A DNA stretch of 64,000 nucleotides, from positions 1-64,000 of the forward strand of contig JAIEMN010000032.1 in assembly GCA_019752115.1 (NCBI GenBank). The letters run 5' to 3'. Every line of letters begins with the position of its first letter. Positions within the stretch are counted from its first letter, which is position 1. The stretch comes from Gemmatimonadaceae bacterium. GTDB taxonomy: Bacteria > Gemmatimonadota > Gemmatimonadetes > Gemmatimonadales > Gemmatimonadaceae. Shown here piece by piece: positions 1-64,000 of the stretch. The position numbers and the translations under genes are program-made. A model generated the notes under the pieces. It searched no databases and was not told the DNA's origin. It saw only the letters and a program-made list of their open reading frames with translations.

Positions 1-482
1 GGCTCGTTCGGCGCCCCGGGCGCCGCGGCCTCGTGGGCCGTGGTGTCCGTGCCCGGGGGCGACGGCGCCTTGCTCGTCTGCTCGAGCAGCGTGAGCCAGG
101 TGTACGCGGGGAGCGCTCGGCTCACCTCGTCGAGGATGTGCGCCCAGTTGTAGCGGTTGTCATCGATGGTGCGGATGATCTGCAACTGGCGGTACACGGA
201 ATCGCGTTCGGCAGTGAGGCGACGGCGCGCCTCGAGCACCTTGGCGTAGCGCGTGGAATCCTTCACGGCGATGTCGAGGCGCGACTCGATCTCGTTCGCG
301 CGCGCACTCTGCGACGTGAAGAGGAGCCCGACGCTCGCGACGGCGATCACGACCGACGCCGCGGCGGCGATGAGCCACGGGTCCTTCGCGCCGCCGAGGG
401 CACTGAACTTGGAGAAATCGACGCCACCCTTCTTGGCCGAACCCTTCCGGCCATTGGGCAGCAGGTTGATCTGCAGCATCAT
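1..482 (-). CDS. pilN: PilN, type IV pilus inner-membrane alignment protein (3' end outside window)
   Basis: The frame opens at an ATG 13 bp after the pilM stop and stays open to the window edge, so only about 160 residues are visible. It starts MMLQINLLPNGRK, the usual PilN N-terminal tail that binds the PilM groove (INLLPxR). One membrane helix follows around residues 38-55 (IAAAASVVIAVASVGLL), then a periplasmic coiled-coil-like stretch with many charged residues, as in PilN. In known systems PilN pairs with PilO in the inner membrane and links cytoplasmic PilM to the outer-membrane secretin. PilO, PilP and PilQ are expected just beyond the edge. The end is missing, so fold integrity past residue 160 is unknown. 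Confidence 0.85.
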   Translation of the reverse strand, partial: MMLQINLLPNGRKGSAKKGGVDFSKFSALGGAKDPWLIAAAASVVIAVASVGLLFTSQSARANEIESRLDIAVKDSTRYAKVLEARRRLTAERDSVYRQLQIIRTIDDNRYNWAHILDEVSRALPAYTWLTLLEQTSKAPSPPGTDTTAHEAAAPGAPNE

Positions 483-495
483 GGGGACGGATTCC

Positions 496-1539
496 TCAGG
501 CCGCGGCGCGGAGTGCGAGGCCGACCGGCAGCATGAGCAGCGGGGCGACTTCGTCGATGGACAGGAATTCCAGCGCGCCGTCCTGCACGGCGAGCTTGGC
601 GAGGGCGTTGGCCGGCTGCACCGTCACGCCGAGTCGCTGGGAGAGCCACGGGAGGAGACCCGGCACGCGCGAGCCGCCGCCGCAGGCGTAGGCCGTGCGG
701 ATGGCGCTGAAGCTGCGCGAGGACGTGGCGAGGAAGGTCGCCGCGCGCTCGATCCCGATGGCGAGCTCTTCGCCGCGCATGGCGACGGTGCTGTCGAGCA
801 TCGGATGCTCATCGACCGCGCGGATGAGCTCTTCGGCCTCATCGGCGGTGATGCCGTGCTCGCGCTGCAGATCTTCACGGAAGCGGCGGGTGCCCACCGC
901 GAAGTCGCGCGTGAGGATCGGCACGCCGTCGTCGAGGATGTTCAGGTTGGTGGACTCGTTCCCGATGTTGAGGAGCGCCACCGTGCCGCTCATGGCGTCG
1001 GGGTAGTTCGCCTCGAACGCGTTGTGGAGGGCGAAGGCGTCGACGTCCATGACCGACGCAGCCGCGCCGGCTTCGGTGAGGAGGCTCTGCTTGGCCTCCA
1101 CCAGCTCGCGCTTGGCGGCGACGAGCAGAACGTTCATGTCGAGGCCATCAGCGTCGGGGTCGAGCACCTGGAAGTCGATCTCGACCGAGTCGATATCGAA
1201 GGGCACGTGCTGCTCCGCTTCCCAGCGCATCAGCTCGCGCGCCTGCTGTTCCTTCACGCGCTCCATGGAGATCTTCTTGACGATGACGTCGCGCCCTCCG
1301 ACCGCGGAGACGATCTGCTTCGTCTTCGTGCCCGTGGCGGCGACGGTCTGGCGAATGGCGTCGACCACGAGTTCGTGGTCCATCACCTCACCTTCGACAA
1401 TGGCCGTGTCGTTGAGCGGCGTGATGATGACCTTCGCCAGCGCCGGCGTCTCACCGGAGTGATCGATGACGACGGCCTTCACGAGCCCGGATCCGACATC
1501 GAGTCCGACGGTGAATTTCTTTCGGCTGAAGAGCGCCAT
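496..1539 (-). CDS. pilM: PilM, actin-like type IV pilus assembly ATPase
   Basis: This is a 347-residue actin-fold protein. After a short basic start (MALFSRKKF) it carries the phosphate-1 loop VGLDVGSGLVKAVVID at residues 11-26, the hallmark of the PilM/FtsA group. The length matches PilM, about 350 residues. The frame could begin 13 codons earlier, but the chosen ATG gives the family's usual N-terminus. PilM sits on the cytoplasmic side of the pilus alignment complex and binds the PilN tail. Here pilN follows after 13 bp, so the two are co-transcribed. The 274-bp gap upstream probably holds the operon promoter, but I could not identify clear -24/-12 elements in it. Confidence 0.93.
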   Translation of the reverse strand: MALFSRKKFTVGLDVGSGLVKAVVIDHSGETPALAKVIITPLNDTAIVEGEVMDHELVVDAIRQTVAATGTKTKQIVSAVGGRDVIVKKISMERVKEQQARELMRWEAEQHVPFDIDSVEIDFQVLDPDADGLDMNVLLVAAKRELVEAKQSLLTEAGAAASVMDVDAFALHNAFEANYPDAMSGTVALLNIGNESTNLNILDDGVPILTRDFAVGTRRFREDLQREHGITADEAEELIRAVDEHPMLDSTVAMRGEELAIGIERAATFLATSSRSFSAIRTAYACGGGSRVPGLLPWLSQRLGVTVQPANALAKLAVQDGALEFLSIDEVAPLLMLPVGLALRAAA

Positions 1540-1730
1540 GGAGGGATTCTCTGCTTGCACGACCTGGCGCCTCAGCAATCACCGGGGGCCAGCCGTGCGA
1601 CACAATGGATGGACACTCCCTCATGTGAGGGTGTGTCACTGATAGAACGACCTTCGTGCCGGTTGGTAACGCCGTCTCCTCTAACACACCGGGGACCGGG
1701 GCCATACTTCGTGACACTCGGGGCCCAGGC

Positions 1731-1757
1731 CCTGCGGGCCTCATAAAGCCCCGCAGG
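1731..1757. terminator. GC-rich hairpin between the minor-pilin cluster and pilM
   Basis: CCTGCGGG pairs with CCCGCAGG around an 11-base loop. No T-run follows on either strand, so it is a weak or factor-dependent terminator candidate for the PilX-like gene, or simply a leader structure of pilM. The rest of the 1540-1813 gap shows no gene. Confidence 0.3.
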
Positions 1758-1813
1758 CGGAACGCTTGGTGCCGGTGGTGTGACGCCGCGGCGCGTGCGC
1801 CCGTGAATGCGCG

Positions 1814-2773
1814 CTAGGGCGTCAGCCCCACCCAGGCGTGAAAGGGCGCCGCGCGGGGCGTCGCGATCGTGGCCAGGGCCATGGCCACATCACAGCGATT
1901 CCACTGCACGACGGCCGGCCCGAGTCGCGAGACGCGGGCTGCGGGATCATCCACGAGCGCGGCGCCTGACAGGGTGAGTTGCGCCGCGGTGGCGTCGAGC
2001 GTGCCGCGTACGACCAGCAGTCCGCGGCCATCGAATCGCCCGATGAGCCGAAGTGGCCCCTCGTGCAGCAGGAGTCCCTGCCACGTTCGAGGGCCGATCA
2101 GCACGGAGTCGCGTGTCGGAATGACGTGCACGCGCCACCGGGCATCGGCGGCCACCGCGGCTGGCCACGGTCTGGCCCGGTCCAGCGCCTGGCTCCAGCT
2201 GTTCGCCCACGCCGCGCGCAGGCTGTCGGCCGGCACCGTGCGCACCGCCGGGACGGCCCCGTGCGCCTCGCCCAGGCAGTCGGTGACATCGGGAGCGAGC
2301 GCGCCGACGATGGTTGCCGCGGTGGTGTCAACGAGCACGGTCGTGCTGACTGCGGCGCGCACCGGCCAGGATGGCGGTGCCAACCGTTCGGCGCGCGTGC
2401 GGACCACGCGGACCGCCGACGGCTCGCCTCCGCCGCCCTCGCTTGCCTCCGCCGACACCCAGAAGACAAACGGTGCCGTCCGCAGCGCCACACGCTGAAG
2501 CGTGAACCCCTCGGCGTCGACCTCCCGAGCGCGCAGCGTATCGGCCAGCGGTCGTTCGCGCAGCGAGTCGGCGAGCCACCCACTCACCGCGTCCGCAACT
2601 CCGCGTTCGGCGGCCATGTCCGCGCGTGCCGCCAAGGCCGCACGTCGAGCGCCGCGGTAGGCGCGCCAGGTCGTGCTGGCGGAGGCCAGCACCAGCAGCA
2701 GTGCGGATGCCGCGACCGCGAGCACCAGGGGCAGCGCGAAGCCGCGCGGCGGCGTGGGCGAGTGGTGCGTCAC
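1814..2773 (-). CDS. PilX-like minor pilin / pilus-tip protein
   Basis: The product is 319 residues. Its start (RGFALPLVLAVAASALLL) is a prepilin-like basic tail followed by a hydrophobic helix, as in PilX and GspK-type proteins, which lack the usual Glu5. Long arginine- and alanine-rich helices follow, then a beta-rich C-terminal region. It overlaps the previous gene by 4 bases (ATGA), so translation is coupled. The order PilV-like, PilW-like, PilX-like matches the minor-pilin operons that prime pilus assembly. The family is called from the N-terminus and the context; the C-terminal two thirds are not recognisable by eye. Confidence 0.65.
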   Translation of the reverse strand: MTHHSPTPPRGFALPLVLAVAASALLLVLASASTTWRAYRGARRAALAARADMAAERGVADAVSGWLADSLRERPLADTLRAREVDAEGFTLQRVALRTAPFVFWVSAEASEGGGGEPSAVRVVRTRAERLAPPSWPVRAAVSTTVLVDTTAATIVGALAPDVTDCLGEAHGAVPAVRTVPADSLRAAWANSWSQALDRARPWPAAVAADARWRVHVIPTRDSVLIGPRTWQGLLLHEGPLRLIGRFDGRGLLVVRGTLDATAAQLTLSGAALVDDPAARVSRLGPAVVQWNRCDVAMALATIATPRAAPFHAWVGLTP

Positions 2774-3690
2774 GGCGCCCCCCGGGACCAGGATTCGCTG
2801 CGGAGCGGCAGTTCACTGGTCAGGGAATCGGCGGGGAGCACCAGGCGACGTGGCGACGCCGATGGCGCCGACCGCATCACCGGGAGCGAGCGGAGGGTGA
2901 TGGCGAGCGCCGCGATCGAGTCGGCGGCGCGCGTCGGGGCATGCGCCGCAGTGAGGCCAACCATGGCGAGGCCGCGGCGCGCTGGCGACTCGAGCGGGCC
3001 GGCGATCGGCTGCACGGTTTCCCAGGCGGCGCCGTCGCGGGCGCGACGCCCGAGCCACCATTGGCCATTGCTCCGGTAATGGACGTACTGCACCTCGCGC
3101 TGCACCACGAGCGGCGCTCCGCGGGCGAGCGGACGCCCGTTCGCTACCACCCCACCGTGGGTGAGGCGCCATCGCCGAGTGATCGCGCGTCCGCAGGGGC
3201 CCACACCGAGTCGGCGGGCCGGCGCCGCGAGCGCGGTCACGATGGGGCGCGGCGGGTCCTCGAGGGCGTCGGAGGACGCGAAGCCGAGCACGGGGTCACC
3301 CGCGCGCAGGGCGTCGAGCCACGCCGAGGACGCACCGAGGGCGGGCGCGACGTCCACGGTGAGGGAGTCGCTCGTGCAGACGGTGACGATGCCCTGCTGG
3401 CTGAGCACGGCGAGGAGCGTGTCGGTGACCGTGAGCAGTTCGCGCGCGCGCAGCGGTGCGAGCTCCGCCGCGAGCACGGCCCGGGCGTGGCGGAGTTCGC
3501 GAACGCCGGTGTGCGCGGCCTGGTGTGCCCGCCGATCGGCGGCGGCCTGCACGAGCAGGAGGAGCGCGCAGCCGGTGGCGACCGCCATGAGCGGCAGGGC
3601 GGTCAGCAGTTCGACCAGCGAGGAGCCGCGCCGAGCGTGCGGCGAGCGGAGGCTGGTAAGGTGGCGGCTGCGGGCGCGACGGCTACTCAC
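2770..3690 (-). CDS. PilW-like minor pilin (prepilin-type N-terminus)
   Basis: The product is 306 residues with a GTG start at 3690. Upstream codons in the same frame overlap the previous gene and look like out-of-frame coding, so they were not used. The leader ends HARRG and the mature helix begins SSLVELLTALPLMAVATGC, a type III prepilin signal with the Glu at +5. The body contains two cysteines that could form a disulfide. It overlaps the upstream PilV-like gene by 8 bp and the downstream PilX-like gene by 4 bp. It is likely processed by PilD and inserted at the pilus tip. The PilW label rests on position and size. Confidence 0.65.
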   Translation of the reverse strand: MSSRRARSRHLTSLRSPHARRGSSLVELLTALPLMAVATGCALLLLVQAAADRRAHQAAHTGVRELRHARAVLAAELAPLRARELLTVTDTLLAVLSQQGIVTVCTSDSLTVDVAPALGASSAWLDALRAGDPVLGFASSDALEDPPRPIVTALAAPARRLGVGPCGRAITRRWRLTHGGVVANGRPLARGAPLVVQREVQYVHYRSNGQWWLGRRARDGAAWETVQPIAGPLESPARRGLAMVGLTAAHAPTRAADSIAALAITLRSLPVMRSAPSASPRRLVLPADSLTSELPLRSESWSRGAP

Positions 3691-4063
3691 AGCGCACCCC
3701 AATCTGCGCCACCAGGGCAACGGAATCGTGGCGGCCGACGCCGACCGCGTGCCAGAACTCGATGAGGCGCACCGTGGCGACGGCGCCGGCTGCGCGCTGC
3801 CGGTCAACGATGTGGCGTGCCGACCAGTGTACGCGCTCGTGGCCGGCGACGAGCCGACATGGCGCACGGAGGGCTTCGGCGGCGCTCTGCTCAGCGCTGC
3901 GGGCGGCGAGGTCGAACTGCACCGCCGCATCGCTCATGGCCAGCGCGCTGTTGGTCACGCCGGCGAGGGCACTGAGCACGGCGGCCGACACCACGAGGGC
4001 GACGAGCGCTTCAACCAGGAGACGCCCGTGGCGGGCGCGCGAGCACGTGGGGGGATGGCACAT
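3683..4063 (-). CDS. PilV-like minor pilin
   Basis: The product is 126 residues. After a short basic leader (CSRARHG) comes RLLVEALVALVVSAAVLSAL, a prepilin helix with Glu at mature position 5. The Gly before the cleavage site is present. The rest of the chain is short and helical with two cysteines (one in APCRL and one at the C-terminus), a common disulfide arrangement in minor pilins. It is the first gene of a tightly overlapping three-gene minor-pilin cluster and lies 85 bp after the histidine kinase gene. The function is inferred from the leader and the neighbours. Confidence 0.65.
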   Translation of the reverse strand: MCHPPTCSRARHGRLLVEALVALVVSAAVLSALAGVTNSALAMSDAAVQFDLAARSAEQSAAEALRAPCRLVAGHERVHWSARHIVDRQRAAGAVATVRLIEFWHAVGVGRHDSVALVAQIGVRCE

Positions 4064-4148
4064 GGGCGCACCGTATCACCGGGGCGCCCGTCATGTGTCA
4101 TCGAATCAACGGGCGTTGGGTTGTTTCAACGCGACCCGTGCCGCCGTG

Positions 4149-5399
4149 CTACCCGACCGTTGGCGACACGCCTCCCGGGGGCGTGATCGGATGCTCGTAC
4201 GTCACCGCGCGCATGCCGGTCGTGTGGAGCGGCAGCAGAATCACGAACGCCGCACCGCCTTCGCGCGCGCGCTGCACCCAGATGGTGCCGCCCAGATTCT
4301 CGATGGTGCTCGACACGATCGCGAGCCCGAGCCCGGTCCCCTTCCCCGGCTGCTTCGTGGAGAAGAACGGCTCGAAGATCCGCTCTTCGTCTTCCGGGGC
4401 GACGCCGGTGCCCGAGTCGGCCAGCACGATCTGCAGGAAGTGCGACGGCGCGTCAGGGCGTGCCAGCCAGGCGAGCGCGCGCTTGCTCGGCCGGTGCGAC
4501 CAGCGTTGCGGCAGCGGGTCGGTCCGGCGCTTTTCGATGCTCTCGGTAAAGGCGGCGGCGTCATTCACCCGCGACCGGATGACGATGTCGCCCTCGCGGT
4601 CCATCGCGTCCACCGCATTCAACAGCAGGTTCACGAACACCTGCTCCAGATCATGCCGTTCGGCGTACACAATCCCGTCCGGGGCCTCGAGCTCCCGCGA
4701 GATGGTGAACCGGCGCGTGATCCCCTGATCCTCGAGCAGGCGGAGCACCTCGGTGATGATCTCGTCGACCACGATCGGCTTGGGCGTGAGCCGACGTGGG
4801 CGCGCGTAATCGAGCAGCCCCCGCATGATCCGATCGATGCGGGTGATCTCCCGCTCGAGCGCGTCCAGCGGTTCGGTCGTGCCCGGCACCTCGGCGGTGC
4901 GCATGCGCAGCAGATGCGCGTAGTTGGCGATGGCGGAGACCGGGTTGCCGATCTCGTGCGAGATGCCCGCGGCGATGCGGCCCATGGTGGCCAGCTTCTC
5001 CACCCGCATCCGCGACTGGTTCGCGGCCATCATCTGCTCGGTCATGCGATTGATACTCGACGCGAGCTGATGGAACTCGACCGTGTCGCCCGGGGGCACC
5101 AGGCGGGAGTTCTCACCGCCGGCGATCGCTTCGGCCGCTTCGACGCAATCGGCCAGGGGGCGCTCGACGAGCTCCGCGACCTGGCGGCGCAACACGCTGG
5201 CGAAGACCAGTGACACCAGGCAGACGAGCAGCGCCACGAGCGGCCAGCGCGTCGCGGGGGGCAGCTGCTCGGTGATCCACATCGTCACGATAATGGCGCC
5301 GATGGCAGAGCCACTGGCGACGATCAGGACATTCCGAAGGCGATCATGGATTCGCTGCAGCACGGATTCAGGCACGGGTGGAGGATGCCTGCCGACCAC
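4149..5399 (-). CDS. Membrane sensor histidine kinase
   Basis: The product is 416 residues with a GTG start (a second GTG at 5375 is possible). Two membrane helices lie near residues 23-45 and 53-70 with almost no periplasmic loop, followed by a HAMP-like linker (ERPLADCVEAAEAIAGG). The dimerisation box GRIAAGISHEIGNPVSAIAN carries the phospho-accepting His. The ATPase domain has an N-box (NLLLNAVDAM), a G1 box (DSGTGV) and a GTGLGLAIV G2 box. It resembles NtrB/AtoS-type kinases that pair with sigma-54 activators. It sits between pilin and minor-pilin genes without its own regulator, so it may feed the adjacent PilR-like protein. Confidence 0.88.
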   Translation of the reverse strand: MVGRHPPPVPESVLQRIHDRLRNVLIVASGSAIGAIIVTMWITEQLPPATRWPLVALLVCLVSLVFASVLRRQVAELVERPLADCVEAAEAIAGGENSRLVPPGDTVEFHQLASSINRMTEQMMAANQSRMRVEKLATMGRIAAGISHEIGNPVSAIANYAHLLRMRTAEVPGTTEPLDALEREITRIDRIMRGLLDYARPRRLTPKPIVVDEIITEVLRLLEDQGITRRFTISRELEAPDGIVYAERHDLEQVFVNLLLNAVDAMDREGDIVIRSRVNDAAAFTESIEKRRTDPLPQRWSHRPSKRALAWLARPDAPSHFLQIVLADSGTGVAPEDEERIFEPFFSTKQPGKGTGLGLAIVSSTIENLGGTIWVQRAREGGAAFVILLPLHTTGMRAVTYEHPITPPGGVSPTVG

Positions 5400-5429
5400 G
5401 GAATGAGCAACTCTGGCGCGTCGCTCGGC

Positions 5430-5467
5430 AAAAAAGAACGGGGGTCAGGCTGGATCCTGACCCCCGT
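5430..5467 (-). terminator. Rho-independent terminator of the first pilin gene
   Basis: A perfect 12-bp stem (ACGGGGGTCAGG with CCTGACCCCCGT, 6-base loop) is followed on the minus strand by TC and then six Ts. It lies 34 bases past the pilin stop and isolates the highly expressed pilin from the kinase gene downstream. Confidence 0.9.
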
Positions 5468-5500
5468 CACTACCCCCGAATTGGTCCAGCTACCTGCGAC

Positions 5501-5878
5501 TTACTTGCAGTTCGCGCCGCCTGGCTGGCCTTCGGCGAGACCGCCCGGGGTCGCCGTGCCGACACCGATGACGCAGGTCGCGCCCGCCGCGTTGGCGTGC
5601 GTGGCCGAGGCCGCCCAACCCGCGGCGGTCGACGCCGTGAGGGTCAGCGTGACACCCGACGAACCCGTCGGCGCCACGTAGCCCGCGTACGTGTTGTTGT
5701 CCGAGAAGTAGGCCTCAGCGGCCGAGACCATGTTCTTCAGGTCGGACTTCATGGCCGTCACATAGGCCTTCCGCTTCGTGTCGGCGAACTTCGGGATCGC
5801 GATCGCGGCCAGGATGCCGATGATGACGACGACGATCAGGAGTTCGATGAGGGTGAAGCCCTTACGAGTACGCGACAT
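5501..5878 (-). CDS. pilA: Type IVa major pilin, copy 1
   Basis: The product is 125 residues. The six-residue leader and cleavage Gly (MSRTRKG) precede FTLIELLIVVVIIGILAAIA, a textbook type IVa pilin helix with Glu5. The helix ends at the conserved Pro of AIPKF. A C-terminal cysteine pair (ATCVIG and ANCK) would close the D-loop. The start was chosen at the leader; an upstream ATG in frame would add 66 non-pilin residues. A GGAG Shine-Dalgarno lies 8 bases before it. Residues 1-62 are almost identical to copy 2 at 6207, and the C-terminal part differs. The gene has its own sigma-54 promoter, upstream dyad and terminator. Confidence 0.95.
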   Translation of the reverse strand: MSRTRKGFTLIELLIVVVIIGILAAIAIPKFADTKRKAYVTAMKSDLKNMVSAAEAYFSDNNTYAGYVAPTGSSGVTLTLTASTAAGWAASATHANAAGATCVIGVGTATPGGLAEGQPGGANCK

Positions 5879-5952
5879 TGATGATGCTCCGAGAGAAGAG
5901 AAAGTGGAGGGACGCAGCGGGTGAGTGAGTCCCGCCGACGCCATGGCAGAGG

Positions 5953-5967
5953 GCAATGCGCGTACCA
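5953..5967 (-). promoter_or_regulatory. Sigma-54 (-24/-12) promoter of pilin copy 1
   Basis: Read on the minus strand the site is TGGTACGCGCATTGC. It matches the RpoN consensus TGGCACG-N4-TTGC at every fixed position except one (T for C at position 4), with the required GG-N10-GC spacing. The predicted transcript starts near 5941, giving a leader of about 63 nt. PilA promoters in other bacteria are classically RpoN-dependent. Confidence 0.8.
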
Positions 5968-6063
5968 CCCCGTCCAACGCTCGTAGTGCACTGAAAACAA
6001 AGGACTTCCCATATGCGGCATGTGAAATACCCGACATGGGCGGCTGACTTTCCGCCAAAGCTC

Positions 6064-6076
6064 TTGCAGAGTGCAA
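6064..6076 (-). promoter_or_regulatory. Probable PilR enhancer dyad for pilin copy 1
   Basis: TTGCA-GAG-TGCAA is a perfect 5-bp inverted repeat with a 3-base spacer. It lies 97 bp upstream of the -24 element, a normal distance for an enhancer of a sigma-54 activator. The same dyad occurs at pilin copy 2 with a 99-bp distance. Confidence 0.65.
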
Positions 6077-6123
6077 ATCGTTCCGATAGCCCGTATCGGG
6101 TAAGCAAGATCACAGAAACGGCA

Positions 6124-6188
6124 AAGGGGCCGAGCTTTCGCCCGACCCCTTCCCCCCAGCGTTGGCCGACCGTCCGAAGACGGTCGGC
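6124..6188 (-). terminator. Tandem hairpins ending pilin copy 2
   Basis: The first hairpin reached by RNA polymerase is a 10-bp stem (GCCGACCGTC with GACGGTCGGC, 6165-6188, 4-base loop). The second (6124-6151) pairs AAGGGG with CCCCTT and closes with a GAAA tetraloop on the minus strand, followed by TTGCCGTTTC. Together they look like a strong terminator. Confidence 0.7.
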
Positions 6189-6206
6189 GTTATGCGAGGA
6201 GTGCGA

Positions 6207-6584
6207 TTACTTGCAGTTCGCGCCGCCCGGCTGGCCTTCGGCGAGACCCGCGGGGGTCTGCGCGCCGACGCCGATCACACACGAGGCACCCGCCGCATTC
6301 GCATGCGTGGCCGTGGCCGTCCAGCCCGTGGCATCCGCCGCGCCGAGCGTGAGCGTCACACCCGACGAGCCGGCCGGAGCCGCGTAGCCCGCGTACGTGT
6401 TGTTGTCCGAGAAGTAGGCCTCAGCGGCCGAGACCATGTTCTTCAGGTCGGACTTCATGGCCGTCACGTAGGCCTTCCGCTTCGTGTCAGCGAACTTCGG
6501 GATCGCGATCGCGGCCAGGATGCCGATGATCACGACGACGATGAGCAGTTCGATGAGGGTGAAACCCTTGCGAGTGCGCTTCAT
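6207..6584 (-). CDS. pilA: Type IVa major pilin, copy 2
   Basis: The product is 125 residues with leader MKRTRKG and the same helix as copy 1. The proteins match almost perfectly to residue 62 (through YFSDNNTYAGY), then diverge in the surface-exposed beta region (for example GAADATGWTATA against TASTAAGWAASA), and converge again at the final GLAEGQPGGANCK. At DNA level the 5' halves differ by only a few synonymous changes, so duplication is recent or gene conversion is active. It has a GGAG ribosome site, its own sigma-54 promoter, dyad and terminator. Which copy forms the main fibre cannot be told from sequence. Confidence 0.94.
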   Translation of the reverse strand: MKRTRKGFTLIELLIVVVIIGILAAIAIPKFADTKRKAYVTAMKSDLKNMVSAAEAYFSDNNTYAGYAAPAGSSGVTLTLGAADATGWTATATHANAAGASCVIGVGAQTPAGLAEGQPGGANCK

Positions 6585-6653
6585 TGTAATTCTCCAGTGG
6601 GGGTAGATCGACGGGGGGCCGGACTGGCGATCCCCGCGACACCCTGGCAAATG

Positions 6654-6668
6654 GCAAAGCCTTTGCCA
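6654..6668 (-). promoter_or_regulatory. Sigma-54 (-24/-12) promoter of pilin copy 2
   Basis: On the minus strand the site reads TGGCAAAGGCTTTGC, with GG and GC at the correct N10 spacing and TGGCA fully conserved. It lies 70 bp before the start codon, close to the 75 bp seen in copy 1. The sequence extended by two bases is also a palindrome (TGGCAAAG-G-CTTTGCCA), so an operator role is possible too. Confidence 0.72.
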
Positions 6669-6766
6669 CGGCGGAGCGATCAATAAAAGCCATTGCCTTG
6701 CAATCACTTACATCATTCTGTCGAGCATTTCATCATTCTGTTTCATGCCGTCTCTTGCAAGGATCC

Positions 6767-6779
6767 TTGCAGGGTGCAA
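6767..6779 (-). promoter_or_regulatory. Probable PilR enhancer dyad for pilin copy 2
   Basis: TTGCA-GGG-TGCAA is the same dyad as at 6064. It sits 99 bp upstream of the -24 element. A further half site and palindrome (TTGCAAGGATCCTTGCA, 6755-6771) abuts it, giving possible room for an activator oligomer. Confidence 0.65.
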
Positions 6780-6880
6780 CGGCCGTTTTCCGGAGACTGG
6801 CCAGCCATGCAACGGGGCGTCGATTTCTGTGACGGTGCCCGCTGGCACGCCGGTCGGCGCGCATTAAGGCGCCGCGAAGA

Positions 6881-7249
6881 TCAGCGGCAGTCGGGCTCGG
6901 AGCTGCTCCCGGCGCCATTCCCCAGCGAGCACGTCATCCCCGGCACGCTGGCATGGGTCGCCGTCGCCGACCATGACGACGCCGTGCCCGTGAAGGTGAG
7001 CGTGACACCGTCCGATCCCTGGGGAGCCACCACGTTCGCGTACGAGTTGTCGGACGTGAACTGGGCCTCGGCAATGGACGCCAGATTCCGAAGATCGGTC
7101 TTCATGGCGGTGAGGTAGGCACGCCGCTTGGAATCGCCGAACTTCGTGATGGCGATGCTGGCGAGGATGCCGATGATGAGCACCACGCACAACAATTCAA
7201 TCAACGTAAAGCCGCGACGCCGCATCGCGTCCGGAGCCATTCGGGTCAT
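6881..7249 (-). CDS. Divergent type IV pilin, cotranscribed with pilR
   Basis: The product is 122 residues (96 or more residues if an internal ATG at 7225 is used, which gives the leader MRRRG). The mature helix FTLIELLCVVLIIGILASIA keeps Glu5, but the helix-ending Pro of the major pilins is replaced (AITKF). The rest aligns with the twin pilins: SDNSYANVVAPQGSDGVTLT, then a cysteine pair (MTCSLG and PDCR). It starts 2 bp after the pilR stop, so it is translated with the regulator rather than from a pilin promoter. It is probably a minor pilin or a low-level variant subunit. Confidence 0.85.
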   Translation of the reverse strand: MTRMAPDAMRRRGFTLIELLCVVLIIGILASIAITKFGDSKRRAYLTAMKTDLRNLASIAEAQFTSDNSYANVVAPQGSDGVTLTFTGTASSWSATATHASVPGMTCSLGNGAGSSSEPDCR

Positions 7250-7251
7250 GA

Positions 7252-8627
<1,376 letters not shown>

Positions 8628-8631
<4 letters not shown>

Positions 8632-10382
8632 GAGGCAGCTCCAGTCAGCGTGACCACGTCCGACCCGGACGTGGCGCCAACGGATGGATCGATGGGGGTG
8701 AGCATCGGCGACGCCTCGACAGGCGCCGTCACGGTCATGCTGTCCGTGTCGGACGACACCGGCAGCAGAATGCTGAAGCGAGTGCCGCGCGCCAGCGAAT
8801 CGACGAGAATGGTGCCGCGATGGGCTTCGACGGCGCGGTGGACGACCGGCAACCCAAGGCCACTGCCGCCTGCCTTGCCGGTGACGAACGGTTCGAAGAG
8901 CCGCGACCGCAGCTCCTCGGGAATGCCGCCGCCATCGTCGGTGACCGTGATCGCCAGCAGTTCACCCGTAATGGGCGTGGCGGGCGTGGCCCCCGAGGCC
9001 GTCTGATGGCGGTGCACGTCCACGAAGACGTGGCCATCCGGGCCCACCGCCTGCAGCGCATTGAGCACGAGGTTGAACACGGCCCGATGCAAGAGGTCTT
9101 CATCTCCGAGTACTGGCGGCAGCGCGGCCGCAATGTTGACCTGCACATCCACGCCCGGCTTCCGGTCGGGGTGTGACGCGGCCAGCATGGTGGCGGTGTG
9201 CACGAGCGCGCCAAGATCGAGCGACTGCACGCGCGTGAGACGCGCGCGGGCAAAGTCGAGGAAGTCGGCGAGGAGGCGGCTCAGGCGATCCGCCTCGCGC
9301 ACGACGAGTCCATGCAGCACCCGCTCGTCGTCATCCTGCACCGCTGCGCGGGCGGCGCTGAAGCGCGCGAGCTGCTCGGTCGCACTGCGGATGCTGGCCA
9401 GGGGATTCCGAATCTCGTGCGCGAGCGATGCACTCAACTCGGCGACGGCCTGCAGGCGTTCTGCGCGAATGTGCAGCGATTGCAACCGCTTGGTGTCGGA
9501 GATGTCCTGGAAGATGGCCGTGGCGGACACCGCCGATTCCGGACGTGTCCCTTCGGCCACCGTCGTGGTCACGCCAATTTCGATATCGCCCTCGGCGCGA
9601 TGAATCACGCCCTCGGCGCGCGTGGTGCGCACGCGCTCACGCGCCGAACGCTCGAGGAGTTCGGCGAGCTGCGGCGCATTGGCCTGCAACGACGTGAGGA
9701 CGGGGCGGCCGGTGAAGGCGCGCAGATCCACGCCCAGCAGCTCCGAGGCCGCCGGATTGGCGTAGAGCAGACGTCCGTGCGCATCGACCGTCATGATGCC
9801 CGAACGGATGGTCCGGAGGATGTCGGCTGCTTCGAGCTGCACCTTCACCAGCTGCGCGGCCAGCGCGTCGCGCCCCATGCCGGCTTGCCGCAGCCGCGAG
9901 GCGATGAAGCCCGAGCCGGTGGCCACCACCGCGAACACCGCGAGCTGCACCCCGACGCCGAGGTACGGCGTGCCCGGGCGCAACCAGAGGACATCCAACG
10001 CATAGAGGGCGCAGGCGCCAACCGCCACCGCGAGCCCACCACGGAGGGGCAGCAGCAGCGCACTGCTCGCGATCACCAGGATATAGAGGGCGGCGAAGTT
10101 CGAGCTCCAGCCGCCCGTGATGTGCACGATCGCCGTGACCAGCAGCAGATCGATCGCGCACTGAATACCGTAATAAATGGGGCCGAGCGTGCGGCGCTCG
10201 ATCTCCCCGTACATCGCCGATCCGACCGTGACGAGGATCGTGATGGCGAAGGTGAGCGTGGCCACCAGCGTATCGACCGGCGCGGCGTCGTTCCAGACGA
10301 ACACCGCCGCCACCAGAATGGCACAGGCCAACACCAAACGGCCGAGCCAGACCCACCGGAGCATTCGCCGGGGGTCGAGCAT
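8628..10382 (-). CDS. pilS: PilS-like membrane sensor kinase
   Basis: The product is about 584 residues from the ATG at 10382 (MLDPRRMLRWVWLGR); the open frame extends 52 codons further but those lack membrane-protein character. Five or six hydrophobic helices fill the first 190 residues, as in PilS. A PAS domain (VDAHGRLLYANPAASELLG) follows, then the His box SASLAHEIRNPLASIRSA and an ATPase domain with NLVLNALQAVG and GGSGLGLPVV. PilS monitors pilin subunits in the inner membrane and phosphorylates PilR. The stop overlaps the pilR start. Two TTGCA dyads lie 108-156 bp upstream of the start. Confidence 0.9.
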
Positions 10383-10489
10383 CTCTTGGATCGGCTCGTG
10401 TTGAAGGGCTGGTGTGTAGCGCACGCGGACGACGTGAGGGGCCGGCGAGCACGCGACACGCCGGACGGGGTCCGGCGCCGGACGTGTTC

Positions 10490-10502
10490 GTGCAGATTGC
10501 AA
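10490..10502. promoter_or_regulatory. TTGCA-type dyad between pilS and the CNNM gene, site 1
   Basis: On the minus strand this reads TTGCA-ATC-TGCAC, one base off the dyad found before both pilin genes. Together with site 2 at 10526 it shares an 11-base direct repeat (TGCAGATTGCA) with 36-bp periodicity. Confidence 0.5.
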
Positions 10503-10525
10503 GAGGCGCGGATTGCCATCCGGTC

Positions 10526-10538
10526 TTGCAGATTGCAC
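10526..10538. promoter_or_regulatory. TTGCA-type dyad between pilS and the CNNM gene, site 2
   Basis: TTGCA-GAT-TGCAC on the plus strand. It may allow PilR to act on its own operon or on the divergent gene; no clear -24/-12 element was found nearby for either direction. Confidence 0.5.
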
Positions 10539-10578
10539 TACCCTGACGAATCAGCTCGCAGGTCGTTTCCTTCTCCTC

Positions 10579-11940
10579 ATGTTTGTCGAATCTCCGGTGT
10601 CTCCCGAATCCACCCTCTCCGTGGGGTCGGTCTCGGGTCGCTTGCTGCTGGTCCTGCTGCTCGTGCTGCTCAACGCCTTCTTCGTGGCGGCCGAGTTTGC
10701 ACTGGTGGCTGTCCGCCGGAGCCGCATCGATCAGATGGCTGCCGATGGCGACCGGAGTGCGCAGGTCGTCCAGCGCGCGCTCGGTCAACTTGACCGATAT
10801 ATCTCAGGGACGCAGCTGGGGATCACCCTGGCCTCCCTCGCGCTCGGCTGGATCGGCGAACCCGCCGTGGCCGTGCTGGTGGACCGGGCGCTCGCCGTCG
10901 TTGGGATCGCGCCGGCTCCGGGCGCGCTCCACACCGGCGCCGGCATCGCGACCGCATTTCTGGTCATCACCTTCCTGCACATCGTGCTCGGCGAGCTGGC
11001 CCCCAAGTCCATTGCCCTCGCCCGGCCGGAAGGGGTGAGCCGGGTGGTGGTCCGGCCGCTAATGCTCTTCTCCCAGAGCATGTCCCCCTTCATCGGGCTC
11101 CTGAACGGCACGGCCAACAAGCTCCTCGGCCTGCTGGGCATCGAACCGGCCTCGGAAGAGGGGCACGTGCACACCCCCGAGGAGCTGCGTCTGCTCGTGA
11201 TGCAGGCGCGCGCCCACGGCGTGCTGGAGGAGTCCGACTCGGCGATGCTGGCCGGCGTCTTTGACTTTCACAACAAGCGGGCGCTCGACGTGATGCGCCC
11301 GCGCACCGATATGGTGGCGATTGCCGAAGACGTGGGGCGCGAGGAACTGGTGGAGATCCTGCGCCGCGAGCGGTACTCGCGCTATCCGGTCTATCGCGAA
11401 ACCCCGGATGACATCGTCGGAGTGTTTCTCGCCAAGGACTTCTGGCTGGCCGACGAGCCCGACGCGTTCGAGCTCACCGCGCACCTGCGGGAACCGCTGT
11501 TCGTGCCGGCCACGCGTGCCGCCGAGCGGGTGCTGGACGACCTGCGCCGCACGCGCGCGCACCTTGCCGTGGTCCTCGATGAGTATGGCGGCACGGCCGG
11601 CATCGTGACCATGGAAGATCTGGTCGAGGAAGTGATCGGGGACATCGCCGATGAATACGATCCGCTCTCGCGCGATGCGCTGCTGTACGACGGCGTGCTC
11701 GAACTGGCGGGATCGATGTCACTCGTGGATGTCCGCTCCGATCACAAACTGGCGATTCCCGAAGGCGACTGGAGTACGCTGGGGGGCTATGCCTTTGCCC
11801 GTCTGGGGCGCTTGCCAAAGGTCGGCGATCGCGTGGACTACCCGGATGGCGAACTGGAAGTGGTGGCGATGGACGGTCGGCGCGTGGCAGCGCTGCGCGT
11901 GCATCGCCGCGCTGACGTCGTAACCGAGCCGCGCTCATGA
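10579..11940 (+). CDS. CNNM/CorC-family transporter (hemolysin-like, CBS pair)
   Basis: The product is 453 residues. The N-terminal CNNM (DUF21) domain spans about residues 15-200 with four helices; it begins LLLVLLLVLLNAFFVAAEFA and includes the typical SGTQLGITLASLALGWIGEP. A CBS pair follows (VMRPRTDMVAI, then HLAVVLDEYGGTAGIVTMED), and a CorC_HlyC domain ends the protein. Family members such as YtfL, YfjD and CorC act in Mg2+ or Co2+ efflux or polyamine export; the substrate here is not shown. The start at the ATG after TTCTCCTC was preferred to an upstream in-frame ATG because it gives the usual N-terminus. It overlaps the next gene by 4 bases. Confidence 0.9.
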   Translation: MFVESPVSPESTLSVGSVSGRLLLVLLLVLLNAFFVAAEFALVAVRRSRIDQMAADGDRSAQVVQRALGQLDRYISGTQLGITLASLALGWIGEPAVAVLVDRALAVVGIAPAPGALHTGAGIATAFLVITFLHIVLGELAPKSIALARPEGVSRVVVRPLMLFSQSMSPFIGLLNGTANKLLGLLGIEPASEEGHVHTPEELRLLVMQARAHGVLEESDSAMLAGVFDFHNKRALDVMRPRTDMVAIAEDVGREELVEILRRERYSRYPVYRETPDDIVGVFLAKDFWLADEPDAFELTAHLREPLFVPATRAAERVLDDLRRTRAHLAVVLDEYGGTAGIVTMEDLVEEVIGDIADEYDPLSRDALLYDGVLELAGSMSLVDVRSDHKLAIPEGDWSTLGGYAFARLGRLPKVGDRVDYPDGELEVVAMDGRRVAALRVHRRADVVTEPRS

Positions 11941-12749
11941 CCCGTGTGTTTGTGGCCCGCCTGACGGCGGGCGTTCTGGCCGGCGCGAGTCTCGCGCTGG
12001 CGTGTGGTGCGCGCGCGGAACGCGTGCGGGTCGCCACTGGCGAAACCGCCGTGGCGGTCGGTCAGGACACCATCGGACCGCTCGCGCCGCCGGGCGCCCC
12101 CGCAAAGGCGTTTCCCGCCCCGTCGCGTCCGGTGGCCGATATCGTGGCGCCGCGCTGGACGGCCGAAGATGACCGCGATGGCGTGGGCGAGTTCACGCGC
12201 GTGGCGCTGCTCGCCGGCATCGCCTCGGGCCAGCAGGTGGCCGACATCGGTGCCGGTGATGGCTACTACGTGACCCGCCTGTCGCCGCTCGTTGGCCCCA
12301 GTGGCGTGGTGTACGGGCAGGACATCATTCCTGACTATCTCGCGCTCCTGCAGCAGCGGGTGCGGCGCGAACAGCTGCGCAACGTGCGTGTGGTGCTGGG
12401 CGATCCGCACGACCCGCGGCTGCCGTCGGCGTCGCTCGACGTGGCGATCATGATTCACATGTATCACGAGATCGAACAGCCGTTCGGCGTGCTGTACAAT
12501 CTCGCCACGGCGTTCAAGCCGGGCGGGCGCCTCGTCATTCTCGATCTCGATCGTCCGACGTTCGGGCACGGCACGCCACCGTCGCTGCTCCGCTGTGAGC
12601 TGCGCGCCGTGGGCTACCGCGAGCGACGCTTCACGCGTACGACCGACGAAGAGTATGTCGCGGTGTTCGAGGCGCCGAGCGCCACGCAGCGCCCCACGCC
12701 GGAGGCGATCACGGCGGCACTCACGCGCAGCCCCTGCCGCGCGCCATGA
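11937..12749 (+). CDS. Exported (lipoprotein-type) SAM-dependent methyltransferase-like protein
   Basis: The product is 270 residues. The start is a signal sequence with a lipobox (GASLALAC, Cys at about residue 23). A class I methyltransferase fold follows: motif I VADIGAGDGYY, then GVVYGQDI, VVLGDPHDPRL and a post-I region DVAIMIHMYHEI. Its odd feature is the export signal, because SAM is a cytoplasmic cofactor. Similar secreted methyltransferase-like proteins are known in environmental bacteria, with unproved roles. It is coupled by ATGA overlaps to the CNNM gene before and the ArfB gene after. The substrate is unknown. Confidence 0.8.
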   Translation: MTRVFVARLTAGVLAGASLALACGARAERVRVATGETAVAVGQDTIGPLAPPGAPAKAFPAPSRPVADIVAPRWTAEDDRDGVGEFTRVALLAGIASGQQVADIGAGDGYYVTRLSPLVGPSGVVYGQDIIPDYLALLQQRVRREQLRNVRVVLGDPHDPRLPSASLDVAIMIHMYHEIEQPFGVLYNLATAFKPGGRLVILDLDRPTFGHGTPPSLLRCELRAVGYRERRFTRTTDEEYVAVFEAPSATQRPTPEAITAALTRSPCRAP

Positions 12750-13195
12750 GTCCGTCGATGCCGTCCGAATCCGACGCCCTCGAGATCACGCCACAGGTGC
12801 GGATCCCGATGACGGAGATCGTCCTGACCGCGATCTCCGGCGGTGGCCCCGGCGGGCAGCATGTGAACAAGAGCGCGACGCGCATCGCGTTGCAGTGGAA
12901 CGTGCGGACCTCACTCGCCCTGCGCGAGGAGCAGCGGGAACGGCTGCTGCAGCAGCTCGCCTCGCGTCTCGATACCGAGGGGCAGCTGCGGATCGTGGCG
13001 GGCGAGTATCGCAGCCAGCAGCAGAACCGCCGGGCCGCGCTGGAGCGTCTGCAGCAACTGGTTGCGCGGGCCCTCGTGGTGCCGCGTGTGCGGCGGGCTA
13101 CCAAGCCCTCGCGCGGTGCGGTGCAGGAGCGACTCACCGACAAGCGCAAGCGCGCCGAGACCAAGCGCCAGCGCCGGCGGGATCACGATGACTGA
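12746..13195 (+). CDS. arfB: ArfB-type peptidyl-tRNA hydrolase (ribosome rescue)
   Basis: The product is 149 residues. It contains the class I release-factor catalytic motif GGGPGGQHVNKSAT near residues 32-45 and a long basic C-terminal tail (KRKRAETKRQRRRDHDD), which in ArfB inserts into the empty mRNA channel of stalled ribosomes. The codon-recognition domain of true release factors is absent, as expected for this family. It overlaps the methyltransferase gene by 4 bases and the SulP gene by 8 bases. Confidence 0.92.
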   Translation: MSPSMPSESDALEITPQVRIPMTEIVLTAISGGGPGGQHVNKSATRIALQWNVRTSLALREEQRERLLQQLASRLDTEGQLRIVAGEYRSQQQNRRAALERLQQLVARALVVPRVRRATKPSRGAVQERLTDKRKRAETKRQRRRDHDD

Positions 13196-14912
13196 CGCGC
13201 GGGCCGCGCGCCGCGACACGACCTTCGTCCCGAAGCTCTTCAGCACGCTCTCGGGTTACACGCGCGCGCAGCTTGTACACGACCTCACCGCCGGGGTCAT
13301 CGTGGCGGTCGTGGCCCTGCCCCTCTCGATCGCCTTTGGCATTGCGAGTGGCGTCACCCCTGATCGGGGGCTCGTCACGGCCATCGTGGCCGGCTTCCTG
13401 ATTTCCGCACTCGGCGGCTCGCGCGTGCAGATTGGCGGGCCCACCGGCGCGTTCGTCGTGATCGTCTCGGGGATCGTTGCCAAGCATGGTGTGGACGGGC
13501 TGATCGTGGCCACGATGCTCGCCGGCGCGTTGCTGGTGCTGATGGGCGCGATGAAGCTCGGCGGGGTGATCAAGTTCGTCCCGCAACCGGTGGTGATCGG
13601 GTTCACCAGCGGCATCGCGTTGATCATCTTCAGCGGCCAGGTGAAAGACGCGCTGGGCCTCACGATGGCCAGTGTACCGGCGGACTTCGTTCCCAAATGG
13701 GAAGCCTATGCGGGCGCCATCGGGAGCGTCTCGCCGACCGCCGTGGCGATCACCGCGAGTACGCTCCTGATCCTGCACTTCTGGCCCCGCATCTCCGTGA
13801 AGGTGCCGGCGCCGTTCGTCGCGCTCGTGGCCACAACGGCGGTGGTGAGCGCACTGCAGCTGCCGGTGGAAACGATTGGCTCGCGCTTTGGCGCCGTCGG
13901 CGGTGGGCTGCCCGCCCCGCATTGGCCGACCGTCACCTTCGACACGGCGCGTGCGCTTGCCGGCCCGGCGTTCACGATTGCCCTGCTGGCGGCGATCGAG
14001 TCGCTGCTGTCGGCGGTGGTGGCCGATGGCATGATCGGCGGGCGGCACCGCTCCAACATGGAGCTGGTGGCACAGGGCGTGGCGAACATCGCCTCGCCGC
14101 TCTTCGGGGGCATCCCGGCCACCGGAGCCATCGCGCGCACCGCGACCAACGTGAAGAGTGGCGGACGCACCCCCATTGCCGGCATGACGCACGCGGTGGT
14201 GCTGCTCCTCATCACGCTCTTCGTAGGCAAGCTCGCGGCCCGCATTCCGATGGCGACGCTCGCCGGCATCCTGACGATGGTGGCCTACCATATGTCGGAG
14301 TGGCGCAACTTCCTGCGCCAGCTCAAGGCGCCGCGGTCCGATGTCGTCGTGCTGCTCACGACGTTCCTGCTCACGGTGGTCGTCGATCTCACCGTGGCGC
14401 TGCAGGTGGGCATGGTGCTCGCCGCGTTCCTTTTCATGAAGCGCATGGCGGAAGTCACCAACGTGCAGTCGATCACCAGTCAGATCGACGACGGCACCGA
14501 GGAGGATGGCGACGGGTCCATCCGCACGCGCGTCGTCCCGCGTGGCGTCGAAGTCTACGAGATCGACGGGCCGTTCTTCTTTGGCGCGGCGGAGCGCTTC
14601 AAGGAGGCGCTGGGCGAAGTGGGCCGGCGCCCGAAGGTGCTGGTGCTGCGCCTGCGCAAAGTGCCGGCGATCGACGCGACCGGGATCTCCCTGTTGCACG
14701 AGCTCCTGCACCGGTCGCGTCGCCAGGGAACGCAGCTGGTGCTCTCCGGCGTGCAGGCGCAGCCCCGCGCCGCCCTCGAGCGGGCGGGGCTGCTGGACGA
14801 CATCGGCGCGAGTCGCGTGGTGGGAGACATCGACGAAGCGCTCGGCGTGGCCGCGATGCTGGCGCACCAGATGCCCACACCAGCGCACGGCTCACCGACT
14901 ACCACGCGATGA
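13188..14912 (+). CDS. SulP-family anion transporter with STAS domain
   Basis: The product is 574 residues. The membrane part starts with the SulP signature LVHDLTAGVIVAVVALPLSI and has 10-14 hydrophobic segments; the STAS domain occupies roughly residues 430-560 (RGVEVYEIDGPFFFGAAERF, then LVLRLRKVPAIDATGI). Substrates in the family include sulfate, bicarbonate and dicarboxylates, and none can be assigned here. The ATG at 13188 overlaps the arfB stop and gives the normal N-terminus; the frame is open further upstream only as a shadow of arfB. It runs into a convergent gene, overlapping it by 14 bases. Confidence 0.9.
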   Translation: MTDARAARRDTTFVPKLFSTLSGYTRAQLVHDLTAGVIVAVVALPLSIAFGIASGVTPDRGLVTAIVAGFLISALGGSRVQIGGPTGAFVVIVSGIVAKHGVDGLIVATMLAGALLVLMGAMKLGGVIKFVPQPVVIGFTSGIALIIFSGQVKDALGLTMASVPADFVPKWEAYAGAIGSVSPTAVAITASTLLILHFWPRISVKVPAPFVALVATTAVVSALQLPVETIGSRFGAVGGGLPAPHWPTVTFDTARALAGPAFTIALLAAIESLLSAVVADGMIGGRHRSNMELVAQGVANIASPLFGGIPATGAIARTATNVKSGGRTPIAGMTHAVVLLLITLFVGKLAARIPMATLAGILTMVAYHMSEWRNFLRQLKAPRSDVVVLLTTFLLTVVVDLTVALQVGMVLAAFLFMKRMAEVTNVQSITSQIDDGTEEDGDGSIRTRVVPRGVEVYEIDGPFFFGAAERFKEALGEVGRRPKVLVLRLRKVPAIDATGISLLHELLHRSRRQGTQLVLSGVQAQPRAALERAGLLDDIGASRVVGDIDEALGVAAMLAHQMPTPAHGSPTTTR

Positions 14913-15633
14913 GGTTCGCCCCGAGGTAGTAGGTCACGAAGTCCGCCCGGCCACGCACGGGGATGGGCGTCGCGTTGTTGTTGAAAGCGTCGCGCACCCG
15001 CTGGTCATTGAGGTAGCGCACATCGTCATGGCGGAGAAAGCGCGCCCCCAGGTCGAGCCGAACCGGCACACGCCCCTTGGTCAGACGGATGTAGGCGCCG
15101 GCCGCGCCCCCGTAGGCCCACACGGCATCGCTCGAGTTGGTCGTGCTCGCGAACGGCGTGTTGTCGTTGTTGGACCCCTCGACGGTGCTGGACGTCCAGA
15201 ACACCGAGAAGCCGCCCAGTGCCGTCGCGTAGGGCGTGAAGACGCCCGTGGGCCCGAGCAGCTGCGGGCCGACGAGCACCGACGCGATGTTGCTGGTCGT
15301 GTTCAGATCGAGCTGGATCAATCCGCCCGTGTTCGACAGCGGGACGCGCCGGCGGCTGGACGCGTAGTTCAGAAACGAGAGATCCGCGCGGAAGTTCAGA
15401 ATGCTGTTGCGGTCCATCCGGGCCAGCACGTAGCCGCCGGCCCCGAACCCGTTGTCGGTATTCCGGGCGAAGTCGCCCTTGGGTTCAGAGACCTGCAGGT
15501 GGAACCCGACCGAGCCGCGGCCGGTGGGGGCGGTCGGCTGGGCCGCCAGCGAGGCCACCGGGAGGCTGAGGGCAAGGCCGAGCGACGCGCGAACGGCGCG
15601 GGGGACGGCGAAACGGCGCACAGGGAAGCGCAT
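14899..15633 (-). CDS. Predicted outer-membrane beta-barrel protein
   Basis: The product is 244 residues. A basic start and hydrophobic core ending SLPVASLAAQP give a signal peptide of about 32 residues. Alternating hydrophobic strands with Gly/Asn turns follow and the last strand ends in an aromatic residue (ADFVTYYLGANLIAW), typical of OmpA/OmpW-like barrels. It shares the 3' end with the convergent sulP gene. No specific function is recognisable. Confidence 0.75.
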   Translation of the reverse strand: MRFPVRRFAVPRAVRASLGLALSLPVASLAAQPTAPTGRGSVGFHLQVSEPKGDFARNTDNGFGAGGYVLARMDRNSILNFRADLSFLNYASSRRRVPLSNTGGLIQLDLNTTSNIASVLVGPQLLGPTGVFTPYATALGGFSVFWTSSTVEGSNNDNTPFASTTNSSDAVWAYGGAAGAYIRLTKGRVPVRLDLGARFLRHDDVRYLNDQRVRDAFNNNATPIPVRGRADFVTYYLGANLIAW

Positions 15634-15708
15634 ACGAAAGGATTCGGAGAGAGGAAGACAGACCCGCTCGCTCCTCAGTACGCCCGATCGTCATGAAGGT
15701 GTCACGAA

Positions 15709-15726
15709 TCGGCCAAACCGGCCGAA
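15709..15726. repeat. Short hairpin upstream of the secreted ORF
   Basis: TCGGCC pairs with GGCCGA around a 5-base loop, in the divergent gap between the barrel gene and the small secreted ORF. No T-run follows on either side, so it may be an operator or leader structure. Confidence 0.25.
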
Positions 15727-15779
15727 TACACCCTGGGTGCCTTGAATCCCGATCTGGTCCCTCGTATTTACCATCTCTC

Positions 15780-16208
15780 ATGATGCGCTCGCTTCGTCCC
15801 TGGATCCTCCAATTGCTGGTGGCCAGCCTTGCCCTGCTTGGGGGAAGGCCTGCCGCGGCATTGGTGCAGGCGAGCGAGCCGGTGGCGGGTCTCGTGGCCC
15901 ACACGCCGGCGGCGACCATCGCCGAGGCGATCGCGCCGGCGCTGGTGTCGGCCGATGCCACGCATCCGAGCAGCGCCCGGGCCAGCCGGCCCGCCCCTGC
16001 TCCGCGCCAGCTATGGCACCGCGCGAGCGCGCGGCGCCTGGGCCGCGAGTTCGCGGCCGCGCTCCCCGCGCCGGGTGCGTCGGGAAGCATTTCGGCCGCC
16101 TCGGCATTGAAGTGCCAGGCGAGCCGCTGTCAGGGGCGTCTCCTGCCCTGCCAGAGTCTGACGGACCGTCGTCCGTCAGCGCCGCGCGCGCCGCCGTCGC
16201 AGGCCTGA
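15780..16208 (+). CDS. Small secreted hypothetical protein ahead of the secretion operon
   Basis: The product is 142 residues. MMRSLRPWILQLLVASLALL is a plausible signal peptide with cleavage near AAA. The mature part is rich in Ala, Ser, Pro and Arg, with a possible disulfide pair (KCQASRCQGRLLPC) near the C-terminus. I recognise no family. It lies 121 bp before the ABC gene on the same strand, so it might be a partner or cargo, though a Sec signal argues against direct type I export. The Arg-rich composition in a GC-rich genome means a spurious ORF cannot be excluded. Confidence 0.4.
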   Translation: MMRSLRPWILQLLVASLALLGGRPAAALVQASEPVAGLVAHTPAATIAEAIAPALVSADATHPSSARASRPAPAPRQLWHRASARRLGREFAAALPAPGASGSISAASALKCQASRCQGRLLPCQSLTDRRPSAPRAPPSQA

Positions 16209-16329
16209 TTTCGCGCTGATCTCCCGCCTCTGGACCGATTTCACGGCTCCGGAAGCGCCCGGTGTGCCGTATGCTCTGCGCACGCCTTCCCGTGAGTGTT
16301 TCTGCGTTTTCCTCTCGCCCGCATAGTGC

Positions 16330-18573
16330 ATGTCGGCTCAGGCGTCCCGCGTCAATCAACTCGTTGCTGACGGACTTGGTCTCGAAGTCGACCAAGCGCG
16401 TTGGCGTGCTCTTGCCCGTCAGGTCTCGCCACAGGACCCCCTCGCCGGCCGCCTGCGCTCGGTGGGCGGTGCCGTGGACATCGGCTTCCTCGACCGGCAG
16501 CTCTCCGCGGAGGACCTCCGCCGCGCCATTGCCGAACGGCAGGTGCCGCTGGTGCTGCTCGACGAGGCGCGCGATGAAGCCATCGTGCTCACACGCGCCG
16601 CGGATGCGCGCGTGCAGGCTCGCCTGATCGCACGCGAAGGCGCCGAGGAAACGCTCGATGGGTCACCGGAGGCGTTGGCCGCGGCCATCGTCCGCCGCGT
16701 GGGCACATCGCCCATCCCGGCGATGGCCCCGATGGGGCTGCGCCCGGCGGTCGCCGAGCGCGGCGACCACGCCCCGCATGCCGCCATCGGCGCGGACGGG
16801 CATCATGGCGAAACGCATCGCACGCCGCTGCAGCGCACGTTTGCGATGCTCGAGCGTGAACGGCGCGAAGTCCTGACGATCTTCTTCTACGCCACGCTGG
16901 CCGGCGCCCTGAGCCTCATTCTGCCGCTCGCGGTCGGTGGCATCGTCCAGCTCGTGCAGGGCCGCCTCTTCCTGCAGCCGGTCGTCGTGCTGATCGCCTT
17001 CGTGATCCTGGGGACGATCGTGGCCGGCGTGCTGCAGATCGGCATTCTCAAGGTGGTGGAACGCATTCAGCAGCGCGTCTTCGCCCGCATGGCGCTCGAG
17101 TTCGCGTTCCGTGTCCCGCGCCTCAAGTACGCGTCGTCGCTGGAATCGAACCTGCCGGAGCAGATGAACCGGCTGTTCGAAGCGGTGGCGATCCAGAAGG
17201 GCGTGCAGAAGCTGCTGGTGGATGTGCCCACGGCGCTGCTGACCGTGGCGTTCAGCCTCATCCTGCTGACGCTGTACAGCCCGTGGTTCTCGATCTTTGC
17301 GGTGGTCGTGGTGGCGCTCCTCGTGCTGATCATCCGCGTGACTGGTCCGGAGGGGCTCGAGACGTCCATCGCCGAGTCCAAGTACAAGTACAAAGCCGTG
17401 CACTGGCTCGAGGAGCTGGCGCGCGCCTTTCACGCGTTCAAGTTCGCCGGCGATTCCACCCTGCCGGTGGAGCGCATGGACGATGTCATCACCGGCTACC
17501 TCAAGTACCGGCGCAAGCACTTCGCGGTCCTCGTCAAGCAGACGATCGCGCTGATCGGCTTCAAGACGTTCATCACCGCCGCCGTGCTCATTCTCGGCGC
17601 CACGCTCGTCCAGACCAACCGGTTGCTCCTCGGCCAGTTCGTCGCCGCCGAAGTCGTGATCGTGACCGTGCTGGCCGGCGTGGAAAAGCTGATCAGCAGC
17701 CTGGCGACGGTGTATGACGTGCTGACCTCGGTGGACAAGGCTGGCCATGTGGCCGACCTGCCGCTGGAAGCGCGTGGGGGCCTCGCCCCGATCCATGCCG
17801 CCGGTGTTGGCATCGCGGTGGAAACGAAGGATCTGCGCTATCGCTATCCGAACGCGCGGCAGGCGTCGGTGGACGGGGTCTCGGTGCGCATCGCGCCGGG
17901 CGAGCGCGTCGCCATCATGGGCGTGGACGGCTCCGGGCGCAGCACGCTGCTCAAGCTCCTGGGTGGGCTCATCGACGACTACGACGGCACCATCCGGTTT
18001 GATGGCATCACGCTGCGCGATCTCGACCGGCCCGCGCTGCGGGCGCGGATTGGGCAGATGCTGTCCTGGACGGATCTCTTCGACGGTACCGTGGAAGAGA
18101 ACATCGCCGTGGGGCGCGCGCACATCACGCCACTCGACGTCCGTCAGGCGCTCGACGACCTCCAGCTCACCGACGAGATCCAACAGCTCCCGCAGGGCAT
18201 CCAGACCGAACTCACGAACGGCGGGCGCACGCTGCCGGCGCATCTGGCCAACAAGCTGCTGGTGGCCCAGGGGATCGTGGGGACGCCGCGGCTCGTGGTG
18301 CTCGACGACTTCTTCCAGAATCTCGAGGCGGCGTCGCGCTCCCTGATCATTCGCCTGCTCACCGACCGGGCGCGGCCGTGGACGGTGATTGCGGTGTCGC
18401 ACGACCCGCAGTTGCTGGCGGCCTTCGACCGCGTCCTGGTGGTCCACGACGGGAAGGTGGTGCGCGATGGCTCGTTCGCCACGCTGCGCACCGATCCCGT
18501 GTGCCAGATGTTGCTGCATGACGATCGCGCCGCTCTGGTCGCGTCGTTTGACCGTCCGTCTGCCGGAGCCTGA
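16330..18573 (+). CDS. Type I secretion-like ABC protein with degenerate ATPase motifs
   Basis: The product is 747 residues. The first 170 or so residues are a soluble domain of unknown type (no catalytic Cys or His as in C39 peptidases). Residues 175-460 hold six membrane helices of an exporter. The nucleotide-binding domain (about 500-735) is clear by order but altered at its key positions: Walker A is GVDGSGRST with Arg537 for Lys, the Q-loop reads MLSWTDLF without Gln, the signature is LPAHL (635-639) instead of LSGGQ, and Walker B ends LDD with Asp660 for the catalytic Glu. The switch His is kept (AVSHD). HlyD and TolC genes follow at once. Confidence 0.85.
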   Translation: MSAQASRVNQLVADGLGLEVDQARWRALARQVSPQDPLAGRLRSVGGAVDIGFLDRQLSAEDLRRAIAERQVPLVLLDEARDEAIVLTRAADARVQARLIAREGAEETLDGSPEALAAAIVRRVGTSPIPAMAPMGLRPAVAERGDHAPHAAIGADGHHGETHRTPLQRTFAMLERERREVLTIFFYATLAGALSLILPLAVGGIVQLVQGRLFLQPVVVLIAFVILGTIVAGVLQIGILKVVERIQQRVFARMALEFAFRVPRLKYASSLESNLPEQMNRLFEAVAIQKGVQKLLVDVPTALLTVAFSLILLTLYSPWFSIFAVVVVALLVLIIRVTGPEGLETSIAESKYKYKAVHWLEELARAFHAFKFAGDSTLPVERMDDVITGYLKYRRKHFAVLVKQTIALIGFKTFITAAVLILGATLVQTNRLLLGQFVAAEVVIVTVLAGVEKLISSLATVYDVLTSVDKAGHVADLPLEARGGLAPIHAAGVGIAVETKDLRYRYPNARQASVDGVSVRIAPGERVAIMGVDGSGRSTLLKLLGGLIDDYDGTIRFDGITLRDLDRPALRARIGQMLSWTDLFDGTVEENIAVGRAHITPLDVRQALDDLQLTDEIQQLPQGIQTELTNGGRTLPAHLANKLLVAQGIVGTPRLVVLDDFFQNLEAASRSLIIRLLTDRARPWTVIAVSHDPQLLAAFDRVLVVHDGKVVRDGSFATLRTDPVCQMLLHDDRAALVASFDRPSAGA

Positions 18574-18576
18574 CCC

Positions 18577-19935
18577 ATGGCCACGTCCGATCTCGATATC
18601 GAACGCGAGCTGAAGCACCTGCCCCTGGAAACGACCGCGCTGCTCGGCGAGGCCGACACCGGGCGCATCGTATCGCGTTGGCTCCTCGGTATTCTGCTCA
18701 CGCTCGTCGTCGTCCTCTTCCTGCCCTGGCAGCAGAGCGTGAGTGGCAATGGCCGCGTCACGGCCCTGAGCCCGTCCGACCGCCCGCAGCAGCTGCAGAC
18801 CCGCATCGACGGGCGCATCGAAGCGTGGTTCGTGCAGGAAGGTCAGTACGTGAAGAAGGGCGACTCCATCGTCCGGATCTCGGAAATCAAGGACGATTAC
18901 CTGAACCCGAATGTGCTGCCGCTCACGCGGCTGCAGCAGACGGCCAAGGAAGGCGCCATCGCCGAGAAGCTGAACAAGGCCGCCGCGTTGGCGGTGCAGA
19001 TCACGCAGCTCGAGCAGCAGCGAGACTTCAAGCTGCAGCAGACGGCGGCCAAGGTGCAGCAGTATCGCGCCGAGGTGAGGCAGGCGACGCTCGAGGACTC
19101 GGTGGCGCGGGATCAGCTGCGGCGCCGTGAGCGGCTCTTCCGCGACACGCTGGGGCTGGTCTCGGTGAACGACCTGCAGACGTTCCAGATCCGCGTGCAG
19201 GCGGCCGCCGCGAAGCTGGTGGAGAAGCAGCAGATGCTCGCCATCACCGAGACCGAGCTCGCGAGTGTGCCGGTGGAGTACGGTGAGAAGATTGCCAAGG
19301 CGCGTTCCGACCGGGCGGCCACGCTGGCCGACGTGAACGAAAGCCGGTCCGACGTGGCGAAGCTGCGCGACAAGGTGGGGTCGCTGGCGATGCGCAATGC
19401 GTTCTACGTCATCGAAGCGCCCCAGGATGGCTACGTCGTGCGCGCCACGCGGGCGGGTCAGGGTGAAATCGTAAAGGCCGGCGAGCCGATCGCGTCGGTG
19501 CAGCCGGCGCATCCGCGCAAGGCGGTGGAGCTGTACGTGAAGCCGATGGATGTGGCGCTGCTCAAGCCGGGGCGCCACGTACGCGTGTTCTTCGACGGTT
19601 GGCCGGCGCTGCAGATCTCCGGCTGGCCGCAGGTGGCCGTGGGCACCTTTGGTGCGACCGTCGAAGTCATCGACCAGTTCCCGAGCACGGACGGGCGCTT
19701 CCGGGTGTTGCTCGTACAGGACACCACCCGCGACGAACCATGGCCGGCGCAGCTGCGCCTCGGAACGGGCGTGGAAGGCTGGGCCATGCTCGACAACGTG
19801 ACCGTGGGCTGGGAAATCTGGCGTCAGCTGAATGGCTTCCCGCTCTCCATCAAGGCGAGTGATGCCCTGCCGGGTGACGCGGTGGCCGGTGATGGCGTTG
19901 GCAAGGATGGCGCGAAGGGTGGAGGCAAGAAGTGA
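18577..19935 (+). CDS. HlyD-family periplasmic adaptor
   Basis: The product is 452 residues. A short cytoplasmic start is followed by one membrane helix (about 31-50, LLGILLTLVVVLFLPW). A split lipoyl/barrel-sandwich domain comes next (IDGRIEAWFVQEGQYVKKGD and APQDGYVVRATRAGQGEIVK) on either side of a long coiled-coil hairpin rich in Gln and Leu (about 125-270). A beta-barrel and a Gly/Lys-rich tail end it. HlyD proteins bridge an inner-membrane ABC exporter to TolC. The gene begins 3 bases after the ABC stop and overlaps the TolC gene by 4 bases, so the three form one unit. Confidence 0.92.
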   Translation: MATSDLDIERELKHLPLETTALLGEADTGRIVSRWLLGILLTLVVVLFLPWQQSVSGNGRVTALSPSDRPQQLQTRIDGRIEAWFVQEGQYVKKGDSIVRISEIKDDYLNPNVLPLTRLQQTAKEGAIAEKLNKAAALAVQITQLEQQRDFKLQQTAAKVQQYRAEVRQATLEDSVARDQLRRRERLFRDTLGLVSVNDLQTFQIRVQAAAAKLVEKQQMLAITETELASVPVEYGEKIAKARSDRAATLADVNESRSDVAKLRDKVGSLAMRNAFYVIEAPQDGYVVRATRAGQGEIVKAGEPIASVQPAHPRKAVELYVKPMDVALLKPGRHVRVFFDGWPALQISGWPQVAVGTFGATVEVIDQFPSTDGRFRVLLVQDTTRDEPWPAQLRLGTGVEGWAMLDNVTVGWEIWRQLNGFPLSIKASDALPGDAVAGDGVGKDGAKGGGKK

Positions 19936-21431
19936 CCGCCTGGCGCAGCCTTGCCGGTGCCATGCTGTTGCTGGCGACGGCACCGTCGCCGGTGGTCGCG
20001 CAGGGCGGCGGTGCCACCGGCGCGGGCACGGCGTCGCGCACCAGTGCGCTCGTGGGCGTCACGATCGACACCAGCGGCACGCCGTTCCCCTTCCCGGCGT
20101 TCGTGGATGTCGTGCTGGCCAACCATCCCGTCGCCCAGCAGGCGCGGCTGGTGGCGCAGCAGGCGCGTGCCGAATTGCGGCAGGCCTGGGGTGCTTTCGA
20201 TCCGAAGGTGATGCTGGCGTGGGATCAGAAGCGCTTCGGCGGGTCGGAGTACTACAACTACTTCGATGCCGATGTGAAGATTCCGCTCCCCATTGGCGCC
20301 GACGTCACGGTGTCCTACGACCGCTCGCTTGGGCGCTACATCAATCCGGATCGGCGGACGGTTGGCGATGGCACGCTGTCGGCCGGGATTTCCATTCCTC
20401 TCGGCCAGCGCATCATCACCGACGAACGGCGCACCGCACTCGCGCAGGCCAAGGCGGCGCGCGACGCCAGCGACGCCGAGCGTAGCGCGCTGCTCAACAA
20501 GCTGCTCTTCAGTGCGTCCAAGGACTACGGGGCGTGGTACGAGTCCTGGCGGCGCCGGGCGATCGCACAAGAGGGCGAGGCGCTGGCGGAGTTCCGCCTG
20601 CGGGCGGTGCGCGGGCGCGTGGCGAACGGTGAGAGTGCGCCGATCGACACGATCGAAGCATTGCTTGAGTGGCAGCGCCGGCAGGTCACGCGTTACGAAG
20701 CCGAGGCGCAGTTCTACGTGGCCACGCTCAACGTGACGGCGTACCTGTGGAACGCGCGGGGTGAAGCGGCGCCATTGCCGACCAACGCGAAGCCTGTGCT
20801 CGACGGGCTCAGTGGGGCGGCGATCGATTCCACGCGCTTGGATGGTCTGCTGGCCACGGCTACCCGGCGGCACCCCGATCTGCTCAAGGTGCAGGCCAAG
20901 CTGCAGCAGGCGAATGCCGAACGGCTGCTGGCGTTGCAGGGGATCCTGCCGTTCGCGGAAGCGAAGGTGGCCGGACTGGCCCAGCGCGGCGGCGACGACG
21001 CGTTCTTCGATCGTGACCGCCTGTCGGACAACTACAAGGCGGCACTCTCGGTCAACACGCCCCTGCTCTTTCTCAAGGAGCGGGGAAAGTTTGGTGCGAC
21101 CGATGCGAAGCAGGAGTTCCAGCAGTTCGAGCGCGACCGGGTGCGCCGGGATGTCGAGTTCGATGTCCGGGCGGCGATGTTCGAGCTGTCCAATCTGCTG
21201 CGCATCCTCGAACGGCAGGTAGCAAGCGTGCGCAACGCGCGGCTGCTGCGCGACGCCGAGCAGGTCCGGTTCGAGAACGGCGAAAGCACCCTGCTGGTGC
21301 TGAATATCCGCGAACGGCTGGTCCTCGACGAGGCGGCCAAACTGGCCGCGCTCGAAGGCAAGATCGCCTCGGCCCGAGGCGCGCTGGCCCTGGCCACCGG
21401 CGATCGGGAGCTGTTGCTGACTGGCCGCTGA
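19932..21431 (+). CDS. TolC-family outer-membrane efflux protein
   Basis: The product is 499 residues with a GTG start overlapping the hlyD stop. It has a signal peptide (cleavage near VVAQG) and two repeated helical hairpins typical of TolC (AELRQAWGAFDPKVMLAWD, then LLKVQAKLQQANAERLLALQ), and ends with a long amphipathic helix pair. It would form the outer-membrane channel of the tripartite system with the HlyD and ABC proteins just upstream. No C-terminal extension is present. Confidence 0.9.
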   Translation: MTAWRSLAGAMLLLATAPSPVVAQGGGATGAGTASRTSALVGVTIDTSGTPFPFPAFVDVVLANHPVAQQARLVAQQARAELRQAWGAFDPKVMLAWDQKRFGGSEYYNYFDADVKIPLPIGADVTVSYDRSLGRYINPDRRTVGDGTLSAGISIPLGQRIITDERRTALAQAKAARDASDAERSALLNKLLFSASKDYGAWYESWRRRAIAQEGEALAEFRLRAVRGRVANGESAPIDTIEALLEWQRRQVTRYEAEAQFYVATLNVTAYLWNARGEAAPLPTNAKPVLDGLSGAAIDSTRLDGLLATATRRHPDLLKVQAKLQQANAERLLALQGILPFAEAKVAGLAQRGGDDAFFDRDRLSDNYKAALSVNTPLLFLKERGKFGATDAKQEFQQFERDRVRRDVEFDVRAAMFELSNLLRILERQVASVRNARLLRDAEQVRFENGESTLLVLNIRERLVLDEAAKLAALEGKIASARGALALATGDRELLLTGR

Positions 21432-21472
21432 GAGGGCAGGCATGTTGATTACACTCTTTCCTCCCTCCTCCG

Positions 21473-21748
21473 ATGCACGACGACGACTTTCTTGATGACG
21501 ATGCACTCCTCGACGAGGAGTTTCCGCTGGGCGACGGCACAGCCGACCTGGCCGGTGTCGTGCAGTGCCCGTACTGCGGCGAAGAGGTGGAGATCAGCCC
21601 CGACCCGGGCTCCGGGAACGAGCAGCAGTACGTCGAGGACTGCCAGGTGTGCTGCCGCCCGTGGCAGGTGTCGGTGAGCTACGACGAAGACGGCACGGCG
21701 CACGTGTTCGTCGATGCCAGCCAGGATTTCGACAGCGACGATGACTGA
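21473..21748 (+). CDS. CPXCG-motif zinc-ribbon protein
   Basis: The product is 91 residues. The centre holds [11 protein letters not shown] and, 20 or so residues later, DCQVCCRPW, a four-cysteine zinc ribbon of the CPXCG family of unknown function. Both ends are strongly acidic ([14 protein letters not shown] and FDSDDD). It overlaps the next gene by 8 bases. The family is widespread in Proteobacteria and related phyla, often near stress genes, without an assigned role. Confidence 0.85.
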
Positions 21749-23216
21749 GCTGTCGGTGCTGCCGGCCGACGAGGTGCGCCGTCTCCTGCCCGACGCCTGT
21801 CAGCGTCCGGCGCCGGAGGGCGCCCGGCTGGTGGCCCGTCACTACCTCCAGCAGCTCCTGGAGGCGCGCGCCGGGTGGGCCGCGTCGCTCACCCCGGTCG
21901 CCGACGGGCCGAATGGCGATCCCGCCACCGTGGACCGCACCGCCCTGCTGCACGCGGCGCGCGTGGCACTGCGCCGCCTGCGCGCCACGCTCCGTGAGCA
22001 TGAACGCGTGCTGGACGGCGTCGCCGACCGGCGGACGCTGCGGGCGCTCCGGGCACTGAGTCGTGCCACGAGTGCCCAACGGGATCGGGATGTGCAGCTG
22101 GCCTGGCTCGACGCGCAGGGCGATGCCCTGACGCCAGCGGCTCGGGTGGAGGCGCGCACCCTCCGCACCCGGTTGGCGCGCGCGGTGGGCCCCAATGGCC
22201 AGCGTGTGGAAGCGGCCTTTGCCCGATCGCTCGACCCGATTGTGGACACGCTCCTGGCGCGGCTGGACCGCTACGACCTGCCCCATCGCGTGGGGCATGA
22301 TCCGGCGCCGGTGACCTTTGCGCGGCAGCTGTCCACGCGACTCACGCGTGGGGTGAGCCGGTTGCGACGCGATCTGGCCCATGTGCGCTCCGTGGCCGAT
22401 CAGGACGCCATGCATGCGGTGCGCATTCGCCTCAAGCGCCAACGGGCGCTGCTGGCGCCGTTCGCCAAGACGCGTCCCGCGCTCGGCGCCTGGTTCGACT
22501 GCGCCACGCGCGGGCAGGATGTGATCGGGGCCCTGCGCGACGCGCATCTGCTCGCGGAACGCGCGCGCCGCGCCAAGCTCGAGGTGCTGGCGCGCGCACT
22601 CGATGATGTGGTGCTGGGTCACTACGTCGCGTTCCGGCACGATTGGATCGACGGCATGGAGACGACGTTCTCGCACGCCGAACGCGCGGCGGCGGTGTTG
22701 CGCGCCGAGGGGACGCCGGCGACCGCCGCGGGCGTTCCGATGGAGATCGAGCGGAAGTATCTGCTGCGGAGCTGTCCCGCCGAGGCGCGCGCCGTGGCGC
22801 CCGACCGCATCGAGCAGGGGTGGATTCCGGGCACGATGCTGCGCGAACGGCTCCGACGCCGGACGGCTCCCGACGGCACCGTGCAGTGCTGGCGGACGGT
22901 GAAGCTGGGCCCGGCCGAAGCGCGCATCGAGGTGGAAGAGACCACGAGCCGCGAGCTCTTTGACGCGATGTGGCCGCTCACCGCCAGCGCCCGTGTGCGC
23001 AAAGTGCGCCATGTGGTGCCGTGGGGCGCCCACCACTGGGAGATCGATGTGTTTCTCGATCGCGAACTCGTGCTCGCCGAGGTGGAGCTGGCGTCGCTCG
23101 ATGAACCGGTCGTGCTCCCGCCCTGGCTGGCGGCGTGTGTCGAGCGGGAGGTCACCGGCGATCCCGCTTATTTCAACGCGGTGCTCGCCCGCCCCGATCC
23201 TGCGGCCCATGCGTGA
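21741..23216 (+). CDS. CHAD-CYTH fusion protein
   Basis: The product is 491 residues. The CHAD domain covers about 20-310 and repeats histidine/arginine-rich helices ([20 protein letters not shown], then [16 protein letters not shown]). The CYTH domain begins at residue 334 with its signature MEIERKYLL and continues with alternating charged strands ([19 protein letters not shown]) and the EVEL motif. CYTH enzymes hydrolyse triphosphates and CHAD binds polyphosphate. The order here is CHAD first, the reverse of most known CYTH-CHAD proteins. The start overlaps the CPXCG stop (ATGACTGA). Confidence 0.88.
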
Positions 23217-23225
23217 GGACGCGTC

Positions 23226-24431
23226 GTGCTGATCTCGCTGCTACCGCTGCGTGACCGCCGCGAGCGGGTGGTGGGCTATGCGCTCACGGGCTATCCCGAT
23301 GATGTGCGACGCCAGGGCACGCCCGATGAAGAAGCGCGCGAACTGCTGGAAGTCGCCCCCGCGATGGCGCGCATGGTGGGGCGTTCACTGGTCGTGCCCA
23401 TCACGCCGACGCTCGTGCGCGAGGGCGCCATCACGCGCTTTGCGAGCATGGACGCGGTGTGGCTCATTGCCACCGAGGCGCTCGACGATCAGGCGACGCG
23501 CCGCGCCGTGGACCGCCTGATCGGCACGGGCTTTCACTTCGCCCTGCAGGGCTTTCCCGAGGGCGGGCCGCTGCTCCCATCGCTCGCGGGCAGTACGATC
23601 GTGCTCGACGCCGCGCGGACGCCGCCGGCCACCCTCGAGAGCCGCGTGCGCGTGCTGCTCGAGGCCGGGCTGCGCCCCCTCGTGCGCGGCGTGGACGATC
23701 GCGTGACGCGTCAACGAGTGCTGCAGGCGGGCGTGCCCCTCTACACCGGGCGGCAGCTCACGCGGGGCGCCGGCGTGGCGCCGGATCGGGCGGTCGAGGA
23801 GAGCCTGGTGCGCGCGATTGCGATTCTGGCGGCGTTTGCCGATGGGCGGCCGCCCGATGCGAACTTCGACAGCTTCCTGCGCGATGATCCGCACGTCGGC
23901 GCGGCGCTGCTCAAGTCGGTCACGAACGTACCGCTCGGCGTGCGTCCGCCACGGACGGTGGCCCAGGCGATGCTCCTGCTCGGCCGCGAGACGATCATCG
24001 ATCGCTTCACCACGGTCGTGGCCCGACTCATTGGTGAGGCGGCGCATGACCCGGAGCTCGGCTTTGCCGCGCTCCGGCGTGCGCGCGTGTGCGAGCGCGT
24101 GGGCGCCGCCCTCGACACGGCGCCGCATCCGCGCGCGCGCATCGTGGCCGGCCTGCTGTCCACGTTGGAGTTTGCGCTGGGGATGCCCTCGGTGGAGCTC
24201 GCGCAGCGACTCGCGCTGCCGCCCACGCTCCGCGATGTGCTCACCGAGCGCGCCCTGCCGCTCGGACAGCTGCTCGATGTGCTCGACGGGATCGAGTTTG
24301 GCTGGTGGGAAGACATGAGTGCGCGGTCGTCGCGCCTGGGCATCCGCCCACGCGTGATCGGCGATGCGTGGCTCGAGGCATGGCGGATCGCGCGGGAAGA
24401 CTTCGGGGTCCCGCGGAACGAACCGACGTAA
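23226..24431 (+). CDS. EAL-HDOD-like signalling protein (EAL part degenerate)
   Basis: The product is 401 residues with a GTG start preceded by GAGGA at 7 bases. The second half looks like an HDOD domain (NFDSFLRDDPHVGAALLKSV, then TVAQAMLLLGRETIIDRF). The first half has the strand-helix pattern of an EAL barrel and ends like YuxH proteins (GVPLYTGRQL), but no EAL, DD or metal-ligand motif is present, so cyclic-di-GMP hydrolysis is unlikely. Such proteins act as protein-interaction hubs in signalling. The gene follows the CHAD-CYTH gene by 9 bp. Confidence 0.7.
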   Translation: MLISLLPLRDRRERVVGYALTGYPDDVRRQGTPDEEARELLEVAPAMARMVGRSLVVPITPTLVREGAITRFASMDAVWLIATEALDDQATRRAVDRLIGTGFHFALQGFPEGGPLLPSLAGSTIVLDAARTPPATLESRVRVLLEAGLRPLVRGVDDRVTRQRVLQAGVPLYTGRQLTRGAGVAPDRAVEESLVRAIAILAAFADGRPPDANFDSFLRDDPHVGAALLKSVTNVPLGVRPPRTVAQAMLLLGRETIIDRFTTVVARLIGEAAHDPELGFAALRRARVCERVGAALDTAPHPRARIVAGLLSTLEFALGMPSVELAQRLALPPTLRDVLTERALPLGQLLDVLDGIEFGWWEDMSARSSRLGIRPRVIGDAWLEAWRIAREDFGVPRNEPT

Positions 24432-24446
24432 GGAGAAGCAGATCGC

Positions 24447-24854
24447 ATGGCACAGACCGCGCGCGAGTATCTCGCCGAACGATTTCAGGCTGACGCCACG
24501 GCGCTCCGCGAGCGCGTGGCGGCCATGGCCCGTGGCACGTCGATTCCCGGCCCCGATGCCGCGACGTCGCGGGCGATGGCCGACGCGTGTGAGCAGGTGG
24601 CGACCATGGTCTCGGCCGTCGTGCAGTCGCCCGACGCGACCGTCGCGCTTGATGCGCTCGCGGCCTTGATCCCGCTGTTGGAACAGCGCGCGGCCGCACA
24701 GAAGCAGCCGGCGGTGCGGGCCGTGTACGCCGGTGCCGCCACGCGCATTCGCGAGATTCAGGACGCGGAAGCGCGCGCCGCGGCGGCGCCGATGAACGCG
24801 ACGGATGACGACGCCGACGACCACGACGACGCGCCCGATGATGGCGCGCGCTGA
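24447..24854 (+). CDS. Hypothetical helical protein with acidic tail
   Basis: The product is 135 residues, preceded by AAGGAGAAG. It is predicted almost all helical (REYLAERFQADATALRERVA and so on) with a C-terminal run of Asp and His (DDDADDHDDAPDDGAR). I do not recognise a family. It overlaps the S4-domain gene by 17 bases, so the two are co-translated. Confidence 0.6.
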   Translation: MAQTAREYLAERFQADATALRERVAAMARGTSIPGPDAATSRAMADACEQVATMVSAVVQSPDATVALDALAALIPLLEQRAAAQKQPAVRAVYAGAATRIREIQDAEARAAAAPMNATDDDADDHDDAPDDGAR

Positions 24855-25263
24855 GCACGACGACGAGGAAGGCGTCCCCGCGGGCAAGGTGCGCCTCGAC
24901 AAGTGGCTGTGGGCCGCCCGCTTCTTCAAGACGCGCGCGCTGGCCGCCGAGGCGATCGACGGCGGCAAGGTGGACGTCAACGGGGACCGCGCGAAGCGCT
25001 CCAAACTGATTCAGGCCGGTGACCGGGTGAGCCTGCGACAGGGACCGGTGGAGTGGTGCCTGGAGGTCCGCGATGTGATGGCGCGCCGCGGTCCGGCGGA
25101 GGTCGCTCGCACGCTCTACGAAGAGACCGCCGACGGACGAGCTCGGCGGGAACGCGTGCAGGAACAGCTCCGCCAGATGCCCACCGCGTTCTCGCACGGT
25201 GACAGTAAACCGGGCAAGCGCGATCGCCGGGCGCTTCGGCGTCTCAAAGGGGATGACGCGTAA
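24838..25263 (+). CDS. hslR: Hsp15-like S4 RNA-binding protein
   Basis: The product is 141 residues. The S4 domain begins VRLDKWLWAARFFKTRALAA and continues IDGGKVDVNGDRAKRSKLIQ, the classical Hsp15 pattern; the C-terminal tail is basic (KPGKRDRRALRRLKGDDA). Hsp15 binds free 50S subunits that carry nascent chains after heat stress. Two adjacent ATG codons (24838, 24841) could start it. Confidence 0.88.
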   Translation: MMARAEHDDEEGVPAGKVRLDKWLWAARFFKTRALAAEAIDGGKVDVNGDRAKRSKLIQAGDRVSLRQGPVEWCLEVRDVMARRGPAEVARTLYEETADGRARRERVQEQLRQMPTAFSHGDSKPGKRDRRALRRLKGDDA

Positions 25264-25393
25264 GGAGTTAGCCCTGGGCAGTGCAGTTCATGAAGTTCAC
25301 TTCAGTATAGCCCACAAGTCCCGCAGGCGCATTAAACTCTGCCTCGTGCATTCCGGTTGAGTCATGAGGAATGCTGCGACTGTAACGTTCTGT

Positions 25394-25413
25394 GGCATCG
25401 CGGTTGCGATGCC
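25394..25413 (+). promoter_or_regulatory. Hairpin in the leader of the response-regulator gene
   Basis: GGCATCGC pairs with GCGATGCC around a GGTT loop, ending 24 bases before the start codon. It has no T-run and could be a leader structure or an operator for autoregulation. The 25264-25437 gap otherwise holds only an AT-richer promoter-like stretch near 25300. Confidence 0.35.
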
Positions 25414-25437
25414 GCCGCCCACCTCTCCACGACGCGC

Positions 25438-26109
25438 ATGCGGATTCTCGTGATCGAAGACGATCGGCTGGTCGCCGATCTGATGCGACAGGTGCTCATG
25501 GACGACGGCTATGCCGTCGATATCGCGGCTGAGGGTGCCTCGGGCAAGCAGCTGGCCAGCGAGACGTCGTACGATGCCATCGTGCTCGATCTCGAGCTGC
25601 CCGATCGCAACGGCCTGAGTGTCCTGCAAGACCTGCGTCGCGAAGGCTCCACGACGCCCATCGTGGTGGCGACGGCGCACGATACCACGCAGGATGTGGT
25701 GCGCGCCCTCGATGCCGGCGCTGACGACTACCTCCAGAAGCCCTTCGCGAACGAAGTGCTCGCGGCGCGTGTGCGCGCGGCCATCCGTCGCGGTGGCGCC
25801 CGCTCGATGGAGCGCGTGCAGGTCGGCGACCTGAGCCTGCACCGCGTGAATCACGAAGTGCAGTGCCAGGGAAAGCCGGTGAACCTCACGGCGCGTCAGT
25901 ACGCGCTGCTCGAATTCCTCGCCATGCGGGCCGGCGAAACGGTGACGCGTCCGATTCTGCTCGAGCACGTGTGGCACCTGCAGTTCGACCCGGGCTCGAA
26001 CGTCGTGGACGTGCACGTGGCGCAGCTGCGCAAGCGACTGCGTGATGCCGGGAGCTCGGTGGATATCCGGACGGTGCGCGGGGAAGGCTACGCGCTTGAG
26101 GTGACCTGA
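25438..26109 (+). CDS. OmpR/PhoB-type response regulator (orphan)
   Basis: The product is 223 residues. The receiver has D9/D10 (VIEDDRL), phospho-acceptor in VLDLELPDRNG, the Thr/Ser position in VVATAHD and Lys in LQKPF. The C-terminal winged helix reads NLTARQYALLEFLAMRAGE and ends RTVRGEGYALEV. The start at MRILVIEDD was chosen because the upstream frame lacks family residues. No kinase gene is adjacent; the nearest are several kilobases away. Confidence 0.92.
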   Translation: MRILVIEDDRLVADLMRQVLMDDGYAVDIAAEGASGKQLASETSYDAIVLDLELPDRNGLSVLQDLRREGSTTPIVVATAHDTTQDVVRALDAGADDYLQKPFANEVLAARVRAAIRRGGARSMERVQVGDLSLHRVNHEVQCQGKPVNLTARQYALLEFLAMRAGETVTRPILLEHVWHLQFDPGSNVVDVHVAQLRKRLRDAGSSVDIRTVRGEGYALEVT

Positions 26110-26141
26110 GCTCGGAGAGGCTCGGCCACTTCCCTGTTTGC

Positions 26142-26426
26142 TCAGCGCTCGCCTTCGGCGAGCGCTTTGCGTAGGTGGGTGAGGAGATCGGCGTGCGGGA
26201 CGTCATCCGCGAGGGCGAGCGTGGCCACGGTCGCGTTCTGCGCCAGCGCGACGTCGTCGGGGTGATCGCGCTGGATGATCAGCGCGGCGGTGCCATCGGC
26301 TTGGGCTTTCGCCACTTCGGCGGGGCGCGTGGCGACGCGCACGCGGTAACCGGCGTGCTGCAGCGCGTCGTGCCACTGCCGGCGCGTGTCGCGATCGCTC
26401 ACGGCGACGATGACGGTGGCGAGAAT
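26142..26426 (-). CDS. Short receiver-like protein, uncertain start
   Basis: About 94 residues in the frame right after RidA on the minus strand. It begins ILATVIVAVSDRDTRRQW, which looks like receiver strand 1 with acidic residues, then YRVRVATRPAEV and AALIIQRDHPDDV, where the phospho-Asp would be replaced by Arg/Asp. The only codon that keeps strand 1 intact without overlapping ridA is an ATT at 26426, 3 bases after GGGGGAG; the next usable start, GTG at 26402, would remove strand 1. It could be a pseudo-receiver or a remnant. Confidence 0.45.
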   Translation of the reverse strand: MLATVIVAVSDRDTRRQWHDALQHAGYRVRVATRPAEVAKAQADGTAALIIQRDHPDDVALAQNATVATLALADDVPHADLLTHLRKALAEGER

Positions 26427-26445
26427 GCGCTCCCCCGGCTCCGGC

Positions 26446-26850
26446 TCAGCCGATGGCGGCAATCGCCGAGATCTCCACCTGAATGCCGCGCAGCTGCGCG
26501 CCGACCACGGCCCGCGTGGGATACGGCGGGGAAAAGACCGTGCGATAGAACGCGTCGAACTTTCCCCAGTCGTCTTCATTGGCGAGATAGACGGTCACAC
26601 TCACCACATCGGCGAGCGTCGCGCCGCCGGCGCGCAGAATCCGCTCGAGGTTCTCCAGGGTGACCTTGGCCTGCTCTTCGAAGGTCTCGCCCACGATCTG
26701 CCCGGTGGCCGGATTGCGCGGCGTCTGGCCGGAGACGAAGAGCAGATTTGCGGTGCGTACGCCCGGAGAGTAGGCTCCCGCAGGCGGGGGAAGGTCCGGG
26801 AGGACCACCGGGGTCCAATGGCGAGCAGCCGTCGGCGACGCGTCAGACAT
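26446..26850 (-). CDS. ridA: RidA-family enamine/imine deaminase
   Basis: The product is 134 residues from the ATG at 26850. It has the family order: YSPGVRTANLLFVSGQTPRN, VGETFEEQAKVTLENLERIL, VTVYLANEDDWGKFDAFY and the active-site Arg in YPTRAVVGAQL, with the C-terminal VEISAIAAIG. RidA hydrolyses reactive 2-aminoacrylate and related imines released by PLP enzymes. It is divergent from a PLP-dependent D-threonine-aldolase-like gene 23 bp away, a sensible pairing. Confidence 0.92.
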   Translation of the reverse strand: MSDASPTAARHWTPVVLPDLPPPAGAYSPGVRTANLLFVSGQTPRNPATGQIVGETFEEQAKVTLENLERILRAGGATLADVVSVTVYLANEDDWGKFDAFYRTVFSPPYPTRAVVGAQLRGIQVEISAIAAIG

Positions 26851-26873
26851 CGTGCAGGGCGAGGAGGAGTGGC

Positions 26874-28010
26874 ATGCCAACGTATCTCGAACAACTCGAG
26901 ACACCGGTGCCGATCGTGGATCTCGATCGGCTCGCTCTCAATCTGGACCGGATGGCGGCGTACGCTACCCTCCATGGGCTCCGACTTCGGCCCCACGTCA
27001 AGACGCATAAGTCGCCGCGCATCGCCGCCGAGCAGCTGCGACTGGGCGCCGCGGGGCTGACCTGCGCCACGATGCGCGAAGCGGAAGTCATGGCCGAGGT
27101 CTGCGACGACCTGCTCGTGGCGTACCCGCCTGTTGGGGCGGCCCGACTGGAGCGGCTGGCGCGCCTGCCGGGCTCGGTGCAGGTCAGTGTCGCCGTCGAT
27201 GATGGCCACGCCCTCGATGCCCTCGGGCTCGCGGCGCGATTGGGCGGCCGGATCATCAACGTGCTCGTCGAAATCGATCTCGGCATGCACCGCGTCGGCG
27301 TGAACACCCCCGAGAAGGCGGTCGCGATCGCGCGACAGATCGACCGACATCCGAACCTCCGCTTCACCGGCCTCCAGTTCTACCCGGGACACATTCGTCA
27401 GGCAGTGTCGGAGCAGGACGCCGCGCTCGCGCAGGTCGCGCAGGATCTCGGGCGGTACATCGAGGCGCTCACTGATGCCGGTCTGCCGCCGCGCGTCGTG
27501 AGCGGCGGCTCCACGCCGGCCGCGTGGCGGATGCACGAGATTGCCGGCGTGACCGAGGTACGTCCGGGCACCTACGTGTACAACGATCGTACGACCGCAC
27601 AGATCGGCGCCTGCGATTGGGACGACTGCGCACTCACGGTACTCGCCACGGTGGTGAGTATCGCCGTGCCCGGCCAGGCGGTCATCGATGCCGGCACCAA
27701 GGCGCTCGGTCGCGAACCGCTCCGCGCCGATGGTGATGGCTATGGCGCGCTGCTCGATCGCCCCGAGGTGATCGTGTCCCGCATGTCAGAAGAGCACGGC
27801 ATTCTCGATCTCTCCCGCACCGAGTGGCGGCCGCGCCTCGGCGATCAGGTGCGCATCGTGCCCAATCACGTCTGCATCGTGGTGCATCTCTTCGACGAAA
27901 TCATCGGCATCCGTGGCACGGCCGTGGAAACGCGATGGCCGGTCGAAGCGCGCGGACGCGCGTCGAATCAGGAGATGGAGTCGGAGCCGAGCCGGCCGCG
28001 CGCGGTCTAG
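26874..28010 (+). CDS. D-threonine aldolase / D-serine dehydratase-like PLP enzyme
   Basis: The product is 378 residues, with GAGGAGGAG just before the start. The N-terminal alanine-racemase-type barrel carries the PLP lysine in RPHVKTHKSPR, and the C-terminal domain has the metal-binding PNHVC motif (IVPNHVCIVVHLFDE) that marks the D-threonine aldolase and DSD1 group. These enzymes cleave D-3-hydroxy amino acids using PLP and a divalent metal. The exact substrate cannot be told. RidA is divergent and may detoxify its imine by-products. Confidence 0.85.
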   Translation: MPTYLEQLETPVPIVDLDRLALNLDRMAAYATLHGLRLRPHVKTHKSPRIAAEQLRLGAAGLTCATMREAEVMAEVCDDLLVAYPPVGAARLERLARLPGSVQVSVAVDDGHALDALGLAARLGGRIINVLVEIDLGMHRVGVNTPEKAVAIARQIDRHPNLRFTGLQFYPGHIRQAVSEQDAALAQVAQDLGRYIEALTDAGLPPRVVSGGSTPAAWRMHEIAGVTEVRPGTYVYNDRTTAQIGACDWDDCALTVLATVVSIAVPGQAVIDAGTKALGREPLRADGDGYGALLDRPEVIVSRMSEEHGILDLSRTEWRPRLGDQVRIVPNHVCIVVHLFDEIIGIRGTAVETRWPVEARGRASNQEMESEPSRPRAV

Positions 28011-28027
28011 CGCCGAGCCGCTAACGC

Positions 28028-28495
28028 CTAGCGCGCGACCGCGGCAAAAACGCCGTTGGTGAGCGTGCGCAGGTCATCGGGCGCGAGGGCGATCTCGAGC
28101 CCGCGGCGACCGGCGCTCACGTGGATGCGATCGTAGAGCTGCGCGGTTTCGTCGATCACCGTGGGGAGTGCCTTCTTCTGCGCGAGGGGGCTGATGCCCC
28201 CCACGATGTAGCCCGTCGCGCGCTCGGCGGCGCCCTGGTCGGCCATCTTGGCCTTGCGCCCATGCACGGCGTCGGCGTGCGCCTTGAGATCGAGCAGGTT
28301 GGCCACGGGCACGACGGCACAGGTCAGCCCCACGCCCTCCACGTCCACCACCAGCGTCTTGAAGACGCTCCCCGGATCGAGCCCCAGCTTTTCGGCGGCC
28401 TCGAGCCCGTACGACTCGGCGGCCTGGTCGTGCGTGTAGCTCAGCACGTCGTGGGGGATGCCCGCCTTGCGGGCCAGCAGAATTGCCGGCGTCAT
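28028..28495 (-). CDS. ybaK: YbaK-type Cys-tRNA(Pro) deacylase
   Basis: The product is 155 residues from MTPAILLARK. It has the YbaK/EbsC fold: YTHDQAAESYGLEAAEKLGL, VFKTLVVDVEGVGL, the key Lys region GRKAKMADQ and TGYIVGGISPL with catalytic-site GxxSP. It hydrolyses Cys-tRNA(Pro) made by error-prone ProRS. A start 21 codons upstream (28558) is possible but would abut the divergent dinB start. Confidence 0.9.
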   Translation of the reverse strand: MTPAILLARKAGIPHDVLSYTHDQAAESYGLEAAEKLGLDPGSVFKTLVVDVEGVGLTCAVVPVANLLDLKAHADAVHGRKAKMADQGAAERATGYIVGGISPLAQKKALPTVIDETAQLYDRIHVSAGRRGLEIALAPDDLRTLTNGVFAAVAR

Positions 28496-28556
28496 GCGCG
28501 AAAGGTGCACAGGCGCCGGGGTTGCGGGGAGGACCCTGCGGAGCCCAGCGTCCAGC

Positions 28557-29885
28557 ATGCTCACGACGGCCGCTCCCTCGCCCACACCGCGCCGCATCCT
28601 GCTGGTGGATGCCGACGCGTTCTTCGTGGCCGTGGCCCGGCAGGTGGATCCGGAGGGAGCGGGCAAGGCCACGCTGCTCATCGTGGGTGGGCGCCCGGGC
28701 TCTCGCGGCGTGGTGTGCAGCGCATCCTACGAGTGCCGCGCCTACGGGGTGCGATCGGCGATGTCGATCCAGCGCGCCCTCAAGCTCTGCCCCGAGGCGA
28801 TGTGCGTGCCGGTGCCGCGCCAGGCGTGCAGCAGCCGCAGCAAGGCCATCGCGGCGGTGCTGGCGCGCTTTGCCCCGGTCGTGCAGGCCTCGAGCATCGA
28901 CGAGTGGTACTGCGATCTGGCGGGCACCGAGGCGCTCTACGGGCACGAGCCGCTCGAGGCGACGGCGCAGCGCATCCGGGAGGCGGTTCGTGAGGCCACC
29001 GGGCTCTCGGTGTCCATTGGCGGCGGGACCTCGCGGCTGGTCGCGAAGATGGCCGTCGAGCTGGCCAAGCCCAAACCCGGCACCGGCGCCACCGGGGTCT
29101 ACTGCGTGGCGCCCGGCCAGGAAGCCGCGTTTCTCGCGCCGCTCAAGCTCGCCGATCTGCCCATGGTGGGGCCGCGTTTTGCTCAGCGCCTCGAACGGAT
29201 GGGGCTCGAGCGCATCGCCGATGCCCAGGGCTGGACGGAAGCGGCCCTGGTGAGCCGCCTCGGCGACCGCGCGGGGGCGTGGCTCTACCGGCGCATTCGC
29301 GGGCTGGATGACAGCATCGTGTCGCCGCGCGACCGGCAGAAGCAGGTGAGCCGCGAGGAGACCTTTGCCCGGGATCTGGACGACGACGACGTGATCGAGC
29401 GCGAGCTCCTCCGCCTCGCCGTGCGCGTCAGCACCGACCTGCGGCGTCAGGCCCTCCGGGCCCGCACGGTCACGGTCAAGCTGCGCGATCGCGACTTCAC
29501 GACCCGCACCGCCCAGCGGACACTCGGCTCGTTCATCGAGTCGGAACGCTCCGTGGCCAAGGCCGCGCGCCAGCTGCTGCGGCAACTCCGGGGCAAGCGT
29601 CGCATCGGGGTCCGGCTGCTCGGGATCGCCCTGTCGCATTTCGACGACGAGCCGGCCGCGCACCGGAACCTCGTCGGGACGCAGCTTGGCCTCTTCGCCG
29701 CCCCGCCAACCCCGGCGTCGGCGCCCCCGACCGCGGCCGCCGAGGCCGACCCGACCGAGGGCGCGCGCGACCGGGCCCTAACCCGGGCACTGGACCGCAT
29801 CCGGGATCGTTATGGCTCCGGCGCCATTCTTCCGGCCCGTTTGGTGGACCCTGTCGGGGACACCGGGCCGAGGGTGGAAGAATAG
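28557..29885 (+). CDS. dinB: Y-family DNA polymerase (DinB/Pol IV)
   Basis: The product is 442 residues. Palm motifs are LLVDADAFFVAVARQ (metal-binding Asp) and ASSIDEWYCDL with D115 and E116; the usual Ala after the Glu is replaced by Trp117. Two helix-hairpin-helix segments follow, then a little-finger domain (RARTVTVKLRDRDFTTRTA). A beta-clamp box QLGLF lies near the C-terminus, followed by a Pro/Ala-rich tail. The steric-gate position is Phe. It is divergent from ybaK. The family is clear; the ImuB group is less likely because the acidic active-site residues are intact. Confidence 0.88.
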   Translation: MLTTAAPSPTPRRILLVDADAFFVAVARQVDPEGAGKATLLIVGGRPGSRGVVCSASYECRAYGVRSAMSIQRALKLCPEAMCVPVPRQACSSRSKAIAAVLARFAPVVQASSIDEWYCDLAGTEALYGHEPLEATAQRIREAVREATGLSVSIGGGTSRLVAKMAVELAKPKPGTGATGVYCVAPGQEAAFLAPLKLADLPMVGPRFAQRLERMGLERIADAQGWTEAALVSRLGDRAGAWLYRRIRGLDDSIVSPRDRQKQVSREETFARDLDDDDVIERELLRLAVRVSTDLRRQALRARTVTVKLRDRDFTTRTAQRTLGSFIESERSVAKAARQLLRQLRGKRRIGVRLLGIALSHFDDEPAAHRNLVGTQLGLFAAPPTPASAPPTAAAEADPTEGARDRALTRALDRIRDRYGSGAILPARLVDPVGDTGPRVEE

Positions 29886-29978
29886 GACCAGTCCCGCTAG
29901 CTTCCCGTTCGCTTCGCCCGTTTCCGGGCCTTTGTCCGTGCCGGCCGTGTTCCGGCGCGTTTTCTCTCGGGGTTTTTC

Positions 29979-30263
29979 ATGAGCGCAAACACGCAGTACG
30001 ATCCGAACAAGCTGGGTTGGGGCGCGGCCCTCGTCACGTGCGTCTTTACGGCCGCACTGGGCTTTGGGGCCTACACGATCCACAAGAACACGTATCGGCA
30101 TCCGCGCGACCCGATGAACGTGCAGGTGTATCACGCCGAGGACATGGCCAAGCACGAAGGTGGTGAGGCCAAGCACGAGGGCGGCGAGGCGAAGGCCGAC
30201 GGCGAGCACGCCGCTGGCGCCGAGCAGGCGGCCCCGAAGGCTGAGGGCGCGGCGAAGCACTAA
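29979..30263 (+). CDS. Small membrane protein with His/Glu repeat tail
   Basis: The product is 94 residues. One membrane helix (WGAALVTCVFTAALGFGAYT) near residues 14-33 is followed by a short segment and a tail made of AKHEGGE units (residues 57-75) and Ala/Glu/Lys. The repeated His could bind metal. I know of no family. A terminator follows at once and the sbtA promoter region lies beyond. Confidence 0.55.
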   Translation: MSANTQYDPNKLGWGAALVTCVFTAALGFGAYTIHKNTYRHPRDPMNVQVYHAEDMAKHEGGEAKHEGGEAKADGEHAAGAEQAAPKAEGAAKH

Positions 30264-30283
30264 GCGCTGCCGCGCACCGCACG

Positions 30284-30312
30284 AAAGGCGACCCGCCGCG
30301 GTCGCCTTTTTT
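30284..30312 (+). terminator. Rho-independent terminator before the sbtA operon
   Basis: AAGGCGACC (30285-30293) pairs with GGTCGCCTT (30300-30308) around a 6-base loop and is followed by a run of six Ts. It ends the small membrane protein transcript. Confidence 0.92.
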
Positions 30313-30338
30313 GCGTTCGTGAGAATCCATTGTTTCTC

Positions 30339-30363
30339 TGAATGTATTGCGATCAAACATTCA
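30339..30363 (+). promoter_or_regulatory. LysR-type operator (T-N11-A) upstream of sbtA
   Basis: TGAATGT and ACATTCA are a perfect 7-bp inverted repeat separated by 11 bases, the classical T-N11-A LysR box. Its centre is 91 bp before the sbtA start codon. A LysR regulator gene ends the same operon region. Confidence 0.75.
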
Positions 30364-30441
30364 ATTTGCCTTAGCAACCGGTCCCGGCTTGTATGCGACA
30401 CAGCCTCCGCGCCGCGGAGGGAGCCCCTCAGCCCGACCGCC

Positions 30442-31425
30442 ATGTTCGAAACGCTCAAGGCGAATCTGCTCTCGCCCATCCCGCTGGCTTTCGCCCTCGG
30501 CATCATCGCGCGCCTGGTGCGCAGCGAGTTGTCGCTGCCCAAGGATCTCTACACCTCGCTGTCGATCTACCTGCTCTTCGCGCTCGGTCTCAAGGGCGGC
30601 GTGGAGCTGTCGCACTCCACCTTCAACGCGATCGCCGCGCCGGCGGGGATGACGCTGCTGCTGGGGTGCATCACGCCGCTCTCGACCTATGCGGTGATGC
30701 GCTACCTCGGCCGCTTCTCCACCTCCGACGCCGCGGGCATGGCCGCCCACTACGGCTCCGTCAGCGCCGTGACGTTCATCGCGGCGCAGCAGTACATGGA
30801 GCGCGTCGGCGCCCCCGCCGAGGGCTTCATGCCGACGCTCCTGACGCTGCTCGAGAGCCCGGGCATTCATATCGCGCTGGCCATCGGCGCCATCGCCCGC
30901 GCCAAGCAGGTCGGTGCACAGGGCGGCCAGACGGCGAGCACCAAGGAAGTGCTGCATGAGGTGCTCACCGGTCGCACGATGATTCTGCTGGTCGGTGGCC
31001 TGCTGGTGGGCTTCCTGATGGCCGAGCCGGGCTGGAAGGTGGTGAGCCCCTTCTACGACGGCATGTTCCGCGGCGCCCTCATGCTCTTCCTGCTCGAGAT
31101 GGGCATCCTGGCCGGCTCGCGCTTCGGCGATCTCAAGAAGGTGGGGCCCTTCCTGCTCGCCTTCGGCGTGCTGATGCCCCTCGTGCACGGCGCGCTCGGT
31201 GCCGCCCTTGGCACCTGGGCCGGCCTGTCGGTGGGTGGCGCCGCGGTGCTCGGGACCATGGCGGCGAGTGCGAGCTATATCGCCGCCCCGCCCGCCGTGC
31301 GCGTCACGCTGCCGGAGGCCAATCCCACCTATTTCCTCACGTCATCGCTCGCGATCACGTTCCCCTTCAACATCCTCGCCGGGATCCCGATCTACTTCCG
31401 GATCTCGCAGGCTCTCCACGGCTGA
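30442..31425 (+). CDS. sbtA: SbtA-type sodium-dependent bicarbonate transporter
   Basis: The product is 327 residues, starting MFETLKANLLSPIPLAFALG. About ten helices are arranged as two repeats, with characteristic GLKGGVELSHS and AAHYGSVSAVTFIAA segments. This is the SbtA (DUF897) family, high-affinity Na+/HCO3- symporters known best from cyanobacterial carbon concentration. SbtB and carbonic anhydrase genes follow immediately. Upstream in-frame codons belong to other frames and were not used. A LysR box lies upstream. Confidence 0.9.
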   Translation: MFETLKANLLSPIPLAFALGIIARLVRSELSLPKDLYTSLSIYLLFALGLKGGVELSHSTFNAIAAPAGMTLLLGCITPLSTYAVMRYLGRFSTSDAAGMAAHYGSVSAVTFIAAQQYMERVGAPAEGFMPTLLTLLESPGIHIALAIGAIARAKQVGAQGGQTASTKEVLHEVLTGRTMILLVGGLLVGFLMAEPGWKVVSPFYDGMFRGALMLFLLEMGILAGSRFGDLKKVGPFLLAFGVLMPLVHGALGAALGTWAGLSVGGAAVLGTMAASASYIAAPPAVRVTLPEANPTYFLTSSLAITFPFNILAGIPIYFRISQALHG

Positions 31426-31427
31426 TC

Positions 31428-31766
31428 ATGACTGCCATGCTCTCGCACTCGTTCAAGCTCGTGACGATCATCGCCGAGCCCGTTCTCGAAGGAAGGATCA
31501 CGCAGGAACTCCGGCAGCTGGGCGCCACCGGCTTCACCGTGCTCGAAGGGCGCGGCCAGGGCTCGCGCGCGATTCACGCCGCGGAGATTCCCGGCAACAA
31601 CGTGCGCATCGAAACGATCGTCAGCGCGGACGTGGCCGACCGCATCATCGAACACGTCGCGGCTGCCTACTTCACCCAGTACGAAGTGATCGCCTACGTC
31701 GCCGATGTCCAGGTGATCCGCGGCGACAAGTATCGCTCCACCCCGAACGCCAAGGAGGTCCGCTGA
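31428..31766 (+). CDS. sbtB: SbtB-like PII signalling protein
   Basis: The product is 112 residues, 2 bp after sbtA. It has the PII ferredoxin-like fold: KLVTIIAEPVLEGRITQELR, a shortened T-loop around GRGQGSRAIHAAEIPGNN, and VRIETIVSADVADRIIEHVA. The C-terminal cysteine pair of cyanobacterial SbtB is absent. SbtB proteins bind adenine nucleotides including cAMP and gate SbtA. Its stop overlaps the carbonic anhydrase start (TGATG). Confidence 0.85.
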   Translation: MTAMLSHSFKLVTIIAEPVLEGRITQELRQLGATGFTVLEGRGQGSRAIHAAEIPGNNVRIETIVSADVADRIIEHVAAAYFTQYEVIAYVADVQVIRGDKYRSTPNAKEVR

Positions 31767-32488
31767 TGTGTCAGTCCATCAACTCCGCTGAGGCCACCGC
31801 GCTGAGCCGTCGCGGCTTTCTCGGCCACGCCGCCATGGCTGGTGCCGGCCTGATGGCCGCAGGCGCCTTCTCGCCGGCGGTGGCGGCGCCGCGGCCGGTC
31901 GTGGACACCCGCCGTCTGACGGAAGACCCGAACGCCGCCCTCGCCTCGCTGTACGAGGGGAACGCGCGCTTCGTGAAGGGGGAGATCATGGCCCCGCATC
32001 GCAACATGGCGCGTCTCAAGGAAGTGGCGGCGGGTCAGAAGCCCTTCGCGGCCGTGCTGGGCTGCGCCGACTCGCGTGTGCCGGTGGAGATCGTCTTCGA
32101 CCAGGGGTTCGGCGACATCTTCGTGACGCGCATCGCCGGCAACGTGGCCGACCCCGCGATCATCGGCTCGCTGGAGTTCGGCACGGAAGTGCTCGGCGCG
32201 TCGGTCCTGTACGTCCTGGGCCACACGAAGTGCGGGGCGGTCTCGGCGACGATGACCAGCAGTGAGGTGCCGGGGCAGATCTCGACGCTCTATCAGCACA
32301 TTCGGCGCGCAGCCAAGGAGTCGAATGGCGACGTGCAGAAGGCGATCGTGCGCAACGTGGAGATCCAGGCCGAGATCCTCAAGGAAGCGTCGCCGGTACT
32401 GGCCAAGCGCATCAAGGCCGGCACGCTGATCGTGGCTGGCGGTGTGTATGACCTCGACACCGGCAAGGTGTCGCCGGTCAAGGTCTGA
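31766..32488 (+). CDS. Tat-exported beta-class carbonic anhydrase
   Basis: The product is 240 residues. The start has a twin-arginine signal (SRRGFLGHAAMAGAGLM) with cleavage near AVAAP, so the enzyme should fold in the cytoplasm and work in the periplasm. Zinc ligands are visible: C100 with D102 and R104 (CADSR) and H153 with C156 (HTKCG). It interconverts CO2 and bicarbonate outside the inner membrane, next to the SbtA transporter encoded two genes earlier. A single A base is shared with sbtB's stop. Confidence 0.93.
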   Translation: MCQSINSAEATALSRRGFLGHAAMAGAGLMAAGAFSPAVAAPRPVVDTRRLTEDPNAALASLYEGNARFVKGEIMAPHRNMARLKEVAAGQKPFAAVLGCADSRVPVEIVFDQGFGDIFVTRIAGNVADPAIIGSLEFGTEVLGASVLYVLGHTKCGAVSATMTSSEVPGQISTLYQHIRRAAKESNGDVQKAIVRNVEIQAEILKEASPVLAKRIKAGTLIVAGGVYDLDTGKVSPVKV

Positions 32489-32529
32489 GCGCACGCCGTG
32501 TAGTGGGCGGTGGCCAGGCGCGGTAGCTT

Positions 32530-33450
32530 ATGCGCATGGCCACGCCGTCGCTCAACTCGCTCAACTATCAGCATCTGCTGTATTTCTGGGTGGTCGCCCG
32601 CGAAGGCAGTATCGCGCAGGCGACCACCGTGTTGCATCTGACGCAGCCCACGATCAGCACGCAGCTCAAGCAGCTCGAGGCGTCGATCGGTACCCCGCTC
32701 TTTGTGCGACGCGGGCGTGGCCTCGTGCTCACCGATACGGGCCAGCTGGTCTTTCAGTACGCCGACGAAATGTTCCGCGCGGGCCGCGAACTCACCGAAG
32801 CCCTCGCACGCGGCGAAGCGCGCCGCCCGACGCGCCTGGTGGTGGGCCTCTCCGACTCGCTGCCCAAGCTCACGACGGTGCGCCTGCTGCGGCCGGCCCT
32901 GGCGGCGGTGCCGGACCTGCAACTCATCCTGCGCATCGACAAGACCGACCGCCTCGTTGCGGAGCTCGCGGTGCACGCCGTGGACGTGGTGCTGACCGAC
33001 GCGCCGGTGTCGCCGTCGCTGCACGTGACGATGTACACGCAGCTCCTGGGCGAATGCGGCGTGACGGTGTTCGGCACGCAGGCGCTGCAGGAGAAGTACC
33101 GGCGCAAGTTTCCGCAGTCGCTCACCGATGCGCCATTCATCATGCCGACCACCAACACGGCGGTGCGGCGCTCACTGGATGCGTGGTGCATTGCGCACGA
33201 CATTCGCCCGCGCATCGTGTGTGAGTCCGAAGATGTGGCGCTCCTGCAGGTGTTCGGTCAGGATGGCCTGGGGCTCTTCGCCGCACCGACCGTGGTGGAA
33301 GCGCAGATCCGCGCCGCCTACAACGTGCGCGTGGTGGGGCGCCTGCCCGACGTACGCGAGCGCTTCTACGCGATGACCGCGGAGCGCAAACTGGCGCACC
33401 CGGCGGTGGTGGCGCTCACCACCGCCGCGCAACAGGGGCTCTTCCGATAG
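32530..33450 (+). CDS. LysR-type regulator, NhaR-like
   Basis: The product is 306 residues (a second ATG two codons later is possible). The winged helix reads SLNYQHLLYFWVVAREGSIA and TQPTISTQLKQLEASIGTPL, close to NhaR in its N-terminal pattern. NhaR responds to sodium in enterobacteria. Here the gene is on the same strand 41 bp after carbonic anhydrase, suggesting it regulates the sodium-dependent carbon-uptake operon through the T-N11-A box upstream of sbtA. Confidence 0.85.
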   Translation: MRMATPSLNSLNYQHLLYFWVVAREGSIAQATTVLHLTQPTISTQLKQLEASIGTPLFVRRGRGLVLTDTGQLVFQYADEMFRAGRELTEALARGEARRPTRLVVGLSDSLPKLTTVRLLRPALAAVPDLQLILRIDKTDRLVAELAVHAVDVVLTDAPVSPSLHVTMYTQLLGECGVTVFGTQALQEKYRRKFPQSLTDAPFIMPTTNTAVRRSLDAWCIAHDIRPRIVCESEDVALLQVFGQDGLGLFAAPTVVEAQIRAAYNVRVVGRLPDVRERFYAMTAERKLAHPAVVALTTAAQQGLFR

Positions 33451-33462
33451 CGCGGCGGCCGA

Positions 33463-35076
33463 TCAGGTGGGGATCGTGAACCAGAACTCGCTGCCCTTGC
33501 CGAGCTCACTGTCCACGCCGATCTCGCCGCCGTGGGCTTCCACGATGCCCTTCACGATGAAGAGCCCGAGCCCGGACCCGGCACGCAGCAAGCGCGGCGC
33601 CTGCCAGTAGCGTTCGAAGAGCCGAGGCACGTCTTCGGGCGCCACGCCGGGGCCGGTGTCATGGACCGCGATGCGGAGCATGGCATTCTCCACGCGCGAC
33701 GACAGCGTGATCTCGCCGCCGTGCGGGGTGAAACGCACCGCATTCCCCAGCAAGTTGGAGAGCACCTGGAGCAGCCGCTGCTTGTCGGCGAGGATGATCG
33801 GTGCCGCATCGCAGTGGCGCACGAAGCGGAGCGCTGCATCGACCATCACCGGCTCGAACATATCCGCCGCTTCCTTGAGCAGCTCCGCCGCCGGGACCCG
33901 TCGGCGCTCCACGCGCAGACGGCCCGCCGAGATGCGCGAGACGTCCTGCAGATCCTGAATGAGCCCGTCGGCCTGCCGTGCGGCGGAGCGAATGGCCTCC
34001 ACTTCGTCGCGGGGCATGAGGGGCGTACTGCCCTCCGACACGTCATCGCGATTGAGCACCGCCCCGGTGAGCATCACGATCGCGTTCACCGGATTGCGCA
34101 GGTCATGTGACACGATCGCCAGCATCTCATCGCGCTCGCGCACGGCCCGTCGTGATTCCTGATACAGCCGGGCATTCTCGAGCGCCAGCGCCGCCAGGCC
34201 GGCGAACTGATCGGCCACGTGGCCTTCTTCGAGCGAGTGCGAGGCCCCCGGGCGTGTCCGCACGAGATGCAGGGCGCCGATCGCTCGGCCACCGGCGCGC
34301 AGCGGGACCACCAACACGGAGCTCGCCCCCAGCGATTCGGCGCGCGCACGCGCGCCCGCGTCGGGGAAGTTGTCGATCAGCCACGCCGAGATGTCGGTGA
34401 TGCGCTGCGCTTCCGCTTCGTGCGCGATGCGCGCGCCGCTGGTGGCTGCGGGCGAGGCTTCAAGGGCTTCCGCGGTGCGCGACACCAGCGCGGCGGTGTC
34501 TTCGTGCCGACGCGGATCCATGTGCGTCGCTGCCGCGCGACGGATATTGCCTTCGGGGGTGAGCAGTTCCAGCAGGCTCCACTCCCCGAGCAGAGGCACG
34601 GGGAGTTCGGCGATGGTGGCCATCGTGGACTCCACATCGAGCGATGCGGCGAGCACCCAGCCAGCGGTGGCCAGCAGCCGCTGCCGCTCTTCTGCACGGC
34701 GGCGTTCACTCACATCGCGCAGCGTCACCATGAAGGTGCGCTCGCCATCGAGCGTCACGCGCGCAATCGATGCTTCGGCGGGGAAGGTCTCCCCATTCTT
34801 GCGCAGCCCGGCAATCTGTCGGCGATCGGCCATCGTGCGGGCATCACTGCCACCTTCGGCGAAGGTGCGCATGTGCCCTCGATGCACCGCGCGCGCGGCC
34901 ATGGGTAACAGGCGATCGAGCGGTTGCCCGAGCATCTCGCCTTCGGTCCAGCCGAAGATCTGCTCCGCCCCGCGATTGAAGCGGACGATGCGGAACGTGT
35001 CATCGAGGGCAATGATCGCGTCAGCCGCGATATCGACGATCGCGGCAAGTGCCGCGTGCGAATGCGTTTCAGCCAT
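33463..35076 (-). CDS. PAS-GAF soluble histidine kinase
   Basis: The product is 537 residues (540 if a TTG at 35085 is used). A PAS domain (residues 5-120, IIALDDTFRIVRFNRGAEQI) is followed by a GAF domain (about 130-300), the His box ERDEMLAIVSHDLRNPVNAI and an ATPase domain (LSNLLGNAVRFTPHGG, HDTGPGV, GSGLGLFIVK). No membrane helix is present, so it is cytoplasmic. No response regulator is next to it. It is divergent from the P-type ATPase gene. Confidence 0.88.
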   Translation of the reverse strand: MAETHSHAALAAIVDIAADAIIALDDTFRIVRFNRGAEQIFGWTEGEMLGQPLDRLLPMAARAVHRGHMRTFAEGGSDARTMADRRQIAGLRKNGETFPAEASIARVTLDGERTFMVTLRDVSERRRAEERQRLLATAGWVLAASLDVESTMATIAELPVPLLGEWSLLELLTPEGNIRRAAATHMDPRRHEDTAALVSRTAEALEASPAATSGARIAHEAEAQRITDISAWLIDNFPDAGARARAESLGASSVLVVPLRAGGRAIGALHLVRTRPGASHSLEEGHVADQFAGLAALALENARLYQESRRAVRERDEMLAIVSHDLRNPVNAIVMLTGAVLNRDDVSEGSTPLMPRDEVEAIRSAARQADGLIQDLQDVSRISAGRLRVERRRVPAAELLKEAADMFEPVMVDAALRFVRHCDAAPIILADKQRLLQVLSNLLGNAVRFTPHGGEITLSSRVENAMLRIAVHDTGPGVAPEDVPRLFERYWQAPRLLRAGSGLGLFIVKGIVEAHGGEIGVDSELGKGSEFWFTIPT

Positions 35077-35174
35077 ACGCGACAATATTGTTCCAGATCA
35101 CAATTCGGCCAGTGTCCAGAGGAAATTCCCTGATTGCCATGGCTGTGAGATTTCGGCATTGGAGGAGGTCGCCG

Positions 35175-37064
35175 ATGTCGACTGCTCACCATAATGTTTT
35201 TCTCATGCGTCGGTCCGAAATTCTGCGTTCGCTGCTCGCCGCGCCACTGCCGCTCCTAGCGCTGACGTTTCTGATGGCCGGTGCCACGGTCGGTTTCGCG
35301 GCACCGGTTGACCCGTGGCGAGATCGGGTGTGGCTGATCGGACTCGTCGTGACGGGGCTCCCCGTCGCGTGGAAGACGCTGCGCGGGATGTTGCGTGGCG
35401 AGTTTGCCGCCGACGTCGTGGCGATGTTGGCAATTATTGGCAGCTTGTTGCTCCAGCAACCGCTTGCCGGCCTCGTGGTCGTCCTGATGCAAACCGGCGG
35501 CGAGGCGCTCGACGCCTACGCGGTCGCGCGGGCGTCGAGTGCGGTGGAGTCGCTCGAAGCGGATGCCCCCCGTACCGCACATCGACTGCACGGCGGCGTG
35601 GTGCACGATATCGATGCCGATGCCATCGTGCCCGGTGACGAGTTGCTCGTGCGCCCCGGTGAGCTGGTGCCGTGCGATGGCGTGGTCCTCAGCGGCATGT
35701 CCCACATCGACACCTCGCGGCTCACGGGCGAGCCCGTGCCCGTGCGTGCCGCCGCCGGGCTGCGCCTGTCGTCGGGGTCGGTGAATCAGGAAGGCGCGCT
35801 CACGATTCGCGCCGAGCGAGCCTCCCGCGATTCGCAGTACGCACGCATCGTGGAGCTGGTGCGCAGCGCGCAGGCCTCCAAGAGCCCATTGCAGCGCACG
35901 GCCGATCGCTGGGCGGTGTGGTTCACCCCACTCACGCTCGGCGCGTGCCTCGTGGCGTGGCTGGTGTCGCACGAATGGACGCGCGTGCTCGCCGTGCTCG
36001 TGGTGGCGACGCCCTGCCCGCTCATTCTGGCGGCCCCGGTGGCGATCATCGGTGGGATCAATCGCGCGGCGAAGCGGGCGATCATCGTGCGCAATGGCAC
36101 TGCCCTCGAGGCGCTGTCTCGGGTCACGGTGGCGGTGTTCGACAAGACCGGCACCCTGACGGTGGGCAAGCCACGGGTGCACGAGGTGGTGGTGGACGGT
36201 CAGGCGGATGTCACCCGGGTGCTGGCGCGCGCCGCGGCCGTGGAGCAGGGCTCCGGGCATCTGCTGGCGCGCGTGATCGTGGCGGAGGCGGAGGTGCGGC
36301 AGGTGCCGGTGGCGATCGCGACGGACCTGCTGGAGGCGCCCGGGCGCGGTGTCAGCGGCCAGGTGGATGGCGCCCGCGTCGCGGTGGGAGCGCACGGCTT
36401 CGTGCGCGAGTGGTGCGGTGTGGAGGTGCCGTCGCTGGTGGCGCGGCTGGATGCGCTGGAAGCGGGTGCCACCGGGCTCCGCGCCTATGTGGCGACCTCC
36501 GACGGCGAGTTGGGCCGGGTGGTCTTTGCCGACGAGCTGCGCCCCGAGCTGGCGCCGATGTTCCGGTCGCTCGAGGGGCTGGGCATTGTCGAGTCCCACC
36601 TGTTCTCGGGCGACAAGTCGGCGAACGTGGCGGCGGTCGCCGCGGCGGTGGGGATTCGCTCGCACGCCGGGGATCTCACCGCCGAGGACAAGGTGCAGCG
36701 CGTTGCCGCGCTGGAAGCGGCGGGCAAACGCGTGCTGATGGTCGGTGACGGGACGAACGACGCGCCGTCGCTGTCCACCGCCACCGTGGGCGTGGCGCTG
36801 GCCGGCCACGGCGGCGGCGTGGTGGCGGAGGCGGCCGACGTGGTGCTGCTGGTGGACGACCCGGGGCGGATCCCGGAGGCGGTGGAGATCGGCCGCCGTG
36901 CGCTGATGATCGCGCGTCAGTCCATCGGCGTGGGGCTCGGGCTCTCGCTGGTGGGGATGGTGTTCGCCGCACTCGGCCTGCTGACGCCGGTGGCGGGAGC
37001 GCTGATTCAGGAGGCCATTGATGTGGCGGTCATTCTGAACGCTTTGCGGGCGGCGCGGGGCTGA
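35175..37064 (+). CDS. P1B-type heavy-metal ATPase, TPC motif
   Basis: The product is 629 residues, with GGAGGAGGT five bases before the ATG. It has the P-type order: actuator TGEP, transmembrane T279-P280-C281 (ATPCPLIL), phosphorylation site D323-KTGT and the hinge GDGTNDAP. The N-terminal metal-binding domain of CopA/ZntA is missing. The TPC in place of CPC sets it outside the classic copper and zinc groups, so the metal cannot be assigned with confidence; the other alteration is the absence of the HMA domain. Confidence 0.88.
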   Translation: MSTAHHNVFLMRRSEILRSLLAAPLPLLALTFLMAGATVGFAAPVDPWRDRVWLIGLVVTGLPVAWKTLRGMLRGEFAADVVAMLAIIGSLLLQQPLAGLVVVLMQTGGEALDAYAVARASSAVESLEADAPRTAHRLHGGVVHDIDADAIVPGDELLVRPGELVPCDGVVLSGMSHIDTSRLTGEPVPVRAAAGLRLSSGSVNQEGALTIRAERASRDSQYARIVELVRSAQASKSPLQRTADRWAVWFTPLTLGACLVAWLVSHEWTRVLAVLVVATPCPLILAAPVAIIGGINRAAKRAIIVRNGTALEALSRVTVAVFDKTGTLTVGKPRVHEVVVDGQADVTRVLARAAAVEQGSGHLLARVIVAEAEVRQVPVAIATDLLEAPGRGVSGQVDGARVAVGAHGFVREWCGVEVPSLVARLDALEAGATGLRAYVATSDGELGRVVFADELRPELAPMFRSLEGLGIVESHLFSGDKSANVAAVAAAVGIRSHAGDLTAEDKVQRVAALEAAGKRVLMVGDGTNDAPSLSTATVGVALAGHGGGVVAEAADVVLLVDDPGRIPEAVEIGRRALMIARQSIGVGLGLSLVGMVFAALGLLTPVAGALIQEAIDVAVILNALRAARG

Positions 37065-37090
37065 ATCGAGGCCCGGGCGGCGGGAGTGGT

Positions 37091-37198
37091 GGACCTGCCC
37101 TGCGGAGGGGCGGCGGGGCGGCGGGGCGGGGCAACGGAGGTTGGCCATTCTTCTTAGCTCCGCTGCTTTCACACTCCGCCGCTCCGCACGGCAGGTCC
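37091..37198. repeat. Imperfect long inverted repeat after the P-type ATPase gene
   Basis: Arms at 37091-37113 and 37176-37198 pair GGACCTGCC-NN-GCGGAG-N-GGCGG with its complement, separated by about 62 bases that include a G-rich low-complexity run. It may be a factor-dependent terminator of the ATPase gene or a relic repeat element. The 37065-37242 stretch holds no gene. Confidence 0.4.
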
Positions 37199-37242
37199 AG
37201 CGATCCGGCGGAAGCGCCTCGGCGCGTAACGGCCCCTGAACG

Positions 37243-37273
37243 AAAAACCGCCCCGGCCGAAGCCGGGGCGGTT
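37243..37273 (-). terminator. Terminator of the first PEP-CTERM gene
   Basis: AACCGCCCCGGC pairs with GCCGGGGCGGTT around a CGAA loop, followed on the minus strand by Ts. The core stem and loop recur identically at 38148-38173 after the second PEP-CTERM gene. Confidence 0.88.
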
Positions 37274-37295
37274 CGCGATGCAAACCTGCTGAGTC

Positions 37296-37910
37296 TCAGA
37301 CCTGCGCGCTGCGGCGACGACGCGCGACGGCGAAGATGCCGAGGAGGCCGGCCGTCATGAGCGCGTAGGTCGACGGCTCGGGAACCGTGCTCGTCGTCGG
37401 CACGCACGTGCCGTTGGGGCCCGTGATGCACTGCTCGCCCGGGCCGCTGACACCCGTGTAAATGTTGATGTGCGAGATGTTCTGGGCGATGCCGTTCTGG
37501 TTGACGGCGGTACCGATCGTATTCCAGTTGATCGTCGTCGCGCCGCCCGACGGCCGGTTGTACAGATAGAGGCTGTAGTTGTCAGCCGCCTTGATGCCGA
37601 GCACGAAGAATCCCGTCAACGAGCTGACATTGACGGTACCCGAGCTGGCGCCATTACCGTTGGAGGTGGAGTTGAAAACCCACGTGCCTCCGAACGTGTT
37701 GGCGAGCATGGTGTTGTCGCCCGCGTTGCTCGAGCTGTTGATGTTGCCGTTGATCGCGCCGACGCAACGAACAAAGTACGAAACCGTCGGGCTCGTCATC
37801 GACGAGGCGCTGGTGCAGAGTTCGGTAGGCGTCACCGACGGCGGCGTGGCGAATGCCGGCGAGGCCATAAGGACGCTGAGCGACGCGGCGATAGCGAGCT
37901 TCTTGAACAT
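37296..37910 (-). CDS. PEP-CTERM protein 1
   Basis: The product is 204 residues. A signal peptide (MFKKLAIAASLSVLMASPAF) is followed by an Asn/Ser/Thr/Gly-rich region with cysteine pairs (about C32, C49; then C159 and C166). The end is the sorting signal VPEPSTYALMTAGLLGIFAV plus an ARRRR cluster. PEP-CTERM proteins are processed by exosortase and anchored or secreted with extracellular polysaccharide. The tail is near identical to that of the second gene. No exosortase gene is in the window. Confidence 0.9.
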   Translation of the reverse strand: MFKKLAIAASLSVLMASPAFATPPSVTPTELCTSASSMTSPTVSYFVRCVGAINGNINSSSNAGDNTMLANTFGGTWVFNSTSNGNGASSGTVNVSSLTGFFVLGIKAADNYSLYLYNRPSGGATTINWNTIGTAVNQNGIAQNISHINIYTGVSGPGEQCITGPNGTCVPTTSTVPEPSTYALMTAGLLGIFAVARRRRSAQV

Positions 37911-37956
37911 AGGGGCTATGAAAGAGAGTCAATGAAGCGATCGACATACAGTAGCA

Positions 37957-37971
37957 TCAATTCACATGCCC
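37957..37971 (-). promoter_or_regulatory. Conserved box upstream of PEP-CTERM gene 1
   Basis: On the minus strand it reads GGGCATGTGAATTGA, matching 12 of 15 bases of the box before the second PEP-CTERM gene (38969-38983). It lies 47 bp before the start codon. It resembles a sigma-54 site with a weak -12 element, or a shared regulator site. TTCACAT and ATGTGAA (37961-37993) form an overlapping inverted repeat. Confidence 0.45.
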
Positions 37972-38144
37972 TTGGCAGCCATACTTATGTGAAATGTTAT
38001 TCATGTTTATATGTTCATGCGAAGGAAGACTTTAGCCCTATGCGACAGATCGTTCGCTGACCGTTCGCCAGCCGATATTGCCCCGCGATGAACCGCCGTT
38101 GTGGCGCCTGGCCCACAATCACGCGGCGCCCGCTCTACGAACGC

Positions 38145-38173
38145 AAAACCGCCCCGGCCGAAGCCGGGGCGGT
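38145..38173 (-). terminator. Terminator of the second PEP-CTERM gene
   Basis: ACCGCCCCGGC pairs with GCCGGGGCGGT around a CGAA loop, followed on the minus strand by TTT. It duplicates the terminator after PEP-CTERM gene 1. Confidence 0.82.
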
Positions 38174-38198
38174 GCGAAGAACGCGGACCGATTGGAAA

Positions 38199-38918
38199 TC
38201 AGACCTGGGCGGCGTTGCGACGACGGCGAGCGACGCCGAAGATGCCGAGGAGGCCGGCGGTCATGAGGGCATACGTCGACGGCTCAGGAACCACGTTCGT
38301 GATCGTCGGCGTCCCGCCGCACGTTGACTGCGTACCAACGAAGGAGCCACGCGTGGTCTCCGACCCGCCGCGTTCGTACACGGCCTTGTTCGACGAACCG
38401 CAATCCGCGTTGCCGTAGGGAGCACCCTGATCGTGGACGGCAATCTGAACACCGGCGAGATCCAGATCAGCCTTGCCCTTGTTCAGAGAGAACGAGAACT
38501 GAGCGATGCCATTGGAGGTCAAACCGTTGTTGCCGCCGGCATCGATGCCGAACACCGGCGCGTCGATTCCCGCGCCGCTCAGGCCGTTCGGGCCCGTAAC
38601 GACAGTGCCGAAAGAATTGCTCGGCGACCCGGTTATGCTGACCGCGATCGGAAGCATCGAGTAGCCCGTCGTCGGATTCAACCCGGCAACGCCGATCTGG
38701 GTAAACACGCTGCCCGCGCTGCGGTTCTGAAGCCAAAGCTGGAAAGTCGTTGACGTGGCCGTGAACGACGTGATCTCGAGCTTCGCAGTAAAGCAGGACA
38801 GGAAGGTGCCGCCACCGCACACCGGCGACCCGGTCACGTCGATCAGGACCTGCGCCTGCGCTTGCTGTGTGGCCGCGGCCAGCGCGAGTGAACCAGCGAG
38901 AGCGAGTTTCTTCAACAT
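38199..38918 (-). CDS. PEP-CTERM protein 2
   Basis: The product is 239 residues from MLKKLALAGSLALAAATQQA. The mature part is beta-rich with Thr/Ser/Asn/Gly repeats and cysteine pairs in SPVCGGGTFLSCF and further down. The sorting tail is VPEPSTYALMTAGLLGIFGV with ARRRR. Start: the upstream in-frame codons lack a signal peptide, so the ATG at 38918 was used. Beyond the tail it shares little with gene 1, so tail and control elements have been copied or conserved while the body changed. Confidence 0.88.
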   Translation of the reverse strand: MLKKLALAGSLALAAATQQAQAQVLIDVTGSPVCGGGTFLSCFTAKLEITSFTATSTTFQLWLQNRSAGSVFTQIGVAGLNPTTGYSMLPIAVSITGSPSNSFGTVVTGPNGLSGAGIDAPVFGIDAGGNNGLTSNGIAQFSFSLNKGKADLDLAGVQIAVHDQGAPYGNADCGSSNKAVYERGGSETTRGSFVGTQSTCGGTPTITNVVPEPSTYALMTAGLLGIFGVARRRRNAAQV

Positions 38919-38968
38919 TGTCGTGTGGGTCTGAGTTAGTTCGGTCCTTCGTTCCGGCTCCATGCAGT

Positions 38969-38983
38969 TCAAGTCACGTGCCG
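38969..38983 (-). promoter_or_regulatory. Conserved box upstream of PEP-CTERM gene 2
   Basis: On the minus strand it reads CGGCACGTGACTTGA. It fits the sigma-54 consensus TGGCACG-N4-TTGC except at both ends (C for T, A for the final C). It sits 51 bp before the start codon. Confidence 0.45.
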
Positions 38984-39086
38984 TGCGTGACGGGCCACAC
39001 CAGCAAGATGAAGCTCGCAAAATCTTTCTAAGTCGTTGAAAGTGAATGATTTAGACACACCCATACATGAATACCGCATCATGTAG

Positions 39087-39100
39087 TTGCATTCATGCAA
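39087..39100 (-). promoter_or_regulatory. TTGCA dyad with 4-base spacer
   Basis: TTGCA-TTCA-TGCAA is related to the pilin dyads but has one extra spacer base. It lies 104 bp beyond the box at 38969, close to the enhancer distance seen for pilins. Confidence 0.35.
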
Positions 39101-39102
39101 TT

Positions 39103-39122
39103 GTGTGGTACACGAACCACAC
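39103..39122. promoter_or_regulatory. GTGTGGT palindrome
   Basis: GTGTGGT and ACCACAC form a perfect 7-bp inverted repeat with a 6-base spacer in the shared upstream region. It may be an operator or a structured transcript end. Confidence 0.35.
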
Positions 39123-39204
39123 CACGTGTAAGCCCCCTGCACCACCCTCGAGCGCGACCCTCGCCCGGCCAAACCGCACAAGATCACAGACTTCCAGTAT
39201 CCAC

Positions 39205-39242
39205 AAAAGACCGAGGCCGATCGGCATGCGCCGATCGGCCTC
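39205..39242 (-). terminator. Terminator of the GGDEF gene
   Basis: A perfect 13-bp stem (GAGGCCGATCGGC with GCCGATCGGCCTC, 4-base loop) is followed on the minus strand by GGTCTTTTG. It lies just downstream of the GGDEF stop. Confidence 0.88.
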
Positions 39243-39273
39243 GAGTGCATTGCGCCGCCTTCACTTCCACGGC

Positions 39274-40458
39274 TCAGGCCGGCACCAGCCCTTCCGCCAC
39301 CACACAGCGGTCACGGCCGTTCTGCTTGGCCTTGTACAGCGCCTTGTCCGCACGGGCGACCCACTCCTCGACTTCCTCGTGGAATTCGAGCTGGGCCACG
39401 CCCACCGACGCGCCCACGGAGAACTCCATCGCGGGGTGCGGGGCCGGCAGCTGCGAGAGCTGCTCCTGGAGCCGGCGGCCGAGCGTCTGGGCCATCTTCC
39501 AGTCGGTGTTGTGCAGGATCGCCGCGAACTCGTCGCCGCCCAGGCGGCAGAGGACGTCGCTCTGGCGCAGGAACACCTTCGACAGCGCCTTCGACAGGTT
39601 GATGATCGCCTGGTCGCCCGCCTGATGCCCGTACATGTCGTTCACGAGCTTCAGTTTGTCGAGGTCGATCATGAGCAGCACCACCGGCTGACGCGACAGC
39701 GAGAACATCTGGATCGCGCGCGGGGCGGTCATGTCGAACAGCTTGCGGTTGCCGAGCCCGGTGAGCGGGTCGGTCGTGCTCTCGCGACGCGCTTCCTCGA
39801 GCTGCTTGCCGAGCCGATCGAGCTTGGTCGCGAGGCTCACATACTGTTCCTGCTGCTGCTCACGGCGCGTCTGGAGCGCCGACTCGATCGCCAGCACGGC
39901 GCCGAGGACTTCCTGCTTGATCGAGCCGGTCTGCATGCGCTTGAGCGCATTCTTCGCCCGCTCCATCTGCGACTCGGCCGTCGAATCCGTGACGTGGTCG
40001 ACCTTCACGGCATTGTGGACGGTCTCGACGCAGGCCCACAACGCTTCTCGAAGCTCATTGATGGACGATTCGACATACCGGTGCTCGGTCATCCGCTGAT
40101 CGGTCACCGCGCGGACCACGCCGCTCCAGTCACGCTCAGGGACGGCCAGTGCCTGCCCTTCCGCATGCTCATCGAGCGGAAGGCCCATGGTCGCGTGCCG
40201 CTGCCAGCGTCCGAGTTCCTTGCCCACTTCTTCAGCGGGCTTCTCGGGCGTGTCGAGCGGGAAGCGAGAGAGGGCCGTCAGGACGCCACCAAGGGCGTCG
40301 AGAACCAGACCGAGGGATTGATCGGCGTTTTGGAGCACAGGAGTGGCCACTGCGGAGGCCGTGCCGGAATTCGCCCGCACTTCTGAGCTGATCGCGCTGT
40401 CCGAACCGCTTCGCTCGGACGAGGGGCGAGGCTCTGCATAGAGCTTCTTGAAGAACAT
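39274..40458 (-). CDS. Diguanylate cyclase (GGDEF), soluble
   Basis: The product is 394 residues with no membrane helix. The first 200 or so residues are helical and unassigned; a coiled-coil (RREQQQEQYVSLATKLDRLG) leads into the GGDEF domain with substrate-site DLTDGLGNR-like TTDPLTGLGNRKLFD, metal-site MIDLDKLKLVND and the catalytic RLGGDEFAAIL intact. It should make cyclic-di-GMP. An RxxD inhibitory site just before GGDEF is not obvious. The 40459-40671 gap upstream has no gene. Confidence 0.92.
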   Translation of the reverse strand: MFFKKLYAEPRPSSERSGSDSAISSEVRANSGTASAVATPVLQNADQSLGLVLDALGGVLTALSRFPLDTPEKPAEEVGKELGRWQRHATMGLPLDEHAEGQALAVPERDWSGVVRAVTDQRMTEHRYVESSINELREALWACVETVHNAVKVDHVTDSTAESQMERAKNALKRMQTGSIKQEVLGAVLAIESALQTRREQQQEQYVSLATKLDRLGKQLEEARRESTTDPLTGLGNRKLFDMTAPRAIQMFSLSRQPVVLLMIDLDKLKLVNDMYGHQAGDQAIINLSKALSKVFLRQSDVLCRLGGDEFAAILHNTDWKMAQTLGRRLQEQLSQLPAPHPAMEFSVGASVGVAQLEFHEEVEEWVARADKALYKAKQNGRDRCVVAEGLVPA

Positions 40459-40615
40459 CGGTTGGGGTGAAGGTTGCTGTGCTTATCGGCACGTCCCACC
40501 CCACACTTAAGTAATGCCCGCTTCATCGTCACACGGCCGGCACAACACTCACGATTTCCGTACTGTGCCGGTGACAATTGTCACGAAGATCCGAAGCACC
40601 TTCCATTAGACGGCT

Positions 40616-40648
40616 GAGGGCCGGAAACGTCATCCATTCCCGGCCCTC
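40616..40648. terminator. Hairpin after the acyl-CoA dehydrogenase gene
   Basis: GAGGGCCGG pairs with CCGGCCCTC across a 15-base loop just past the stop codon. No clear T-run follows, so the assignment as a terminator is tentative. Confidence 0.35.
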
Positions 40649-40671
40649 CCGCGCCTTCCGACCTGCCGCGC

Positions 40672-42462
40672 TTAAAACTCGTCGACCGCCATGGCCATGA
40701 TCGGCGCCGCGCCCGACTGGATGGCCGTGAGCAGTGTGGCCGTTTCCGGGAGCAACCGGCTGAAGTAGAACCGCGCGGTCTTGAGCTTGGCTTCGTGGAA
40801 CCGCTTGTCTCCCGCGCCGGCCGCCAGCTTCTGTTGCGAGACCGTCGCCATGCGCAGCCACTGCCACCCCACCGCCACGTAGCCCATGAGGTGCAGATAC
40901 TCCGTGGCCGCCGCGCCCGCTTCATCGGGGTTGGCGAAGCCGCGTTCGGCCAGCAGCATCGTGGCCTTCTGAAGCTGATAGAGGCTGGCGCCCAGCGCCT
41001 TGGCAAAATCCTCCAGGCCATCAACCGACGACGCCACCTCCACATCGCCCTTCACGAACTCGAAGAAGCGGCGCACCAGGCGGCCGCCTTCCATGGGCAG
41101 CTTGCGCCCCACGAGATCGAGCGCCTGCACGGCGTTCGTCCCCTCATAGATGGGCGCAATGCGCGCATCACGCACGTACTGCTCCATCCCGTATTCCTTG
41201 ATGTAGCCGTGCCCGCCAAGCGTCTGCAGGGCGATGTTCGTGTTCTCGAACGCCTTGTCGGTGAGGAACGCTTTGATGACCGGCGTCATGAGCGCGACCA
41301 TGTCCGACGCATCCTGTCGCGTCGCCGCGTCGGGGTGCCGGTGCTCGAGATCGATGCGGATGCCCACCCAGTAGGCGAGCGCGCGCATCCCTTCGTTGAA
41401 CGCCTTGATGCGCAGCAGCCCCTTCCGCACGTCAGGGTGCACCACGATCGGATCGGCCGGCCCGTCGGGGTTCTTGGGGCCGGTGAGGGCGCGTCCCTGC
41501 AGGCGCTCCTTGGCATAGGCCAGTGCGTTCTGATAGGCGACTTCGCTGAGCCCCAGCCCCTGCAGGCCCACCGCCAGACGCGCGCCGTTCATCATGACGA
41601 ACATCGCGCGCATCCCCTTGTGCGGCTTGCCCACCATCCAGCCGGTGGCGTTGTCGAAGTCGAGCACGCACGTCGCGGAGGCCTTGATGCCCATCTTGTG
41701 CTCGATGCTGCCGCACGTCACGCCGTTGCGCGTGCCCAGGCCGCCTTCTTCGGTAGGCAGATACTTGGGGACGAGGAAGAGCGAGATCCCCTTCGTGCCG
41801 CTGGGCGCATCGGGGAGCTTGGCCAGCACCAGATGCACGATGTTCTCGGTCAGATCGTGCTCGCCCGCCGAGATGAAGATCTTCTGCCCGGTGATCTTGT
41901 AGGCACCGTCGCCCGCCGGCACGGCCTTGGTATTGATGATGCCGAGGTCGGTGCCCGCGTGCGCCTCGGTCAGACACATCGTGCCGCCCCACGTACCGTC
42001 GATGAGCTTGGGGAGGAAACGCTGCTTGAGCTCTTCCGACCCGTGGCTCATCAGCGCGCTCACCGCGCCGTGCGACAGGCCGGGATACATGGAGAAGGAG
42101 AGATTCGCCGAGCAGAGCATCTCCTCCATGACGAAGCGCACCATCTCGGGGAGTCCCTGCCCGCCGTAGTTCGCGTCGGCACTGACGGCGGTCCAGCCGT
42201 CGGCGGCGTAGCGCGTGTACGCCTCCTTGAAGCCGCTGGGCGTCTTCACCTGCCCGTTCTCGAGCTTCACGCCTTCGGCGTCGCCCGTCTGGTTGAGCGG
42301 GAAGAGCACGTCCTCACAGAAGGCGGCGCCGCCGGCCAGGATCTCCTCGATCATCTCCGGCGTGGCGTCTTCGAAGCCCGGCAGCTGGCTGAGCTGGCCG
42401 ATGTCGTGGACGTCGTTGAGGAGATAGCGGATGTCGTCGAGCGGGGCCTTGAAGGCGGGCAT
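40672..42462 (-). CDS. Acyl-CoA dehydrogenase, long type
   Basis: The product is 596 residues from MPAFKAPLDD. It shows the extended family order (FadE5-like): MCLTEAHAGTDLGIINTKAV, QKIFISAGEHDLTENIVHLV and the C-terminal ALQTLGGHGYIKEYGMEQYV and APIYEGTNAVQALDLVGRKL, where the catalytic Glu lies in YEGT. It carries out the FAD-dependent alpha,beta-dehydrogenation of acyl-CoA; the length near 600 suits the long-chain or 3-methylmercaptopropionyl-CoA groups. An in-frame ATG further upstream adds an unrelated tail and was not used. Confidence 0.92.
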   Translation of the reverse strand: MPAFKAPLDDIRYLLNDVHDIGQLSQLPGFEDATPEMIEEILAGGAAFCEDVLFPLNQTGDAEGVKLENGQVKTPSGFKEAYTRYAADGWTAVSADANYGGQGLPEMVRFVMEEMLCSANLSFSMYPGLSHGAVSALMSHGSEELKQRFLPKLIDGTWGGTMCLTEAHAGTDLGIINTKAVPAGDGAYKITGQKIFISAGEHDLTENIVHLVLAKLPDAPSGTKGISLFLVPKYLPTEEGGLGTRNGVTCGSIEHKMGIKASATCVLDFDNATGWMVGKPHKGMRAMFVMMNGARLAVGLQGLGLSEVAYQNALAYAKERLQGRALTGPKNPDGPADPIVVHPDVRKGLLRIKAFNEGMRALAYWVGIRIDLEHRHPDAATRQDASDMVALMTPVIKAFLTDKAFENTNIALQTLGGHGYIKEYGMEQYVRDARIAPIYEGTNAVQALDLVGRKLPMEGGRLVRRFFEFVKGDVEVASSVDGLEDFAKALGASLYQLQKATMLLAERGFANPDEAGAAATEYLHLMGYVAVGWQWLRMATVSQQKLAAGAGDKRFHEAKLKTARFYFSRLLPETATLLTAIQSGAAPIMAMAVDEF

Positions 42463-42658
42463 GGTGGGGGCGCGGCGGGAGGTGACCGGACGGACCGGGA
42501 CGGGTAAGGCGCTCCCTTGATCATTGCACCCGGTTCCGGGGGCCGCAAGACCCAATGCGACGGTAGCGTCATGTTTTTAATGCCCGGGGGGATGACCCAT
42601 CCCGGCCCCTCGCGTGTAGACTCCGGAGGTGCTGTTCGTCCCCTCCTGGAGACCTGGA

Positions 42659-44533
42659 ATGAAGGCGTTTTTCACGGCGCTTGCCGCCAACCTGATCACC
42701 ATTGCCATCTGTGTCGTGGCCGGTGTGCTGCTCCTCGCCGGCATCATTGCGTCGGCCGGGTCGAGCGCGGCGCCCGACGTGCCCGCCAACGCGGTGCTGG
42801 TGATCGATCTCGACCGCCCGCTCTCCGATCGCCCGGCCAAGCCCACCGAGACGGGCTTCCTGGACGACGCCTTTGCCCCCGGCACCCCGGCCATTCCGCT
42901 CCGCTCGGCGCTCACGGCCATCAAGAGCGCGGGCGATGATGATCGCATCAGCGGCATCCTGCTGCGGGGTACCGTCGCCAGCGACGGCACGATGTCCGGC
43001 TTTGCGGCGCTGCGCGAGCTGCGGGCGGCGCTGACCGCGTTCCGCACGACCAGCAAGAAGCCGGTGCACGCGTACCTCGTCACGCCCGACACGCGCACCT
43101 ACTACGTGGCCTCGGCGGCCGGCACGATCACGCTCGATCCGTTCGGCTCGCTGCTCCTCCCCGGCCTCGCGTCGGAACAGACGTTTCTGTCCGGGCTCTT
43201 CGAACAGCTCGGTGTGGGTGTGCAGGTGAGCCGGGTGGGGCGCTTCAAGGCGGCGGTCGAGCCCTTCATTCGGAAGGACATGAGCCCCGAGAACCGCTTG
43301 CAGACGGCGAGCTATCTGGGCGATCTCTGGCACGAAGTGAAGCGCGGCATCGGCGAATCGCGCGGCGTGGATACGGTGGCGCTCCAGTCGCTGGTGGACA
43401 GCGCGGGGATCATCGACCCCGCGCTCGCCACGTCGAGCAAGCTGGTGGACCGCGTGGCGTACTTCGATGCGGTGCTGACCGATCTCGAGAAGATGACCGG
43501 GAGCAGCGACAGCACGAAGAGCACGAAGCAGAAGTCCGACATGGATGAACTGCTCGGCCGCCCCTCGCTGCCGCAGATCGCCTTGCAGACGTATGCGTCG
43601 ATCGCCGCCGCGAAGGATCATGACTTCACGGCGAGCCAGGCGGTGGCCGTGGTGTATGCGGAAGGCGATATCGTGGATGGCGAAGGGAGCGACGGCAGCA
43701 TCGGTGGCGATGCGCTGGCGCGTGAGCTCCGCAAGCTGCGCAAGGATGACAAGGTCAAGGCCGTCGTGCTGCGCGTGAACAGCCCCGGTGGCAGCGCGGT
43801 CGCGTCGGAAACGATGCACCGCGAGCTCACGCTACTCGGCGCCAAGAAGCCGCTAGTGGTGAGCATGGGCTCGCTGGCCGCGAGCGGCGGCTATTGGATC
43901 AGCACCGCCGGGCAGCGGGTATATGCCGAACCGAACACGATCACCGGGTCGATTGGCGTGTTCTCCATCGTGCCCAACGTGCAGGCGCTGGCGAACAAGC
44001 ATGGCGTAACGTTCGACACGGTGAAGACCGGGCGCTACGCCGATCTGTTCACGCTCTCCCGCCCACGGACTGCCGATGAAATGGCGGTGCTGCAGCGCGG
44101 CACCGACATCGTGTACAAGGCGTTCCTCGAGCGCGTCGCCGCCGCGCGCAAGCTGCCGGTGGATTCGGTGGCGGCGATTGCCGAGGGGCGCGTCTGGTCG
44201 GGTGTGCAGGCGCAGCGGATTGGCCTGGTCGATTCGCTCGGCGGGCTCGACGCGGCGGTCAGTGGTGCGGCGAAGCTGGCCAAGATCACGGGGAGCTTTG
44301 ATGTGCGCGAGTATCCCCGCACGAAGTCGGCGCGTGAGCGGCTGTCGGAATATTTCGAAGACAAGCCGGCGCCGGTGGCCTCACGCGCGGCGCAGGCGGT
44401 TGATGCGCTCGGGATGCGCGGCCCGGCGGCGCAGCTCGCGCGGGACATCACGCGCGAGCTGGCGGTCCTGCTGTCATACAACGATCCGCGCGGGACCTAT
44501 GCGCGACTGCCGTACATCCTGCGGGTGCACTGA
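42659..44533 (+). CDS. sppA: Signal peptide peptidase SppA, long form
   Basis: The product is 624 residues, starting MKAFFTALAANLI. The first 32 residues form a membrane anchor. Two S49 domains follow; the catalytic Lys is K197 (GRFKAAVEPF) and Ser is S409 (SLAASGGYW), nearly the same numbering as E. coli SppA. It cleaves left-over signal peptides in the inner membrane. The gene lies alone between the divergent dehydrogenase and a convergent small gene. Confidence 0.93.
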   Translation: MKAFFTALAANLITIAICVVAGVLLLAGIIASAGSSAAPDVPANAVLVIDLDRPLSDRPAKPTETGFLDDAFAPGTPAIPLRSALTAIKSAGDDDRISGILLRGTVASDGTMSGFAALRELRAALTAFRTTSKKPVHAYLVTPDTRTYYVASAAGTITLDPFGSLLLPGLASEQTFLSGLFEQLGVGVQVSRVGRFKAAVEPFIRKDMSPENRLQTASYLGDLWHEVKRGIGESRGVDTVALQSLVDSAGIIDPALATSSKLVDRVAYFDAVLTDLEKMTGSSDSTKSTKQKSDMDELLGRPSLPQIALQTYASIAAAKDHDFTASQAVAVVYAEGDIVDGEGSDGSIGGDALARELRKLRKDDKVKAVVLRVNSPGGSAVASETMHRELTLLGAKKPLVVSMGSLAASGGYWISTAGQRVYAEPNTITGSIGVFSIVPNVQALANKHGVTFDTVKTGRYADLFTLSRPRTADEMAVLQRGTDIVYKAFLERVAAARKLPVDSVAAIAEGRVWSGVQAQRIGLVDSLGGLDAAVSGAAKLAKITGSFDVREYPRTKSARERLSEYFEDKPAPVASRAAQAVDALGMRGPAAQLARDITRELAVLLSYNDPRGTYARLPYILRVH

Positions 44534-44551
44534 CCCGTCGGGTGTACGGCA

Positions 44552-44584
44552 GCAACCGCGTGGCAACCGCGTGGCAACCGCGAT
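44552..44584. repeat. Three tandem 11-bp repeats
   Basis: The unit GCAACCGCGTG occurs twice and a third copy ends GAT. They sit in the convergent gap after sppA. Confidence 0.7.
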
Positions 44585-44615
44585 GCGATCGCGACCCCCC
44601 GCGGGCCGCGATCGC
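44585..44615. terminator. Hairpin shared by two convergent genes
   Basis: GCGATCGCG pairs with CGCGATCGC across a 13-base loop between sppA and the convergent small gene. Without T-runs it is only a weak terminator candidate for either strand. Confidence 0.35.
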
Positions 44616-44622
44616 CGGGCAC

Positions 44623-44991
44623 TCAGTCGAGCAGCGAAACGGGTGACGCGCCGGGCGTGACCTTGCGGTAGGCTTCCTGCTGCTGCGTCTTCGCTTCCCA
44701 CTCGGCATGCTCGGCGCGCGCGCGCGCGACATGCGCCCCCGCCTTGGCGATCGCGGCGTGCAGGCCGCGCTTCTGAACATCGGCCAGCGCCCATTCGGCC
44801 GCGGCGACGCGATTACGCGCAATCGCCAACTGCTCCACGCACCGCGTGGCGTGATAGCTGCTCCAGGCGAACACCGACCGATCGTCGTCGAAGCCGGCGA
44901 GCGCCCAGATCCCGTCATTCACGGGGATCGAGTCCAACAGAATCGCGTCGATATCGGTCGACGTCGCGAGCGTGATCTCTGCACTGTCCAT
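44623..44991 (-). CDS. Hypothetical protein
   Basis: The product is 122 residues from the ATG at 44991 (MDSAEITLATSTDIDAILLD). The C-terminal half is a charged helix rich in Ala, Glu, Arg and Lys (AAAEWALADVQKRGLHAAIA). I know no family. The overlapping plus-strand and longer frames look like shadows. Confidence 0.5.
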   Translation of the reverse strand: MDSAEITLATSTDIDAILLDSIPVNDGIWALAGFDDDRSVFAWSSYHATRCVEQLAIARNRVAAAEWALADVQKRGLHAAIAKAGAHVARARAEHAEWEAKTQQQEAYRKVTPGASPVSLLD

Positions 44992-45094
44992 GATGGCCAC
45001 CCAGGGAGTGAACGTCTGTCGGGCACGGTCGGCCCGATACCATCTCAACCGCTGACGCCGCCACACGTTCCCACGGCCCCACTACATTGCGCGC

Positions 45095-46111
45095 ATGCGT
45101 ATGCGATTCTCCCGCCCCCGTGTGAGCGGTTCGGCCGTGTCCCTGCTGTGTGCCATTCCCGCTCTGGTCGGGGCGCAAACGGCCCAGACCAAGCAGCCGT
45201 CCCCCACGCCGACGAAGCCGCCGCAGGCGGAGCACGCCTATCCCACTGGCGGGACCTCCGCCGCCGCCCGCGCCCTGGCCGGCCGGCCGGCCCCGACGTG
45301 GCCCGTACCGGGGCCGCCACCGCTCCCGGGGAGTATCCTGCCGGCCAAGCGCATCGTGGCCTACTACGGCAATCCGTACTCCAAGCGGATGGGCGTGCTG
45401 GGCGAGTACCCCAAGGACGAGATGCTGCGCCGTCTCGATCGCGAAGTGGCGGCGTGGCAAAAGGTCGACCCGGCAACCCCGGTGCAACCGGCGCTGCATC
45501 TGATCACGACGGTGGCGCAGGGCGACGCCGGGAAAGATGGTCGCTATCGCATGCGGCACAGCGATGCGCTGACCGAGAAGGTGTACGGCTGGGCGAAGGA
45601 GCGTAACGCCCTGCTCTTCCTCGATGTGCAGGTCGGGCTCAGCACCATTCAGGAGGAGTATCCGCGGCTCGAGGCGTTTCTGGCGCGCCCCGATGTGCAC
45701 CTCGGCATGGATCCCGAGTTCTCCATGAAGGACGGCACGCGCCCGGGCAAGAAGATCGGCACGTACGATGCGGCCGATGTGAACTGGGTCATCGACCGGC
45801 TCGCCAAGCTCGTGACCGAGAAGGGGCTGCCGCCCAAGATTCTCGTAGTGCATCGCTTCACCAGACCGATGCTGACGAACGCGTCGAAGATCAAGCGCGA
45901 CCCGCGGGTGCAGGTCGTGATTCACATGGACGGGTGGGGCCCGCCGTCGCTCAAGAAGGACTCCTACGCGGCGTACGTGTACGCGGATCCCGTGCAGTTC
46001 ACCGGGTTCAAGCTGTTCTACAAGAACGACACGCGTTACGGCGGCCCGATGATGACGGCGGCGCAGGTGTTCACCCTGACGCCGCGCCCGCTCTACATCC
46101 AGTATCAGTAA
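45095..46111 (+). CDS. Secreted protein of unknown function, barrel-like
   Basis: The product is 338 residues. A signal peptide (VSLLCAIPALVGAQ) and a Pro/Thr-rich spacer are followed by a domain starting KRIVAYYGNPYSKRMGVLGE and ending with IYADP-type patterns (AAYVYADPVQFTGFKLFYKN). A central Asp-Glu pair (HLGMDPEFSMKDG) and the repeated beta/alpha pattern suggest a TIM-barrel, perhaps glycosidase-like. No catalytic assignment is possible by eye. Confidence 0.65.
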   Translation: MRMRFSRPRVSGSAVSLLCAIPALVGAQTAQTKQPSPTPTKPPQAEHAYPTGGTSAAARALAGRPAPTWPVPGPPPLPGSILPAKRIVAYYGNPYSKRMGVLGEYPKDEMLRRLDREVAAWQKVDPATPVQPALHLITTVAQGDAGKDGRYRMRHSDALTEKVYGWAKERNALLFLDVQVGLSTIQEEYPRLEAFLARPDVHLGMDPEFSMKDGTRPGKKIGTYDAADVNWVIDRLAKLVTEKGLPPKILVVHRFTRPMLTNASKIKRDPRVQVVIHMDGWGPPSLKKDSYAAYVYADPVQFTGFKLFYKNDTRYGGPMMTAAQVFTLTPRPLYIQYQ

Positions 46112-46150
46112 CGCTTATCAGTAACGCTCAGGGCGCCGTAGCGGTGACGG

Positions 46151-48313
46151 TCACCGCCACCGCGCACTCATGAGGAACACCACGCGTCGCGGCAGTCCGG
46201 GCTCGAAGTAGCGATTGCGCGTGGCATTGAGGACGAGCGAACTCGCGTAGCGGCGATCAAAGAGATTCTCCACCGCCAGCGTGGGCTCGAGCGTCACGGC
46301 CCCGATTGCGGGCGACGCATAGCCCACGCGCCAATTCCACACGGTGTAGCCGGCGCCAAAGATCGTGGCCGCATCGTTGGCGCTCGCCCGCGCCGACGCG
46401 GTGACCTCGGCGGTGCTCCAGAGGCCGGCGCGGCGCACCGTGGTGAACGCCTGCGCATACTGGGCCGGCAGCCCCGGAATCGGCTTGCCGGCGTACGACA
46501 CCGTACCCACGTCGTAGCGATCAAAGCGGTACGTGGCGTAGCTGTAGGCCACTCCGGTGCTCAGGTGGCTCCACTCGCCGCGCAGGCTGGCTTCCGCGCC
46601 ACTGCGCGAGGTGCGCCCCGCGTTGCGAAAGGCGCGACGACCGGCCTGCCCGGGCACATCAAAGCCCACGAGTTCGTCGAGGACCTTGGCGCGGAAGAGT
46701 GCGAGATCGGCGCGGAGATGACCGGCGACGAGTGCCTGCGCACCGACTTCCACGGTGCGCGTCCGCTGCGGCCCGAGCGTGACATTGAGTCCCGCCGCGC
46801 CGTTCTCCTGATTCGTGAGTTCGGTGATGGTGGGCGTTTCGAAGGCCGTGGCGAGATTCGCGTAGGCGCTCCACGTGCGACGCGGCCGCCAGGCGAGCCC
46901 CAGCATCGGGCTGGTCGCGCGCAGTGTCCGGTCGCCCGAGTCGTTGAGATTGGTGGCCGTGATGAAGCGATCGGTGACCGTGAACTGCACGGCATCCCCC
47001 CGCAGCGCCGCGCTGACGAAGAGATGCGCCGGCGCCTCGACTTCGGCGCGCGCATAGGCGCCGGCGCCGCTCACGACCTCGCGCTGATCCAGGCGCACCG
47101 CGCCCCGCTCCCGGCCAGCCGTCGGACAGCGGGTGGTGACCGGAGCGGTGGGGAGTACGTCGGCGCAGTTCTCGTAGTTGGAGCGCTCATCGCGCTGCCG
47201 TTGGGCATCGGCGCCGGCACTCAGGCGGAGTGGCCAGGGGAGCGCGGTGACGCGCCACGCGCCATGCACGCCCCCACCCACGACGCGCCGGTCCACCGCC
47301 ACGATCGCGAACGGCAAGGGGTTGTCGAGCGTGCGCGTCCCCGTGAAGAGCGACCCGCGCACCGTGCCACTGCCGACCGTGCGCTCCGCGAGCAGCGCGA
47401 CCTGCGACTGCTGCACCGCCTTGCGACTGCGCTTGGTGATGTTGAGCGAATCGGGCAGCGCGGGATCGCGCGCGAGTTCCGCCGCCGTGAGCGCGCCGGG
47501 ATTCTCGGCGCGCGGCGCGTCGTAGCGGGTGCCCTGGAGTTCGAATCGCGTGCCGGCGATGGTGGCGCTCGTGCGCGCAAAGACGCTCGAGGCATCGAGG
47601 CGCGACCAGGCCCGCTGGCCGTCGCCGCGCGTGCGCGTGAAGGACGCCAGCCACTGCGGGGCCTGCAGCACACCGAGCGGCGCGGCGGCAGATCCCGAGG
47701 CGGTCACATTGGCGCGCTGCACGCCACCACCGTCCCACACCCGCGTCGCGAGCGACGCCGGCGCCGCGGAGGGCGCGCGCGAGGTCATCGCCACAACGCC
47801 GCCGGCCGCGTTGCCGTAGAGCGCCGCCGCCGTGCCGCGCACGACATCGACCTGGCCGATCGTTTCGAGATCCAGCCAGTCGAGTGGGGTCTGCCCGTCG
47901 GGCAGCGAGAGGGGCACGCCATCGCGCAGGATGCGCACGCCGCGCACACCGAACGCGCTGCGGGCCCCGAAACCGCGCAGGGTCACGCGCGGGTCCTGCG
48001 AGGGATTGGCGCGGTCCTGCACCTGCACCCCAGGCACACCGAGCAACAGATCGCCCACGCCGCTCCGCCGCTGGGCCGGTCGTTCGGTCAGGGCGGTGCT
48101 GGTGGTGGCAAAGGGCAACTCGAAGGGCGATCGCGCCTGATCGCGGGTCACCGTAATGCGCACCGCGCCGAGCGCCTGCGCGCTCGAATCGCGACGCGTG
48201 GTGGTGTCGCGCCCTTGCGCTGCGAGTGGGTGGGACGCGGCGAGGCCCATGGCCGCGCCGGTCGCGAGGCCCATGGCCGCGCGCCTCGCTGAATTCCGAG
48301 AGTTTCTGAGCAC
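46151..48313 (-). CDS. TonB-dependent outer-membrane receptor
   Basis: The product is 720 residues. The signal region contains a repeated MGLAT/AMGLA segment. The plug domain (about 60-190) has RSGVGDLLLGVPGVQVQDRA, DPRVTLRGFGARSAFGVRGV, ILRDGVPLSLPDGQTPLDWL and VDVVRGTAAALYGNAAGGVV; the barrel follows and ends with the aromatic ARW signature. It resembles FecA/FhuA-type siderophore receptors, but ligand cannot be told. A palindrome (46141-46157) lies at the stop in the convergent gap. Confidence 0.92.
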   Translation of the reverse strand: MLRNSRNSARRAAMGLATGAAMGLAASHPLAAQGRDTTTRRDSSAQALGAVRITVTRDQARSPFELPFATTSTALTERPAQRRSGVGDLLLGVPGVQVQDRANPSQDPRVTLRGFGARSAFGVRGVRILRDGVPLSLPDGQTPLDWLDLETIGQVDVVRGTAAALYGNAAGGVVAMTSRAPSAAPASLATRVWDGGGVQRANVTASGSAAAPLGVLQAPQWLASFTRTRGDGQRAWSRLDASSVFARTSATIAGTRFELQGTRYDAPRAENPGALTAAELARDPALPDSLNITKRSRKAVQQSQVALLAERTVGSGTVRGSLFTGTRTLDNPLPFAIVAVDRRVVGGGVHGAWRVTALPWPLRLSAGADAQRQRDERSNYENCADVLPTAPVTTRCPTAGRERGAVRLDQREVVSGAGAYARAEVEAPAHLFVSAALRGDAVQFTVTDRFITATNLNDSGDRTLRATSPMLGLAWRPRRTWSAYANLATAFETPTITELTNQENGAAGLNVTLGPQRTRTVEVGAQALVAGHLRADLALFRAKVLDELVGFDVPGQAGRRAFRNAGRTSRSGAEASLRGEWSHLSTGVAYSYATYRFDRYDVGTVSYAGKPIPGLPAQYAQAFTTVRRAGLWSTAEVTASARASANDAATIFGAGYTVWNWRVGYASPAIGAVTLEPTLAVENLFDRRYASSLVLNATRNRYFEPGLPRRVVFLMSARWR

Positions 48314-48389
48314 CCTCCGATCTATCGCGCCACGGCGTCTGGCGGGAGGGTCCGCGCGGAGAGGTCGCGCCGATGGCCGGCGACGCGTG

Positions 48390-49082
48390 TTACGGCGTGC
48401 TGCAGCTCGGGTTGCGGTTCAGCGGGTTGTCATCGAACAGCTCACCCGTGCGGGAGCAGATGATGCCGGTACCGGTGTCGCGGAGCGACAGGAACCAGTG
48501 CGACGATGACGCATTGCTCTTCACGACCCGCTGGTCGGGGCCGAGCCGGGCGCCGCGCCCCTCGAGTTCGCGCCAGGTGGCGAAGCGGCCATTGAGCAGC
48601 CGGTAGGTGCCCTGCAGCTCGAAGACCTTCACGAAGGTCGCGCTCATCGCCTGCTTGCTGCGATCGAGCTGCATGCTGCCGCGCATCTGGACGGCGGCAA
48701 TGGACACCGCGACAAAGACGAAGGCGACGATCAGGCTGGTCACCAGGGTCCGTTCGCGTTCGGCGGCAGCAATGCGGCGCTGTGTTTCGCGGGTTGGTCC
48801 CGCCGGCGTTTCGGCCGGCCGTTCGGCGACCGGCTTCGCCGCCCCGCGCACGGTGGTCGCATAGGGCGTGGGCACCGGCGCGACCGGGCGTGTGCGCATG
48901 GGCACCGACGGGACCAGGCGCGCCGGGACGGCGGGCGCGTTGGCCACGGAGCTCCGGCCAACGCCCATCATGGGGCCTGCCTCGCGTCGTCCGGCCGGTG
49001 GCGCCGCGCCAATCCCCCGCTGGGCCGCCTCGAACTGCCGGGCTGCGAGCGTCGACGGACGACGTGGAGGTGACGTGGACAT
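48390..49082 (-). CDS. Single-pass membrane protein with Pro-rich cytoplasmic part
   Basis: The product is 230 residues from MSTSPPRRPSTLAARQFEAA. Residues 1-110 are Pro/Ala/Arg-rich and probably disordered; one helix (TLVTSLIVAFVFVAVSIAAV) follows near residues 112-131, then a periplasmic domain of about 95 residues with a Cys pair (IICSRTG and PSCSTP) and an end resembling the beta part of a pilin. No prepilin cleavage motif precedes the helix. Unassigned. Confidence 0.6.
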   Translation of the reverse strand: MSTSPPRRPSTLAARQFEAAQRGIGAAPPAGRREAGPMMGVGRSSVANAPAVPARLVPSVPMRTRPVAPVPTPYATTVRGAAKPVAERPAETPAGPTRETQRRIAAAERERTLVTSLIVAFVFVAVSIAAVQMRGSMQLDRSKQAMSATFVKVFELQGTYRLLNGRFATWRELEGRGARLGPDQRVVKSNASSSHWFLSLRDTGTGIICSRTGELFDDNPLNRNPSCSTP

Positions 49083-49205
49083 GGCCGCATGGTATCTCAC
49101 GGACGATCGGGAGGGCATAGCGGCATCGGCATCCCTATCACAGAAGTGGAACGCGCTGCAACTTTCCTGTGACCAACCGCAGCAACTCCACGAAATTCGT
49201 CGTCC

Positions 49206-50666
49206 ATGTTCTTTCGACAGCTCTACGACACGGCCCTGGCGCAAGCGAGCTATGTGATCGGCTGCCAGGCCACCGGCGAGGCGATCGTCATTGATCCCCT
49301 GCGGGACCCGGCCCCCTATCTCGCGGTCGCCAAGGCCGAGGGGCTCCGCATCACCCACATCACCGAGACGCACATTCACGCCGACTTCGTCTCGGGGGCG
49401 CGCGAACTCCGGGCCGCCTGTGGGGCGCAGCTCTACCTGTCGGCGGAGGGTGGCAGCGACTGGCAGTACGCGTATGCGGCCACCGATGGCGCGACGCTGC
49501 TGCATGACGGCGACCGCATCGTCGTGGGCAACATCCATCTCGACGTGATGCACACGCCCGGGCATACGCCGGAGCATCTGAGCTTCATCGTGACCGACAC
49601 GCCGCGGGCCGCCGGTCCCATGGGCGTGCTGACCGGTGACTTTGTGTTTGTGGGCGATGTCGGGCGGCCGGACCTGCTCGAGCGCGCGGCCAAGATCGCG
49701 AACACCATGGAAGCCGGAGCGCGCACCCTCTTTCATTCGCTCGAACGCTTCCGCGCGCTGCCCGATCACCTGCAGGTGTGGCCGGGCCATGGCGCCGGGT
49801 CGGCGTGCGGCAAGGCGCTGGGCGCGGTCCCCTCGAGTACCGTGGGCTACGAAAAGATGGCCAACTGGGGCGTGGGCACGACGGACGAGGCCACCTTCGT
49901 GCAGATGGTGCTCGACGGGCAGCCGGAACCCCCGCGATACTTCGCCGAGATGAAGCGGCTCAACCGCGACGGCCCGCCGGTACTTGGCGCGCGCGCCCCA
50001 CTCCCGCGCCTCGAGGCGGCGGACGTGCTCGCACTAGGCGCCGATCACTGGGTGATCGACCTGCGCTCGGCGGCGGCCGCGGCTGACGGATACGTGTCGG
50101 GCACGCTCAACGTCCCGCTCTCGAAGTCGTTCAGTACCTATGTCGGGTCATTGCTGCCGATCACGGCCCCGGTGGTGCTGCTGGCGAGTGAATCGCCCAA
50201 CAGTCCGGAGCGCACAACCGATACGGCGCCCGACTCGGTGACCAGCACGCGCGAGGTCCTGGCCCACGTCGGCTTCGATCAGGTGATTGGCTGGGCGTTC
50301 GCGGACCCCGTGCTCGCGCAGGCGACCGCCGCGGGACGCGTGGCCAGCATGCCCCAGGTGGCCCCGGCACAGTTGCAGTCGATGGCGGAGATTCCGGTCA
50401 TCGATGTGCGCGGGCGCAGCGAATGGGATGGTGGTCATCTCCCCGGCGCGCGGCATCTGCCGCTGGGGAGCCTGCCAGAAGAGGCGGCGGCGTTGGCGTC
50501 GGCGCCGCTGGTGGTGCAGTGCCAGTCGGGCGGGCGGTCGGCGATCGCGGCGAGCCTGATCGCCCGGGCGGCGTACTTCGCGGGTCACACGCCCCTGGTG
50601 CGCAACCTCGCCGGCGGGTATCTGGCGTGGCGAGGGGCGGGGTTACCCGTGACCAGTGGTGATTGA
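49206..50666 (+). CDS. Persulfide dioxygenase-rhodanese fusion (CstB-like)
   Basis: The product is 486 residues. The metallo-beta-lactamase part has the iron-site THIHADFVSG, TPGHTPEHLSF and the GDFVFVGDVGRPD strands of ETHE1-type persulfide dioxygenases. Residues 280-370 form a rhodanese fold whose active-site Cys is absent (VVLLASES). A second, active rhodanese (about 375-480) has the Cys loop VVQCQSGGRS. This is the CstB arrangement used in sulfide detoxification. The upstream gap is shared with a divergent membrane gene. Confidence 0.9.
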   Translation: MFFRQLYDTALAQASYVIGCQATGEAIVIDPLRDPAPYLAVAKAEGLRITHITETHIHADFVSGARELRAACGAQLYLSAEGGSDWQYAYAATDGATLLHDGDRIVVGNIHLDVMHTPGHTPEHLSFIVTDTPRAAGPMGVLTGDFVFVGDVGRPDLLERAAKIANTMEAGARTLFHSLERFRALPDHLQVWPGHGAGSACGKALGAVPSSTVGYEKMANWGVGTTDEATFVQMVLDGQPEPPRYFAEMKRLNRDGPPVLGARAPLPRLEAADVLALGADHWVIDLRSAAAAADGYVSGTLNVPLSKSFSTYVGSLLPITAPVVLLASESPNSPERTTDTAPDSVTSTREVLAHVGFDQVIGWAFADPVLAQATAAGRVASMPQVAPAQLQSMAEIPVIDVRGRSEWDGGHLPGARHLPLGSLPEEAAALASAPLVVQCQSGGRSAIAASLIARAAYFAGHTPLVRNLAGGYLAWRGAGLPVTSGD

Positions 50667-50719
50667 GCGCCCGTTTCCGTGGGACGAGCCGGGTGACGCT
50701 CAAATGACGCGCTGATACT

Positions 50720-50753
50720 AAAGAGCGGGACCGGGTTTCCGGTCCCGCTCTTT
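50720..50753 (+). terminator. Terminator of the persulfide dioxygenase gene
   Basis: A perfect 15-bp stem (AAAGAGCGGGACCGG with its complement, GTTT loop) ends in TTT. It lies 53 bp past the stop codon. Confidence 0.9.
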
Positions 50754-50843
50754 GTGTATGGGCGGACACTGCGCTTACTGCCGTTGTCTGCGGTCCTGTG
50801 CTGTCGTCCCTGCTGGCGAGTGAGTGAACGGCAGTAATGCGGG

Positions 50844-51371
50844 TCAGCTCTTCGCCGTGGCGATCTGCTGCCGGAGCAATTCCGACGCCGCGCTCCGCTG
50901 CGCCGGCGTGCCCACACGCAGGGCGTCCACGCAGGCGAGCATCGCGTGCAGCCGCGCGTCCTTCGCGACCACCTTGGTCAGGCCGTTGAACAGCGGCACC
51001 AGCGTTTCACCACGCACGGTGCCGGCCTCCGTTGGCCAGATGAGCGGCCGCAGCGGCTCGGCACCGGTCACCGCCGCCGCAACCTCCGGATGCGCCCCGG
51101 CCGTCGGCAGCCCGACGCGTTCCGGGCCGTGCACCGGCGGAAAGGCGTAGCGAACGCCGTGCACCAGGAACTCATGGAGCGCCTCCTCCCGCACCGTGCG
51201 CGAACCGGGGCCACAGATCCCGGCGTGCTGCAGGCGCGCCACCGAGCGATGCACCGCGCTGGTGCTGGTGGCCAGCGCGCCGGCGAGCGGCTCATACCGA
51301 TCTTCGGGCACCAGCACGAGCCGAAGCGCGACGGCAATGTCGAACGGGCGAAGCGAAGGCTGAGAGGGCAC
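50844..51371 (-). CDS. Winged-helix regulator, widespread unnamed family
   Basis: The product is 175 residues with a GTG start. The first 75 residues form a winged helix (FDIAVALRLVLVPEDRYEPL, then TSTSAVHRSVARLQHAGI), and the rest has conserved-looking YAFPPVHG and LIWPTEAGTVRGETLVPLFN motifs. I have seen this shape in regulators paired with a nucleotidyltransferase, but none is adjacent here. Its upstream region has a strong palindrome, suggesting autoregulation. Confidence 0.7.
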   Translation of the reverse strand: MPSQPSLRPFDIAVALRLVLVPEDRYEPLAGALATSTSAVHRSVARLQHAGICGPGSRTVREEALHEFLVHGVRYAFPPVHGPERVGLPTAGAHPEVAAAVTGAEPLRPLIWPTEAGTVRGETLVPLFNGLTKVVAKDARLHAMLACVDALRVGTPAQRSAASELLRQQIATAKS

Positions 51372-51421
51372 CGGAGCGGTAGGCAGAGAGTGGAGGGGTG
51401 GGGACCAGACGCGGCAGTGTA

Positions 51422-51480
51422 GTGAAATATTCCGGGAAACGACATACCGAGCCGCGCATACATCGTCCCGGAAATTTCAC
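51422..51480 (-). promoter_or_regulatory. Palindromic operator upstream of the winged-helix gene
   Basis: GTGAAATATTCCGGGA (51422-51437) and TCCCGGAAATTTCAC (51466-51480) form a 15-bp inverted repeat with one extra base, spaced by 28 bases. It starts 51 bp before the GTG start. The surrounding 51372-51581 gap is AT-richer and has no gene. Confidence 0.6.
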
Positions 51481-51581
51481 TTTTTATCACCAATGGAATC
51501 GTTTTACAGCGAAAATACACCCCTCGAACCCGTTACATTAAACAGGACTTAATGTACGGTTCGTCCCTCCCGCTGCGCCGC

Positions 51582-53603
51582 CTAGGGCTGCCGAGTGGGA
51601 GAGCCCCACCGGTTGTTCTTGCGATCGACGTCGAGCAGGCGCTGCTCGGGGTCGAGTTCGATCCCCACGAGCTGCTTCCCCACGAAGCGGAACTCGCGCA
51701 CATAGCGCCGCGTGTTGGTGCTCCACACCTCCGCGGGATAGTGCACGTCCATCGTGCTGCCGTCGCTGAAGGAGAAACGCGCACGAATGGGCAGCACGCC
51801 CCGCTCGCGGTTGCCGAACACCACCGCCACCTGATTCGTGTCACCGCGCGTGCGGGTCACGACGGTGTCGACCGCCTGATCGAAGCGCGCGTTTTCGATG
51901 AACCACTCCCGCCAGAACCAGTCGAGCCGACGGCCCGCGACGTTCTCCATGGTCCGGAAGAAATCGGCCGGCGTGGGATGCTTGAAGGCCCAGCGCGCGG
52001 TGTACGTCTTGAACGCCTCATCGAACGCCTGCGGCCCGAGGATCTCCTGCCGCAACAGCTGGAGCCCCACACTCGGCTTCACGTAGGCGGTCACCCCGAG
52101 CATGTCGGGGGCGATGCGGTCGGGGTTGATGTCAATGGGCTTGTCCATGCCCGCCGTCATCACCTGCTCCACCAGGCGACGCTCCTCCGCCGCGCGCGCC
52201 ATCTGATCGCCCTTCTCCGGATAGCGGCGGCCTTCCGAGAAGGTATTGATGAAGGTGTTGAAGCCTTCGTCCTGCCACATGTAGACGCGTTCGTTGCTCC
52301 CGACAATCATCGGGAACCACATATGTCCGATCTCGTGCGTGACGACGTTGTACAGGTCGTACACATCGGCACTTTTGTTCTCCATCGCGATCATGGGGTA
52401 CTCCATGCCGCTGATGGGGCCTTCGATGGCCGAGATCTGCGGCCAGGGGTACATGAACCAGCGCTCGGAGTACTCCATGATCGACATGCGCGACTGGTCG
52501 GCGGCGTCGTGCCAGTTCACCGCGGCGCTGGGGCGGTAGTAGGCGTAGGCCATGATCCCCTTCCAGCTGGTCGCATCCCACTGAAAGTCGGGTGAGGCCG
52601 CCCACACCGCGTCGCGCACATTCTTGGCGACGAAGTGCCACGTCATCGTGCCGCTCGTGCGCGGGCGCGCCTTGCCGCTCGCGAGTTCGTCGGCCGTGAT
52701 GAGGCGCACCACGGTATCGCTCTTGGCCGCGATCGCGTGGCGTGCGAGGGTGGTGGGGGTGAGGACCTGGGCGGCGTTCTGGAGCGCCCCCGTTGCCGCC
52801 ACGATGTAGCCCGCCGGCACGGTCACGCTCAGATCGTAGTCGCCGTACTCGAGATAGAACTCGCCCTGCCCCAGATACGGTTCGATGTTCCAGCCACGCA
52901 CATCATCGTACACGGCGACGCGCGGATACCACTGGGCGATCTCGTAGAGCGCGCCCTCGCGCCCCATGCGGTCGGCGCCATGCTCGGGCACGGGGAACGA
53001 CCACGCCATGTCGATGGTGGCCGTCTTTCCCGGCGCGAGCGGCTCGGCGAGATCCACCTTCATGACGGTTTCTTCCACGCGGCGCGTGAGCTCCACGCTC
53101 TTGGTCGCGCCGCCGGCAGGGCCCAGCGTCTGCGCGAGCTTCGTGAACGTGTACCCGCCGTTGAAGCCACGCGAACCAAAGCGCCCGTCTTCCTCGAAGA
53201 TGTACGAGTTGAGCGACTTGTCCCGGAAGGCGTTCTGCTCCGTCTGCATCCAGAGGAAGCGCAGCGTGTCCGGCGTGCGATTGGTATAGCGCAGCGTCAT
53301 ACTCCCGCTGACGCTCTTCTTGGCCGTATCGAGCGTGGCCTTGAGCACGTAGTCGGCGCGATTCTGCCAGTAGCGGGCGCCGGGGGCTCCGCTGCCGGCG
53401 CGCATCTCGTTGGCCGTGGGAAGTACGAGCGGCGCGAAGATGGAAGTATCGGCCACCGATCGCGGCGCGGGGCGTTCGGGGCGCGGCGCCTGAGCCGGCG
53501 CGCGCGTGGCCGACGCGGCCGCGAGGGCGAGGGCGGCCACCGCGCGATGGCCGCTGACGCGACCGCGCGGCAGGGAACGAAGGATGTCTGGCAGTGTCAG
53601 CAT
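51582..53603 (-). CDS. Secreted M1-family metallopeptidase
   Basis: The product is 673 residues. It starts with a signal peptide near residues 1-38. The zinc site is H423-EIGH-H427 with E446 eighteen residues after the second His (HEXXH-X18-E). Close upstream, SGMEYPMIAMEN stands in for the GAMEN exopeptidase motif of M1 peptidases. The usual aminopeptidase tail is short. It is probably a periplasmic or surface aminopeptidase-like enzyme. Start: the ATG at 53603 is the first that gives a signal peptide. Confidence 0.9.
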   Translation of the reverse strand: MLTLPDILRSLPRGRVSGHRAVAALALAAASATRAPAQAPRPERPAPRSVADTSIFAPLVLPTANEMRAGSGAPGARYWQNRADYVLKATLDTAKKSVSGSMTLRYTNRTPDTLRFLWMQTEQNAFRDKSLNSYIFEEDGRFGSRGFNGGYTFTKLAQTLGPAGGATKSVELTRRVEETVMKVDLAEPLAPGKTATIDMAWSFPVPEHGADRMGREGALYEIAQWYPRVAVYDDVRGWNIEPYLGQGEFYLEYGDYDLSVTVPAGYIVAATGALQNAAQVLTPTTLARHAIAAKSDTVVRLITADELASGKARPRTSGTMTWHFVAKNVRDAVWAASPDFQWDATSWKGIMAYAYYRPSAAVNWHDAADQSRMSIMEYSERWFMYPWPQISAIEGPISGMEYPMIAMENKSADVYDLYNVVTHEIGHMWFPMIVGSNERVYMWQDEGFNTFINTFSEGRRYPEKGDQMARAAEERRLVEQVMTAGMDKPIDINPDRIAPDMLGVTAYVKPSVGLQLLRQEILGPQAFDEAFKTYTARWAFKHPTPADFFRTMENVAGRRLDWFWREWFIENARFDQAVDTVVTRTRGDTNQVAVVFGNRERGVLPIRARFSFSDGSTMDVHYPAEVWSTNTRRYVREFRFVGKQLVGIELDPEQRLLDVDRKNNRWGSPTRQP

Positions 53604-53727
53604 CAGAGCAGGATCCGGTGCGCAGGAATGGGCGGGAGCGTGAGAAAGATACCCCTGAGCGAGCCGAGGGGTCATCGACGCAATGCGGCTGCTTGTGAGG
53701 GACCCGCAGGCGGGCGAGTTTAGACGG

Positions 53728-54906
53728 ATGTCCGAGCCCTCCCTCTTTCATGCCACGCCGGTGTTCCCGCGCGGCTTTCATTGCGCCAGCCGCAATGTGG
53801 GCCTCAAGCCCAGCGCGCGTGATCTGACGCTCTTCGCGAGCGACGTCGACGCGGCCGCCGCCGCGGTGTTCACGCGCAATCACTTCCCCGGCGCGCCGAT
53901 CATTCTGGGGCGTGAGACCATCCGGGGCGGCACGTTGCGCGCGATCATCGCCAACAGCAAGGTGAGCAACGTGGCCACCGGCGCGACGGGCGTGGAGAAT
54001 GCGCGGCGCATGGCGCGCGCGGCGGCCGCCGAACTCGGCACCGACCCGGGGCGGGTGCTGGTGAGCTCCACCGGCGTGATTGGCGTGCAGCTCCCGATCG
54101 AGAAGATCGAACGGGGCGTGGTGGGGATGGCTGCCGATCTGCAGGGCGACCCGATGGTCGGCGCGGAAGGAATCATGACCACCGACACGCACCCCAAGGC
54201 GCTGTCGGCCAGTGTGGGCAACGCCACGATCACGTGGGTGGCGAAGGGCTCAGGGATGATCGAGCCGAACATGGCCACCATGCTGAGCTACATCTTCACG
54301 GATGCGGCGTTCGATGCGCCCACGCTCGACCGCCTGCTGCGCGCGGCGGTGGCGCCGACGTTCAACATGCTCAGCGTGGACACCGATACGAGCACGTCGG
54401 ACACGTGCGCGATTCTCGCCAACGGACTGGCGGGCGCGGTGGACGAAGCCGAATTCCTGCGCGTCCTGCGCGCGGGGTGCACGCGCATGACGGAGATCCT
54501 CGCGCGCGATGGCGAGGGGGCGGAGCATCTGGTCCGCGTGACGGTGCGCGGCGCCCTGAATGCCACCGAAGCGCACGTCGTGGCGAAGAGCATCGTGAAC
54601 TCGCCGCTCGTGAAGACGATGGTGCACGGCGCCGATCCGAATGTCGGCCGCTTGCTGATGGCGGTGGGCAAGTGCTTCACCTGCACCATTCGGCCAGCCA
54701 CGACCGATGCCTGGATCAACGGCTATCAGGTCGTGGGCAACGGCGAGCGCCTCGCGTTCGATGATGCCATCGTGCGCGAGACGCTCTCCCGGGAAGTGGT
54801 TGACCTCGAGGTGTGCCTCGGGGTGGGCGATGGGGAGGCCACGGCGTACGGCTGTGACCTCACGAAGGGGTACGTGGACGAGAACGCGGCGTACTACAGC
54901 TCCTGA
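53728..54906 (+). CDS. argJ: ArgJ, bifunctional ornithine acetyltransferase / N-acetylglutamate synthase
   Basis: The product is 392 residues. ArgJ features are visible: NSKVSNVATGATGVENARRM, SSTGVIGVQLP, the self-cleavage site with nucleophile Thr184 in MIEPNMATMLSYIFTD, and SDTCAILANGLAG. The precursor cleaves itself before that Thr to give two chains. It makes ornithine by transferring acetyl to glutamate, closing the cyclic arginine pathway. No other arg gene is in the window. Its end runs into a very long inverted repeat. Confidence 0.95.
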   Translation: MSEPSLFHATPVFPRGFHCASRNVGLKPSARDLTLFASDVDAAAAAVFTRNHFPGAPIILGRETIRGGTLRAIIANSKVSNVATGATGVENARRMARAAAAELGTDPGRVLVSSTGVIGVQLPIEKIERGVVGMAADLQGDPMVGAEGIMTTDTHPKALSASVGNATITWVAKGSGMIEPNMATMLSYIFTDAAFDAPTLDRLLRAAVAPTFNMLSVDTDTSTSDTCAILANGLAGAVDEAEFLRVLRAGCTRMTEILARDGEGAEHLVRVTVRGALNATEAHVVAKSIVNSPLVKTMVHGADPNVGRLLMAVGKCFTCTIRPATTDAWINGYQVVGNGERLAFDDAIVRETLSREVVDLEVCLGVGDGEATAYGCDLTKGYVDENAAYYSS

Positions 54907-54910
54907 GGAA

Positions 54911-54988
54911 CCCACAACCCAGCACCAAAAACCCGAGACCCTAAACCGATCAGTTTAGGGTCTCGGGTTTTTAGTGCTGGGTTGTGGG
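54911..54988. terminator. Very long bidirectional hairpin between argJ and cheB-cheR
   Basis: Two 36-base arms (54911-54946 and 54953-54988) pair with a single C-A mismatch around a 6-base loop. The inner part (GTTTAGGGTCTCGGGTTTTT) resembles a terminator with a T-run on one side and AAAAA on the other, so it can stop both convergent transcripts. Confidence 0.85.
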
Positions 54989-54992
54989 TGCC

Positions 54993-58006
<3,014 letters not shown>

Positions 58007-58010
<4 letters not shown>

Positions 58011-60325
58011 GCGGAGTGGGCGTCGGACTGGTACGAGGGGAGTGGGGTGGGCGGGCCGTCCAGCGCGTCACGCACGCCGGCCAGCAATCCAGCCACGGAC
58101 CATGGCTTCTGGATTATGGGGGCCGCGCACGGCGCCCGCACCTCTGCGTCGTCGAATTCTGCGCCGGGGTAGCCGGTCATCCAGATCAGGCGGACACCGG
58201 CGCCAAAGCGGATCACCCCGTCGAGCACCCGGGCCCCACCGCCCCGGGGCATCACGATATCGGAGAGGACCACGTCGATCGGCCCGTGGAGGGCGTGCGA
58301 GCGACTGGCGAGGACATCCCAGGCATGGTCGCCGTGGTGGGCCTCGAGTACCCGATACCCCGCCTTCTCCAACAGGCGAACTGCCAACGCGCGGATCCCG
58401 GGGTCGTCCTCGACCACGAGGACGGTCTCGCCATGGACGGCGCGGTGCGCCTTGGCCGGCGTGGGGAGCGCCTGCGCGATCCAGGCGCTGTCGGCCACGG
58501 CGAAGTGCAGGGTGACCGTGGTGCCCTGCTGGCGCGCCGACCGCACCTCCACGCGCCCCCGCATCTGCTCCATGAGCCCTTGGACCATCGGCATCCCCAG
58601 CCCGGTCCCCTGCCCCGGCGGCTTGGTGGTGAAGAAGGGTTCGAAGAGGTTGGCGAGCGTGCTGCTGTCCATCCCGACCCCGGTATCCTGCACCCGCACC
58701 ACGACGTGATGGAGCGGCTGCACCAGGGCCCGGGCGGCATCCGCGGCCTGACGGGCGGCCCCCGATTCGGCGCGTACGGTAATGGTGAGGTTCCCACCGT
58801 CCGGCATCGCATCGCGGGCATTGGTGGCCAGGTTCAGCAGGATCTCCTGCACGGCGTTCGCATCGGCGCAGGCCAGCGGCAGCTCGCCCTCGATCCGCAC
58901 CTGGGTGTTGATCGTCTCCGGGAGAATGCGACGCAGAATGGTGGCCGCTTCCTCGATGCCGGCGCCGATGTCGCAGGCGGTGAGGCGCAGCGGTTCCTGA
59001 CGGCCGAGCGCCATGAGCTTGCGCACCATTTCGGCGCCCCGCCGCGCCGCGGCGAGCACCTCCTGCAGCGACTGCCGATCGGCGTCGCTCACCGCATCCG
59101 GATCACCGGCGAGGATCTCGGCGTGCGCGACGATGACCGTGAGCAGGTTATTGAAGTCGTGGGCAATGCCGCCGGTGACCCGGCCGATCGCTTCCATGCG
59201 CTGCGCCGTGCGCAGCTGGCGCTCCATGCTGTTCATGGCGGAGCGATCGCGCAGCATCGTCACGTGCCGCCCGGGCACGACGTTCGCGCGACTGGCGAAC
59301 TCGACGTCCACCAGCTTGCCACCGGCGCCCATGTACTGCGAAAAGCCGCGCCCCTCCCCCATGGCGAGGAGGGCTTCGTGCTGCTCGTAGAGGGTATTCA
59401 GCGACTCGGGTGCGACGAACTCGCAGAGGGGACGCCCCTCGAGCGCATCGCGCGAGCGCCCAAGCGTCTGCTCGGCCGCGGCATTCACCGCCAGGACCTG
59501 CATGGCATCGTCGAACAGCAGGATGGGATCCAAGGCCATTTCGAAGACGCCACGGAAGTGGGCCGTTGCCGACGCTTCGGCGAGCAGGGCCTCGCGCAAG
59601 GCCGTGGTCTCGAGATGCTGCACGACCGCGCCCTCGGTGGCCCCCAGCGCGGACACGGTGACGTGATACCAGACGGGATTCGCCGGATTGCGGCAGTGCA
59701 CGTCCTCTTCAAACGCGAGGCGCCGCCGATCGAGGACCTGGCGCACGCCATCGGCGAGCCGCTGCATGGCCGGATCACCACGAGCGGCCAGCGCGTCGCA
59801 CTCGTCGGCATAATTGGCGCCGAGCCGCGACCCGACGGATCCTGCCTCGCCGGTGTTGGCCTGAATGTGCCAGCGCGCATTGGCGGCGATGATGTGGCCG
59901 GTGGCATCGAGCAACAGCACCGCCGCAGGCAGCGCGTCGATCACATCCTGCGCCGCATCCGCGAGGTGCCGCTGGGCGAGCGCTTCGTGCCGCTCGCCCG
60001 TGATGTCGAGGAGGCGCACCAGTCGGGCGGGGGCGCCCTGCCACTTGCCGTCGGTGGTCGCCACCGAGAACCAGCGTCGCCCGAGGATGGTGTCGGCGAC
60101 AATCTCGGTGGGGGCCACACGGGCCATCGCCAACTGCCGCAGCACTGGCGCATCGTTGAGAATCGCGGCGTCAACGCGACTATCCGCGCGCACCACGAGG
60201 CCGTCCGCATCCAGGATCAGATGCGGATCGCATAGCGCGTCGAGCGGTAGGGTCTCGAGAGCGACCGCGAACATCACGGCTCCAGCAACGTGCAGAGCGC
60301 GCGCGACCGTCTTCGGTCGTGTCAC
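58007..60325 (-). CDS. PAS-containing hybrid histidine kinase
   Basis: The product is 772 residues. Two or three PAS domains (about 20-120, 130-235, 250-360: ILLFDDAMQVLAVNAAAEQT) lead to the His box VTGGIAHDFNNLLTVIVAHA, an ATPase domain (LLNLATNARDAMPDGG, VQDTGVGMDS, GQGTGLGMPMV) and a receiver with the phospho-Asp in IDVVLSDIVMPRGG and the Lys in IIQKPW. No membrane helix is clear except a weak one near the start. It is transcribed before the CheB-CheR gene. Confidence 0.9.
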
Positions 60326-60442
60326 CGCCGATCAGGCTGGCGGACTCCGGTGGGTTCCGCTCAGAGTATCGTTCGTCCCACCGGCTAGCTACAGTAAAAA
60401 CCTGACAGGCGAAATCGGATAACCTGATGGGGTTGTGCGGTA

Positions 60443-62017
60443 TCAGGGCAGGGCCGACGTCAGTCGCGGCGCGCGCCAGATGTGGATGAGCTGTTCGTAA
60501 TCATACGCGAGCCTGATCAGACGCGGTTCATCAAACGCGCGACCGAAAAACGTCATGCCGGCCGGAAGTCGATGGTCGCGCGTGAAGCCCATCGGCACGG
60601 TGATCGCTGGGAAGCCGGTCGACGGAGAGAACAGCTGGCTGTTGTCGCCGTGCGGCGTGTTGAGATCACCAATCAGGCGCGGCGGATTGCTCCACGTGGG
60701 ATACACGAGGGCATCGAGCTTGAGGGAATCCATAAGCTGCGTCACGGCGACGCGCAGGGCGCTGCGCACCTTCTCACGGGAGACGCACCCCGGCGCCGTT
60801 TCGGGGGGCTCGGTGGCGGTGGCGGCGTCGCGCAGCCGTTGCTCGACGGTGGGGTGATACTTCCGGCTGCGCAGCACCTCGTCGATGGTGTGCACCGGCG
60901 CGTTCGGCGCACGGGCCGCGAGATACCGCTCGAGATCGGCCTTGAAGCGATTGCACCCGCCTTGCTGGCGGCGCTGAATGACATCGAGTGAATCGACCGT
61001 GGCGGGATCGACGATGATCGCCCCGGCGCGACGCAGATCATCCACGGCCTTCTCGAAGACCGCTTTGACTTCCGGATCGAGCGTGGGGCGATCGTAGGCC
61101 TGGTGCAGCACGCCGATGCGCGCGCCCTTGAGCCCGCCGCGGACGAGCGCCTCGGTGTAGCGCGCGGCGCGCTTCGCATCGGCTGGCGCGGTGACGGTAT
61201 CCTCCGGATCACTGTGCGCGATGACGTCGAACACGGTGACGGCGTCGGCCACGCTGCGCGCCATCGGGCCGGCAATATCGGCGACCGCATTGAGGGGCAC
61301 GACGCCCGCGCGGGAGGTGAGCCCCATGGTGGAGCGGATACCCACGAGCAGCTGATGGGCCGACGGACCACGGATGGAGTTGCCGGTGTCGCTGCCCAGC
61401 CGCACGGCGCCGAAGCCGGCCGCGACGGCCGCCGCGGTGCCGCCACTGGAGCCGGCGGTGACGCGATCGAGCGCGTACGGATTGCGGGTGTACCCGGGCA
61501 GGATCGAACTCACCGTTTCGTACGGCGTGAAGGCCCACTCGGCGAGGTTGCTCTTGGCGAGCACGATGGCGCCGGCCTGCTTGACGAGGCGGACCATCGT
61601 GGCGTCCTGCCGCGGCTGCCACCCTTCGAGGGCGAGCGAGCCGGCGGTGGTCTGCAGCCCCACGGTCTCGAAGTTGTCCTTCACGATCATCGGCACGCAG
61701 TGGAGCGGGCCGACTGGTCCGCCCTTCGCGTAGCGCGCGTCAAGCGAGTCGGCCACGGCCCGCGCGGCCGGGTTGGTCAGAATGATCGCATTGATCGCCG
61801 GCCCCTTCTTGTCGAGCGAGTCGATGCGCGCCAGGTACGCGTCGACCAGCTGGCGGCAGGTCAGCGTACGGGCCTTGAAGGCGGCGTGGATGGTGGCGAT
61901 CGACGCCGTGTCGATGGGGAAGCGGCGCGCCGGACGCGCGGCGGGCCGTTGGGCATCGAGGGACGAGGCGGCCACCATCGTGGCGGCCAGCAGGGCGGAG
62001 GCGAGGGGTCGGCGCAT
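60443..62017 (-). CDS. Secreted amidase-signature hydrolase
   Basis: The product is 524 residues from MRRPLASALLAATMVAASSL, a signal peptide. The Ser-cisSer-Lys triad is K113 (IVKDNF), S190 (TAGSSGGTAA) and S214 (GSDTGNSIRG). The C-terminal part (PAITVPMGFTRDHRLPAGMT) matches the family. Amidase-signature enzymes hydrolyse amides, and export suggests breakdown of an external amide or peptide. The 60326-60442 gap downstream is AT-richer without a gene. Confidence 0.9.
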   Translation of the reverse strand: MRRPLASALLAATMVAASSLDAQRPAARPARRFPIDTASIATIHAAFKARTLTCRQLVDAYLARIDSLDKKGPAINAIILTNPAARAVADSLDARYAKGGPVGPLHCVPMIVKDNFETVGLQTTAGSLALEGWQPRQDATMVRLVKQAGAIVLAKSNLAEWAFTPYETVSSILPGYTRNPYALDRVTAGSSGGTAAAVAAGFGAVRLGSDTGNSIRGPSAHQLLVGIRSTMGLTSRAGVVPLNAVADIAGPMARSVADAVTVFDVIAHSDPEDTVTAPADAKRAARYTEALVRGGLKGARIGVLHQAYDRPTLDPEVKAVFEKAVDDLRRAGAIIVDPATVDSLDVIQRRQQGGCNRFKADLERYLAARAPNAPVHTIDEVLRSRKYHPTVEQRLRDAATATEPPETAPGCVSREKVRSALRVAVTQLMDSLKLDALVYPTWSNPPRLIGDLNTPHGDNSQLFSPSTGFPAITVPMGFTRDHRLPAGMTFFGRAFDEPRLIRLAYDYEQLIHIWRAPRLTSALP

Positions 62018-62077
62018 GCGGTAGAATATGGCGTCGGTCGAGTGACCGCGATGCAATGACCTTTTTGGAGCGATGCC

Positions 62078-63016
62078 ATGCGTGCGAAGACCCTGACACT
62101 GACCGTGCTCCTGGCGAGCGGCCTGCCTCACCTGAGCGCCGCGCAGACGGTGACCCCAAAATTCGCCTGGCCCGCGGGGGCGACTGCCACGGTCGTGAAC
62201 GAGGTGCGCACGACCGTCTCCGGTGCAGCCGCCGGGATGAGCATGAATGACTCGTCGGTCACGCGCACCACCTCCACGTTGGCCGTCCGCGCGCATCCGG
62301 AGGGGCTTGAGATCACCCAGAGCCGTGGCGTCGTGGAGAAGCTCGTGGCCAGCCGCCAGCCGCAGGAGACGGACCCGACGGCGATCGCCGCCATGGGGGG
62401 ACAGTACATCGTGTCCCGCGACGGCCAGTTCGTCCGCCTCAGCAATGTGGCGGAGATGAAGCGCCTGATGGACTCCTTGATGGCGCCCACCATGGACCGG
62501 ATCCGGCAGATGGCCCCGGGCATGGTGGCGACGCTGGAGCAGATGTCGTCGCCGGCGGCAATCGAACGACTGACCGCCAACGCCCATCGCGACAATTACC
62601 TGAGCATGTACGGACGCTCGTGGACGCCGGGCGATTCGGTGATCACCGCCACGTCGATGCCCTCGCCGCTCAATCCGGCGTCGTCGATCTCGATTCCGCG
62701 GGTGGTACGGTTTGACGGCGTGGTGCCCTGCGCCGATCCGACCCGCCGCGTCTGCTGGCAGTTCAGCACGCGCACGACGATCTCCCGCGAAACGCTGCGC
62801 CCCTCACTGCTCGAGATGCTCAAGCAGATGGGGATGAGCGAATCGATGGTGGATCAGATGCCGATCCCCGAAACGAACTCCGTCGCGCTCTCCCAGGTGG
62901 ATGCCGCGACGATGCTGCCGCTCCGTCTGGAGTTGCGGACCACCGGTGGCGGCACCGGTGGCCCCGTCTCCGTGTTGACGGCGAGCTCCAACATCACGAC
63001 GTACACCTGGAAGTAG
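62078..63016 (+). CDS. Secreted hypothetical protein
   Basis: The product is 312 residues. The first 24 residues are a signal peptide (LTLTVLLASGLPHLSAAQT). The rest is beta-strand rich with repeated Thr/Ser (TTVSGAAAGMSMNDSSVTRT) and a disulfide-like pair in VPCADPTRRVCW. It is divergent from the amidase by 60 bp. I recognise no family. Confidence 0.65.
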   Translation: MRAKTLTLTVLLASGLPHLSAAQTVTPKFAWPAGATATVVNEVRTTVSGAAAGMSMNDSSVTRTTSTLAVRAHPEGLEITQSRGVVEKLVASRQPQETDPTAIAAMGGQYIVSRDGQFVRLSNVAEMKRLMDSLMAPTMDRIRQMAPGMVATLEQMSSPAAIERLTANAHRDNYLSMYGRSWTPGDSVITATSMPSPLNPASSISIPRVVRFDGVVPCADPTRRVCWQFSTRTTISRETLRPSLLEMLKQMGMSESMVDQMPIPETNSVALSQVDAATMLPLRLELRTTGGGTGGPVSVLTASSNITTYTWK

Positions 63017-63044
63017 CGGCAGGCGGCTGGTGGGCGTCGGCGCG

Positions 63045-64000
63045 TTACGCGGCCTGCGCTGCGCGCCCGATGCGCGCCTCCAGATAATCGACAAACGTCG
63101 CGAACGGGTCGAATCCGATGACGTTCACCGCATCGGCCACGAAGTTCGACAGCGCGTTGATGTCGTAGAAGTAGTGCTGCCCGTCGCGGTCGTCCACGAG
63201 GTACTCGATGCCGCCCACATCGATCTTCGCCGCCCGGGAGACGGCCTCCACCTGCGCGATAATGTGCGCCGGCGGATCGGCGCGCTCGACCCGCATGCCG
63301 CTCTTGGGCGCGTCCACCGCACAGGCGCCGCGCACCAGCTCGGCGCCGCTGGTCGTCTGACAGGCATCGGCCGGGCAGAGGTCGAAGGAGCCCACCGCCG
63401 GATAGACGTTGATGGCGTAGAGATACTTGCCGTTCAGCGTTTCCACCCGCGTGATGTGGCCATTGCGGAGCGGCGCGGCTTCCTGCACCAGCGCGGTGTG
63501 GTCGACGCCGAGATCCACCGTGCCGGCATCGACCGCGGCGGCCAGGGCCTCGCGGGAGTCGTACTTCACAATGCCGGCACCGCTGCCGCCGACATTGGCT
63601 TTCACGAGGACCGGGAACCGAAAACCCGCACTCGCGGCGAGCGCCTGCGAGGGATGGTTGATGGCGCGCGCGCGCGGATACGGCAGGCCGAGGGAGCGCA
63701 GCAGGTCCAGCTGATTCGCCTTCGACAGTTCCAGTGCGTAGGCGTCGGCGCCATTCACCACGGGGGTGCCGAGCCGCGCGAGATGGCGCAGCCAGTGGAG
63801 CGTGTAGAAGGTCGTCTGCCCGTGGCCCCGGAGGTACGCCGACGGGCTCGCGCGATTCACGACGAGCGACCAGGGCGCCTGAGTCTCCGAGGGATCGAAC
63901 TGATGCGCGACGGCATCGAGCCGCTCGTAGGGAATCCCGCGACGGTCGAGCTCCGCGAAAAGCGGGCGGAACCAGTCGGGGTGTTCGTGATAGATCGCGA
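63045..64000 (-). CDS. RimK-like ATP-grasp ligase, 5' end outside window
   Basis: The frame stays open from the stop at 63045 to the window edge, at least 318 residues, so the start is missing; an internal GTG at 63860 is probably not the real start. The visible part starts AIYHEHPDWFRPLFAELDRR, then has the ATP-grasp core KANQLDLLRSLGLPYPRARA, FPVLVKANVGGSGAGI and the metal site IEYLVDDRDGQHYFYDINAL. RimK-type enzymes join amino acids or peptides by an amide bond. The substrate is unknown. Confidence 0.8.
   Translation of the reverse strand, partial: AIYHEHPDWFRPLFAELDRRGIPYERLDAVAHQFDPSETQAPWSLVVNRASPSAYLRGHGQTTFYTLHWLRHLARLGTPVVNGADAYALELSKANQLDLLRSLGLPYPRARAINHPSQALAASAGFRFPVLVKANVGGSGAGIVKYDSREALAAAVDAGTVDLGVDHTALVQEAAPLRNGHITRVETLNGKYLYAINVYPAVGSFDLCPADACQTTSGAELVRGACAVDAPKSGMRVERADPPAHIIAQVEAVSRAAKIDVGGIEYLVDDRDGQHYFYDINALSNFVADAVNVIGFDPFATFVDYLEARIGRAAQAA

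Follow-up and report, generated by a model that had tools for sequence, protein, structure and literature searches.

A distinct family of HlyB-like ABC-fold exporters with a predicted pseudo-ATPase domain, encoded beside HlyD and TolC genes

Introduction

ATP-driven transport is the defining property of ABC transporters. In type I secretion systems, the protein cargo is usually encoded close by. The ATP site of ABC proteins is composite, formed by Walker A and Walker B of one chain and the signature of the other (PMC7756269). In known asymmetric pairs, deviations are spread over both nucleotide-binding domains (NBDs) and one composite site stays consensus, and exporters in which the catalytic Glu is replaced by Asp can retain residual ATPase activity (PMC7756269). 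Transport without ATP has been described for LmrA: deprived of its NBD, it performs ethidium–proton symport, and the acidic residue E314 of TM6 is required for ATP-independent, ion-coupled transport by both LmrA and NBD-less LmrA (PMC2704374, PMC6155054).

The window considered here is the whole stretch of DNA that was analysed, i.e. the first 64,000 nucleotides of contig JAIEMN010000032.1 from a Gemmatimonadaceae bacterium. A preliminary description of this DNA drew attention to an ABC exporter gene with altered ATPase motifs, which it suggested to be a conserved variant that might not hydrolyse ATP or might be powered in another way. The family to which this gene belongs, its distribution, its gene neighbourhood and its possible mode of action are presented below. 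No earlier description of the family was found in the literature searched, which comprised open-licence papers only and makes this weak evidence.

The exporter gene and its ATP-site residues

The gene is a frame of 747 codons that is open throughout, and its product has the layout of an HlyB-type ABC exporter, with a C39-like domain followed by a six-TM domain and an NBD. Pfam recognizes ABC_tran (E 3.9e-15) and ABC_membrane (E 5.6e-07). The features of the gene are as follows.

16330..18573, + strand: ABC-fold exporter with predicted pseudo-ATPase NBD, 747 aa (intact ORF, Pfam, fold match to HlyB)
16330..16750, + strand: N-terminal C39-like domain, aa 1-140 (pLDDT 91.1 when modelled alone)
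16822..17769, + strand: six-helix transmembrane domain (TMD), aa 165-480, best-conserved region in the family
17650..17652, + strand: E441, acidic residue of TM6, close to its periplasmic end (conserved in 96% of 153 members)
17815..18489, + strand: NBD, aa 496-720, predicted fold retained (pLDDT about 95-98)
17920..17946, + strand: Walker A GVDGSGRST, with Arg537 replacing Lys (codon check: R537 = 17938-17940)
18064..18066, + strand: S579 at the column of the Q-loop Gln (codon check, alignment)
18232..18246, + strand: LPAHL replacing the LSGGQ signature (codon check, alignment)
18304..18309, + strand: Walker B Asp659 retained, Asp660 replacing the catalytic Glu (codon check, alignment)
18400..18402, + strand: switch His691, retained in the window protein (codon check)

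The open frame and each of the changes listed in the preliminary description (R537, loss of the Q-loop Gln, LPAHL and D660), as well as the retained H691, were borne out. Its wording that every ATPase motif is altered goes too far: the four changes are real and, among the consensus residues (Lys, Gln, LSGGQ, Glu and His), only His691 is left, but the Walker A glycines, Ser538/Thr539 and the Walker B Asp659 are also still present. With Lys, Glu and the signature all changed in one chain, no consensus site can be formed, either in a homodimer or in a heterodimer with a canonical chain, and ATP hydrolysis is therefore unlikely as the driving force, with residual activity possible. Taken together, the substitutions strongly suggest that the window protein is non-hydrolytic. 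The N-terminal domain contains no cysteine within aa 1-165 and should therefore have no C39 peptidase activity, so that, judged by sequence, neither the peptidase nor the ATPase of the chain would be active.

Predicted structure

Modelling of the window protein with AlphaFold, based on 72 family members, gave a mean pLDDT of 87.9 and a pTM of 0.88, and the best full-length Foldseek match of the model is HlyB (8dck_A). Superposition on MsbA, IrtAB, PrtD and HlyB gives VIA-align Z scores of 27-28, and the NBD matches those of TAP1 and ComA with Z 27 over about 240 residues (rmsd 2.0-2.3). Pfam and the model thus agree on an ABC exporter fold of type IV (ABCB-like), with a six-TM domain and an NBD, and the NBD fold is, as modelled, kept despite the loss of motifs. 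The C39-like domain resembles the C39-like domain of HlyB (Z 10.4), 3b79 (Z 9.6), 3zua (Z 9.5) and the peptidase domains of ComA and PCAT1 (Z 9.2-9.5); these matches, of moderate Z (8-10) and 6-12% sequence identity, represent fold resemblance. A C39 fold devoid of the catalytic Cys is what defines an HlyB-like CLD, and the window protein has one.

Extent of the family

Relatives were sought with a profile (A2) of the membrane domain alone, chosen to keep the NBD from steering the results, in phylum samples comprising one genome per species. Full-length members score at least 208 bits, versus 59 bits for the best of the other ABC exporters. Hits were obtained in 46 of 395 Gemmatimonadota, 77 of 296 Nitrospirota and 39 of 148 Bacteroidota (26% of the sampled species in each of the latter two), 17 of 199 Planctomycetota, 10 of 292 members of the phylum of Vampirovibrio (Cyanobacteriota) and 7 of 349 Pseudomonadota. 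The proteins form a distinct exporter family present in at least six bacterial phyla. The host is Gemmatimonas-like, its nearest named relatives belonging to the Gemmatimonadaceae, and the gene is found in 26 of the 29 other genomes of the genus, mostly with 72-84% identity and with about 50% for two of them. Named members occur in Novosphingobium aromaticivorans DSM 12444 (SARO_RS19820, on plasmid pNL2), Sphingobium baderi, Sphingomonas hankookensis and Riemerella anatipestifer, where they are annotated merely as ABC transporter proteins (‘ABC transporter ATP-binding protein’).

Nitrospirota genomes carry two to four family genes each, often as a tandem pair behind HlyD and TolC genes (e.g. 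L062:1484-5105, L193:3823-7400 and L229:4405-8100). One genome of the Cyanobacteriota phylum contains a broken family copy with internal stops (L191, L192; G701:C13:73143-74058).

ATP-site motifs across the family

Motifs were counted in 153 aligned members and 30 canonical exporter references. LSGGQ is absent from all 153 members and present in its exact form in 24 of the 30 references; likewise, no member combines Lys, Gln, Glu and His, versus 30/30 references. The Q-loop and the signature are lost almost universally, the Walker A Lys is retained in 87/153 members (among them, with one exception, the sampled Bacteroidota shown) and the switch His in 46/153, so that the His691 of the window protein is not a constant feature. 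Lys, Glu and His occur together, without LSGGQ, in six members (two Vampirovibrio relatives and four Bacteroidota).

The Walker A Lys position is occupied by Arg or Gln in the whole genus and by Glu, Ala, Ser or Thr in more distant Gemmatimonadota; such drift of the column (R, Q, E, A, S) is what a site no longer in use would be expected to show. In the Pseudomonadota members, a P-loop is not recognizable and Pfam ABC_tran gives no match, and several cyanobacterial members also lack any P-loop. The C-terminal domain of the Pseudomonadota proteins nevertheless aligns with canonical NBDs by hhalign (probability 99.7%, E 9.6e-27, versus 0.06% for the membrane domain used as negative control) and is therefore still homologous to them. 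The membrane-domain tree, obtained by a short search and with unknown root, requires the Lys state to change six times and the Glu state nine times, so that catalytic residues were lost repeatedly or drifted.

Alignment with homologues, the check proposed in the preliminary description, thus reveals the same or equivalent substitutions in the genus and changes of the same columns throughout the family, and close relatives with canonical motifs, which it had named as a refutation, were searched for and none was found. A chance origin of the substitutions in the window was rejected, the same columns being changed throughout the 153 relatives, as against 30/30 canonical exporters with K, Q, E and H; a sequencing or assembly error was discarded as well, given that these columns are changed in dozens of independent genomes.

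These counts bear on the possibility of a slow or nucleotide-gated exporter, in which ATP would still bind to the NBDs, Arg537 and Asp660 would stand in weakly for the lost residues, and transport would be gated or powered by binding alone or by very slow hydrolysis. Asp659, Ser538/Thr539 and His691 remain in the window protein, its NBD fold is intact in the model and more than half of the aligned members have the Walker A Lys. This explanation is nonetheless considered unlikely in view of the nearly universal loss of signature and Q-loop, the free drift of the Lys column in Gemmatimonadota and the members without P-loop in Pseudomonadota and Cyanobacteriota. With the Lys retained in 87 members, and Lys, Glu and His together in six, some of the family may still bind nucleotide. 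As a whole, judging from its motifs, the family is probably powered or used other than by ATP hydrolysis.

Selection on the membrane and nucleotide-binding domains

Nei-Gojobori estimates for 72 within-Gemmatimonadaceae pairs (Gemmatimonadota), approximate at dS near 0.9, give median dN/dS values that rise from 0.041 in the TMD to 0.101 in the NBD and 0.264 in the N-terminal domain. The TMD is better conserved than the NBD, with mean pairwise identities of 54 versus 44% in Gemmatimonadota, 49 versus 31% in Cyanobacteriota, 49 versus 32% in Bacteroidota, 54 versus 35% in Planctomycetota and 52 versus 33% in Pseudomonadota. Nitrospirota are the exception, with comparable conservation of NBD and TMD (57 versus 56%). 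Canonical references exhibit the inverse pattern over all pairs (31% for the TMD versus 51% for the NBD), a contrast that may be enlarged by their recruitment via NBD similarity. The NBD is thus under purifying selection, retained and constrained, though probably not for catalysis.

A degenerating gene or a functionless pseudogene remnant is hardly credible under these conditions. Decay of an ATPase would indeed look like a loss of catalytic residues, but the frames are open, the gene persists in nearly all congeners within a conserved operon, dN/dS is far below 1 and the family extends over six phyla; decay is ruled out by dN/dS, synteny and distribution. The earlier reading as a conserved variant and not as decay is upheld by the same observations, together with the recurrence of the same or equivalent substitutions.

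Operon and gene neighbourhood

The exporter gene is followed by the two other genes of a type I secretion gene set.

18577..19935, + strand: HlyD-type periplasmic adaptor, 452 aa (Pfam HlyD_3, Biotin_lipoyl_2)
19932..21431, + strand: TolC-family outer-membrane factor, 499 aa (Pfam OEP, E 3.4e-32)

The best NCBIfam match of the adaptor is TIGR01843 (type_I_hlyD), under cut-off. Four nucleotides separate the exporter stop from the HlyD start and the TolC start overlaps the HlyD stop, so that the tight coupling announced in the preliminary description is real. The three genes stand together at 16330-21431 in the window and at most related loci; HlyD and TolC genes adjoin the exporter in most family loci checked, in either order, while some extra Nitrospirota copies (e.g. 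L194, L195, L197, L199, L202 and L230-L232) have neither adjacent in the stretch read. Elsewhere in Nitrospirota (L300, L203-L205), one family exporter gene and one HlyD gene are found together with three TolC-family genes in a row. In the window, a gene for a SulP-type sulfate permease with a STAS domain (13062-14912) precedes the operon in the same orientation, and a CHAD-domain protein is encoded downstream of TolC (21714-23216), in a synteny kept in Gemmatimonas and not elsewhere. The CHAD gene and the other downstream genes of the window were rejected as parts of the system, recurring within Gemmatimonas only.

The neighbourhood is also informative about a heterodimer in trans, in which the protein would be the degenerate half of an asymmetric exporter with its canonical half encoded elsewhere, as in TM287/288, TmrAB and BmrCD. 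One degenerate site is common among ABC exporters (PMC7756269), the genome itself encodes other exporters with intact motifs, and family members form tandem pairs in Nitrospirota. However, the known pairs distribute their deviations over both NBDs around one consensus site (PMC7756269), whereas the loss of Walker A Lys, catalytic Glu and signature in one chain leaves both sites impaired in every pairing. Scanning 46 loci with a canonical NBD profile revealed no canonical ABC exporter within the operon; the neighbours that match it at L277 and L280 are separate divergent genes on the opposite strand. In addition, the tandem pairs of Nitrospirota consist of degenerate copies only, which suggests heterodimers of two degenerate subunits. 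A canonical partner in trans is thus distinctly unlikely.

Energy could also come from an ATPase or motor elsewhere acting on the complex, e.g. recruited via HlyD, and a SecA-like ATPase has been proposed as the energy source of another HlyD-rich module, one that has no ABC gene (PMC4452313). No conserved ATPase gene accompanies the operon across the loci checked, which renders an external motor very improbable. The HlyD–SecA module itself was dismissed as a description of the present family, since it is a different module (PMC4452313).

Among the neighbours at 41 loci, no cargo gene recurs across phyla; a protein cargo, if there is one, may be encoded at an unlinked site. TetR-type regulators recur beside Bacteroidota loci. 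NhaR-like LysR regulators (NF008284, 190-239 bits, cut-off 219) adjoin operons, mostly divergently, in three phyla: Nitrospirota (L200/L301, L300), Pseudomonadota (L281, L282) and Gemmatimonadota (L047, L215). NhaR is a sodium-responsive regulator in E. coli, and these neighbours hint at an ion- or pH-related function of the operon. The presence of local regulators and the absence of a cargo gene favour efflux of a small substrate or ion over protein secretion; they point to an operon that more likely exports such a substrate than a protein.

E441 and the question of ion coupling

The column of E441 contains Glu in 147/153 members, a hydrophobic residue in the 30 canonical references and Asn in ComA. 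TM6 spans residues 435-475 in the model, and E441 is placed near its periplasmic end by secondary structure. Its position seems, on our reading, not to coincide with that of E314 in LmrA, and its role could be structural or lie in HlyD binding. By analogy with LmrA, a drive by an ion gradient, perhaps via E441, is plausible; the data are equally compatible with a gated passive conduit or a regulatory role.

Proposed mode of action

The window protein would form the inner-membrane part of a conduit through the envelope, with the HlyD adaptor and the TolC channel as the other two parts. It would descend from HlyB/PCAT-type ABC exporters, its NBD would have turned into a pseudo-ATPase that serves as a scaffold with a structural or regulatory role, and the TMD dimer would work without ATP hydrolysis at its own NBDs. 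The least certain step is how a substrate moves: alternating access of the TMDs might carry a small substrate at the expense of an ion gradient, with E441 as candidate protonation site, or else the substrate might pass down its own gradient. A pseudo-ATPase exporter within an HlyD–TolC conduit, not run by its own ATP hydrolysis, is the explanation that we regard as rather probable. The stronger proposal, namely a natural and widespread ABC-fold family that abandoned ATP for secondary active, ion-gradient-driven transport coupled through E441 in such a conduit, is tentative, and the balance of probability is against it.

If the preferred explanation is true, these would be the first natural ABC exporters without ATP hydrolysis, or represent a new use of the ABC fold as channel or regulator. 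If the transport is ion-driven, the family would be a natural counterpart of the engineered NBD-less LmrA. The family would also render the disputed ion coupling of ABC exporters (LmrA, MsbA) directly testable, being a system without ATP fallback. As a caution, family genes annotated ‘ABC transporter ATP-binding protein’ should not be counted as ATP-driven pumps on that ground.

Comparison with known systems

By its motifs, the family appears as a coherent and widespread pseudo-ATPase branch of HlyB-like exporters. With the CLD-type transporters of type I secretion and the PCATs, it shares the order C39-like domain, TMD and NBD and the HlyD and TolC partners. Over its full length, the fold of the window protein is best matched by HlyB, and its N-terminal domain matches the HlyB CLD and C39 domains. 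Unlike HlyB and PCATs, the present family has lost the ATPase motifs and has no dedicated cargo gene, and the window protein falls far under the cut-offs of the curated models TIGR03375, TIGR01846 and TIGR03796 (at best 186.8 bits versus 693.1 for TIGR03375). In TM287/288, TmrAB, BmrCD and CFTR, the catalytic Glu is similarly replaced by Asp or another residue and the signature is changed, but one consensus site is kept, whereas in the present family a single chain has lost both halves and its gene stands by itself. LmrA and its engineered membrane-domain version LmrA-MD offer an ABC exporter TMD capable of ion-gradient transport without ATP and dependent on a TM6 Glu (PMC2704374, PMC6155054); however, the NBD of LmrA itself is functional and LmrA lacks an HlyD/TolC operon. 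E441 apparently lies elsewhere in TM6, and ion coupling of the present family would be a possibility by analogy only. EmrAB-TolC and AcrAB-TolC, driven by the proton-motive force, likewise unite an adaptor, TolC and an inner-membrane transporter under local TetR/LysR-type regulators; their inner-membrane part is of the MFS or RND type, whereas here it has the ABC fold.
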